This document shows, piece by piece, positions 1 through 64,000 of a stretch of DNA of 64,000 nucleotides; within the stretch, counting starts at the first letter, position 1; every line of letters begins with the position of its first letter. Source of the stretch: Agrocybe praecox (Eukaryota > Basidiomycota > Agaricomycetes > Agaricales > Agrocybaceae). A program made the position numbers and the translations under genes. Location: contig OZ024844.1 of assembly GCA_964017145.1 (NCBI GenBank), positions 1 to 64,000 of the forward strand, in the 5' to 3' direction. Below the pieces are notes generated by a model, which was given only the letters and a program-made list of their open reading frames with translations, had not been told where the DNA came from and searched no databases.

Positions 1-224
1 AATAAAAAACTGTGCTACTAGATACGACTGATTCCCTGATCCCGTAAGAACTCAGAAGGCGTCGGCGGTGGTCGAATGTGTGGTATAATAAAAACTGTAG
101 AACGACTTCAGATTGATTCGGATCGATCTCGAGTACGCGCGACGTGTCTAAATTACTCGGCATTAAACCCCTTGTGATATTCACCCATTGCATAGACTAT
201 GTAGCCGCTTGGTAGCCGATTTAA
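1..224. other. flank left of the composite transposon
   Basis: No gene, RNA or repeat was recognised here. The last seven bases (218-224, GATTTAA) are repeated at 12398-12404 just outside the other end of the transposon, so this is probably host DNA at the insertion site. Confidence 0.5.
218..224. repeat. left copy of candidate target-site duplication
   Basis: GATTTAA lies immediately outside the left terminus and matches 12398-12404 exactly. An eighth base differs in either direction (C217 against G12397, or C225 against T12405), which would fit an 8-bp duplication with one later change. Confidence 0.55.
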
Positions 225-304
225 CAGCCAGTGCAGACAGAATTATACATCAACCTTGGGTAGTTGCCCAATACAAGTGATGCATCCACAGCGGAAATGG
301 CCCC
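225..304. repeat. left terminal inverted repeat of the KDZ element
   Basis: It pairs with 12318-12397. The core begins GGTAGTTGCCCAATA at 259 and includes TGATGCATCCA and CGGAAATGGCCC. A second, diverged copy of the core (TTGCCCAA, TGATGCATC, CGGAAA) follows in direct orientation at 306-333, so the end has a sub-terminal repeat that could be a second transposase binding site. Confidence 0.7.
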
Positions 305-584
305 GTTGCCCAAATTGATGCATCACGGAAACGGGTGCTACATTACCGAATGCAGTTTGAAGTTCCGCATACAGCCGGATATCCGGCTGCGATATATTTA
401 TATATAGTGTCATCTATTTTTGTTGTTTCGGTATTTTTATTACTGCTACGTCACCGCAGGTATGATATCATAGAAGCTACAATTTATTTATTTTTATGTT
501 GCACACATATCAAAATTACAGATGAGATAAGATTTATAACACATAGATAAGGGTCAGGTGAGAGAAAGCGAAAATACACAAAAG
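305..584. other. left sub-terminal region of the KDZ element, non-coding
   Basis: It begins with the diverged copy of the terminal core at 306-333 and then a short palindrome, CCGGATATCCGG, at about 374-385. The rest is AT-rich and holds the 3' flank of the transposase gene, whose stop is at 585. No credible gene is present. Confidence 0.5.
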
Positions 585-3500
585 CTACATAAAGACGTCA
601 TCAATTGGCGGTGGGTGATTTCGAACAGGAGAAACCTCATTGCCATCGTCCTCATCACCGTCCTCATCACTATCAGTTTCGGCCTGGATGTCATCGTTGC
701 AACCGTGAAGGACATCCAATTCATCAATTTTACGAAGAGGAATTCGCCAGATATGTTGAAAGGTGACAGATAGGAGGCGCTGTATCCCTGCCTGTCGTTC
801 GGCGTATGCTCGCAATCCCTCTTGTAATTCCATATTAACTTCACGCGCCTGAGCTCTGAGATCCCACCACTCAGCCTTCCACCTCAGAAATTCAATGACC
901 CTCCGCATCTCCTCCCTCAACATTTTGACCTCCTCTTCACAACGTCGAACCCGAGCTCTACTCCTAGCCCATTCCGCACGGCACATGTCATCCTCTTCCC
1001 GTCCGTCTCTCTCATCGGTGTCTGTGCTGGTTTCTACACCCATCGACTCATCGCTGGCTACAGGTGGTGTAACACCGAAAACACCATCCTTTGGACGAAT
1101 GTCCATCCATATCCAGGAGACTTTCTGCCTGGTTTTCCCGGTACCTTCGCGTCGAGTTCGATCAGCTGGAAAAACCTCGATCTCGCCTTCAATTTCGTGG
1201 CCATTCACATCCACATCTTCTCCAGAAATCCCGCTACCAACTTCTCTCAAAGCCTGTTGCTCGGGCACTTGCCCATCCTCCCAAATACCCCGTCTTCCGC
1301 TAGTGGTCTTCTTGCTCTCGGGGTCTGTGTAGCTACGAACGTCAGAATTAAGCAGTGGTAGAAGGGTCTCCTCCCATGCTCCTGGGCCAGAAAGACAAAG
1401 TTTGGCAGTTCGAGCAGCTCTGTATTTGTCAACTGCTGCCAAAGCACGGCCGTGGACCTTGTCGATGAGTGAGCGAGACCTCGTACTCTGGTGTTGACCC
1501 CTGATATTTCTATACTTGAAATAGATCATCCTAGTTTTAACACGAAGCGAACGACGCAGTGCATTCAGGGCATCGAAGCACTGTGCTATTCGAAGCCTGG
1601 CCTCAAATTCTGGGAGACCTTGGACGCAGGCGGTGGATCTGTGATCTTCAGGGATGTTCGATGGAAGCCAAAGATTAACATCTTCTGGTCTTGGGCAGTC
1701 GTCCCAATTAATTGGGCCTTCATGATCTGGGTGGAGTTGGAGTTGAAGTACGCCGGGAATATACACCACTCGAACGAGCTCCCATGCTTGAATTTTGGTG
1801 GCAAGGACTCTACGCTGATCTTGCAATGACCCATCATCTATGTTATGAGGTACGTTCCCTCGTTCATTAACTGTTTTACGCAGCCGTCGTCTGATTTGAC
1901 AACGAGGACTATGAGTACGTGGTTCCGGCATTCAATATCTGTACTTACTGAGTGTCCTCGAGTTCTAAACCCATTAGCAAAAATTCCGATGGCCCCATAC
2001 TGTGGAGCCTAGCCTGACCCTCTGTAAACTTCTCTTTTTCTTCCCTTGATAATTCCTCTTTGACTTGAGCCTCTGTAATTTCTGCCCTGGATTTAATAAT
2101 ACGAATCATTTGAAACGAGAGTACTTACTTGCGCCTTCTATTTCATAAGGATTGGGACAATTTTTTGGGTATGGCGCATTGTTCCACGTCTCGCACATCC
2201 ACTCCCATTTTGCGATTGTGCTTTCTGAGATTGCATTCGTAAATCCTTGGTGGGCTTCTTTTTGTCGGTTCCTCTCACTGATCGCGGATTTGTATTTCCG
2301 AATAAGTGTGATACCTAATTAGGACGTCAGGAAATGTCTGTATATTATCTGGAAGATGCGTACCCATTGTACAGTACTTCTTCCAATTCCAGAAGCCAAA
2401 TTGATCATCCAGGACGTCGTGTCGAGAGCCAGGACTCAGAGTTGATGTCGATCCGCCGAGTCCGTTATTCCCAGACCAGCCTCTTTCTGGGACTTCTCCA
2501 TCCGTCAGACCCATGCCTTCGACGAGGTTGAACGAATATTGCTGGTGGTCTTTATCGTTGTGCGCAGGTTCGTGAAATTTTGGGATTAGGGGTTGAAGCC
2601 TGACTTGCGGATCGACTCGAAGGTCCTCTGGCCAATGTTCTTTCATCCGTTGACCGAGATTCTTGAACCACTGGCAAGCGATGTCATAACTAATGACGAT
2701 TGAAGTGGCTTTCATGTTTCGAATGGCAGAGGCAAATATATAGTCCATGTTAGCGTATCTTGTGCGTGAAAGTAAGTGCGTGTTAAGTGGAAAAGGACAG
2801 CTCCACGTACCTTTCACCTTTCTGCAGGTTACCAACCCCGTTCGGTAAGAACATTTCACCTCGACCACAGAATGTGCCTCCTACACCCGTGTACCGTAGT
2901 CCACGACTAAACCTGGTAAGGGCTTGAGCCAATGCTTGAAATCCAACGCAAGTACTAATCTGAAAATCATGTTAGTGTCAAACGAGAAAATTCGTCACGA
3001 AGAACCTACATCCTCATCATCGGCACGGCTAAGTACATAGTCCTCGTAGCCCTCTCTGCGAATCATATACGCCAATCCGGTACCCAGCCCAGGATCCGCC
3101 GAATAATTTGAAACCAGCCGATTCTTTAGCCGAAAGTTCGCGTCCATACACACAATAGGCTGGTATAAAAATCTGAAATGTCATGAATAAAATTATATGA
3201 AACACCAGTTATGATACTTACTGCTTGTCCGGGGGTGCGTCCTTCCAGTCGGCAGGAATATTTATACCTTCATGAGGGCATGTAGGACACATAACTGCGA
3301 GTTCGCCATCCTTTGTGCCTTCTATTCCTGCGGCGTCGTGACCTCTTCCTCCTCTTTTCAACAACTTAAGATGCCTCCACTGCAGTATGACCCTCATGAG
3401 AGACCGGTATCGTGAACTTGTCGGTTTTGCGGCCACGTTATTCGACAAACGTTCGAGCGTGTCATAAACATCGTACACGGAAGTTTTCGCACAGAGGGAT

Positions 3501-4457
3501 AACAAGTGGAGAAGCTTGAGGAGAGAAAAAGTGAAACAAGTCTGCACCACCCTCTGTGAAGCAGGGTAAAGACCGCGTCTGAGAAGTTGGATATGCTGTG
3601 GTATTGCGCGGTTGCACCCACAGTAGCTGAGGGAAATTTCGTGAACGCCGTTCGTATGTATGACTCTGAGATCCTTGTGGCACTTGATAGGCAGTGGACA
3701 CTTCATGCTGGCGTGGTTTAGATGGATGCTGAGCCCCAGTGATTTAAGGGAGACCTTCACAAATGTTGAATCCACCCAATGCTGTTAAATAGTCAATAAA
3801 TTTGCAATAAATAATATATATAGAAATAATCATGCTCTTACCTCGATAATATGATATGGATGTTGTCGATGGCGCTTCACACAACATTCCTGACAGACGA
3901 GATCTGGAGTGAAGCAGTCCTGGCATCTATATTCAGCATCGTTTGGAATATCTTTCCGGCGAGCGAGGCAGTCTGGGCACTGGGTATCCCTGATAAAATC
4001 GCCTCTCCCATCTCGGCGAATCTCCTCGTCCAAGTATTCCGACCGGTGCTGATCTTTCCATACTACGTGTGGGCGCATCTAGAATTTTTTGTAAAATTAA
4101 CAGGTGAGTACGTTCAAATTATCTGGAGGAACATACCGAAACTTTGCTCTTGACCCTTTTCTTTTTAGGAACTTTCTGAGCCTGGCTGAACTTGCTATCA
4201 CATACGTCCGTGCTCACTTCTTCATCGTACCAGTCTCCCGATTCATCCAAGGAAAGTTCTTCGTCATCCTCTGGTGCCCAGGCCGTTCCAACCGTCCATG
4301 TCGTTCGGCCTTTCAATGGAGAACGAGCACTTTCAAGAGGAATATTACGGCTACTAGTCCTTAGTGAACGCGCTTGCAGAACTTCGTAATCGTCTTCGAG
4401 AGGGATTCGATCGTGATAAGCAGTGGGTTTGAGGCGTTTAATTCTTTGCGTTGTCAT
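585..4457 (-). CDS. KDZ transposase with CxC2-type cysteine cluster
   Basis: Predicted DNA transposase that would cut and join the ends of the surrounding element. Nine exons splice to about 1152 codons without a stop: 4457-4137, 4078-3842, 3781-3222, 3172-3010, 2959-2811, 2758-2364, 2314-2125, 2086-1949 and 1890-585. The N-terminus is basic (PKKKRVK near residue 100). Residues ~141-165 hold a zinc-type cluster (CPDC, CQDC, CQECC) as in CxC2 proteins. The catalytic RNase H-fold core shows MDANFRLK (Asp about 383), SYDIACQW (Asp about 502) and GEVPERGW (Glu about 565 or 568), the expected D-D-E series. The C-terminal third is charged and coiled-coil-like (about 990-1080) and ends in an acidic stretch. 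The start at 4457 is the first ATG with good sequence after it. The exon 7 donor (GTACTC) is chosen because the nearby GTAAGT would break the frame. No disabling mutation was seen, so it may be active. Confidence 0.88.
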
Positions 4458-4555
4458 CAACAGTGCCAAGGTACGTAAGGGTAGGGGTTTCAGTAGGTCA
4501 GGGTAAAGGGTTGGAAAGGTTTCGTGGGTTTTTTGAAGGTTCAACGGGTCACTGG

Positions 4556-4660
4556 GTTTTAAGTAAAAATATATAGTAGGTAGGAATATACATGAAACTA
4601 TGGAACCCACAGAGTTTTAAGCAAAATATATATAGTAGGAATATACATGAAACTATGGAA
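4556..4660. repeat. direct duplication just upstream of the transposase start
   Basis: Two copies of a ~46-bp AT-rich segment (about 4556-4605 and 4614-4660) share TTTTAAG, ATATATAGTAGG and AATATACATGAAACTATGGAA in order. They lie 100-200 bp upstream of the transposase ATG and contain TATA-like tracts, so they may be part of its promoter. Confidence 0.6.
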
Positions 4661-4667
4661 TGATAGC

Positions 4668-5417
4668 CCACCTCCTGCTCGCTGCATGAGAGGGAGGTGG
4701 ACGAGACAAGGATAACGTCAAAAAGTAATTAACGATCTACCCTGGCCACTCTTGGATGCGAGGGAGGTGGAGGAGGTGCGAACGGTGTCGAAATAACCTC
4801 CAGCTTGCCCTAACAGCGTCGCAACGCGACAGAACCACCTCCGACTCGCACTTGCATGCGAGGGAGGTGGAAGATGTGCACGCGCGGGAGGTGGAGATCG
4901 CACAAACGGCGTCGAAACGCGACAGAACCACCTCCGACTCGCATTTGCATGCGAGGGAGGTGGAAGATGTGCACGCGCGGGAGGTGGAGATCGCACAAAC
5001 GGCGTCGAAACGCGACAGAACCACCTCCGACTCGCATTTGCATGCGAGGGAGGTGGAAGACGTGCACGCGCGGGAGGTGGAGGACGCACAAACGGCGTCG
5101 AAACCAACGCGACAGAACCACCGACTCGCATTTGCATGTGAGGGAGGGAGGACGCACAAACGGTGTCGACAGAATCACCTCCGGCTCGCTTTTGCACGCG
5201 AGGGAGGTGGAGGACGCACAAACGGCGTCGACAGAATCACCTCCGGCTCGCTTTTGCACGCGAGGGAGGTGGAGGACGCACAAACATTGTCGAAAGGCCA
5301 CGAAACCACCTCCAGCTTGCTTTTGCATGCGAGGGAGGTGGAGGACACACGAACGGAATCTAAACGCGGTAAAAATCCACCTCCGGCTCGCTTTTGTACG
5401 CGAGGGAGGTGAATGTG
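4668..5417. repeat. minisatellite of hairpin-forming units between transposase and dioxygenase genes
   Basis: About nine tandem units. The first have a 93-94-bp period (unit marks GCGAGGGAGG at 4858, 4951, 5044, then about 5138); later ones shorten to 60-71 bp (5198, 5260, 5329, 5400). Each unit joins CCACCTCC, CTCGCAT-type sequence, a short loop, ATGCGAG and GGAGGTGG, so each can fold into a near-perfect stem of about 15 bp. A related diverged unit lies at 4674-4706. The array is rich in CpG. Long reading frames through it on both strands exist only because 93 is divisible by three. It sits in the shared upstream region of the two divergent genes. Confidence 0.8.
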
Positions 5418-6203
5418 GAGGTACGGCGTGAGCCTGTGTCGCGTTGTGCGGTGTACAGAGTGTGTGAGAGGGCGGTGCATGTCCTAACCTGTTTCAATGT
5501 TAGTAGGCAGCAGGGAAGGTAGGTAAAGAGAGGCGAACCGATTATGGTTCGCCTCCTTGCGTACCTCGCGGGTCTCCCACACCATGGGTCTCCCCTCGTG
5601 TTTACTACCTGCCCCCAACCCACAAACCTTCCCGAAATGCATCGACATTGACGTGTTGAGTGGCCTACATCCCTCGCTGGAGAGGAGAGGCCCGGGTGGA
5701 AGCGAGTTCGGGTGTGGAGGGACCTAAGGAAAACGAATAAGGTCAGAAAACATATATCAAGATGGGTATAAACGAATTACTTACCGTTTAGCATGTCCTA
5801 CCGTGTTCGTTGAGTCCAGAGAGATGATGCAGAGGGTTGAAAGCCATGTTGGGTCACGCGGTCACGGTTGAACGTGAACGTTCAACGTTGATCGATGATC
5901 TATGACGTCACCTGCACAGCCATAGTTGAACTTGAACTTGATTGATTTTTCAACTTCCAATTAGCAACGCAAAGACGGTACGTTGACCTGTTTTCTTGTT
6001 TTATTCTTCTTCTCGCAACCGCGGTATGAGTTCTTGACGCCCCGGGGACATTTATCGCGGTTTGCTAAGTTTTGTGTTTCGCAATTTGAGTTCTTACGCC
6101 CTGGGGACATTAATCGCTGCACAATGCTTTTGTTCGCTTTCTTTTGTTCGTTTTTCTCGCTTCCTCAAAGTCTCGTTGACACGCACTCCCTTTACAGATA
6201 AAA
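5418..6203. promoter_or_regulatory. upstream region of the TET/JBP gene
   Basis: Non-coding gap of about 0.8 kb. It contains a CRE-like palindrome, TGACGTCA, at 5903-5910. It also holds two direct ~30-bp repeats at about 6027-6057 and 6088-6117 (GAGTTCTT, ACGCC, GGGGACATT, ATCGC in order), 90-180 bp before the dioxygenase start. The pyrimidine-rich stretch 6125-6180 resembles a basidiomycete 5' leader. Any regulatory role is inferred. Confidence 0.35.
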
Positions 6204-7756
6204 ATGGACAGCCCCGTGCCCTCGACTCTTGACTTGGAGAATGCAATATTTTCTCACGACACAACCTTTTCTTTTATGGACAGCCTTCTCCAGAGTATGG
6301 CAAACGAAACAACTCTTGGAATGCTTGATCTAGCACCTACGGACGCGGCGACGCCGGATGTCGCTCAGCTGGAATACGATATCTATTTTGGTACATTAAC
6401 TCCAACTTCTTCACCTCCAAGCTCCCCGAATCGCTCGAGGTCGGCATCGCCAATACGTCCTGGCAATGTAGATTCGACTCCTGGGACCTCAACCCTTAGC
6501 AAAAAAGCTCGCAGGGACAGGGAAAAAAGACACGAACGTCGTCGACTTAAGCGCAAGGCCAAACGACAAGCAGGACTAGAAGACCCCGACGGCCACAATC
6601 CCGTCCATCCAACTCTGATAAGAAATCACATCGAGAAATCAGCAGCTATTGAAACATCTTTTGACACATCGACCATACCTACGTGCTCAACAGGATTTAC
6701 GTCCAAACGTGAAAAAGAAGGGGAAGTATACGATGCCGATTATCTTGTCAACAAGGAAGGATTCAAGCTTGTCGAGTGGGACGGGAGGTGGGTATATTTC
6801 GCTTTGTGATTTTGCGGTGATATTTACCCACACTTTAGGACATCTCATCCCGTACTAGACCGCGATAGGAGGGTCGTTGGCGCTCTGGTTGGCAGCCCGA
6901 AGGATTCTGACTGGGATATTGTTACTCGAGGCGCATTCGAAGCTATGTGGCAGTCTGCAATACGGTGTCGCTTTACCAAGAAATCATGCCAAAACCGAAG
7001 AGGAGATTTTCCTTCGCTGGGTGTAGGCATTTCACATGGAGGCGGCCAAGAGGTAAGCAATCGTCTCTACATATAACTAGTACTAGTATCTGATCTCACA
7101 AAATTCGTATCTAGAAACCAGGAAACTTGCGTAACAGTAGGGTCAACGAGAAGGAGTTAAGGAAACTTTTACAGAATAAGCACATTCGGCGCATTTCTGG
7201 CCACTCAAACAAAGCCTTCGCAACATGGGGACCTAAACTATTCAAGTACTATCTGGACAACTTCCACGATCTTCTTCGAAATGATCCAAACCTCATTCGA
7301 AATTTCTCGGATAGCATATGGGCCGCCACAACCTTCAATTTTGGACCTCGTACAGTTACACGGCGCCACTTGGACTACGGGAATCTGCCTTTTGGGTGGT
7401 GCGCAATCACTCCTCTGGGCGATTTTGATCCTAAGAAAGGTGCACATCTGGTGCTTTGGGCCCTCAAATTGGTCGTGGAATTTCCAGCTGGGTCAACTAT
7501 ACTGGTTTCTTCTGCAGCCGTTGCCCACTCAAATACTCCAATATCCCAACATGAAACAAGGTATTCCTTCACCCAATATTCTGCCGGAGGGACGTTTCGA
7601 TGGGTCGCATATAACTACCAAAAGGCTGAAGAGTATCTCAATGGGTTAGAGGAGGAATCTCTCGAAGAAGAAATGAAGAAGCGTATGGAGAGATGCAGGC
7701 TTGGGTTATCCTTATATTCTACTATCAATGAGTTGACAGCTGGGCTGAAAAAGTAG
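6204..7756 (+). CDS. TET/JBP-family 2-oxoglutarate/Fe(II) dioxygenase
   Basis: Predicted to oxidise a methylated base in DNA (5-methylcytosine in the characterised fungal and animal members), using Fe(II), oxygen and 2-oxoglutarate in the nucleus. Three exons (6204-6787, 6839-7052, 7115-7756) give 479 codons. Residues ~1-90 are low-complexity and Ser/Pro-rich. Residues ~92-116 are a strongly basic segment (KKARRDREKRHERRR), likely for nuclear import or DNA contact. The C-terminal half is the catalytic domain. HLD at about 351-353 gives the first two iron ligands, His about 404 in AHSNTP gives the third, and Arg about 415 in ETRYSF is the expected 2-oxoglutarate-binding residue. The tail SAGGTFRWV is typical of agaric members. 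All key residues are present. It is divergent from the transposase gene inside the same element. Substrate is inferred from family. Confidence 0.85.
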
Positions 7757-8303
7757 AATAGGATAGATAGGGATAGATAGTCATTGTAGGGGTGATATAC
7801 ATATCATTTATTTTGAATGTGAGTGCAACTTACAGATGTGGATGTATCGGTATATTCCTGGGATGCATGAGGGGGGTCCTAATAGGTGTGGATTGACTTC
7901 CGTCAGTACCGAGCTTCTGGTGCTGTGAATACATCATTGGATCGGATACGATTTCGAGGGAACAGTATTGCGGTAGCGAACCCTGTGATAGCAATCCCAC
8001 CTATCGCGTATGACCAGACAATTTTTTGAAAAGGTTTGGGTACTACGCTACTCACGCGGTCTGTGTTACAGTACTAATTACTATAGCCGAAGTCGCCGTG
8101 ATTGTTGTAGGCGAGCATTGATGTCTCAGATTTGGAGCTCATTCAGTCTGGCTGAGGTACAGTGCAACAAGTATTTATTAAGAATCTAATATAGGGTATA
8201 GGGGTATTATATGATAACAAGAAAGCAGCGGCGAAGTCCTAGTTCCAAGAAGTGACGTTGGGGCACCATGATCGCATAAATGTGTTCATGCCCGGGCTAG
8301 TCC
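7757..8303. other. gap between convergent 3' ends
   Basis: Non-coding DNA between the ends of the dioxygenase gene and the small basic protein gene. No repeat or RNA gene recognised; it presumably holds both 3' untranslated regions. Confidence 0.5.
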
Positions 8304-9084
8304 TTACATGGCAATGTCAGGGCTCTGAAGAGTATCAGCAGCGTTTTCAACCTGAATGTTGGAGCTCTCGTCATCGGAGTTGCCTTCGGTGGCCAGGAGG
8401 GGAGTGATAGAAAGGGATTTAGCCTTTTTGTGGATGGTTGCATGGCTTGCTCGAGTGCGTTTGCGTTTGGTGGTTGCCGAGGCAGTTGGAGGTGGTGGTG
8501 CAGACTCGTCGTCGGCGTCGTTTTCGTGATCGGGATCGTGATCGAAGGTGATAGGCCATTGACGATGACCGCCAGCTTCCAATTCAGCCACCAGCTTATT
8601 CAAAGCGCGCTGGAGGATCGGAATGAGAGTGGAATGCGCAACGTTGGGAACATTGGGGATAATGAGGTGCACGCCAATGGAAGACGCGACAATGGTGTTG
8701 CTAAAAGAAAAGGTGATATAAGCAGTGAATTGAAAAGAATATATGTAAATGGACTTACTCGCTTCTGGGAATAAGAGCAGCAGGGAGTGTAATATGCTGC
8801 AAAATCTTCACACCGTGGCTCTTGACTGTTGTTTCGAACCGGTAAGGACCTAAGAATATCATTTAGCTACAGTAAAATGATAAATGAAAGAAATGTGAGA
8901 GGGTACGAACCGGCAAGTTCACCGGCCTCAAGCTGACGGCTCGTCTCGGTCTTCCCAGACTGGGAGAAGACAACAATGGTATCTAGTACGACGTTAGCCA
9001 GACGATACCAAAGAACTGTATGTAGAACTAACCTGGGACACCGGAAGAAACACGAGTTCCAACGCGGGCAGAGGTCGGTTGCAT
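8304..9084 (-). CDS. small basic protein of unknown function, transposon cargo
   Basis: Four exons (9084-9033, 8982-8911, 8849-8759, 8700-8304) splice to 203 codons with canonical GT-AG sites and an ATG start; the frame is kept across all three introns. The N-terminal ~130 residues look like a small globular domain with hydrophobic strands (DTIVVFSQSGKTET, VHLIIPNVPN). The remainder is acidic (DHDPDHENDADDE), then proline-rich, then basic (TTKRKRTRAS, IHKKAKS), which could direct it to the nucleus. I do not recognise a family. It lies tail-to-tail with the dioxygenase gene and head-to-head with the HMG-box-like gene, so it may share a promoter with the latter. A structural or DNA-binding role would be a guess. 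Confidence 0.6.
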
Positions 9085-9594
9085 GTTAAACGAGTGTGGT
9101 TGAAAAAGTGGGAAACGAGTGGTGGTGATTGAGAAAAGTAGAGGAGCTACATGACAGTGCTATAGCTGCTCTCCTTTTATACGGTTGGGGCTTTGATAAT
9201 ATCAGGGTTTGGGTTCGAGATTTGCGAGGGTTATGCACATCCGATATCGTGGTTGTGGACGTTGTGGACAAAGAAACTAATGTGACATGTCACGAAAACC
9301 AAACCAGAAATGGCAACTTCACCGCTATGCGAGAATGGAATACATTACGTTGACGCTTAACGATAACCAGTCTAACCTCGTATGAATTATTCTGTGCGCT
9401 TAACTGGTCAAGATACAAGATTTATTGTAAAATGAAACCAAAAGCTCAAAAATATAGGTACGCTACTCCATATTTGTGAAGTTTCAAATTTGCACGTTGT
9501 TCACTAACGTTTTCGCTTTTTTCTTAGTGTGCTACGTTGCATCTCATTTCCGACGTCTGTTCGCTTGCTTTTGCTCTTTGCTTGCTTATTCACT
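9085..9594. promoter_or_regulatory. shared upstream region of two divergent cargo genes
   Basis: Non-coding 510-bp gap between two divergent starts. It is AT-rich from about 9405, with a pyrimidine-rich leader before 9595. No specific binding site was recognised. An in-frame extension upstream of 9595 begins with GTG, so ATG 9595 is taken as the start. Confidence 0.35.
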
Positions 9595-11878
9595 ATGGTC
9601 AATCCCGGCTCCTTCACTGCGCTGAGGAAAGAATTTCTCGGGAATCAAATGGGGCTCTATGCTGAGGCAGTTGCCAATAATCACCTCGCCGACACCATTG
9701 CTGATATTCAGCGACGGTATTTCAAACGTTTCCCAATAACTCTGGACCATAATATCGAACCGAGTCCTGAATGGCTGGCTCAAGTTGACGATGATGCTCC
9801 AGATGACGAGCTCAAATCACCCGAAGATGGGACTATGGACACCGATAGCTACGTGGCTGCACTTGCCACATACGAGGATCAAGTAAAGTCACTCAAATTT
9901 CGCAAAGAGGTATGCCCGTTACTTTTTATCTTGCTCTACCCTTCATTATTAAAGTTCAATATATAGCAAATTCGTCGCCGACTTCAATACCAGTATCAGA
10001 AATCGAACCAGACACTGCAAAAAGCGGAAATTAATTCGACTGACCCTATGACGGTCCTCATGTCTCAGCTCACTGGCACTTCTTTGAAGAAGCCCCGCCT
10101 CAAGCCAGCATACAATTTCTGGGCTCAGCACAACCGTTCTATTGTCGACCCGATATTTGAACACCGTGTGAAGGAACACTCTATTCCTGTCAAGCAACAC
10201 GCGGCCTTGCGATGTCAAATATACAAGGAACACTTCAACAAGCTTGATGAAGACGAACGTCAACACTGGGAAGATCGAGCCAAAGGGGAGCATAAGGCTG
10301 CCCTTGTCAAATTCGAGGAAAATCACAAGCAGGACTCGCCATCCAACAAGGCTGAGGATCGACAGAGGTACATTTTATGTCAGATTCAATGTTTCAATAT
10401 CCACTATATCTAACGTTATACAGGGCTATACATGGCTTACCAACATTCGTGCAGCCCATTCTGGACCTTGTCGCTGCTCATACAGGATGGAAGGTTACAT
10501 TGATTGCAGGTGGCCCAGAACCTGCCGACCAAGGTAGATTAAACATGGTTAGGTGAGTTTACACCACTTTTGTTTTTTTTTTGTTTTTTTGTAGTTAATT
10601 AGCTCTATAACTAGTATTCACTCAGGCGAAACTCGCGGGAATGTCAAGATGAACTTCGGGAAGTCCGAAAGACGCGCATATAGGGAGTACATACTCCCTA
10701 TCTTTGGTAATTTCTTAAAAAAATGTTACAGTACGTTATTCATATTTATCTACGAATTACTGGTCTTAAACATAATTTCAGCTGTCGAAGAATGCCGCGC
10801 TTCCGTTCTGCCCAGCGGTTACGGCTCTCTTGCTCGAGCCTTGGCGGATGACGATGGCAGTAAATTCACCCTCGATTCTGCCGAGGACGCAAGCACTGTC
10901 AAGATTTTGAATCTCATGAAACCTCGGACAGTATCTGCAGAGTCAAATGCCAGCACATCAACGAGACCTGTAGTTGCTGAGGTACCGACTCCTGTGGCTA
11001 GCAGGGAAAATCTGTCTCCTGTGCCCTCTCCCCCTGTTTCTCGAGCCGCATCCATCAACGAGCTTTCAATGGCTGAGACCGAAGCCATCAATACCTCTCA
11101 ACCATTGTCTGACATTGCATCTCTCAAACGAAACATCGACGAATGTAACGCCGAAGTCGTAGACAACGAATCTCCTACCAAAAAGAAATCAAGACTTTCA
11201 CCCAGCCAAACTAGCATGGTGCACGACAAATCCCCAGATGTGCACTCTCCGCCACCCACTTGTTCACCAACTCGTACAATTTCTCATGACGTGGCTGCTG
11301 CCACAATTCCCTCGCGTTCAACATCGGTTTCCATACCTACCCTGATTCCTTTGATACCAGATGTTTCGTATGTGTCGGCGCCAGCTGGCGCACACACATG
11401 GTTTTCACACGCGTTGGAGGTCTTCCAATCCGAGCCCATGTGTTCTGAATGGTATCATTTACTTGGTGACTGGGCACGCTACCAGGATATCGCATCTAAT
11501 TACCAGGACAAAGGGAAGATCGGCTCCGAAAGACGCCCGGCATGCGTTGCACAATGGATCAAGCATGCGAGGAACTTGAGGCCGGAGATCACAAACCTGC
11601 GCAGCTTTCAGCGGGAGTTTAGAAACTGGTGGATCACACTACAACCTGAATGGAGGGTTCAGCGTAACTCAAGTGAGCTCAGGCGTGATATTGATGGCAA
11701 CCTGGACGTCTTCAAGAGACCGGGTAAGAATGGTTTGTATACTTTGATAGCGGCATTGTGGTTCTGGGGGGTGGCTGCTAAAGGAAAGAATTGCGGAGGC
11801 GGAGAAGTTGGATGGAAAAACGCTTTAGAGGATGTTTCTTGGGTGATAAATATATTGGGTACTGTATCATCTTCGTAA
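9595..11878 (+). CDS. HMG-box-like protein, transposon cargo
   Basis: Five exons (9595-9909, 9967-10367, 10424-10552, 10615-10730, 10782-11878) splice to 685 codons. Residues ~146-225 resemble an HMG box: KKPRLKPAYNFWAQHNR near its start, and a last helix with YKEHFNKLDEDERQHWEDRA. HMG boxes bend or bind DNA in the nucleus. A second conserved-looking block follows (about 245-320: ILDLVAAHTGWKVTLIAGGP, IHSGETRGNVKMNFGKSER). The middle is Ser/Pro-rich with a basic patch (PTKKKSRLSP), and the C-terminus has a Trp-rich folded region (about 530-670: WYHLLGDWARYQD, FRNWWITLQPEW). At exon 4 the acceptor at 10613-10614 keeps the frame, whereas the nearer CAG at 10622-10624 does not. As the last gene before the right inverted end it may assist transposition or chromatin targeting; that is inference. 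Confidence 0.7.
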
Positions 11879-12317
11879 GGGGTGAACTAAATTTTTCGAA
11901 TCAATTGTCAGCGATTTTTGAACAGTTTCTCTCTCATAGTAGTTATTTTATTGCTCATTTAATCTTAGCCCAACTTTGATAGTTCTTTAAACATACTGTA
12001 GCTTTTTTCTTTCTAATTATCATTCATATTCACGTGTGCAATCATAATATTCTCAATGAAGACGAAATCATAACAATGATCTAAATTTAGTGTAGATATG
12101 ATAACATCTGCTATCTTATCAATGTTTGATCATTTATGGGCTGTGCATCCATCAATGACAACATTTGCCGAGCAGTGCCGAGTTACAAATAGCCTGTGGC
12201 TATGTGTATTTTTAAAAATAGGTCGTTTGAGACATGCCACTCATGCCGAACGATGCCGCCATCATAATAATGACTGCCATTGTGAGGCTGCTTCAGTGAT
12301 ATATCAAATCTGGCGAG
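11879..12317. other. right sub-terminal region of the KDZ element, non-coding
   Basis: AT-rich sequence between the last cargo gene and the right inverted end. Short GC-containing motifs such as TGTGCATCCATCA and GCCGAGCAGTGCCGAG (about 12143-12180) recall pieces of the terminal sequence, but I could not align them reliably. Confidence 0.4.
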
Positions 12318-12397
12318 TGGGCCATTTCCGGCCTGGATGCATCAAGTATATTGGGCAACTACCACTTAATGATACATGCAGGTGTCAGTAGCTGGTG
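12318..12397. repeat. right terminal inverted repeat of the KDZ element
   Basis: Its reverse complement matches 225-304. The core 12318-12363 has 39 of 46 identities and the outer 34 bp are more diverged (15 of 34). It ends at GCTGGTG, followed at once by the 7-bp direct repeat. Confidence 0.7.
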
Positions 12398-12404
12398 GAT
12401 TTAA
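12398..12404. repeat. right copy of candidate target-site duplication
   Basis: GATTTAA, identical to 218-224, lies directly outside the right end of the element. Confidence 0.55.
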
Positions 12405-13090
12405 TTGGCCAAAGACAACCAACGGCATAGGCTAGTAGCGCTTGTGCCCAAAGCAAACCACTCAAAGGCCATGCCTTGTGTCGGGGAAGGATTGCAGTTA
12501 ATCGCGAGATAATGCGAGATGCTACCTGACCTTGTGCAGAACCCGCGACAGATAGCAGGTATAAGCTTGGCTGGTTATTGACCGGCCTCGGTGGTCCCTC
12601 TGCCCAAAGCCTTGAACGAACGCTAGCCCTTACTTCGGTTCGGGTAGTTAGTTGCTTTTAGCCGCAACAAACACTTGATTGATGCACGCATCTCGTCGTC
12701 GAGTCTAACATTATCCTAGTAACGCCCTTTGCGTTTAATAAATAAAACCCTAAGTTATTTAATTATATAACAAAAGGACGCACGTAATTGACTGGTTATC
12801 TTTATTGATTATAGCCTTAGCAAACTCCAGTCTGAACATAACAAGTTCGAGTTAAAGAACACTAATCTACCGGTAAAACGCTTACCTAACTCTAACTCTA
12901 ACGTACGTCGATTCCTTAATCGGAAATACAGTAGCTAACTACTTATCGAACGGTTCGGTAGCCTAACCTCTAACCCGAACCTAACCTAAGCATAGGTATA
13001 ATAATAGCGTCGAGTTGGCGCTATACTGCGGATTACATAAGCGCGTAACAAGCGCCCATCATTACGTAACCCCTTACCTTCCGCATTAGG
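12405..13090. other. non-coding sequence before the tandem repeat
   Basis: No reading frame of note. From about 12885 it contains diverged CTAACC-type runs (CTAACTCTAACTCTAAC, CCTAACCTCTAACCCGAACCTAACCTAAG) similar to the telomere-like tracts in the adjoining duplication. It may be the remains of the same repetitive element. Confidence 0.4.
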
Positions 13091-13828
13091 CCACTACGCT
13101 AAGTATTTATATCCATCGATCTACTTTGGTCGTTGTCGCTGGAACTGACAGCTTACTGATACTGCGGCGTTTCGCTGATTGATATCGTGCTTCTGGCCGA
13201 TCTTGGTCAGCGATCCCGCGGGATGTAAGACTTCACAGCTACTAATTGTTATAGAACATCGTAATCAGACTTACCGTTGAGATCGGTAAGCGCGATGGTT
13301 AACAGATCTAACCGATCTAGCTATCGAGAAATATAGGACCTGAAGAGCTATAAAAGCGAAAAGGTCGTGCAGTAGAATTCCCTACTACACCTTTGTCCTT
13401 TCTCACTCAGCACCTTCGTTCGGCCTACGGCCTCACTTCGGCGCTTCGTTCGAACAACCCTAACCCCTAACCCACTACGCTAAGTATTTATATCCATCGA
13501 TCTACTTTGGTCGTTGTCGCTGGAAATGACAGCTTACTGATACTGCGGCGTTTCGCTGATTGATATCGTGCTTCTGGCCGATTATTGGTCAGCGATCCCG
13601 CGGGATGTAAGACTTCACAGCTACTAATTGTTATAGAACATCGTAATCAGACTTACCAATGAGATCGGTAAGCGCGATGGTTAACAGATCTAACCGATCT
13701 AGCTATCGAGAAATATAGGACCTGAAGAGCTATAAAAGCGAAAAGGTCGTGCAGTAGAATTCCCTACTACACCTTCGTTCGGCCTACAGCCTCACTTCGG
13801 CGCTTCGTTCGAACAACCCTAACCCTAC
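13091..13828. repeat. two tandem copies of a ~360-380-bp non-coding unit with telomere-like ends
   Basis: Copy 1 starts at 13091 and copy 2 at 13472, both with CCACTACGCTAAGTATTTAT. They are nearly identical; the main difference is about 22 bp present near the end of copy 1 (about 13392-13414) and absent from copy 2. Each copy has a TATA-like GAGCTATAAAAGCG, two small hairpins (CTTACC/GGTAAG and GGTTA/TAACC) and an end rich in CCCTAA (CCCTAACCCCTAACCC in copy 1). No protein is encoded. It could be paired long terminal repeats without an interior, or a subtelomeric-type satellite. Confidence 0.7.
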
Positions 13829-14528
13829 TGAAATCAGAACAAGGAATGAAAAATAACAAACAATAACTAACAATCAGAATTGGTTTTAACACTCTTGGCT
13901 TCAATGAAGAGATGAGGGTTATTTGCTATGTAGTAATCCAAAAGATCAATTACAACTCAGGGCATTATACAAATAAAAAGGCTGACCTGCCATACTAGAG
14001 TGACAAGCAAAAAATATAATTTTTGTCCAATTTTCATCAAAAAAAAAAAATGATGGTGGTTTGAGTTCAAGAAAGAGTATTACAAATAACGAAGCAATCC
14101 CGTCTTAAATATCATGGACGATATAAGAATTACATAATCCGCTGACAGTGTTCAACCCGAAAATACACCACCAGAATATTTGCCACAATCTCAATGAGAA
14201 ACCCATATTTGTTAGTACAGAATGAGGCTACGTAATATTTTGGTTGATAGGCACATGCACGTATATATGTGGTGAGGGAGCGCAGAGTTAATGGATTAAC
14301 AAAACAGAAGGAAGCCATAGCGTACGTTGAACCCGAATCGACGCAGCCACTGGGAATTGCAAGAGTATCAGCAAGATTATGGAAAGAAGAGGACACAGGT
14401 GATTCGGCGGCTGAAAGCGATGCTGATGTTGATACCGAGGAAGTGGAGTATGTTGCGGATGCAACCGCGCTGCTCGTACGCGACGAAAAGCTGACACCAG
14501 CAAGGGCTGTATCGATGCCCGACAGAGA
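13829..14528. other. AT-rich non-coding stretch
   Basis: Contains poly-A tracts (for example about 14039-14050) and no supported gene. Short reading frames on both strands at 14269-14560 overlap each other, and neither is convincing. Confidence 0.35.
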
Positions 14529-15115
14529 TCACGAATTGGAACAGGAGGGTGAATGTAAATGAGTGACGTGGACGACAAGGATGAATGGAGTTGCAGGATC
14601 GGTTATTTCCAAACCCGCACCCGCACCCACAATAGGCGACGCAGACGACAACGACAGCCCACATCCGTCCAGTCCAGACCTCATCCCAACCGACGATCCT
14701 CTTCCTCTTCCAGTACCACCATTTTCACCAGCGGCACCGCTTTTCACCAAGAAAACCACCCACAAACCCACAAGAAAGGCCGCATTAACCTTCGGTAACG
14801 GCTCTGGGTCTCTTTCCATCATCTCATTGAAGTTCCAGGACCCATAACCATCGTAACGTCTCATCCATGATCGTCTTGGAATGGGCGGTGCAAAAGAAGC
14901 ACGTCGATGGTCATATAAACTTTGAAGAGTGATGTTGATGTTCGACGTTGAGCCGTCGGTGCTGTTGACATGATTATAGAAGAAAGTTGACATGACGGGA
15001 ATGAGGCTGCAGGGCGAACGAAGGTTGACGTTCGATGCATTGGGTTGATGCAGGTCGTCGTCCTGGATGGGGGGCAAGAACAGTGAAAAATGGAAGTCGG
15101 TGTTCTGTCCGTTAG
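14529..15115 (-). CDS. possible membrane-protein exon, gene structure unsolved
   Basis: An open frame of about 195 codons reads without an ATG at its 5' end, so it would be an internal or terminal exon behind an acceptor near 15116. It has a polar, N-glycosylation-like part (NASNVNL, NHVNSTDGSTSNINIT), a basic part (PRRSWMRRYDGYG), one strongly hydrophobic segment (VNAAFLVGLWVVFLV) and a glycine-rich part after it. That order suits a single-pass membrane protein. I could not join it to convincing upstream exons (15131-15609 gives only weak candidates). It may belong to the decayed low-complexity locus that follows. Confidence 0.25.
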
Positions 15116-16141
15116 GCTGGTGAGGACTATCTAATATTGAGGGTGCCTAAGGTTCCCTTGATTCTCGTCCACTGACGATAACACAGGAACTGTGTAATGG
15201 GTGAAGGAAAGGTTAGTAAACTGTTCTTTGTGATGGTTAAGATTAGTCAACGAACCAAAGGGGAGTATCGAGATTAATGTGATTCGGCGATTCAGCCCGG
15301 GATTGCCCTGGACATTGGTGAACACAAACCGAAGAGGAACGGACGACGACCGAGGCTAATACCATGCGCGGTCATGGTACGGATTCTGAGGTCCACATGT
15401 GCTAGAATGCACAGTTCGCGCAAATCGTTTCTTTTGTGGGATATGAAGGGATAAGGGGGGTATGCTCTTGGGTGGCTGGTAAGTGTAGCTTGAGACGTCG
15501 AGCAATAACTCTCTATTGAACGGGGAGGAGGTAAAACCCGTGAGTCGGTTTTCGCGATCCCAATTGCCTCCATCGCCGGAGAAAATAAGGGTGGTAAGGA
15601 AGGGAGCATATTTCTGTCTTTGTCATGCTCGTCGTTACGATGTCAGCATCGATGCTCATGACAATATCAATCCTTGTTTCGTCCTTGGAAGGATTTCTTC
15701 TGAGGATATGTATTTCAGTTAAACAAAGTAAAAACTAGTCGTGAAGAACAGACATACCTTGTTATTAATCCTCGTCAAATATTTCGCCCTGGGCTTCGAT
15801 GCATCTAAAATCCTCAACTCCGATCTGCTTCGATATCTTCCAAGGGCTCTGTTGGCGACTTTTCAAACAGGTGCATCGAGGTTGGGTTGGTATTGAGAAA
15901 TAGACCCTTCAAGGAATAGGAGCATTGGAGATAGGTAGAACAACTTCATCAGCCGTCTCATTGTCACTGAGGTGACACAAAGGTCCAATGTTCAATGTTC
16001 AAACAAACGATCATGCATGCATGACAGAAAGCATATCAGACTTCGTTCCCATGACCCTCGACGCGGGGTTTCACTGCCTTCCGCAAGGGTTTCGATAATT
16101 TGGTGTCGCTTTCACTCTGGCCGACCCGCTACCGACCTATC

Positions 16142-17690
16142 CTGCGATAGGCCCAGGACCACGGTTCGCAGCTGAGGTGACTGCTGCAAGCACAGCTGCT
16201 GAATTCAGATTCGGGTTGTTGTTCGATGCGCCAGAGAAGATGTTGAACCAGCTCGTTTCAGGAGGTTCGGGACCTAGGAAGTGAAAGGAGATGAAAGTTG
16301 AATTAGTTTTAGTTCTAGTTGATTCTTTGTTAAGAATATATAAAATAGAAATCGAACGTTACGAGGCGAACGAGACAGGCGTTTTGAAAACATAGGAAAA
16401 TGAAAAGGAAGGAAGAGAGGGAATGTGTACGAAAAGCAAGTTCGTTGAGAAGAAAAATCATAGCGGGAAAACGACAAAGACGAATGATATATATATAAAC
16501 CAAAAAGAAAAGAAAAAAACACATACCATGACCACCTCTTCTCGAATCGCTATGCCCATGCGGCGGCGGCGACACAGTCGTCTTATGGAAGTGCGAATGT
16601 CCATGAGAAGGCCACTCCAACCCGGCTCCTCCTCCAGGCCCTCCAATCCTCGATCCACCACCCGCAGAAGCAGAAGCAGCAGCATATGCCTCGGACTGCG
16701 TACTCCTCTCACCTGCCTCCAACAACACCACAAACATGTCCGTCCCTGCTCTCTCTCCTGCCTGATGCCTCTGCTTTCGCTGCATCACGTCTGGCAGTGG
16801 TGGTGCCGAGGCGTAGGATGGTACGGCGGATGTGCTGCACGCATCAAGTACGGGTCATACGCAGGCCCATCCTCGTACCTGCCGCCCGGACTCGTCCAGA
16901 TCCATAAGCCCCCCCCCCCCGGATCCGCTATGGGGTACGGGTATATGTGGTGGGTTGTATCCCTGGACAACACGTTCGGTGGTCCGTATGGGTCGTGATG
17001 CGCATGATGGGATGGAGGGAGGGAGATAAAACTTGGTGGTGGCGACGTCTGCCCACCAACTGGGAATATTGGGATGCAGTTTGGGTTACGCTGGCCATAT
17101 GGACAACACCACCACCACCGTGCATGGCGTCGGGACTATACGGCGGGTGCGAATGGGCGTCGCCGCCAGAGGACGTGCTGAGCGGGGGCATATTGTGTGC
17201 ATGCGTCATCGATTGTTTGGGAAGGTAAAGCTCCGGAGGAGGTCCTTGAGATTTCTTGAGAAGCCATGTCGTGCACTCCAGTGCGCCTTCCGGGATCCAT
17301 ACTATCCAATGCACTCCGTTGCCACCTTGACGAGAGAGGAAGAGGTGGAAGCATTGTTGGTGTCGTCGCGGAGGCTCGAGCCTCTATCGTTCGAGATGTG
17401 CAGATGGGACAAGTGGCCTGGTCCACCAGCGCGACCCCTGCTGCCATTCCGACAAGAGCCAGGTGGAAGACAATCGGCCTACAGGCGTTGAATTTAGTAA
17501 AGAAATATGAATGATAAAATAAAATAAAACACGTACGTCTCCCTGTTCCAAATCACTCGCCTATGTCGTGTTGGCCATAGACTTCTTTCTCCTCGAAGAT
17601 CTCGTCAACGACGGCAACAGGGGCACATTTCCATCGTCATCAATATCCACATCATCATTTCCGTCCCCATTTTCGGTAAACTTGACTGTC
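16142..17690 (-). pseudogene. decayed low-complexity gene, copy A
   Basis: Minus-strand segments that correspond, in the same order, to segments of copy B at 19.7-21.1 kb: an acidic/basic stretch (DGNDDVDIDDDGN, SSRRKKS; 17570-17660), SRTIEA with TTPTMLP (about 17340-17400), AHNMPP with a histidine/glycine-rich run DAMHGGGG (about 17100-17200), a Ser/Gly/His-rich block ending SHFHKTTVSPPPHGHSD (16530-16750), and ETSWFNIFSG followed by ANRGPGPIAG (16142-16265). The segments between 16.5 and 17.3 kb lie in three different frames without clear introns, so I read this as a broken gene. Family unknown. A bad assembly or unusual exon structure is an alternative. Confidence 0.4.
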
Positions 17691-19724
17691 TAATGGTGCG
17701 CAAGCTAGTCCTTGACAACCTGCACGACGGCGCGCTATAGCGGTTTATTGACATCTTTTGATGTGTTGCAAGATCTGACTCGAGGTCAAGGGTTCGGTGT
17801 TCATCTGGATAGACGAGCGAGAAGGATGGGAGATGATTGAGCGTGATTGAGCGTGAGCATGAGTTGAGCGATGTTTAAGCATGAGCGATGTATAGATGAG
17901 CGGGATGGAGCGCATGAGCGAAAGCTGCTGACGGTAGCAGTGAGAGTCACGACCAGGTTGGTCCGGTCATCAAGCGAAATTCAATCGGACCTTGAAAGAG
18001 GCATCACCATCTGTCGGCATGTACTAGAGTACACTTATTTTGCGTATGGATTCGTTGGAGGTACAGGTGAATATTAATGGAGACGTTGCGTTAGTCGACG
18101 TTTCCCCACATTTCCCTCAGAATCTGGTGAATCGGCTTCACCTTCCTGAACAATTTTCTTATTAAGGACATTCGCAGTAGTGGAGGTGCTCATGTTTGAG
18201 GTAAGGAAGTCGAATTTGAAGATATAAACGTATAGAAATGAACTCGAACTGGGCCAGCTCTTCGCGTTATATATTTTCCTGAGGAAGCTCCTTGCGTAAC
18301 TTTCATGGGCAGGCTTCTAGCTGAAGTGCACACCCACTTATCTATATCTGTGATTTTCCGCACTGAATCTTGTCATTGGATCGACGCTGTAAAACTGCTT
18401 CTCCATTGTTGTCCTCGCGTTTCAGCATATCCACTTACGAAGCTTATACTTCTTGTCACTCAGAGCTCGCGAAATGAACACCGAAAATGTCACAATGATA
18501 TCGACCCCTGCGGAGAGGCCGAGTACGACATAAAACAACTGAGGATAGGATAGATGGGTAACGTATTAGCAGAACTTACGCGGAACTGGGCATGAACAAT
18601 GGTGTAGCTGTTAAGCATGAATTGAGCATGAACCTCATTAATCACCCAGTCAACGTATTTTCGAACGTTCGACCATTTGAAACATACATCTCACTTATAG
18701 AGGGCGGAAAGGTGTACTACTCATATAAGTATGATCTCCAAAGGAGATTGGGCGCGTGCTTATACCAAACGAATCTTGCTAACTGCTGAATAATTTCAAT
18801 AACATGTTGTGTTCCGTTAAATCCAGGACTCATGCAAATGGATCGCTCTAGGAATCAAACTCTATCTCCAGTACGAGTGCGACGATGAAATAAGAATTTT
18901 ACTCGCGTGCGTGTATATTAGTAACTAAGAGGGTATTCAATCGGTGAATGCATATGGATGGCGATGATTTCGGAGGCTTCGAGTTGACTTCGAGGCGTTC
19001 TTTCAGACTGATTTTAAAAATAGGGCTGCACATGGCGAAAGGTAAGCAAATTGGTCCTATGATATCCATTAAATGATTGGGGTATAAAGACTAGTCGAAG
19101 TGTGTGTGAGTACGGTCGTGCGTTATGCATTGCATAGTACTCGGCTGTCATAATATGTGATTACAAACAAAACCATGAGGTAAGGTACGGCTAAGGCAAG
19201 GGGATAGGGCTTTCTAGATGTGTGGGGTGGGATGGGATCATTGGGATGGGATGAGAAAGCGTCTGGAATACGAGGTAGAACTATGGTGACTTCAAGACGA
19301 GACAACGACAAAATAAGGCTACAAGGTTTGGATAAAGAATATATGAGACGAGACAAACGAACAGGAGAGCCGGATGAGGACGATGCGGTTGTGAATGGGA
19401 CGCTGCTCAATGGGGACGACGACAATAGAGAAGAGCTTCTTACGCTGGTGAGAGGTCGAGCGGGGTGGCTGGGTCGACTACCGTGGACGAAACTGATGAC
19501 GCGTTGCTCGTCGTGCGCGATTCGTGACGCTGTTTCCTTGCTGCTGAGATAGCACCGTCTTCGGCGTAGTTGACACTGCTGGCATTGACCCATTCGATTC
19601 CTACTCGTCGTTGTGATAGTGGTTGCAGATTGGTTGCGGAAGTCATAACTCTTCGCCCTGCCGAACTGTGCAGCCCTTCAACGCAACTTCCTTCAAAGTC
19701 TTCCCCGACGAAGTTTCTTTACGA
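17691..19724. other. gap between the two decayed copies
   Basis: No convincing gene. A GAGCGTGA/GAGCATGA-type simple repeat spans about 17835-17925. Short open frames at 19123-19593 occur on both strands over the same bases and are low-complexity. Confidence 0.4.
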
Positions 19725-21110
19725 GCTCAGAGTTGATAGTCGACTCTCCATTGTTATTTGCACCCGCTCTTCGTTCCCAAAAATTGCACTCGTCGAATTA
19801 CCACCGCCGCCGCCGCCGCCGTTAGCTATACCCGGCCTCGATCCACTCGTCACCGAACCATAACGAATTGATCCTGCGATGGAACCAGGACCGTGGGTCC
19901 CAGCTGATGCTGCTGGGGCTGCTAGCACACCTACTGGATTCGGTTTCGCGTTCGGAATGTAAATTTCAAACCAACTCGTTTCGAGGGCACGTTCGGGACC
20001 TGGAAGAAAGGAAATACGTATTAGTTTTCGTATAAAAAAATGAGTTCCATAAATGATAAAGAGTCATCGATCATCGGTCATCAGGGCGGGGGAAGGAAGT
20101 CTGTCGAGAGATAAAAATCATCGCGAGAAAGACAAAGCAAAATCAAGAAAAAAAAACCAAGAAAAATCAAGAAAAAAGAAAGAAACATACCGTGTCCACT
20201 CTTCCCGAATCCTTATATCCATACGGCGGCGACGACAATGCGGTCGTCTTATGCGACTGCGACTTCTCACGCAAACGTAACTCCAACCCTCCTCCTCCTC
20301 CAGCAGCACCAAGCCCTGAAATCCTCAACGCACCACCCGCAGAAGCTGCCGCTTCCGTCCGACTGCCTATTCCTCTCATCTGCCTCCCGAAATGCTGAAA
20401 ATATATCCAGTATTCCTCCTCTAAGCACCTCCTGACTGCATCTGCTCTCTCCTGATCACCGCGAGCGTGAAGATCGTGGCGGAGGCGTAGGTCAGGCCGC
20501 AGAAAGGCAGATGCCCCGCACGTTCGCGTACAGGTCGTATGGAGGCCCACTACGGTCGTACCTGCCCCCTAGTCCATTTGTCCGGACTCATACACCCAGC
20601 AAGCCACAGTTCGCCGTACGTAGGCTGTAGCTCCTAGAAGTTATGCTTAGTGCAATTCGGGGTTATGTTGCCCATACGCTCCGGCAGGAGTACCACCACC
20701 GCCATCGTGCATGGCATCAGGGGTGTAAGGCGAATGGAAATGTAATAGGCGGGGGCATATTATGAGCATGCTTCATCTGCCTGTTGCCGCGATTGTTCGG
20801 GAAAATCAAGCCCCCTAGGCGGTCCTTAAGAATCCATAATATCGCGCACACCCTCGCAAGCCAACGAGTCAGAGGTGGACACTCTCTGGTGCGCTTGCAT
20901 GGCACCATACTGATTGAAGGCGTTTTTGGTGTTGTCAGGGAGGGTGCCTCTATCGTTCGAGATAGGATGGAAAGCCGACTGGGCATTGTGGAAATCTATT
21001 GGTGAGGGTGGTAATGATCCAATAAAAATAAAATACGTACCCCCCCGTCGCAAATCACTCAGCCAAGTTATATTTTCCCGATGTTTTTCTTCCGCCCGAG
21101 CAAGACTTGA
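19725..21110 (-). pseudogene. decayed low-complexity gene, copy B
   Basis: Related to copy A, same strand and same order of segments: SRTIEAPSLTTPKTPS (about 20915-20965), KHAHNMPP (about 20750-20775), a glycine-rich part (about 20695-20715), EAAASAGGALRISGLGAAGG to SHKTTALSSPPYGYKDSG (20190-20390), then after an apparent intron ETSWFEIYIPNAKPN, GTHGPGSIAGSIRYGS and a run of seven or eight glycines (19725-20000). Frames change between segments as in copy A. The last segment (from about 20000 down) is better preserved than in copy A, which hits a stop right after GPIAG. Function unknown. Confidence 0.4.
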
Positions 21111-24100
21111 AGCTCATGTCCTGATAGGTCCTCTGTAATACAATAAAAAGTGTGCAAAGATTAGCATGACGTAGAAGCTGAATGAATTGTTAAAGCGATG
21201 GTTCATATTAGTCGCGGTTGTACCAGAAAAAAGGAAGGTGGGTCCGAAACTAGAGTGGGGTTTACGAACCAGAGATGATCGATGAGGCCTAGGCCTAAGG
21301 ACTCCTACGTCGAGCGAGCAAATCACTGCGCGTCCCAACGCCTTTTACTCATCTCCTCCGAATCGCAACGTCAAACAAAAGGAGAGCAACGGGGGCGAGA
21401 CAGAAAGTACAGGTGGTAGCATGTTAAGGATAGGCGTCCTTGCGCAGCTTGGGTTTGAAATTTAAGCGCTAAGCACTGGTCGATGGCAAGATGCAAGCTC
21501 CTGTTGATATCAATATGTGGCCCTGCAGTGAACATTTTGCAAATCAATCCGAAAGGCAGCGTAAAATTGTAGTCGGAGCTTAAAACCTATTTCCATCGAC
21601 CGATACCGAATGTTCGTCTCGATTGGTTTGTCTTTATGCCCCTTTAACGCTTCGAATTTTAAAGCTTCACGCGCATATTTGGTATGGTCTTTTCTAGAAC
21701 AGGCTGTACAGAGCGTATGGCTGGGAAGAGAGGTTGGCGGATCGTACTGGCGGGTTTACAGATAATCAATTCTACGAAGGACACTGCTCATGGAGCTAGT
21801 ATACCCCAGCCTTGGCTACCTACGCAATGGAGGACCCTCTCCGTATCTACCGACAACGCCTCATCTCATTTATGTCCCCCAACGACTGTGACGATCCATC
21901 GCCTCCCTTAAATTTCTTCAAACATCGCCCTCCTTTGATCATACCTCCCATGCCCACAAGCCCGCCTTGTCAACCCGCGTCGTCTTCCAAAAGTCTTCAC
22001 GTCATGTCGTGGCAAGGATGTAGCCATATTCAACGACATAGTTGCGCTCCTATCGTCATTTAATTCTTCGCGGACGGAGATTCTGGCCGAGAAGCAGAGA
22101 TAAAATGGTGGAATGGAATGGATTGGTATAAGTGCGCACCTGTTCTCTACGCGCAAGTCGACAGGAGGCAGAACAGAGCGTTGGGTGCAACTCTACCCAT
22201 CCAGGAGCGAACGAGCAGGCGTTTCTTGTGGGTGGCGAAATCCAAGTTTATGCCCACCTGTGGCATACACACCAACGGTGACAACACTCGCTGCATAGAT
22301 GTGTTGGACACGGCCCTGGAGCTTCCCAGCTACTGATGGGTAAGTACCAGCGCGCAACTATTCTATGTTCAGACTATCCTCAATATCTCCTCAATATTGC
22401 CCTCTAGTTTTATGCTTGAATGAGCCCGTCCGCGCGGGATTACGGTACCTTTGGGTAGTCCAATTTATAGAGTAATTTTTCTGCATCATCGAACATGCAA
22501 AAGAAAGCGGTTCGCCACGCCCTATGGCGTTCGTGGGCAGCTCCTCGAGGATACCTACTACCCAGAAGAATGCTCGCAGGCAAACGATGCAGTCGTACTT
22601 CCTAATCACACACCTCGGCTCTGTGGAACGCACACAATCGTCCCGGAAGTCCTGACAGCCCACATTCCTCTGATGTCCACCTTTACTCGTCCGTGTCACA
22701 TCCGACTTCTAGCCTATTATTCGCCGGATCGTATGTTTTCTGGACAGACCCTCGCCATTTCTCGGGATGGCGATTGATAAAGAACAAACAAGGATAATTT
22801 GTTACCCGTCATATATAAACCTTTCCGGTGTTTGAACGTCTCTTTCTTCCCAACCACCATCGTTTGCTGCTCCCCGATATGTCTTACCTGCGTATCCGCT
22901 GTAGGCCTGTGCCAAACCTCGCTATACATTAGCCACCTCCCTCGCTATCGCGTGGCTGAAGCTCTCCCAGAGTCTCTGCATCGTATCTATCCTCATCGAT
23001 TCGATATCGATCATCATCGTCTTCATCTCATAATTGGTGGCGTCGCTCGCAAGTCGACCTCGTTTCAAGGTTGACGGCCTCATCCACATCAGGATCAATG
23101 ACATCGCTTACATGTTCGCCTCGGTTGGCGAGATTGTTTTTCGTACGTTCGTCTCTTTCAATGTTGTTTGTGCTCATTATGACACCTCTGCTACAGAGCA
23201 CCTCGCTTACATTTCGCCGTAACGTTCTTGATCGTTATTAATACCCGCCGTGATGTTCTTCCTTTATAGACGGTGCAGTTGGAGGCCTCTGGTACGTCTC
23301 CGCGCCTGCTCTTCCGAAATTTATGTGGTCTAATGATTCCCTTAGAAACCGTCCCGCGTACCATTGCATCTTTGTTCTCCTGCATGTACGCTAGGCGCTT
23401 TACTTATGGTGAGTAGGGCCTCTATACATCACGTTTAAACTAACGCCATCATCGATACGGCTCTTCCAGCAACATGGAGTTCTCCACCGGTTCCTCTTCA
23501 ACAACCTTGTTATCATCGGATTCGCAAGTCCATGTGGTCCAGACTTGACATTCGGCTCAAGGTCATGGAGCTGCGGTGTTTAAAAGTGTACATACGATAC
23601 ATTGGAGTTAAATGTCCGCTGGGAGGCTTCCGTGCGCCTGCCCGGTCGCGTCGCGTCGTTGCAGTTGTACGCAGGTGGAAGCTAATCCTCTCATGACACT
23701 TCTGAATGTTTGTCGCACACCGGTAGCATACGGACCCTCTGCTGCCAATGCCGTATTTTCCCTGGCGATGACTATCTTTGAATGATAAAAGGTCCGTTGG
23801 AAGGGACGAAGAACTAGAAGAAGAAACACGACAAACAAGCAAAAAAAGACATAATAAAATTAAAATAACGACGAATAACGAAATGAAATACCGAAAAGAG
23901 AGAGGAAGAAAGAGAATGGAATGGCAACCTTTTGGCGCTAGCAAACGAGGCGTATGTTGGTTTCCTACCCTTTGATACCGTCGTCGTCAAAGATGCCATA
24001 CTTCAAACTTGTATCGTAACCAGAAAGTTGAAACATCTGCACGTGATGGGGTGCCGACGCGCCCCTTATCTGGGTTATCCAACCGTCTGAGGTCGCTGCG

Positions 24101-24149
24101 CCGGCGTCGTTTGTGACGTTTGGCGGGGTAGGGGTGGATAATATGATTA
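21111..24149. other. long stretch without a supported gene
   Basis: Short frames occur on both strands, none with recognisable domains, consistent splicing or an uninterrupted length above ~140 codons. Possible decayed coding remnants on the plus strand at 21810-22340 cannot be assigned. Confidence 0.4.
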
Positions 24150-25018
24150 TGGTGCCACATGACTAGTCACCACATATTTTGTACAACGGAAATGGGGGTC
24201 CAAAAAATGGGTAAATTTCTTATTCCTTTAGATGAAAGCTTTCATTTGTCAATACGAATCGATCGTCTAAACAGAATTTTGATACGATCAAAACTGAGCG
24301 AGTTATAAAATCGACCAAAGTTCAGATTGGCCGGCTTATGTAAAACCATCCATATAAGGAAGATCTAACTATCTAATCTAATCAAATGCGGCTGCAACGA
24401 GCTCCGGAACGCGGCGATGGGAAGTATGTTTCTTCGAACTGTAAGATTGCACTCGAAGCTGAGCTTCTTTTGCAGCCAATCCATCCTTATACGCATCCAT
24501 CCATCTCATCATCCTATTCTGCCACTTCCGAATGAGCATCAAGTTCACCGAAGCCAGTGCAACTGGCGTATTTGCTTGGAGTGTTGTGCACTGAAGGTAT
24601 AATCACATTGTTCTCGAAGATAGCGTTTCACCACACCACAGAAGTATTCAATAAAATTGAGTTCATAGTGAAATTTTGGCAAAATGATGCAGAGGTGACC
24701 CGGCGCTGCGATTACTTCAGTGATGAGTGACTTTTGGGCCTTGAAATCCGGTTGTGAGTTATCATAAGAGTTGTCGGGGCATTCAATTGGTGAGGAAAAG
24801 TTTAACTTGTTTGTGTGTACGAATTTTGGTGCTCGTGCAGCTGTAGCAGTGCGCCAGTTCCTTCGAGGACGTCTCATTATCGTTGAAAATGTGTCGAAAA
24901 AATATTTTTGTTTTACAAATGGTATTCAAAAAATTAGATACATTTTTTTTTTTTTTTTTTTTTCGCTGGCCAAATTGGCCGCTGTACAAAATATGTGGTG
25001 ACTAATCATGTGGCACCA
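24150..25018. mobile_element. deleted Tc1/mariner-type DNA transposon
   Basis: An 869-bp element with 40-bp inverted ends starting TGGTGCCACATGA; 38 of 40 positions agree between the two ends. A TA dinucleotide lies directly outside both ends (24148-24149, 25019-25020), the target duplication of this superfamily. Inside is only the end of a transposase gene on the minus strand, so the element is an internally deleted, non-autonomous copy. It includes a T-run of about 22 bp at 24942-24963. Confidence 0.82.
24545..24877 (-). pseudogene. remnant of a Tc1/mariner-type (DDE) transposase
   Basis: About 110 codons without a proper start. The stretch PKFHYELNFIEYFCGVVKRYLRE matches the end of the DDE catalytic core, where these transposases typically show PKFH.ELN.IE..W; the usual Trp is Cys here. 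The N-terminal DNA-binding domain and the first two catalytic Asp residues are missing, so it cannot be active. Confidence 0.75.
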
Positions 25019-25063
25019 TAGATGGCGTGTGATGATCTGATAAAAGTAAGATTTTTCAAATTA
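25019..25063. other. spacer between two adjacent elements
   Basis: Only 45 bp, including both TA duplications, separates the two elements. Confidence 0.6.
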
Positions 25064-25791
25064 CAGTCATTCACCGGTCAATGACACAACCAAATTTAAA
25101 ACGGCTCTAAGTTTTTTAAAAATTTGAAAATAAAAAAATTAAGGAGATATAATTATGTATATGTATGTAAAGAACTGATATATGGACTCAAATTAGCCAA
25201 AATTCTGCGTCCGATACTCTCAATCCGAGATCAGTTAGAAATGGCCTTATCATGTCAAAACCGGTCAATGACACAAGTCACATCAGCGTGATATTCTGCA
25301 TTCGGAAGGCTTAGTCATTATCTGAGCCACCACCAAAATCCGATCTCTCGCCATCTTCCTCGTCCGTGTCTGCCAAAAATACACCAGCCCTGAAAGAAAA
25401 TGGATTCCTTCCCAAAATGGTATGCGTGATGTGACTTGCCCTTTTATCCATTTTCAGCACAAATTCTGCAGTGCTGCGATTTTCTGGGCTCTTTGATATT
25501 TTAAATGAAAATTGAACCGAGTAAAAGACGAATAGAACTGATTAAATAATAACAGCCTAAAATAAATTAAAATTTTCGAAGGAGTGGCATTGCAAATCCG
25601 GTACGAATATTCATAAATTCCCCAAAATCTGATCTATTCATAAATATCAGAAGATGTAAAAACCCGGCGCTTTAGATATTCTGGATTATAATAGATATGT
25701 ATTTAATAAAGACATTACAAAATAAATCAAAGAAATCGATTCAAATTTGAGGTCGGAATATGAGTTTGTGTCATTGACCGGTGAATGACTG
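25064..25791. mobile_element. TA-flanked miniature element with CAGT ends
   Basis: A 728-bp element with perfect 26-bp inverted ends, CAGTCATTCACCGGTCAATG and ACACAA, and TA on both outer sides (25062-25063, 25792-25793). Part of the end sequence (ACCGGTCAATGACACAAG) recurs inside at about 25259-25277. CAGT-type ends and TA targets suit the Tc1/mariner/pogo group. On the minus strand 25314-25391 reads an acidic tail, TDEEDGERSDFGGGSDND and a stop, resembling a transposase C-terminus. No other coding sequence remains, so it is a deletion derivative. Confidence 0.8.
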
Positions 25792-28700
25792 TACTCCTCT
25801 TGGAAAATTGCGCGCATAAATACGGAAGCGGCCTAGCAAAGTCTGGTTATAGACTTCTCATATATCAGACATCAGGAGAATATAGGTCGCTGTCTACGCG
25901 CGATATTTATTAGAAACGTTTAAGCGTCATTCTATGAATCAACTCATAAACGTCTGGATACTTCCTTCCGGTCTTTGGGAGAGAAACGCGGTGCCGACTC
26001 CTATCCATGAGCATCGTTCCAGTGTAAGATGCCAATCTCTGCATGGTATGTCGTTTACCGCACTATGTTGAATAATACATGCCCCGTTTTCGGGAGTGAT
26101 TAGACTGATTAATCATAAATACCTCACCCCGGCGGCATCCCGCGTCTTTATTCACGCTCGTCTATTCCTTGTGTGGGGATCTCCGTCCACCGTAAGGCAC
26201 CCGAACTCCAAACAAGGTACAAATTTCCTTTTTAGGGAATTGAGTGCCTTTCCGGAATCGAAATAATTGATCGGCAGGTGGGCCCTTCATATATCCACGT
26301 ACGGAGACAAATAGCAGTGATTCGGTTCCGGAACGGTATGTTTGCAATCACGATCCCGTTACATTCACAACATCACCCCACATCTGCCTGTGTCTGAACT
26401 CATTCATTGGTTCTCGGCCGCTGCTAGAAACGCAATAATTTTTAGGCCGATAGCATTTTGTGTTTTGTGTCATTGTTATCCCACTTTATCAATAGACTGT
26501 CTGATTCGTGTGCTGTGGCGATGATAATTGTGTATGAGCAGCCTTGCCGCGAAGATTCGAAGGGACAGCGTCGAATATATATGGAAGAAATTTCCCTGTT
26601 TGAGGGTTCATGCTGGATATTCCGAACTTCGGGAATCAAAATACTTTTGGTGATAGTCGTGGTAGTCCTATCGCGGGGTCAAACCGTGTCACTTGAGGAC
26701 AATGACATACGACAACAGTACTATGGATACCATTGGTATATGCGCGACACTATAAAATTTTAAAAGGAGTAACTCTCGAGACTCTGAAAGTCACTTTGGT
26801 CTGAATCAACCTGATTAAAGAACTTATACCAATGAAAAGTCTCATATCATATCACACCGAAGAACAGCCTCGGGAACGGCGACAGCGTAACAATCCCCGT
26901 TGACATGTTCTGTTTCTAACTGACTTAAATCTTTCGGTTAGTAGGAAACATGAAATCTCCGACCACCAAGTAGGCACATGCACGTAATCTACATATGTAC
27001 CTGGCATCCCCAGACCCGTGTGATACTGCGTCATAGGATGATATCGCATCATATGATCACGATGAGCGCCAATTTTATTTATTTATATTACTGTGTGACC
27101 CTAGCGCTGGGCGTACCTTTTTTGGCAGTCGGAATTGTTACACGCCGGTGTGCGAGCTGACTCAGTAGCAGATGTCTCCTGCTATGCTGTATGTATGTAT
27201 GTATATCCCGACGCTCGGGAAATATCATTGATGGCAAGTGTGATTGTCGATTGGGCGCAGACAGCTCTTGTCGATTTGTCGAGCCTTTGGGGTCGTGCTT
27301 CCTACTAATTGGGGAAATTGTCCTGTTTAGACTGCATGCTTTGTTTCTTTCTGGGAATTTAATGCACCTCGGATAATTTGTGACTCGGCCTACTTGTCTT
27401 TTGGAAAAAATATTTTTCTTCAGTGTCGTTGAAGTCACACATACGGAATCGGAGGTAGTAAATGTTTTGAGGTGATGCCAGCATGTTTGCAGTCCCAGTT
27501 GATGTGAATAATATTTGATACGTTAGCGTACGGGAGTAAAAGCTGAGGAACCTGACTCGGGACTCTGAGCAACGACTTGGTCCCCGCGTTCCTTGTATAG
27601 TATATCGACCCTATTAAATAATCCAATCACGGATAGACAGCTCCTGTCGATCGCTTAATAGCACTGTGCAGCAGGGACTTGATGGGCATCATCATGGTTG
27701 ATCCTGACGGGCGCCATATTCACGTCCAAATTTTCCTTTTTTATCTATAGGTATTACCCTGTCCCGGCTCGTTGTGTTTCTAGTATTCCATAATATGTAA
27801 ATTACAATGACGCTCGTTTGTCTGATAAGGCATGATTTATGACGTCTTTCTCCTTGGAATTCGAAGAATTACAGATGCTTAAACCTGGGCAGGTTATTCT
27901 AATTATAAGACCAAATATTGAGCGCTGAGCGCTGATAGATAAATCTGATATGCTATACCTGAGCACTGGACTGGTCTCTTGCCCTGTTACATCTTCAAGG
28001 TCCTGTACCTCCTTCACTTTTATATTTCAACGATAGGTACAGTTGTAACTAAAGTAGGTTTCAGCACGATGTCAACTATTCGAGACAAATTCAAGGGAAA
28101 TTTTATATTCTTGTATATTCTCCTTCACCGCGGTATTTTGATCTTTTTTTTTGGATCTTTACCATTCAATTATATACGAATAACAATTTCCGAGTCGTAT
28201 TCTACTTCTGGTAATTTTCTTATATTTGCATATACGCAATTCATGTACCTTCGTGGCCTGAAAACACAGGAAACTGAAGCATTCTCATTCATCCAAGAAC
28301 GTAGAATAGGTACAAAACTGTGGAGTATCATGGTTCAGGACCAGGCACATTGATTCGACGTACATTTTGCTTACCCACCTGCAGCAAGAATCCTGGATTC
28401 GTAGATTTACATACTCGTTTCAATTGGAAATGCGTGGATGACCATCTAAGAGCTGGGATCCGAAAATTCTGCAATGTTGGGACAGCCGGTATTGTACCTC
28501 GTTGATTTGTGAAGTCGTCGCTCAAGATATTTTCTCCCCCGGCAATGTGACCGCTCCGCCGAAGCTTCTAATACTGTATGTATAGTCTTCTTTGAAACTC
28601 CATAAAATCCACTCGTACCTGTACCTTCCCCGTACATCTACGCCCTTGCTTAGTGCTCAACATTTATCATTACTGAGTTCGAGAGCGTCTGAAAATAGAT

Positions 28701-31615
28701 TAATACTGCTACCATTGATGCACTAGTAGCAGTCGTATTGCTTGCGAAACTAAAGTCTATCCGTCGAGCGCTAGAGGCCCAGCTCTTGTTCCGTCTCTGA
28801 AGCCGAACTCGGAGTACATAGTCAAGCTATCATATGGCACATGACAAACGCGGAAGGAAACAAAGCAAGAGAAAGCGGCGGTTTAGCCGAGGAGAACATA
28901 GACAGATGCTAGCTCAGACAAACGAACATCTATACAGTGATTGTCACATGTCCGCACATTGAACGTTTGGACACTCCCATGTTTAGAACTTCGAACGGAA
29001 CAGAAGGGTATTAAAATAGAATACAAGGTAGAGCAGATTGACATTGGGTAAACGGTTCTCGCGTTGATACTCACGCGTGCATGTACATGTACACGGACAG
29101 GGCAATAACAAAGGCATGGACACACCACGGTGGGCATGCATCATGTGTCACTCAGCTCCGAGTCGAGGATTGACAGCCCCAGCAGCAGCGTCCTGTGTAC
29201 ACGCTTACTTACGACTCTCTGATTCATGACTGGGGATTGGTATATATATTCTTATCTTGATTAATGGTTCTTCCCCGCATCACATCGCGGATGGCAGGCT
29301 CGGATCGACGGTGTTGACAATGGAAGGATCCATTTCAGAGAAGGAGAGGAAAGGACGTGTGGTATGGTATGATCTCGATATGATAGGACATACTAGCTGT
29401 GCTTTTTCTTACACTCGTTGCCAACATACTGGACTAGGCGGTGTTTGTCGATTTATCTATCATGATCGTGATTACAGAGTCAAACTGAATGGTCGTCGAA
29501 GTTCGTCCAGTGCAGTTGAGACATTTTAACGGAAATGAATGGGTTTTTGGCTACGTTGTTTTCTAGAATCCAATCCCTAGCGCCCTTCGGCGAGCGTCGG
29601 GCGTTAATCCACCTACACCTATCACCTTCCGCACGGCACACGTATATACTAGTATGCTGGATCTCTGTTCTCTGATCCGATATCATCAAGCTCAGCCCAA
29701 TGATCGAAATTTCAGACACTGACAGACAGACGTCCTGGAATCTTATAATAATCGGAACGCAGACGAGGTATCATATATGATTGGCCAGACGGATAATCTC
29801 CACTCTGGACTCTTGATTTTTCTTCTCCCAGGTGCTGATTTGACACAGATGGAACGGAAAGGAGCTTAAATTACATTGAGAAATACAATGGTAATAGAAA
29901 TTACTATTTACCGGAGTGATGTGCGGGGATCCAGCCAGCCAAGGCGGACTGCTGCTCACTATCATATCATATCATATCTATTCCTATTGCTTCGCGCGTC
30001 GATGTAAAAAGATCCGAGCCTAGGCCAACCGTGCTAATCTCTAATTCTTAGTGTCTCAAGCTATTATCCACAGCGTCCAGGCTGTACAAGATCGTGAAAG
30101 GCTAGGCATACCAGTGAGGATATAAATAGATATGATTAGATAGATAGATAGATAGATCCTTGTGAATCGCACCTGCATCTGGGCGCGTATTCATGATCTA
30201 TTGGTCGGGGTATTCTATGAGATATGACTAGTTGACTATTAGCTCTCTATCCTGACCGCGCTGCATATCAAACCCCACGACAAAAAATGAAGGTAAACAC
30301 GGAACATACGCACGAAGGTACGCAATTAATTGATAGTGATTACCATTCCTTACTTTTCCTTACTTAATTCCTATCCCCTACTTGGCTAAAAGACCACCCA
30401 CTCAAAACAAGGGGTAAACGCACCGCCACTCTCAGGGACGCGGGACCCTGTATTTTAGATTGAGAAACTTTTTATAGAGATCTCCATTCAGAGACCGCGT
30501 TTTAATTACTGATATGCGACTTTGATGGGTTCCCATCGCTAGGTTTGAGAGCGAGTTATGCGCTGCGCAGGCGGGTTGGGTGAGGGTGAGGGTAAGGGTG
30601 GACTGGTTTTTCTCATCGATGGAGGGTTGGGTAGTGGATGGTGGATGCCCGGGATGGTCGGTAAATCATGGGATTGGGCTTGCTCTGCTGGTAAATGCGC
30701 AGCGTTGTGGTATACCACATATACACATCAACGAGTGAGAAAGTTACAGTAGGTAATAGCAATGGATGGTCTGATGTTGATTTTGGAAGATTCCGTCGTT
30801 TGTGCGTTCGTTTGTTCGTTCGGTGATGTGGATGTCGGTGTTTAATTACTATTATTATCAGACGAATGCGAATAACAGAGTCTGTAGAGCGAATGAGAAA
30901 AACGAGCCTGCATGCTCGAACGTTCGCCAATGGGGAACTTTATCTCCACCCTCGGGCCCGGTCGGTTGAACGGTATGTTGTTATCGTCGGGTAGTCTATG
31001 TTTTTCGCGCTGCCTAGTAGTGAAATCCGCACTGGGATAAGTTTACTCACACACTTGCCTTACATACGTAGGGACGGCGTCTTTGCATATGTACATACAT
31101 TGTGGTGTTTCTGCGACTGTCAAGGAGAGGTCAAGTCAAGTTTGTGTCGTAGAGGAGGTATGTAAGGATAATTAAGCGTACTGTTCGAGGTTGACATTCA
31201 TACGGGGCTTTCCTACGAAAGGAACGTAAGTGTAGCGACTGAAAATAATTTTTGGACGGGGAGGAGGAAGATCAGTGGTGAGTATGTCTAATGAAGAAGA
31301 AATGATACGTATGTCAAAAGTTTCACGGAACACAGAGCCGCCGCGTTGGATTACGACAGGAAGAATAGAAAAGAAAACCCGAGATAACGGGGTTGATTAG
31401 GATTGCATGAATCTGAGATTTCGATGCGATCAAATCAGATGACTTTTTTTTCTCTTGGAAATTCCCACAGTGCGGTGAGTGTGCTGGCGGAAGGGTTTGG
31501 CCTTTTTCTTTTAAATTCGGTCAGGCACACCTTTTTATGCGTTCAGGCCCCGTTTTGTTCTTTTAAACAACCTCCTACTCTTTGCTTTTTAAACTTGGTC
31601 TCTCCGTGCCTGTTC
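25792..31615. other. 5.8-kb gene-poor stretch
   Basis: No supported gene or RNA. Microsatellites: TGTA repeats at about 27187-27206, ATCAT repeats at about 29960-29977, and GATA repeats at about 30132-30157. The frame at 27979-28353 (124 codons) is hydrophobic and AT-rich and is not convincing. The last ~600 bp, with a pyrimidine-rich tract before 31616, is the likely promoter and leader of the zinc-finger gene. Confidence 0.45.
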
Positions 31616-34600
31616 ATGGACGTAGACATAAAGCCTACCCCTTCCCGCTCTCCCCCTGATTTCTCTCCTGACCATCCTCATTATCAACCACAACACCTCA
31701 AGCGAGAAGACTCGGGCTCTCCTGATAGTTCTAGTCCAACGAGCAATATGGCTTCAGCCATGGTCGCCAACGGCCCCGCTGTACCCAACATGCCTGGGTC
31801 GGGGGCGGGCGTGAACAAGAGGTATCGACCTGCGCCTGCAAAGACGTTCCAGTGTCGTGGGTATGGAGAGTGTCGGATGGTGTTTTCGAGAAGCGAACAT
31901 CTGGCTAGGCACATTCGGTTCGTATCCATTCGGTTTCTCGCACGATTTGTTTATTTAAATTATGATATCTAGAAAACATACTGGCGAACGCCCCTTTTCG
32001 TGCCATTGCAGCAAGCAATTCTCGCGCCTTGATAACCTTCGTCAGCATGCGCAGACCGTCCATGCCGATAAGCAGGACCAAAACGAGAGGATGATGCGCG
32101 ACTTGACTTCGCTGCATGCTACTATGGCTGCTGCGAACAAGATTGGCGGTCCTCCTATCAGCGGTGGTGGCCGAAGCAGGAGAACCATGGCCTCTTCCTC
32201 GAATGGAAACGACGAGGATATGACTATGGTTAAGCAGGAAGAACGGGGCATGATGAATCTCGGTTCGTTGCAGATGCTGCCTACACGGCGGCCTGGGACG
32301 AGCATGGGATACGAAGGCGACGTGCCTTATACGCCCTCTGGAAATTCAACAGGATCTGCGTGGGACCAGAGCCCACGGAACCATTCCTTTCGTGACTCCA
32401 GCCAGTCCTTTCTTGCCCCCTCATCATCAACAAACTCAGCAGCTGGCACCGCAGCCCAGTCCCATTCCTTTCGAGCCTTTACCAGCGTCAACAACTCCTC
32501 CAACGCCAGCGGAAGGCCAACAACGGCGAGTGCGTCCTCGCGACCCACGACTTCATCTGGATTTACCGACTTACAGTCTCAACATCCACGATCGCTCCCG
32601 CCTCTCGCTGCAGTCGTCTCCGCTTCCCTCGCCCCATCTCTTGGCTCACCAACACAACATTCATCTACGTCCGTCACCCCAATTGACAGGCAACAACAAC
32701 ACTCCTCGCAGTCCTTTTTTCCCTCCTTTCCAGCATCAGCAGCAGCAGGTTCAAGGGACCTCCCACTCCCACTCCCTTACCCTTTCAGACGACCAGGCAC
32801 AGCTTCCCGCGCACGCCCAGGAACTGCTCCAGCGTCAGCGTCGTTCTTCTCATCAAGACCTTTTTCCTCGTCAGGCAGACTCGGCGGCGGCGGCGATGAC
32901 AGGATGGGCTCAAGCTCAGGGAGGCCAGACTTATCACTCTTACACTCCGGCTTTGGTGGAAGGCCAAGTAGCTATGGACGCGATAGGGATGCCAGAGACG
33001 ACGACGGAGACGTCCCCATGTCGCCCACAGGAAACGACGCCTCCCCATTTTACTTCTCCCCCCCAGGGCTCGATACTCCCTCAGTCTCATCCTCGTCCAA
33101 CTCATCAGCTGCTTCGAACACACTCCCACCCCCAGCTTCCGCCACAAACCCACGGAAACGAGCATTTGCAGGACCAGATGGCCCGCACGACGCCAGCGAC
33201 GACGTCAACGACTCACCCTTCGCCTACCACCACCTCGGGCAGCACCGACCCATCAGCTCATCAGGCCTCCTCAGTGGGCTCGGTGTCGCCCCCGCGGAGT
33301 ATCAGCGCGAATACGACTACGGAAGCGAATCCAGACCTCAGTCTCGCAGACTCAGTGTCATGGAGCTCTGTAACGACGACTCCGGCGGTGACGTCCTCGA
33401 TGTACGCCCCACAACATCATCTGGACGCCCAAGGACTAGTTCAGGACGGAGTACAAGGGAACAGTATGTCTCCGGATCTGGAGCATTTTTACTATCAGCA
33501 GCAAGTGCGCGAGCAGCAGCAACAACAACTGATGGAGCAGGAAATGATGGAGCGCGAACACCAACAGCAGCAGCATTATCAGCAGGAGCAGCACCAAAGG
33601 GCGCATCACGCGATGCAGCATCAGCATCAACAGCAGGTTATGGCTCAGCAGCAGCAGCAAGTCGTACACCACCACCTTTCGTCGGTTCCAGTGCCTCTTA
33701 TGGGTCCGCCGCCAGCGACGCGTACGGGGGGTACCCGAGCTCGCGCTCGCGCCCGACAACCTCGTCAGGTCTCGTCTCGGGAGCAGAGGCGCTTAGGATC
33801 TTCGACGCATCATCCCCAGGTGGCTCCGGGGGGTCAAACTCCTCAGCGTTCGCCACTGCACCCGCAATCGGTCAGCCCTCCTACGCCTTCGCCTCGCTCG
33901 ACGCACGGAAGCGCCAGCAGCAGCAACAGCAGCCACGGGAGCACCAGCACCAGCGGGATGAGTCAGATGCAGCTGCACTATTCGCAAGAGCTGAGGATGC
34001 AGCAGCAGCAGCAGCTGGAGATGGAGATGCGGATGCACGTACAGGCTCAGGCGCACGCGGACGAGATGGGTATGGGTATGGTAGCTCCAGCGGGTATGGA
34101 TACGGGCGAGATGGGTATGGTAGTGGCTATGGAGAACGCGATGGGCGGAGGTGGAATGCCGATGGAGGAGAACGTGATGGACGAGGAGGGTTATATGCAG
34201 CAGCAGCAGCAGCTCGCGTATCATCAGCATCACCAGCAGCAACAACAACTTCACCTTCAGGCGCAAGCTCAGCAGCATCCAGCGGCAGCTTATCACCTTC
34301 AACAGCTGGATCAGCCACTCCCACACCGTCGACCGTCGGCCTATTTCGCTCAGGCGGGGGTGTCTCCTCCACCTCCTCAGGCGCAGGCTCAGGCTCCGCC
34401 AACGCATTCCTATCACGAAGCGGGGCATATCAATTCTCCCATTCACCCTCTCTATCACCACGATCACCTGCAATCTCCAGCTCATCTTCATCCGACGGGG
34501 GCAGCTCGCCCTTCACCTCTTACGCACGGCCTTCACTCGGGCAACCCCATTCCCAACAACAACCATCAGCATCATACCCATACTCCGCAAGAGGGCGGGA

Positions 34601-34919
34601 TGGACCCAGCATATTTGGCAGCGATGCAGGAGCACCATCATCAGGAGCAGGTGGCTCAGGCTCAGGCGCAGCAGCAGTATCATCAGCAGCTCGAGCAGCA
34701 GCTAGGGATGAGCATGGCCGGCGGGATGGATATGGATATGGATACGCTGGAGATGCAGATACATCATCATCAGCATCATCATCAACACCCTCTCCATCAA
34801 CAGCAGCAGCTTCAGCGACAGCAGCAAGGACATCCACATCACCAACACCAGATCAAGTTCGAATCGCCACCGTCTCTCCTCACCCCGCCCCTCCCACTTC
34901 TTTTGGAATGAGAGTCTGA
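31616..34919 (+). CDS. C2H2 zinc-finger transcription factor (two N-terminal fingers, long disordered tail)
   Basis: Predicted sequence-specific nuclear regulator. Two exons (31616-31917 and 31973-34919) give 1082 codons; the intron lies inside the first finger, between HIR and KHTGERP. Finger 1 (about residues 79-104) is C-X5-C-X12-H-X3-H, with [19 protein letters not shown] linking to finger 2. Finger 2 (to about 131) is C-X1-C-X12-H-X4-H with [14 protein letters not shown]. This linker and recognition-helix pattern is like the Usv1/Rsv-type and related ascomycete and basidiomycete factors; the closest family is uncertain. The remainder is disordered: repeated RPTTSSG, a short motif [12 protein letters not shown], then Ser/Gly/Ala/Tyr-rich sequence. 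This frame is chosen because it continues the zinc fingers; a second frame is also open over 2.5 kb (see findings). Confidence 0.85.
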
Positions 34920-37900
34920 TTCGTATGTTCTGTTCTATTCGGATGGATGGATGGATGATGTTAAAATGTTATGTTTCTCGTTCTTTCTTTTGTTCTTTCT
35001 TCTTGGGCATCATGGGCTGCACGTTCGTCTATTGATATTCGCGGATTTGATTTGATACAACTTGATTTGAATTTTGCTTCGCTCGCGTTGTCCTTGTTGT
35101 CGTCGTATAATATTTTACTTACTACTCACTTATATCATCCCTTCTTTCCTATATTACACGTTCTGGCACTATTCGTCTTTTTTGCCTCTGGCTCTCTTCC
35201 TCTCACCCCCTTTATTTCCTTCCTTCTTGCTTTCTATACTTACCGTGGGCTTATCATTTTTGGTTAATCGTCGTCTATTTCTATTTCTTCTTGCTCCTGC
35301 TTACTTATATACTTTCATTATTCACACCTCGCTCATTCACGAATTTTTGTCTTGACTGTCCTCTTTTCATCTTCTCTCTCCGTTCATCTTTTCACACCAT
35401 TTCACATCATCATAAACGATCCTCATAAAGTCCCATACACCACCATTGTTGTCTGAACACTTAACTTCATAGCCTCGACCGACGAGACGTTCCATGTCCG
35501 ACTTGTCACAAACCAAAACCTATCTATCAGATTATCTATTTAGCTACGCCCCTTACCCTATGTTACATAATACCCTCGAATGTGCTTCGTATGCAATTGT
35601 AGTCTCTTCTCCTCGATCGTTTTGTGTGTTGTTGTGTCCTTATCTATTGCGCCTTCCCTCTTCTGCTCCCGAAACGTAAACAATTTAAACTTGAAGTATT
35701 ACTTGCTCGTGTTATTTTCGTGTAATGTATATACCCCGACATGAACTTGCTCGCTTTGTACTTGATTCAGGAATCAGAATATGGCGCGATGCCCGAAGTC
35801 CGGAGGGTCGACTTTCTTTCGAACTTCGATGATGGATACGTTTAGATGGCTCTCAGGGTATTTTAATAGTCCTGAGACTGCGAACGAACTGCAACTCCAA
35901 GAATAAGGAGAGTCCGATGGTGTACTTATACTTGGATGGGTCTTTGTTCGTATCTTCAACAGTTTAAGCCATCTTTACGGAGAAGAGTAGTTCGACCAAG
36001 TACGTTGGGCCGTTGAACGGCTGACATTTGTTTCTCTAATATTTCGTAACGGTAGTCTGAGGTACATAATTAATACGTCGATCGATACCCCGACCCGACC
36101 AATAGTACGATGTACATGCACTCCGTGAGATGGCACCTTGAATTTCGAAGGAAAGTTGAACGAAATCCTACGTCGTCACTTAAAATAGCATCACCGTCAA
36201 GGTCAAGTTCACGTCTTGGACCACGTTTATTTAGCACGGCCGCCTTGAGCTTCAGGATGTCAGAAATAAATCAAGTGCGGACTATACTTACCTAGCCCTT
36301 GAGAGAGAAGTTTGGACATGTGGGCTCTCGTGTGACGTTTGGACTGCGTTTAGACACACGTTGGGATTCTTGTTTTAACAGTGTGCTCTGTGTGGGTTTA
36401 GGATGACTCTGGGGATTCGAAGGTATGATGATGGTCGATGCTTGGGGATGATCGATTTTTGGACGAGGGAATACTGGGTATAGATTTGGATTTGAAGATT
36501 CCGCTGAAGACGAGATTTGAATAGGACACTCGACGCGTTGGATATCTGACAGTTGGGGTAAATATAATAACAATATGAGCTTAATATGCGTGATGGATGA
36601 ATGAATCTTGGATAATTTCGTGGAATGAAAGCACTTTTTTTAGAATGAACTTGCTTCGCCCCTTTCTTCCTGCGCGAAATAATTCACACATGCTCTAATA
36701 CAGTCCTCTTCCCAGCATGCGCGGGCGCCCTCTCAGTTGTCATTAGTCCGTCAGGCATTTCGGGAGTCTTTTAAGACGTACTGACGTTGAAATATGGAAA
36801 GGAAGAGACCTAATAAAATCAAGAAGCGTTGTGGGTGTCAATTGATATAGGATGACTATGATGTACGCTAGAGCATGTAGTCTAAATGTGCGAACCCGGA
36901 ATACTACGCGGTAGTCTGAATATTTAGTGGTCCATTTAGAAGTCATTGGCGGAATCCAGGCTTCCAAAACATGCGCCGTCCCGCCAGAGGTCGAGGCGGG
37001 CTACATTTTTGAACAGACGGATGGCACGTCCACGCTACTCTAAAATATTATCATCCGTCACTTATGGGCAATTTAAAATCCTAGCGCACGTATAGCGGAC
37101 GCTGACATACTGACATGAACTTCGTTTCTGTCCGGCTGTCGACGTCCATTACTGATTTGCCCAATTCTGCGGCGTGCGTGAGACTCCCGTCTGTAATCCT
37201 TCTCCGAGCCCGAGCTTCCTCTTTTTTTTCGACGAACATACATAGAATGGCGGATAGGCTCGACGTCCTGGAATCCGGGTACCCTCCTGTTAAAGCAGGT
37301 AAGCCGAGCGTTTTGTAACCGCATCTTCCTCTCCTCCGAAGTTCTTCCCTTTATTTGTTTCCCTCGGAAGGGGATTTCATATTGCAGTGATGAAGAAGGC
37401 TGCGGTAGTCCATTCTATTCCCATTCTTCAGGCTGCTTGAAAGAGCCACCCATACCCAGAATACCGACCTAATTGTCTTTCAATAGGTCGAGGAAAACGA
37501 CCTCGTGAAAGAAGGAAGAGGAAGATAATATACCCGTAAGAACTTGATGTAGCCTGAGATTATTTGCATGGATAGGGGGAAATCCTAGAAGTGTCCAACG
37601 TGCCCGAAGTGATAAGGATATTGGTAACGATAAAAATGATAATGACTCGAGGTCTTCAAGGGTTGGAATTCGAAGTGGGGCATACATGAAAGCGAATGTG
37701 GGCGATACGTGAGGTGCTCTTTATATTACAACGGCTATTATGCAACAATACCCACGTGTGAAGAAACTCTACGGGCCGTGGACGTGCCTAAGTCCTCCTA
37801 CCCGCGAGCGTGATAACGTCGGTCGAAACAGGCGCTCGTCGAATTGTTTTGGATGTCAGGCTGAACTTCTAGCACACCGTCCCTGAAAGTCGTGCATTAT

Positions 37901-39322
37901 GAGATAAAACTGCTTAAAATCTGGGTACGGCGATCTAAACTGAGCTCTTTTAATAGCTTTTAATTATCATGGTGTGCCTCATCGGCGAGTTCACTGCACA
38001 GCACAGTGCCTGGACTTGCCGCATCGCGCGTGCGCACGCTGTTCCGGTTGGCACGCGCCATCATCATGCCCTATCATGCCGCGCTGACAGCTTCCCTCGC
38101 AGCTCAGCGAATACCTCCGTTGGCGACCCATTATGTGTGGATATACGAAGGTGTTAAACATTAAGTATCCGCTGAAGGTGAGTATTGAAGAACCGAAAGG
38201 GTGCTGAGCAATTCCGAGTCTCCTTATGTGGTTGGGGAGGTGGGAGGTAGCTTTTTATTTTTATTTTTATTTTTATTGAAAAAAAAACAATGGTGGGAGG
38301 TAGCGAGTCAACAAGAACCAACCCTGGAAGGTTCCTCATGGATTTAAGGCGCTTATTTAACCTAATGCGTACCTGTAAATCATGTTGATGGAGGCCAGAG
38401 CTCAATTGTTCAGATTTGTTCTCATGACCCGGAGCTTGGAAACCTCGGGGAACCCGTCGTGATCCATCGTGATCCATCCCCGTACAGATGTCGAGATATC
38501 CAAAAAAGGTCTAAAATACACGCTCGGTACTACTAGTCGGTATCGCAACAGTCCAGAACCCCGTTAAATTCACGAGGAAGTGTCGAGGTAATACGAGTAA
38601 AATCAGGCGTTGGAATTGATTAAAGAGTTTCCTAACGAATACGAGTGGCGAGTCTGAAATTTATCGAATGTGTTCTGAATTCGACCCCTGTCACGAGGCA
38701 CATTTCTATCCAGAGTCAGCTCACGAAATTCAGAATCCAGCATGTTTCTATCCAATTTTATCAAGCTTCTCTGACCTGGCATTTAAAATAGAGAGAAATA
38801 TATCTAACTAAACATGTCAAAAAATCATAATTTTTATCCAAAAACCTCCCCAAGGATCTTGTTGGATATTCTGGAGTCTTGTCAGTCCATTGCCAAGAGA
38901 AATACTGATCACTATTGTCACACCACATAAAATAACTTATCTTCGGCGGCTCCGGGATTTACAAACGTTATCCGTTGGAAATTCGCTCGCTTGTAGACAG
39001 GATGGATCATTTTGATTGCATTTCGAACCAACGGTGATCGTATACAATATAAATTTAACACGTGCGCAGAAGTGCCGAACTTGTGAAACTCTTGCAAGCA
39101 ATAAATCCATACATAGGTTGTTTCTTCGAGGGGAGTAAACAGTAGCTGGGTGCGGGGCGTGTGCAGGAGGTAAAACATCGTACACTCACTGAACCAACGT
39201 CAGTATGGTCGCGTTAAAGACTAATACAGATCAAATACAGATACGTAAATTTCGGACATTCTCGTCTGGGAGATTCTGGGTGTGGTTGGAAACTAGTTAA
39301 AATTCGTAATAAGAGGAAGTGA
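34920..39322. other. 4.4-kb intergenic stretch
   Basis: Begins with the pyrimidine-rich 3' region of the zinc-finger gene. It contains a (TTTTTA)n-type run followed by an A-run at about 38252-38288. No gene, RNA or longer repeat was recognised. Confidence 0.45.
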
Positions 39323-40883
39323 TTACTTGAATTTATTCTCCTTTTCTTTATGTCGCGCAAGGTTAATGCCATTCTTTGTCAAGTTCCTACCAGTTTCTGT
39401 CTCGTGCGGGGTTGGAAGAGTGTCATAATCTTCATCAATCACAGGAACGTAGCTGTTTGGTGAGCTATCCGGCCATCGTCGCATCGCTGGAGTATCGCTT
39501 GAAGGAGGCAACGTCGGCACCTTATTCATGTTGTGTGGAGGTGGGAGTCTGATCCTGAGGTCTGCATCTACCACCGGGATATAATTGTCCGGCGGGACGG
39601 CCATTCGTTGAGGTTTTATACGATTACTTCTTGCTGGTGTCGGATATCGAGCAGGCTCCCATCTCTTGGGCCTCGTGGAGGTTTGGCCACCATTACGAGG
39701 GTTAGCACCAAAAATTTCAGTCATATTATGACTGCTCAAACCCGCAGAAATTCGTTTGAGAAGAGGGGGAGGACGCGTCAACTCGTGAGGAGGCGGGAGT
39801 TTGATCTTAGCGTTTGAGTCTAGGACCGGAATATAATTATCTGGGAGAAGCGATATTGGTCTCGGTCTAATGCGAATGGGAGGCAGTCGGTCCCGAACTC
39901 GTGGCAGTGTACTAGGGCGATCGACGGGTTCCTTGGAGCCTGCTTTATTCTCAAACCAGTGAATGATGTTGTCAAAGTTAGAGGCTGGATGTATCGAAGA
40001 CTGGGAAGCTTCGTCGGGGCTGGCTCTCCTCGTCCAATAAACACCATAGTCCCATGTACTAAGCGCTGTGCTTGTGGTAATTGCACGGGTGCCCACAGAA
40101 CTTCCATGGTAATCCGATTCCGATGCCCACAAGTCGGTATCAGGGTTCTTGTCGGTCGGTTCCAACGGTTCATATATATGTGGGTTGTTGTTACTCGGAA
40201 GGAATACTTCTTGCACTTCTTGTGGAGTCGTCTCGAAGTTCGAAGGATGGTACAGTGATGTTTTGCTTTCCACCCCCAGGTTGTTTCTTTGAGAGCGTAA
40301 CCCAAATGACCCCCTGGTGCAAGGTTCCGTATCTTCTGAGTAAGCCTTTCTTGTCCAATATATCCCGTAGTCCCAGGTGCTGAGGTTTGTACTGGAACGT
40401 GCACGGTCATTGGACATCTCTGTGTAGTATGACGATTGTTGGTCTGATTTTTTATTTGCGTCGTGTCCTAGGTCGTCTGGCCCACATAAGTGAACGTAGG
40501 CATCGGAAGTGCAAAATTGATAGCCCAACAATCATTTCTTACCTTTAAAGTCCACGATCTGACTGGAATATAGGGACCGACTGATAGATCCCGGTGTATA
40601 TTTTTCTGACCCTTCTTCATCTTCATCTTCGTTTGGGAGAGCAGGCAATGCCTTTTCTTGCATTATCCGAGTCTGTTTCCGCGATGCAGTGATTTGTTGC
40701 AGTGGATGCTTTGTGCTCTGAAGATGCGATGTATTCTGAAGAGCGGTGAATCTTTGAGGAGGTTGGTTGGAAGACAGTATGTGTAGTGTAAGCTACATGG
40801 CGCCGATAATTGAGATCTACTGGGCTAATAAGTGGGGAGACGATGTACAGCCAAGCACAGCGCGTTGCACCGCCTCGAACCAT
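39323..40883 (-). CDS. protein with STWDYG.YWTRR and DNYIPV..LPPPHE repeats
   Basis: Unknown function. The last exon (40476-39323) and the one before it (40543 up to about 40800) join in frame over a 66-bp intron; the 5' end beyond 40800 is unsolved, and ATG 40883 is only a candidate. The exon before the intron reads KALPALPNEDEDEEG. The last exon has two copies of STWDYG[IV]YWTR[KR] about 120 residues apart. It then has three spaced copies of a second motif: LLPDNYIPVLDSNAKIKLPPPHEL, PPDNYIPVVD..LRIRLPPPHN and a weaker SPNSYVPVIDEDYDTLPTPHE. No membrane segment or enzyme motif is visible. It is related to the next two genes upstream on the same strand, suggesting local duplication. Confidence 0.6.
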
Positions 40884-41242
40884 TCCTGGAACGATCAAAA
40901 TAGTTTTGGTCTAATTATACATAGGTACTTTTCGAATCGGAAATAATTAATTTACTGTTCTAAGTTCTTTGTCAATCGGAAAAACACATTTTCTTCCTAT
41001 TGGAGTCTCAAATCTATGAGACCGTGCCCATCGCGATGGGTTAAATTCTACAAGGATTTTTGAGTATTTTTTGGGCGCTCAAGGAACCAGAATAATCTCA
41101 TACACCCCTTCTCTTACTACAGAATTTTTTTTTGTAGGCAGCGGCAATATACAAAAAGGCGCTAGTTTCAAATTTCCCTATGTAAATATTCCGGTCGATT
41201 GGTTGATACTTTAAGAGCAAATGTGTACATACAGTACTTAAG
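40884..41242. other. gap between two related genes
   Basis: No gene. Holds the upstream region of the 39323-40883 gene and the 3' flank of its neighbour. Confidence 0.4.
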
Positions 41243-42691
41243 TCACATCATTTCCTCTTCCTCCCTTCTCCTACTTCGACCGAAACATGTCTTAACCATG
41301 CCATAAAGCCTTCCGGTCCCGGAGAAGTCCTTAGAGTGATAGTCCATGAAGGAAGCTCTTAAGACACTCTTCAGATATGATCGCAGGTCTATGAATGTCA
41401 TGGGCAATGTCGGCAGAGGAATACCTTCTTGGACGGGTACATGGTAAATTTTTGATATGTGTGAATCTGGGGCATTGTATAGGCCTTTGGGATCCGGTAG
41501 AAATCCATATGTCCATTGAGAACTGACATTCTTCTTCGCTGAATATTCTGTTGTACCTGCAGCATTCAGAGCAGGGACATGAGTAGTCATCCAAAGGATT
41601 ACACGCCAGGAACTCATAACATCGTCAGGCTAGAAGGATAGTCGAGAGTTAAAGAAAGGTATTCTATTATAGACAATTAAGCAATTTGTGCTCACTCTGG
41701 CAAACTGGACAACCGTTTTTAACTTCAAATCAGATCCACCAGCAGCATGCTGCTCGGAGCACTCCATCCTTGTAGTTCCTAAGAGGCCCAATAAACGAAT
41801 AAGCTGGAGCCAGCTGGGCGCTTGAAAATGTACGGGCGGATGCCCTGAGCGTGGCAATTGAATCACCATAGGTATAGGTGACTCCATAGGCATAGAATGG
41901 CTGTATATGTTTGGCATCCCAATCCCGATAGCTAGTTATGTGTAAGTAACCACGCTCTAAACTTTGTGATGATTAAGCTGATATCACATACAAACTCCAA
42001 ATGAATGGTGTGTGTTCAGGTCCCAGTGAATGGTCTGAGTGGCCGGGATGATCGTCATCTGTGATCTATTCTCCTCCAAGACGGTTGATTTCCAACTTGA
42101 TTCACGGGAGGTCCCCTGGCCGCGCCGAACAAAACTATGAATTGATATTATGCTAGTCGTTCTTATACTTTCCGAGTAAGCTCGTCTCGTCCAATGGATT
42201 CCATAATCCCAGGTACTCATAGCCGTGCTAGAAGAGGCATATTCACTGGTTGACCCTCCATGAGAGCCTGAGATTGACTCGATACTCTTGTCAACGGGGC
42301 CGGTGTTATCGGTACTTTCTATTTGTGCCTGTCAACGCAGTGTCAACGAACAATGAAGACTTAGTATCCAATACGCACCTCCCAAGGCGGAGGCATCCTG
42401 CACTGAATTTGGATGATCTTGAACAGGGGCACGGCTTATGCCCAAGTTTGGTGGCAGGTTAAGAGCAGTCAGTGTCTTGCAAAGGTCGCGGTCGGTCTCC
42501 GCATTTGTCTCGCAATCTTTGTCTTGTGTCGGAAAAGTGTGCCGTTGCAATTGCTCATCGCGTTGCAAATCTTTGCGAGGTTCTGTTCCGTTGTGAGAGA
42601 TTCCTTCCACTACTCGCAGGCTGAGAGCTGGAACGTTGGAAATGTCAGACATCCGATGAAGTGATTTGAGAAAAAATAAGTCGGAAGACAT
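41243..42691 (-). CDS. unknown protein with a STWDYGIHWTRR motif, related to its neighbours
   Basis: Four exons (42691-42379, 42315-41992, 41931-41696, 41629-41243) splice to 419 codons and end in EEEEMM. The start is the ATG reading MSSDLFFLKSL. The exon 2 acceptor (AAAG before 42315) is chosen because the other nearby AG sites break the frame. MSTWDYGIHWTRRAYSE in exon 2 matches the repeats in the 39323-40883 gene. Exons 3-4 look globular (HFQAPSWLQLIRLLGLLGTTR, DLRSYLKSVLRASFMDYHSKDF), and the last residues are basic then acidic. The DNYIPV motif is absent. Function unknown; probably a diverged duplicate. Confidence 0.55.
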
Positions 42692-43652
42692 AGCGAGAGG
42701 AAAGATCGTATGCACAAGACCTTAACGAAATGGTTTATAAGTAAACTTATACAGAAGGAAGACAGTGCCCCCGATAATGAAACATGTATGCCCGCGATCA
42801 AAGAACCATCCTGACATGATAGGAAAATTTTCATTGCAACCGGACGCTGTGCGTTCATGATATGACCACATGTTTGTGTCTATCCCAAAGCATAGTGAGA
42901 AGGCAGAGCCCGATATGAACATATATATGTGGTTAAAATTTAGTAAATGATCGGTGACTGGGTGACCTGGGAGCTACTTGACAGAGTTAGCTGAGTGCCG
43001 CAAATGTGTCTATTTCTAATGAATGATGATGAGAGACCTTATGAACACTGGTAAGTGATATCACCATGTTTTCCTCTTTCAGAAAATCTCCACCATCCAC
43101 GATATAGAGGCGAGGGAGATATAAACAACGCTATACTCTAAGACGTCGTTATTTATATACAATCATCGGGTGACGACTAGTATTCGAGGCTTTCTTTGTT
43201 TTGCCAATCATTTGCAATCACGCCTTCGCCTTTATCTACAAAGTAAGCCACTTGTTAGTTATGGGCCAAGCGGAGCTGGCGGAGACGAGACCTCGCACAA
43301 CGGAGTCTCAAAAATATGAGCGGAGTTTTTAATACACGAAAATTTGTTTTGAATCGTCAAAAGAGCGCGATCCTAAAAATTGTATTTTTATGACCCACGC
43401 TGTGCAAACAGTTGATGCACGAAGAGGATTACTCATCTGATAAGTTTGGACCCATGAAGACCTAGCGTACGTAGCCATCGGCACACAATCGGCATAGTAC
43501 TTGCGCGTTCAAAATGACCGGCAATAACTGTAACCGGTTTTATCGCGTGACCGGGTAATAAGAGAAATTTTTCGTCAGCTTAAGACGGTTCCTTCGTTTC
43601 TCTCAGGTCTCGTATATGACCGTCGCAAATTCCCAAACGTGGGTGATGCGTA
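42692..43652. other. intergenic stretch upstream of the unknown gene
   Basis: Short frames at 42610-42922 on the minus strand include a hydrophobic segment (CFIIGGTVFLLYKF) but do not splice convincingly into the downstream gene. Nothing else recognised. Confidence 0.4.
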
Positions 43653-44359
43653 GTGTTGCCGCGGTCCGGTTCTGTCCGGTTCTTTGGCCGAATTTAGTGA
43701 ACGACGAACGGAACCACCCGTCCGGTTCTGTGATTTTACTGACACAGCGGGCGCCGATACCGGTATATTGAAAATACAGCCTAATAAATACCGGTCGTGC
43801 GTATATATTGACCTGTATTTCCGAGATACAGGTATCGGCCATACTATATATGGGAAGCCGGAGCTTGTACCTTCATTATACAGGTTAATAAATACACGCG
43901 ACCTATATTTACTAAGCTGTTTCTCGGAGATACAGCTATCGGCGCCCGCCGTGTGAACGCTAAATAGTTTCGGTATATATTCTGAAATTTTTGGCAGTGA
44001 TATAAGCGGTATATAGAATATGGCAGTATGCGAGCATTGAATTGCAACTAAGAACAGTAATATATGTGCCAAAATTACAGGTTTTGTCCAATTTAGATGA
44101 TGTGTCGGCATGCTCGGCGCCGTAATGCCGCATCCAGATTTACCAGCTCCGTGTTGGTGTCAGCAGAAAACCACTCGATATTGGCTTTTATGCATCGAAC
44201 ACTGCATTATTCACGAGGAAAATTGTATTTTAAACCAATTTTACAGGACTTCTTCTACGCGTTCGGTTCAAGAAAATTTGGCCTCTCTGAACCGGTCCGA
44301 AGTCCGGTCGCGTCCGGTTCACGTCCAGGTATGCATTCAGGACCGAACCGCGGCAACAC
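43653..44359. mobile_element. fold-back, TA-flanked miniature element
   Basis: A 707-bp non-coding element. Its ends, GTGTTGCCGCGGT.CGGT.CTG, are inverted repeats (20 of 22 positions), flanked by TA at 43651-43652 and 44360-44361. Inside, CCGGTTC-type motifs repeat near both ends. A second inverted pair, GCGGGCGCCGATA at about 43747-43759 and its complement at about 43938-43950, encloses repeated TACAGG/ATACAG-type pieces, so the interior can also fold. Short reading frames inside are chance. It inserted between two members of a related gene cluster. Confidence 0.7.
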
Positions 44360-44547
44360 TACTCGGCATAAACTTCATTGGTTCGGATCACATAAAGAAA
44401 GAAGCAAAGTTATCACAAATTATAATGTTAAATATTTAAACATATAAAGCTTTGGGGTGGGCAAAGAATCATGATTAATGAGACAGAGGCTGTAAGGCCA
44501 GTTCTGAAATTTCAGCAGTACGTCCACAAGGTTAACTCGTTCAACGT
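44360..44547. other. short 3' flank
   Basis: Sequence between the fold-back element and the stop codon of the next gene; nothing recognised. Confidence 0.4.
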
Positions 44548-47500
44548 TCAAGTTCCATGCATCAAGGGTGAAGACGAATAGGTAAAATTAGGAGACATTG
44601 AACCTGGGTAATCCCGGAGCTTTGGACCAAAACCTGGTGGGTAAGAGTTTAGCGACGGCATGATTGGACTCAGGGGGACGAAGCCAGAGGGTAGATTATT
44701 ATCTGGGAAAACCATCGTAATCCTCTCCTGGTTGCCTGAATGGCTCTGGTTATTCGTGGGGGAAAGAGGGCGATTGGCGCTCTCTGGAGTCAGTAGAATC
44801 GGATCCATAACTGTGTGCTGGGAAAATCTAGGGGTCGAAGCGTGCGTGGACTAGAATGTACGTGAGAATACGAAAAGACTTTCGTCTAAAGGGCACTTAC
44901 TGGTGTTTCGACTTCAATCCCAGGAACCGTTGTGTTCGACACTGTCCTTGATGCATGGGGTAGAGTTGAAACCGAGAGACTCCCTCCAGAAGGTGGAGGC
45001 ACCAGATTAGATTTAGTGTCGGTGAATACGTCCCCAAGTGGTGCGGGAAGGACTATTTCTCTGGGCCGTCGGTGTAGAGGGGGCCTAGGTCGTTCGTTCG
45101 ACGATTGGGGACCAGACATCCCAGACCCAGTACGCTAAATTATCAATGCAAATTAGTATCATCATATCAGAGCAGAGGAGACAAAGAAAGATACCTCGTT
45201 ATTAACTCTCGCATTGGAGGATGGGTTCACGTGCACGTTGCTCGATTCTTCGGAAGGCGTTCTTATGTATTCCTGGTTGGCACTCCTCCATTCCTCTGCG
45301 ATCATTTCTGTGGGTGCTAGTGGACGTTGTGGCTGATTCTGGCTATATTTCTCTCGACTATTGGAATAACGCAACGTCGGACTTTCGAGCTCATCATAGT
45401 CATTTCTCTTATCCCTAGGATTAACTTGAGAACCACGAGGTGGGCTCAGAATCTCGAGTTGGGAAATATGTGTCGAGCCTCGAGATACGTTAGATGTCGC
45501 TCGTGACGGTATGCCATTGTTGCCTTGCAGATGTTCAGTCGGCTTGTACGCTGGTGGCGGATAGTTGGGCGTGGGATTATGACCAGCCCGACTTCCTGAC
45601 CGTTTTCGGCCTTCCGTCGGCGCTACAACAGTTATGACAGGGCGCGCATATGGGCCGGATGTGCCGTGGCTATTGGACCTTGCCCTTGTTTCGTAATTCT
45701 TATCCGCATCTACTGGGACTGTAGAGGTCGGCCGGGCTTCGCTGGTTGGAGATACCATCCTGCTCAGCTCATGAGGCGGAGGGAGAGTAATCATCGAGTT
45801 CACGCCCATAATGGGAATATAATTGTCTGGAGGCAGGTCGACGCGTTCATGTATCATACTTGGGCTGTTATGCCATACCGAAGTGGGACGAATTGGTTCG
45901 TTAGAGTCCAAGTTACGCTCAAGTTCATGTCGGCCTAGAGTAGATAGGACTTCTATACTCTCTGGTTGTATTAGACTATCGTTATCGCGAGGTTGTAAGT
46001 TGTGATTTGAGTTAAAACTTGAATGAGGCATAGTCGACAGTTGATGGGGAGGCATGGCAGGAGCAGGCTGTGGTTGGGTCGATGGTACATCTGCAGGTAC
46101 AGGGGTGGTTATCGTTGGACGAGGAAGGAGAGCTGTGTATAGCCCTACGTCCGGCGGCGGTTGTTCGGGATGCTGCTGTTTCCGAGCAGGAGGAGTTGGG
46201 CGTCGATTTGTAAAGGCAGCAGACGAGGTAGCGCGAGGACGTTGAGACTTGAACAGACCTTCTTTTTTATTTGAAGGGTCTGGATATGCCGATCGTACAT
46301 GTGTCGATAGGGACTCGGCTCTATGTCGATGTTTTCAAGATGAACACACGAGAAACCATAGAGATATAAATATAAGACAAACCTTGACTTTTCTCTGCCT
46401 TTAGCTGAAGCAAGCGAGGAACCAGTGACCGTAGATGCATTGTCATCAGGATAAACATATCTCGAAACTTCCGAATGTCGATCTTTTTCCCGACCATCAC
46501 CTCTCGTCACGCGCCTATCTTCCTTTACAAACGTTAATGCTTCCCCTTCACGCCGAGCATCTATATCTATATTGGCGTATACCGACGCAGTATACAATTC
46601 TCTCCCTTGTTTCAGTCCTTCTTCAAACCCAGCATTTCGAGCTTCTTCTCTCGCGCGTTCAACGGCAAGTTCTTCGTGTAACTGATGCATCTTTCCTCGT
46701 GCCCTGGCCGCATCCTCTTCAGCAGTTGCCCGTTGGCGGTCAACGCGCTCGACAATTTCTTGCGCTCGGAATATTTCTGTTCATACGACAAAATACACGC
46801 GAAATAAAAGTTATATCAGTTAATCGACTATGAAGAAACATGATTTAAGCCAGTGACGGATGGCAAAAACCTGAAAGAACGGCGCATGTCCAAACACGAA
46901 CCTTTCTGAGCAACATCAAGCTGAATCTTATACAACCCCAGCTCTTCCGTAACCCTCATCAAATCCTTCTGCAACCTCGTCTTCGCCTCGTGTGTCTTCT
47001 TCACCAGCTCAAGGAGTTCAGCCGCATGGCGTTCGGCCTCGTTGGCACGGATCGTTTCCTGGGACAGTCGTGCTGTTGCCCTGATGAGGAGACTCGAGAT
47101 GGCGTCTGCTGATGTCGATGAACTGCGTGTGCGACCGTGTGAGTGCGACCGGGAGTGCTGAGGATTTCGATTGGGATGAGAATCTGTTGGCGAAGTCGCG
47201 TCGTCGGGTTTAGATTTGGTATTCGCGGTCGTTCCGTTAGGATTGGTCTTTGAACTCGTGTACTTGTTGTTGGAAGAGGAAGAATCCTTGCTGTTCTTCC
47301 GATGATGCCCACGTTCCTTATCTCGTTCGCGGTTGCGTTCACGTTTCAGTTCGTCGATGATTCGATGATGAGGAAGTGTCGTTCCGGATAAAGCTGCGGC
47401 TTCTGCTCGTTTCGATGATGACGACGCTGAGGATGCAGTCGACGATTTTGACCCAAGCTCCCTTAGCGTATCAGTTCTCGGATACTCGTATTTCGAATAT

Positions 47501-47943
47501 CGTCCACCAAAAAGCACACTGGCCTCTGTATTATCTAAAATATTTGGCATGGGATCTGTGGCAGCATTCGGAGGGAGTTTCGGTAAAGGCGGATAAAGAG
47601 GTAAGGGAGGTACAGTCGACGGTGGCGTGAATGTGTTTTCCGTGCGTGATTTCGTCAAGGTCGAAAAAGAACTTGAGGATTGAAATGATTTGGAGCTGCC
47701 CTTGCTCGACGTGCTTCCATTCCCTTGTTCCACAAGGTCTTCTAGGATCTTCGCTGCTGGCCGACTCGTGCTATTCGTAGTAGAAGGGGTATGATAAACT
47801 GGTCTGTTGGAGCGGGAAGAATGCGAAATAAGGTTAGTGCGTTTGTAACTCAACAATAAGGATTCCAGTTCTGGGCTCCAAGCTATTATATAATATAACA
47901 CGTACTTGGGTTGCTGATTCCAATCGTCTCGTAACGTTGCCAT
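44548..47943 (-). CDS. coiled-coil, largely disordered protein with a DNYIPI..LPPPHE motif
   Basis: Function unknown. Six exons (47943-47906, 47803-46902, 46776-46383, 46320-45195, 45134-44901, 44850-44548) splice to 998 codons with the frame kept at every junction. Residues ~15-240 are disordered and Ser/Pro/Lys-rich (KRERNRERDKERGHHRKNS). Residues ~255-395 form a long coiled coil in two parts (ETIRANEAERHAAELLELVKK and EEDAARARGKMHQLHEELAVERAREEARNAGFEEG). A proline-rich segment follows, then one copy of LPPDNYIPIMG..SMITLPPPHEL near residue 565, the motif repeated in the 39323-40883 gene. The coiled coil suggests a scaffold or oligomeric role; no localisation signal is clear. It appears to be the long-form member of the three-gene cluster. 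Confidence 0.75.
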
Positions 47944-52913
<4,970 letters not shown>

Positions 52914-54267
52914 TACCGACAGATCTTTGGACGATACGCATCATAGAGGGTCTTTGTTATCTTAGATTTTTTTTGCGTCTGCGAGTCTATGATATCTTTT
53001 CGTTGCGTTTACCCACCTACTTACCTCTTACTTTTGTTTCTTGTTACTGTTGTATTACGATGTAGGAATCGTCTACTTTTTTTTCTGAATTCTCCTTCAT
53101 TATTTTTGCATTTTTGCATTTATTCTTACATACATACGTTTTTTCGGTTGTTTTTCTTGTTTTGTTTTTTTGTTCGTCGAAGATGTGAATTTTTTGACAT
53201 AGTACAACATTGCATGCATACGCTACTATTTACCTTCACCAGATATCTATGTGGAATATTTCTTCCGTTCTCACTGTTTTGGATTGCTCCTTGGGTTCGA
53301 CTGGTTTTCGACGGGTTTTATTCATTCACGCTCTAATCCATTGGAAGTGACTGCTATGTTGTCTTTTTGCAGACGCAGAAGAGGGATCCAATGTCACCTA
53401 CTCGTCGACCAGGGCTAGGTGGATGCTTTTTTTCCCGTCACGTGTGGACAAGCTAGACGCGTCGTGATCGATTGATCAGACGCGTCCAGAAATTTGAGCA
53501 GCTTAATTACATGTGTGAGTAGTGTTATTAGTGCCTGAGTTGCAAAATCTATCGAGGTTTCATAGATCGCACAGATGCGACACTTTTCATCATCCATAGA
53601 TCCACCAAGTTACCCCCCACACCGAGGCTGAACGGATGTTTGTCATGTAAAAATAACTATTGACTTCTTGTTCTGTTTGTGAAATTGGGAAAGAAAGATT
53701 CATACTGTAAATTCCGGCGATATTAATAAAGTCAATATATAACCTTCTACGAGGTATTCTCCATTCTCATGAACATTCATTTTGGGTACTGACTATCCCG
53801 TATCATATCTACTATTTTAAGCGCAGAAGGTTTCTACAAATGCGAGTGAGTGGAATAGGATAAATCTCCCTCCCTCCGAAAATCAATTAATTTGGTTGAT
53901 TTGATATGTCGCTCCTTTTCATTCTCTTTTGTTGATTCTGTTCTTACTTCTCGTACAGATTCAAACTTTTTGCGGGATCATGCGTAATTTATATATCGAG
54001 GTAGGGTTATTGAGATGCAGCACTACCCGGCTCAAGACCAAGTTGGTCTAAATGTCTGGAAAGTGAAATCATCAAAGTACACTACAAGCTGCATCCGCAT
54101 TTCGCTTGTGACCTCATTGTCACGAAAATGTCGCTGAAGTTGGTGTCTTTCCGCGTAAAAGTGGAGTTGAGATAGTTTAAAAAAAACATAATTTGCCTTG
54201 GATAATGACTTCTGGATCAGTAGATACTTATTAAATGTGTATATTGTATATCGAGAGTCTGGCCACG
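52914..54267. other. intergenic 3' region
   Basis: Starts with a T-rich 3' region (long T runs at 52966-53180), then plain AT-rich sequence. No gene recognised between the convergent ends of the kinase and F-box genes. Confidence 0.45.
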
Positions 54268-55716
54268 TCATAACTCTGCAAATCCATCCACCAAGAACCT
54301 TTCATCGCGACACGCTTCCCCACGAGCAGATATGGAGACTCCCTTGGCATGTACCGTCGGCAGGGCGTCTTGGAACGCTATCATGAACCCATGTATGAGC
54401 TTCATGGAACTTGTACTGGTCGGCAATGTGATTCTCAACTCCTTCAATTGTTCGAACACTCCAGGTTTGCCCAGAATTTTGTCGATGGGGCGCCATTCCG
54501 CCTTGAGAGCTTTTGCGTCCATTTTCCGGAGACAGTGGCACTCAATCGTAATAGATTCTAGCTGGTCTTGGAAGTCCCCAGAGGCTCTCCTTGCGTGATA
54601 AATTTGACTGAGGAGACGAAGCACCTCCGGGAAGGGACCGTGAGCATGCGTTTTCCGGAAGCTCACCACAAATTTGAGAGCACGCAGGTGATATAGGGTG
54701 CCAATGTTGATAGTGCCAACGGAAGAGCCTGGTATCAATGTAAATATATAACAAGGAAATAAGGACGAAGACTCACAGAAATGGATGGAAGGTAGCCATT
54801 CAAATTGCTCGATACTTCTACCGGCATCTTTCATCAACTCCGCGACTGCATCTCCAAACCCACTCTCGAACGTAGGCGTAATGTATAATTTTTGAAGTGT
54901 GGATTGTACTGAAGGAAGTGACAAAGCTTGGGCGACAACTTGAATAGCGGATGGTGAGATTCCTCTGAGATTCAATGATTTTGGTTGCGTATCCACCCGC
55001 TTTGGTAGAACTAACGCAGAACCGCCTATCTCGACACACGAGAGCCCAAGGAAAGATTTCTCCACTACTAAACGCATGAGTAAATCCGCTGGAAACCTCG
55101 TCACAAACTCCAGGGACACCGCCGATAAAGTCGGCAGCGCAAATACGTCCTCGAGTGCCATACGCGTATCTCTTGGTATATCCAACTCCCAATCCGTCCA
55201 TTCGGAGTTAAAGGTTAAGGAAAAGGTGCGGAGGCGCGGTAGAAGCGACAGAGTATATGGAAGTGTATTGCTCTTGGTGATCCATGACCTGCGACCCCCA
55301 AAATCGAAATCTCGTCCTCCATGTCCATATTCATCTTCAGAATCGTCTCCAATTCGAAGGTGCCTCACGTACGCCCCCAGATGGGGGCTTTTCGAGACGA
55401 GTCGATGGAAGCGATCGTGGTATTTCTTCCTCGGCTCTACTTTGTCCAAGTCGATTGTGTTGAAGAGGTGCGATTGGGAGCGAAATACGAATGCAAATGC
55501 CACGAGACTGCACGATCTCAGCGTTGATGTATCTCGTTGGGCGCCCACCTCATCGATGATGGTTTCGATAAGTTCTGGAGGTAAGCAAGCCGCGTGTGAC
55601 GTTTCCATACGTTGAACTCCGGCCTTTTCTGCGGGTGACGTCGAATTATGTTTCTTCGAGAACGAACTATCAAACTTTGAGCGAAATGAGGACGGAGTGA
55701 GAAGGGTTCGTAACAT
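54268..55716 (-). CDS. F-box-like protein of the agaric type
   Basis: Likely substrate adaptor of an SCF ubiquitin ligase. Two exons (55716-54777, 54728-54268) give about 466 codons. The 48-bp intron has GT-AG ends, is divisible by three and lacks a stop, so a 482-codon unspliced form would also be open. Residues ~43-90 (LPPELIETIIDEVGAQRDTSTLRSCSLVAFAF) resemble the F-box region usual in Agaricomycetes. Leu-rich segments with weak repeat character follow (LLPRLRTFSLTFNSEW, LPTLSAVSLEF, QPKSLNLRGISPSAIQ), suggesting an irregular leucine-rich fold. A second ATG (MET before SHAACLPPEL, near 55608) could be the true start. Such genes are numerous and fast-evolving in mushrooms, so the target cannot be guessed. 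Confidence 0.8.
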   Translation of the reverse strand: MLRTLLTPSSFRSKFDSSFSKKHNSTSPAEKAGVQRMETSHAACLPPELIETIIDEVGAQRDTSTLRSCSLVAFAFVFRSQSHLFNTIDLDKVEPRKKYHDRFHRLVSKSPHLGAYVRHLRIGDDSEDEYGHGGRDFDFGGRRSWITKSNTLPYTLSLLPRLRTFSLTFNSEWTDWELDIPRDTRMALEDVFALPTLSAVSLEFVTRFPADLLMRLVVEKSFLGLSCVEIGGSALVLPKRVDTQPKSLNLRGISPSAIQVVAQALSLPSVQSTLQKLYITPTFESGFGDAVAELMKDAGRSIEQFEWLPSIHFCESSSLFPCYIFTLIPGSSVGTINIGTLYHLRALKFVVSFRKTHAHGPFPEVLRLLSQIYHARRASGDFQDQLESITIECHCLRKMDAKALKAEWRPIDKILGKPGVFEQLKELRITLPTSTSSMKLIHGFMIAFQDALPTVHAKGVSISARGEACRDERFLVDGFAEL

Positions 55717-56106
55717 AACTGCTCTTGAAGTGGAGCTGACACAGGCCTTAAGTACCCTCCGAAGACGTACAGCGAAAATGGACCACGGGTGCTGCTGACG
55801 CTCTTGTGAGGTCGTGTGCGGGGTAATGTGCCACAGATGCGGAACTCCGGAGAAATTGAGAACTTCTTATTCGGCCCTTTTTCTGAAGAGCCGGAATAGA
55901 AAACATATACGTACCATGTATGCCCCTTAGCCACACCCGCCACATAGGATCCCGTCTTCCGAACTGTCGCTATTCTTCGCGCTATTTAGCTATAACACGA
56001 CGATCAACGTAGGGCTCATTGAATGAGGACGGATAACCATACAGAAGATCATGGAAAAGACTATTTTACGTGTGTATTCTGACTCATGAATTATAAGACT
56101 CCTTAT
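55717..56106. other. short intergenic stretch
   Basis: No gene recognised; upstream region of the F-box gene and 3' flank of the membrane-protein gene. Confidence 0.4.
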
Positions 56107-57100
56107 TTAGCACCTCTCTATTCCGTTCTGCTCATTGATTCTCTCAACGACAATATTGTTAAATTGTTGAAGAGACTCCGGGCTATTGAGTTCCGATGGC
56201 AGTTCAACAGTGGATGCCGACCCCAAATTTCCTTTCTTGCTTTGGGATAACACAGTCAAGCGGGCCACCATTAACGTTGGCGCGAGACCTATGTGCGGAG
56301 ATGTTCAGTAAAACAAAATATCAAACTCACTGGGACCTACGGTCACGACTAATGCCAGCGCCACAGAGTAGGCGAGGATCAGCGGCTTAATTGATGTTAC
56401 TGCATTCCCGGTATTGAGGAAGTTTACAACTGTCGAGAGAGTCACGGAAGTGGTGTACAGAGCGCACGACTGGAGGAGAATATCCACGATTCTCTTGTAT
56501 CGTTTTCGAGACTGATTATTGATTTGCCGTGTCTGTAGGTAGATGTGTCGGGATATCATGAACGTAGCGGTGATACTCGTCGCTGCCGTCGAAACGTAGA
56601 GAGTACCTGTGATGATGTTGCTATTACGGAGGTGCTGGTCTGTGTTGAAACCTGTATTGCAAATCGCGATACTCACAAGGACGGCGTCTACAATATCCAG
56701 CGCTGAACGTTGAAATAAGAGCTTTTAAAGGTCAAGATTGGACATCACCGACTCACCAAATTCAATCACAAAAAATACCATTGGCATACTGAGAGCTACA
56801 GGAGTGAGCGACCACAAGCATGGAAGCACCTCCAAATTATAACTCCATCTGCGAGAATAAATCCCAAATTTTGCATGACGCCACCAACGACATTAAATTG
56901 CTGGAAGAGCATCAGTTGCCGAGGACACAAATATTGACGCTCTGGAGCGTCCTCCACGGCAGAATGCGAGGTTTACGTATATCCATTGGAACGATGTCTG
57001 CACGACAAGTGTACCGTATAACAGGGCTATGGAAACAATAATGATATGGTTGTTTGGTGATGAGGGATGCAGCCGAAATCTTAAGACTATATCGTAAGCT
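56107..57100 (-). pseudogene. seven-helix fungal membrane protein, apparently frame-broken
   Basis: Matches the large family of multi-pass membrane proteins of unknown function in Agaricomycetes. Helical segments in order: HIIIVSIALLYGTLVV (near 57055), LGFILADGVIIWRCFHACGRS (near 56850, a hallmark of the family), TPVALSMPMVFFVIEF (near 56790), ITGTLYVSTAATSITATFMIS (near 56590), VDILLQSCALYTTSVTLSTVV (near 56460) and ILAYSVALALVVTVGPS (near 56350). A tail exon (56288-56107) continues in frame with LAPTLMVARLTVLS and a polar end. The 3' half splices cleanly, but between about 56,790 and 56,980 the conserved segments lie in different frames with gaps too short for introns. I infer a recent pseudogene; sequence errors could look the same. 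Confidence 0.5.
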
Positions 57101-58408
57101 ATTCATAAGTGACAACGGATTAAGATTGGGCTATTTAACTCGCAATTAATGTGAATCGTCGCCACGAATATTGCACTATACATCCCTTCACAGTGATTCA
57201 GTCCATGGTTTAAATTTCTGGACCGGCTGAAACAATCTTACCCGTAAGAAACAGAAATACAAGTGTCGAATTCAGGTCTGCCCTAATTAATGTTCCTTGT
57301 ATGAATATGTGGGGTAGACCATCATCTCCTGTGAATGAGGACATAGTGTATCGAAGGAATAGAAGAAATAATATACCTTTCTGCTTCCCTCCATGATTTT
57401 ATAAGCGAAACTGATAGACAGGACTGCATATGTATGTCATTTTTGACATACAAGAAAATGAGTGAACTGTTGAGGTTGCCTTGATTTGGATGGCTAGCGA
57501 ACGTCAGGTAACGACGTCAGATATATTTGGTGTTGCAAGTTCTGGCCCGGGACGATAGAAATCGTCAAAAGATAACAGTTCTTCGAGTAGACGTTTGGCG
57601 CTACTAATATAACATAAATTTATAAATTTAAATCTCAAACGCAGCTTACTGTTGAACGTTGAACGCTGAACAGAAGAAGCTTCTCCTCTTGTCATTGCCT
57701 GTAAGCAGGTAATAATGATTAATGACTGAACACTTTATCAGAAATGAATGTCGATGATATGCTCATAATCTCAAACACTGGAGATAAGGACTTCATAATT
57801 ATATTTTTACATTATTATGATATGATACTGTAACTACGTTGGAGACTTACTTGGAGTCAATCGAAACGATCCTGACGCTGATAATGATAGAGGTTGTGCT
57901 ATTCTGAAAATTGATAGACAAGAGTCAGACGCTGATCAATATTGTCACCGTATCTGGTTGAAAGCTCATGATACAATTAAAGCTGGATTACTGAGGTATA
58001 TGCAAAAAGTGTCGTGCTACCTGATATAAATAGCCCAAAAAACCAGGTGACTCTCAAACCGAGGGGAAATGAGTCAAATATTTTGTCTGAAAACATGCAA
58101 CACCGTCGAAATTGAAGACGGCAACGGCAGTTGATTACCTGGAAGGCCCCAAGAGAAAAATCACCTTGGAATTAGTTGGAATTTGATCAACTACCCTCAT
58201 TTTTCTGCTGCCTTTGTTTTAAGAAACAGTATAATCACAAGTAGCCCGAAAATTGAATCTTATCTTGAATGTTGATAATCTTATCTCAAGCACGTGACCG
58301 TCTTACTTAATTCAATTTCAATTGTGTCCGCGTTTTGAACCGACGCGTGTATCAAATTTCGCACGCGTATGTTCAGAATCCTGATTCTTCCCATCACCTA
58401 GTCATCTA
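57101..58408. other. intergenic stretch upstream of the sacsin-like gene
   Basis: AT-rich with no supported gene, RNA or transposon end. The last few hundred bases before 58409 are the probable promoter. Confidence 0.45.
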
Positions 58409-61400
58409 ATGCCAGAAGCTGCAGGGGAATACGCCGACATTCCGGCGCTTTTGAAGGGTATCTTGAATGGGTACCCGGGAAATTCAGCAATTTTTCGAGA
58501 ATATTTGCAGAATAGTGACGACGCAGGGGCATCGTCTCAAGTGAGTGCCACAGCTGAGGATTTCTTCTTTGATGATATCTCTTGCCCCGGCTTAATTCAT
58601 GCCCGCAGATATTTATTCTCGACGAACGAACGTTCTCTCATAATTCGATTTTGGACCCAGTCCTCTCGGATAGCCAGGGGCCAGCATTGGTTTGCATCAA
58701 CAATGGTATATTAGAACAGGCAGATTGGAAGGCGTTACAGAGTATCCACTCTTCGAGTAAGGTTGCGGATGAAACGTGCGTTTTCTTTGTTTTACGTACT
58801 TTGATGAACTCGAACGAGGAAAACAAAGGCGAACAGGGAAGAACGGACTTGGCTTTCGTGCCTCCTATCATGTAAGTGACCTATTTATTATGTCCTAATC
58901 GCATTTATCAAATCTTTTGGACAGTTGACCGAAAATCCACATCTATTTTCTGGCCGAAAGCTGCTTGTTTTAGATGCACACCGCCATTTTCAGAAGCACC
59001 CTGGTGGCGTTTCAATCGATGTCATCGATGAAGGAGCGGAATATGAAGATCAAATGACTCCCTTTACCTCTCTAATTGATCACCCACGGGAATTTTTTTC
59101 TGGAACTCTTTTCAGACTACCCTTGCGAACCGAAGCCCAGGCCGAAAGGAGTCGGATCAAAGATACACCGACGTCTCCTGAAGAAATCCTGGAACTCTTA
59201 CGGGGTTTCTGCCAAACCGAATTAGAAGAAGTGATTCTATTTCTCAAACACGTTACAAATATCGAAGTATGTCATATCTCGAAAGAAGGCGTTAACAACT
59301 TGTTAGGTAGGGTTGTCGTGCAAAGACCACAACTCGAACCAATCCATGGGACATACCACTGTCGAATTAACTTGACTAGGCAGGATGGAGTAGAAACGAC
59401 TCGTGAATGGTGCTTCTATCACCTCTCAGTGGAAAAATCTGAGGCGAAGCGAATGCTGAGCTCTAGGCTTGGATATGACGTTGGGGACAAGTTGCTCATC
59501 GAGAAACTTACCCCCGTCGTTGACCTGGCTTTCCCCATAGACGGACCGACAATTAAATCAAAACTCTATACACTTCTCCCTCTACCAATCACCACAGACT
59601 TTCATATGCACATTAACGCAGTCTTCGCTTTAACTCCCGACCGTCAAAATCTGAAAAATGCGTTGGAAATTGGAGTCCAAAGATCTCGGGAAAGGTGAGT
59701 TGTTACTTGAACGAATACAACGTGATTAAACGATGCCTCGCAGACTTCTAGTCGAATGGAACAAGGTGCTGTTTACAGCATGGATTCCTATTGCCTGGGC
59801 GAGACTTCTGGCGGATTTAAGGAAGTCATTCGTAACGCATAACTCTGTCAACTCGTATTGGTCACTCTGGCCTCCCTTGGAACCGACGGGAAATACATAC
59901 TGGGGAGGCCTTTCGAAAGGTGTTCTCATTGAAATCATACGCTGCGCTATCCCTGCCTTTCCCATTTTCGGCGAAGCCCTTGTCGATATATTATATGTGT
60001 CGCTCAAGAATTCAAATATTCTCCTTGCGCCTCCCGACGCTCCGATCGATTTAAACATCCTATCGTCGCATGTTGATATCGTTCAACCTCCAGGTTATAT
60101 CTACGATATTCTGTATGAACTTCGTTCACAAATGACAGCTTCCTTTTTATCCCCGGATACTTTGTACCGCCGAATCCGAGAGGTTTACACCGCAGATCGG
60201 TTTCCTATTTGCACCCCCGAACATGCTCGAACAATTGTTGACTACCTTGCTCAAGTCAACACCGTCCCCACCCTTACTTTTATTCCCGGCATTCGTTTGT
60301 TCAGGCTTACAGATGGTTCTCATGTTTCCCTGGGCTCCGTATCAGCGAACTATATCGTACCTTCAAGCCAGAGGGAGGCCGAGCTATTCGGCTCACATAG
60401 GCTCATGTTAGATTGGAATTGTATGTCAGATCGATTCCGGAAATACGTTATAACGGCAGGGACCGCCAGTCGCCTCAATACCACAACTCTGAAAGTCGAG
60501 CATATCTTCGCTGTGTTGCACGCCAGTTTTAACTCCCTGAAGCCGCCTCTTCGTCAAATCAAAGTCGAAGATTTTGCCTGGTTGACCAATTTTTGGAATT
60601 GGATTGCCCACTGGCCCGATGTCAAGTCGTTTTTCAAGAAGGAGAAATCGGAGAAACTTGCCAATTTGTATTTGCTTCCGACGTCCGAAAGGAGTCTGCG
60701 CAAATTCTCTTCGAAGAGTTTTGTTTTTGGCGACACTGATCAAGCCGCGGTCGACGCATGGAACATGCTAGGTGTTTACCCCCTCCATAGCGATATTTCG
60801 AATGACGTTTCTCTAAAGATGAAGCCTGTCGTTGAACGTCCTCAAAGCACGGATTTTGTTCCCCTCCTACTTCGAACGTGCAACACATCCCTGCAGAAAA
60901 ATATCTCCCAGGATGCCCTGCTCGCCATTCAGAAATCTATATGTTTATGTCTTCCTTCTCGAGCAACGCCCTTCAAATTACCTCGAAACGAACGATTGAA
61001 ATTATGCGCGTTGAAGATCTTCGCAACGAGGTCGACCGACAATGAAGCTTGGTCACTTAACTCCCTTGAAGGAACGTCCGAATTCCGGTATCTCAACGTA
61101 ATGAATCAGTTTCTACTGCCAGTCGAACGTCATTCAGTGGTATACGTGAACATGCAAGATCCTAGCACTAGCCTCCTCGCTCGATTGGCGAACGAAACCC
61201 TTCCTAGGACTTACTCCGAAATCGACCTTGTGAAGATCGCCTTCGATAATTGGAATATTCAAGCACCCAACGTTCAAGACACTTACGTTGCATGGATATT
61301 TAGAAATCGGGCTTCCGTCTCTCACGACATCTTGCGACGCATGGATAACCTTGAGTTCGTTAAGGCCCATCGTACGGAACATAAAGTCAAGCCCGTCGGA

Positions 61401-64000
61401 CTTGTCAATCCAGGGTCAACTATAGCGAGTCTGTACACCGATGAACCAGGACGGTTACCCACAGATTTATTTGCCACGAAATACCTTCCAGTGATGCAGG
61501 ACCTTGGTTACCTACATTCTCATCTGGATGCCTTCGTCGTAGAAGAGCGCCTGAAATATCTGTCCTCAAACTCTTCTGACGTGTCTCGTGCACGGAAAGC
61601 TAAGGATTTTATCGCTTTATGTAACAGGGAATGGAAACCAGAATTCGAGCCTATGATTCAGGGCACGTGTGACCAGACTTGGATGCCCGTGGATGATTCG
61701 ACGTTTGAATCTCCTGCATTCTGTCGAGACTCCATTGGTACTCGTGGGACTCATGAAAACCCCTTCTTCTATGACCTGACGCTTAAAATTCTTCCTCTAG
61801 ATGTTCAAATTATCGCTCCCCCTTTCCGAAAAGCACTAGGATGGTCAGATGTGATCCCTTCCCAAATCCTTGTCACGCAATTTCGTCTCACTCTTCAGTT
61901 GGACGATAATCAAGAACAAAACTCTCGATTAATAGCCTTAATCGACTACTTTGGGTACCTAAACGACCAAGGTCGACTCTCTTTGGATACCGTGAAGGAC
62001 GTCAAGGATATGTTAACCGATAAAGCATGGATACCGGCCACCTCGTCTCGCGATGGAGGGCTGGTGAAGGCATCCTATGCCCTATTTTCCCACAATATCG
62101 ACCTCAAGCCACCCTTCCGGCAAGTCCACAACTTTGAATTGACGCCGTTCCTTGTGAAAACGGGGTGTACGCTAAGGTAAGGATCATGCATCGTCTTCTG
62201 CCCCATTTATTTACGTTGACGTTATATTAGGCCAACGCTTGAGGTTCTCGAAGAAGAATTACGTTCGCAAGAATATGTATGTGACCAAGACGTTGCAGCT
62301 TCGGTATCCATATTGCAGGAAATCGTCACATACCATCCTGATTTCGATCGCGCAACGTTATGCATCCCAGGAACTAATAACTCATCGATCCCACTCGAAA
62401 ACGCATTTTTCAAAGACACAAGGCTGACGAACTTCGCATCGAGTGCAACTGGATTGTTGCCAGCGCATGACATGATCTCCCGCGCATTGGCCGACAGTTT
62501 GCACATTCCATGCTCCAGTGCTCTCAACTTTGAAAGTTTTGCTGCCGACGACGAGGAGGCAGACGAAGATAACGACGCTCAAATGGGCGAAGATTTTGTG
62601 ACTCGTATTCGTGGATTCCTTCGTGAATACAATGTTAGGTATGCGTTGAATGAATTCCTTGCTAATGCGGATGACGCTGGAGCGACGAGGTTCTCGATTT
62701 TGGTGGATACGCCCACCGTCAATGGTGATGGATATCTTTCTCCTGAGTTGGAGTCCCTTATATCTTGCCCTTCATTGATTTTATACAATAATGCTTCTAT
62801 GAAAGAAGAAGACTTTGAAGGGCTCTTGAAAATCGGGAGAGGTGGGAAACATGGAACGTCAGAGACACATGGCCGTCATGGTCTCGGAGCTCTCAGTTTC
62901 TATTATTTTACCGACGTGCGTGGCTCACATTTCCGAATCTGCGTTAAATACTAAACTTTAGAGAATATAGGTGGTAACCGTGATATCAGGTGGACAAATT
63001 ATGTTCTTAGATCCATCAGGAATGTATTTACCACGACGACGGTATGAGAAAAGGACGGGATTGCGCAAGCCACTGGTGCAGTTTTCGCTGTGAGCATTCA
63101 CGAGAATCGTTGATAAATCACGATTATCTAGGATTAATTGGATGAATTATAGGCAATATCTTGACCAGTTAAAATCATATGATTCGATCTTTGGATTCTC
63201 CCCCTTTTCTTCAAACTACGAAGGGGTGAGTTTCTTGTCCTTTTTATTTCTTTCGCCGAATTACATCTAATCCGTCTAAATGTAATTTACTTGCAGACAT
63301 TGTTCATACTTCCGTTAAGGTCTTCCATAAGCGAGCAACCATGCGGGTTGGTCGAGACTCATGATTTATTGAAGACAACCTATCAAAGCCTCAGCGAAAA
63401 CGCGTTCTTCTTTACTCATTTGACGCGGATATCTGCAGAGGAGAAAAGGTCGTCCGAGAATGTGAAGTTGTGGTCAATGTCGGCATCACGAACGCTACCT
63501 GTAACGCTCAACGAAGACTTTATGCGCTCGGACCTGTCAATTGAACGAATCGAAGAAGATCGCCAACCTATAGTTCAGACTTGGCTTGTGGCAACTTCTC
63601 CCCGCGCTCAAATCCCAAACGAACATGAAGTCACGGCCAAGATGTTAAAATTGGATCCAGAATCAGTAATGAACGTTCAGATTGCGATTAGGACAGGTCT
63701 CAGGGACTATTCGGACTGCAAATCCTTCCTATTCTCTACTCTATCCCTGCCGAAGGTGGTTTCCTTGCCGTTCCACCTCAATTCTCGCTTTTCTATCTCC
63801 TCTAATCGACAGAGCGTTGTGCTTGATCCTCGAGACAGTGATCATCAAGTGGACGCCAAAACCGCTTACAATCTTTGGATATTGGAGTCGCTTGTTCCGC
63901 CGCTTTATCTCGCCGCCTTTGAATTTCTACTCCACACGTACAATCAAGAATATCATTTCTACAAGAGAAGGTGGTGGCTTTTGGACACTTCAGACGATAT
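58409..64000 (+). CDS. sacsin-like giant protein with repeated HSP90-type ATPase domains (5' part)
   Basis: In animals sacsin is a very large chaperone-related protein with repeated regions headed by HSP90-type (GHKL) ATPase folds; its fungal relatives are little studied. Nine exons in the window (58409-58540, 58609-58775, 58829-58871, 58925-59694, 59744-62176, 62231-62915, 62971-63089, 63153-63225, 63297-64000) give 1708 codons in one frame, still open at the right edge. ATPase copy 1: IFREYLQNSDDAGASSQIF with Asp about 37-38, QGPALVCINNG and TGKNGLGFRASYH. Copy 2 begins near residue 1300: ALNEFLANADDAGATRF, SLILYNNASM, then GRHGLGALSFYYFTD. Sequence after each copy is similar in layout (DPSG or DAHRHF, then FSGTLFRLPLR or EGTLFILPLR), so these are two internal repeats. 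Known sacsins exceed 4000 residues. Confidence 0.88.

What the first reader, a model, noticed from the sequence alone, without database searches (positions are those of the whole stretch)
225..12397. Complete-looking composite KDZ transposon with TET/JBP, HMG-box-like and unknown cargo genes
Equal-length inverted ends (39/46 identity in the core) and an exact 7-bp direct repeat right outside both ends enclose four spliced genes with no disabling change. KDZ-TET/JBP linkage is established knowledge. A mapped 12.2-kb unit that also carries an HMG-box-like protein and a small basic protein could be a self-contained system that moves and edits its own DNA methylation state.
Basis: partly seen in the sequence, partly recalled or inferred. 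Interest (0 to 1): 0.88.

Follow-up and report, generated by a model that had tools for sequence, protein, structure and literature searches.

The report
Freshly mobile fungal transposon carrying TET
A 12.2-kb DNA transposon in a probable mushroom genome is present as two letter-for-letter identical copies at different sites, so it likely jumped recently; beside its transposase gene it carries three more genes with predicted intact frames, one predicted to encode a TET enzyme that would oxidise methylated DNA, and close relatives in the same genome lack that gene, which makes its use to the transposon testable.

Summary
Window 225-12397 is a complete transposon: 12,173 bp, CA..TG termini, subterminal inverted repeats, exact 7-bp target duplication, four genes with intact predicted frames. 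A second copy on another contig is identical over all 12,173 bp with a different 7-bp duplication. The empty target is in the same genome: 40 of 40 scored matches of a subtelomeric repeat run through the joined flanks, and four of four fetched show a single GATTTAA.

It fits TET+ Kyakuja (KDZ) transposons, a known kind. New here: an orphan 203-aa protein (P3) at 11 loci of this genome; an ~858-bp non-autonomous family with related ends (7-bp duplications in 6 of 7 whole copies); a CpG-dense palindromic array found only in these two copies; and sister elements with similar ends but no TET. TET status is interleaved on the trees, so TET was lost or gained at least twice.

A TET- pair and a TET+ pair both differ mostly at CpG sites (93 of 128; 10 of 15), so carrying TET does not visibly stop CpG decay. 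Best reading: an autonomous Kyakuja whose TET is likely an optional anti-silencing module on a transposase/P3/HMG core.

The parts
218..224 (.). 7-bp target-site duplication GATTTAA, left
   Evidence: a single copy in 4 of 4 fetched empty sites
12398..12404 (.). 7-bp target-site duplication GATTTAA, right
225..12397 (+). whole transposon, CA..TG termini, 12,173 bp
   Evidence: identical second copy C9:1190891-1203063 with duplication GAGATGG
259..330 (+). subterminal inverted repeat, left arm (core 259-303)
   Evidence: left 60 bp match 13 places of the genome, this one included
12292..12363 (-). subterminal inverted repeat, right arm (core 12319-12363)
   Evidence: right 60 bp match 6 places, this one included
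585..4457 (-). KDZ transposase, 9 exons, 1152 aa
   Evidence: Pfam KDZ 5.7e-60, CxC2 1.5e-35
4660..5420 (.). CpG-dense palindromic tandem array (62-93-bp units; TRF rows 4812-5411) between the divergent transposase and TET starts; its unit was found only in the two identical copies
6204..7756 (+). TET/JBP-type dioxygenase, exons 6204-6787, 6839-7052, 7115-7756, 479 aa; H351-x-D353, H404, R415
   Evidence: fold of a relative matches CcTet
8304..9084 (-). P3, orphan 203-aa protein, 4 exons
9595..11878 (+). HMG-box-like protein, 5 exons, 685 aa, with a conserved GGPEPA-containing region
75..224 (+). left flank, subtelomeric repeat (target)
12405..12554 (+). right flank, subtelomeric repeat (target)

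Best explanation
This is a complete Kyakuja-type (KDZ) DNA transposon, present as two identical copies, that is predicted to cut and paste itself with its own transposase into 7-bp duplicated targets and that likely uses its TET-type enzyme as an optional means of weakening DNA-methylation silencing of its own genes. Shown: the unit, its ends, its duplications, the empty target, the identical second copy, four predicted frames without a stop, more silent than amino-acid-changing differences in all four genes against relatives, TET-less sister elements with similar ends. Inferred: the KDZ transposase cuts at the ends carrying the subterminal inverted repeats; TET oxidises 5-methylcytosine, most usefully in the divergent transposase/TET promoter region with its CpG-dense array; the HMG protein and P3 bind element DNA, as transposition cofactors or to guide TET. 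Because TET comes and goes while transposase, P3 and HMG stay together in this clade, the core is taken to be transposase + P3 + HMG and TET to be a module that could be supplied in trans by other copies. Rough odds by step: identity as a recently mobile TET+ Kyakuja-type element 0.95; cut-and-paste by its own transposase 0.9; TET acting on the element's own methylation 0.5; HMG or P3 guiding TET 0.2.
Against: A TET+ pair also decays at CpG (10 of 15 differences). A TET-less sister moved as well (C278, duplication CCTTGCT). The window TET hits no Tet_JBP model, and at the ungapped equivalents of CcTet Gly331 and Asp337, named in PMC12730594, it has Asn356 and Cys362. Between the close pair C17 and C278 the HMG gene shows pN/pS 0.74 on few changes, i.e. 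little constraint there. A majority vote among three TET- copies gave 33 CpG gains and 21 losses, opposite; two of the three are sisters, so I trust the outgroup more. No methylation, expression or activity data.
Confidence: 0.7

Rival explanations
1. TET is passing cargo with no self-directed role: it oxidises genome-wide 5mC or serves another purpose, and transposition needs only transposase, HMG and P3.
For: TET absent in 5 of the 9 P3-bearing loci that also have a transposase hit; interleaved on HMG and P3 trees; degenerate TET at C5:3009k and C10:2383k next to P3 and HMG; CpG decay in a TET+ pair. PMC12730594 itself speculates about untargeted oxidation in Agaricomycotina.
Against: TET is under purifying selection (pN/pS 0.30-0.31), 27 of 37 multi-gene clusters hold both TET and HMG, and TET is intact in the freshest copy.
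Confidence: 0.25
2. TET acts in transposition itself, for example by marking or opening the ends, not in transcriptional silencing.
For: Linkage to the transposase in a repeated gene order.
Against: A TET-less element with similar ends has a 7-bp duplication (C278), and the 858-bp derivatives, which moved, keep almost no CpG (4-16 conserved CpG bases per pair).
Confidence: 0.07
3. The two identical copies are a segmental duplication or assembly artefact, not transposition.
For: Zero differences over 12 kb; the window copy sits in a subtelomeric repeat, a hard region to assemble.
Against: Flanks differ directly outside the CA..TG ends, each copy has its own 7-bp duplication, and empty targets exist for the window copy, with a paralogous one for the C9 copy.
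Confidence: 0.02

Closest known systems
TET+ Kyakuja transposons of Agaricomycetes (Kojima 2025, PMC12730594; parts 1-5 of 7 read, plus a word search)
   Same: KDZ transposase, TET/JBP gene inside, 7-bp duplication, CA..TG termini
   Different: that paper reports no TIRs for its two Laccaria families, and a search of its main text finds no HMG; here there are subterminal inverted repeats, an HMG-like gene, the orphan P3, a palindromic array, TET-less sisters with similar ends and an 858-bp derivative family
KDZ-TET/JBP-HMG association (Iyer et al. 2014, PNAS; not held, contents recalled)
   Same: as I recall its abstract, KDZ elements with TET/JBP often carry a divergent HMG-domain gene
   Different: there, linkage of genes; here, a bounded unit with empty site and identical copy. 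Whether P3 is mentioned there I could not check
CcTet of Coprinopsis cinerea (PDB 8jkk, 7w5p, 7vpn)
   Different: about 17% identity; not found by a profile of this TET group at E <= 1
VANDAL/VANC anti-silencing transposons of Arabidopsis (PMC5735166; abstract and passages seen)
   Same: works like: element-coded protein against silencing, with tandem repeats that vary between related elements
   Different: VANC is a DNA-binding protein, not an oxidase; not a member

Membership tests
Kyakuja (KDZ) | KDZ transposase domain | tested here: met
   PF18758 E 5.7e-60, PF18803 CxC2 1.5e-35
Kyakuja (KDZ) | 7-bp target duplication (8 bp in Zisupton and Dileera, per PMC12730594) | tested here: met
   3 of 4 full-length copies, 6 of 7 whole 858-bp derivatives
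Kyakuja (KDZ) | 5'-CA..TG-3' termini | tested here: met
   CAGCCAGT...AGCTGGTG
Kyakuja (KDZ) | no TIRs (described for two Laccaria families, not taken as defining) | tested here: inconclusive
   outermost 34 bp outside the match, positions 35-79 from each end are 39/45 inverted identical
Kyakuja (KDZ) | transposase falls in the Kyakuja clade | not tested
   no named Kyakuja, Dileera or Zisupton reference sequences were at hand
TET/JBP dioxygenases | 2OG-Fe(II) fold closest to TET enzymes | tested here: met
   [not shown]
TET/JBP dioxygenases | HxD...H metal ligands and 2OG arginine | tested here: met
   H351, D353, H404 invariant and R415 nearly invariant in 23 aligned rows; window residues printed; the roles of these residues are recalled
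TET/JBP dioxygenases | Pfam Tet_JBP score | tested here: inconclusive
   window protein no hit; 5 of 23 aligned members hit at E <= 0.1, the best, P0121, with 28.6 bits, below the 34.9-bit cut-off
TET/JBP, AG type of PMC12730594 | Gly/Ser and Asp at the places of CcTet 331 and 337 | tested here: inconclusive
   Asn356 and Cys362 at the ungapped places; no residue-level structural alignment available
TET/JBP dioxygenases | oxidation of 5mC | not testable with these tools
   needs purified enzyme
HMG box | three-helix HMG fold | tested here: inconclusive
   [not shown]

The most novel reading that the evidence does not exclude
A self-targeting demethylation system in a transposon: element-coded DNA-binding proteins (HMG protein and the orphan P3) bring the element's own TET oxidase to a private CpG-dense palindromic array placed between the divergent transposase and TET genes, an enzymatic counterpart of Arabidopsis VANC, with the array free to diverge between sister elements so that each copy family frees only itself.
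Probability: 0.13. Interest if true: 0.86.

Novelty: new variant of a known kind. Interest (0 to 1): 0.56.

Why it matters
Whether transposon-borne TET genes help their own transposon is an open question (PMC12730594 says the function is not experimentally validated). This genome holds a natural experiment: one element, two identical TET+ copies with known empty sites, TET-less sister elements with similar ends, and short derivatives that report transposase activity. Methylation and transposition can be compared inside one strain. It also adds a conserved orphan gene family to one Kyakuja clade.

Tried and rejected
P3 identity: 297 candidates in the protein database, none at E <= 0.01; no Pfam match for 8 of 8 aligned members; no credible PDB match; 36 pattern matches in IMG/VR, none confirmed. 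Its fold was not predicted because the spliced protein is not readable as one stretch of DNA, which the tool requires. P3 in other TET+HMG loci: spliced alignment of three P3 domain versions in seven stretches of L061, L062, L057 and L025 scored at most 6 above the best of 3 shuffles each.

Literature: searches. A paper joining Kyakuja, HMG and TET was not found in this open library (0 papers), but Iyer 2014 is not in it. Passages only were seen of PMC8889193 (no KDZ, HMG or Kyakuja in its main text), PMC8290104 and PMC5735166.

Limits: counts from whole-genome searches are lower bounds (40 of 544 transposase, 65 of 305 HMG, 89 of 120 TET candidates scored). Only two near-identical pairs were compared for CpG changes outside the 858-bp family.

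Full report
What was checked. The window is the first 64 kb of contig C5 of a 59.17-Mb genome in 347 contigs. No name is given. The nearest relatives of the HMG-like protein are from Pholiota and Hypholoma, so a mushroom of that neighbourhood is likely.

The unit. The direct repeat GATTTAA flanks 225-12397 exactly. The ends begin CA and finish TG, and share a subterminal inverted repeat of which 45 positions are 39/45 identical. A 60-bp search with each end gave 13 left-end and 6 right-end places. Two of each are perfect: the window, and C9:1190891-1203063 in the other orientation. That copy has 0 differences in 12,173 bp and its own duplication GAGATGG. An exact 7-bp repeat at fixed ends has a chance of 6e-5 per element.

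Empty site. The joined flanks with one GATTTAA (300 bp) matched 40 places of 40 scored (46 candidates) over the whole 300 bp at 92-97% identity, many of them near contig ends. Four of four fetched read through GATTTAA once. So the window copy sits in a subtelomeric repeat and its empty target is known from paralogous copies; the allele of another strain was not available. For the C9 copy, only its own two flanks and one paralogous stretch at C2:3658591-3658761 matched; the latter (83%) has a single GAGATGG at the junction. That stretch lies in an HMG-gene match (C2:3658335-3659048), and another HMG match ends 211 bp before the C9 copy. The C9 copy has therefore likely landed in an older element's HMG gene; the direct protein test was weak (one of 63 relatives, E 0.004).

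P3. The fourth gene is a real protein family: 21 matches at 11 loci. Nine loci were rebuilt, none with a frameshift or stop, with two or three introns each; the other two are the C9 copy and a second C278 copy. Eight were aligned (53% mean column identity). Its conserved ~100 residues match no Pfam, PDB or protein-database entry credibly. In all 11 loci it clusters with HMG. pN/pS against the window is 0.38-0.59; for three closer pairs it is 0.18, 0.40 and 0.42.

Selection on the rest. Against the window, pN/pS is 0.18 for transposase, 0.30-0.31 for TET and 0.26-0.36 for HMG, with silent sites near saturation. Between the close TET- pair C17 and C278 the HMG value is 0.74 on few changes, so constraint may be relaxed there.

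TET is optional. Of the 11 P3 loci, 4 carry TET, 5 have transposase + P3 + HMG without TET, and 2 have P3 + HMG with no transposase hit. C278:21865-32298 (10,434 bp, duplication CCTTGCT on both sides) and C17:6542-17417 (10,876 bp, no matching duplication) have ends 80% (left) and 87% (right) identical to the window's. On the HMG and P3 trees, TET+ and TET- members fall in both of two supported clades: at least two gains or losses. In the other clade the TET genes at C5:3009k and C10:2383k lack a central stretch in the spliced alignment, and the first has two frameshifts. The two TET- elements are not perfect either: the C17 copy has one stop in HMG, and the spliced transposase alignments show one stop (C278) and one stop plus one frameshift (C17). 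Of the four elements read in full (C5, C9, C278, C17), only the first two are clean throughout. Genome-wide, 27 of 37 multi-gene clusters hold both TET and HMG, in at least three of them in another order (approximate).

Short derivatives. Eight left-end matches belong to a family of about 841-860 bp with both ends related to the 12.2-kb element. One is cut by an assembly gap; of the other seven, six have exact 7-bp duplications. Two pairs among them are 100% identical.

CpG decay. The TET- pair C278/C17 differs at 128 of 10,061 aligned bases. Of these, 117 are transitions and 93 are CpG-type: 0.091 per CpG base against 0.0039 elsewhere. With the window as outgroup, 43 are CpG losses, 15 gains and 35 unpolarised. 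A majority vote among C278, C17 and the C9:789k copy pointed the other way (33 gains, 21 losses), but the last two are sisters on the tree, so the outgroup is the better guide. This is what methylated CpG would give. The one TET+ pair that could be fetched (C2:385-389k and C11:1492-1497k) shows 15 differences in 4,689, 10 of them CpG-type (0.019 against 0.0012). The excess is of similar size, so the test gives no support for TET protecting its own copy. It is small, and that pair's TET was not tested for function. Overall CpG o/e does not separate the elements.

Array. Between the divergent transposase and TET starts lies a tandem array of 62-93-bp palindromic units (TRF rows 4812-5411), with 78 CpG in 761 bp, about twice the element's mean density. 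Part of it (4825-5120) folds far better as a single strand than shuffles (z -6.3, 0 of 200). All 14 matches of its unit are in the two identical copies, and no comparable array was found in the fetched parts L017 and L019 of the C278 and C17 elements. Arabidopsis VANC proteins act on tandem repeats that vary between related elements (PMC5735166, abstract and passages). This likeness is the basis of the novel case; nothing here shows binding.

Verdict. Ordinary in kind (a TET+ Kyakuja), unusual in completeness: a clean, freshly mobile unit, an orphan protein family, TET-less sisters, short derivatives and known empty targets in one genome.

Noticed in passing
C9:1189855-1190890 and C2:3658335-3659048: The identical C9 copy likely sits inside the HMG gene of an older related element; the matching empty stretch is at C2:3658591-3658761.
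   Followed up: partly
C6:866260, C6:637944, C2:1145704, C2:103748, C1:4708684, C10:928490, C9:610155, C12:1464151 (left ends): Non-autonomous ~858-bp family with related ends; 7-bp duplications in 6 of 7 whole copies, two identical pairs.
   Followed up: yes
window 75-224 and 12405-12554: Subtelomeric repeat present at 40 or more other places, many near contig ends.
   Followed up: partly
C12:2720989-2721459 and ten further places: A second TET group that matches Pfam Tet_JBP, at none of the places matched by this element's TET.
   Followed up: no
C278:8212-15342: A related element appears to be split in its transposase gene by about 7 kb of other DNA.
   Followed up: no
[not shown]
   Followed up: partly
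window 58880-59695: Open frame with a sacsin domain (PF25794, 1.9e-19), followed by an open frame 59730-62177 with no Pfam match at E <= 0.001.
   Followed up: no
window 13080-13830: Two near-identical ~350-bp direct repeats ending in TAACCC-like stretches, seen by eye, probably subtelomeric.
   Followed up: no
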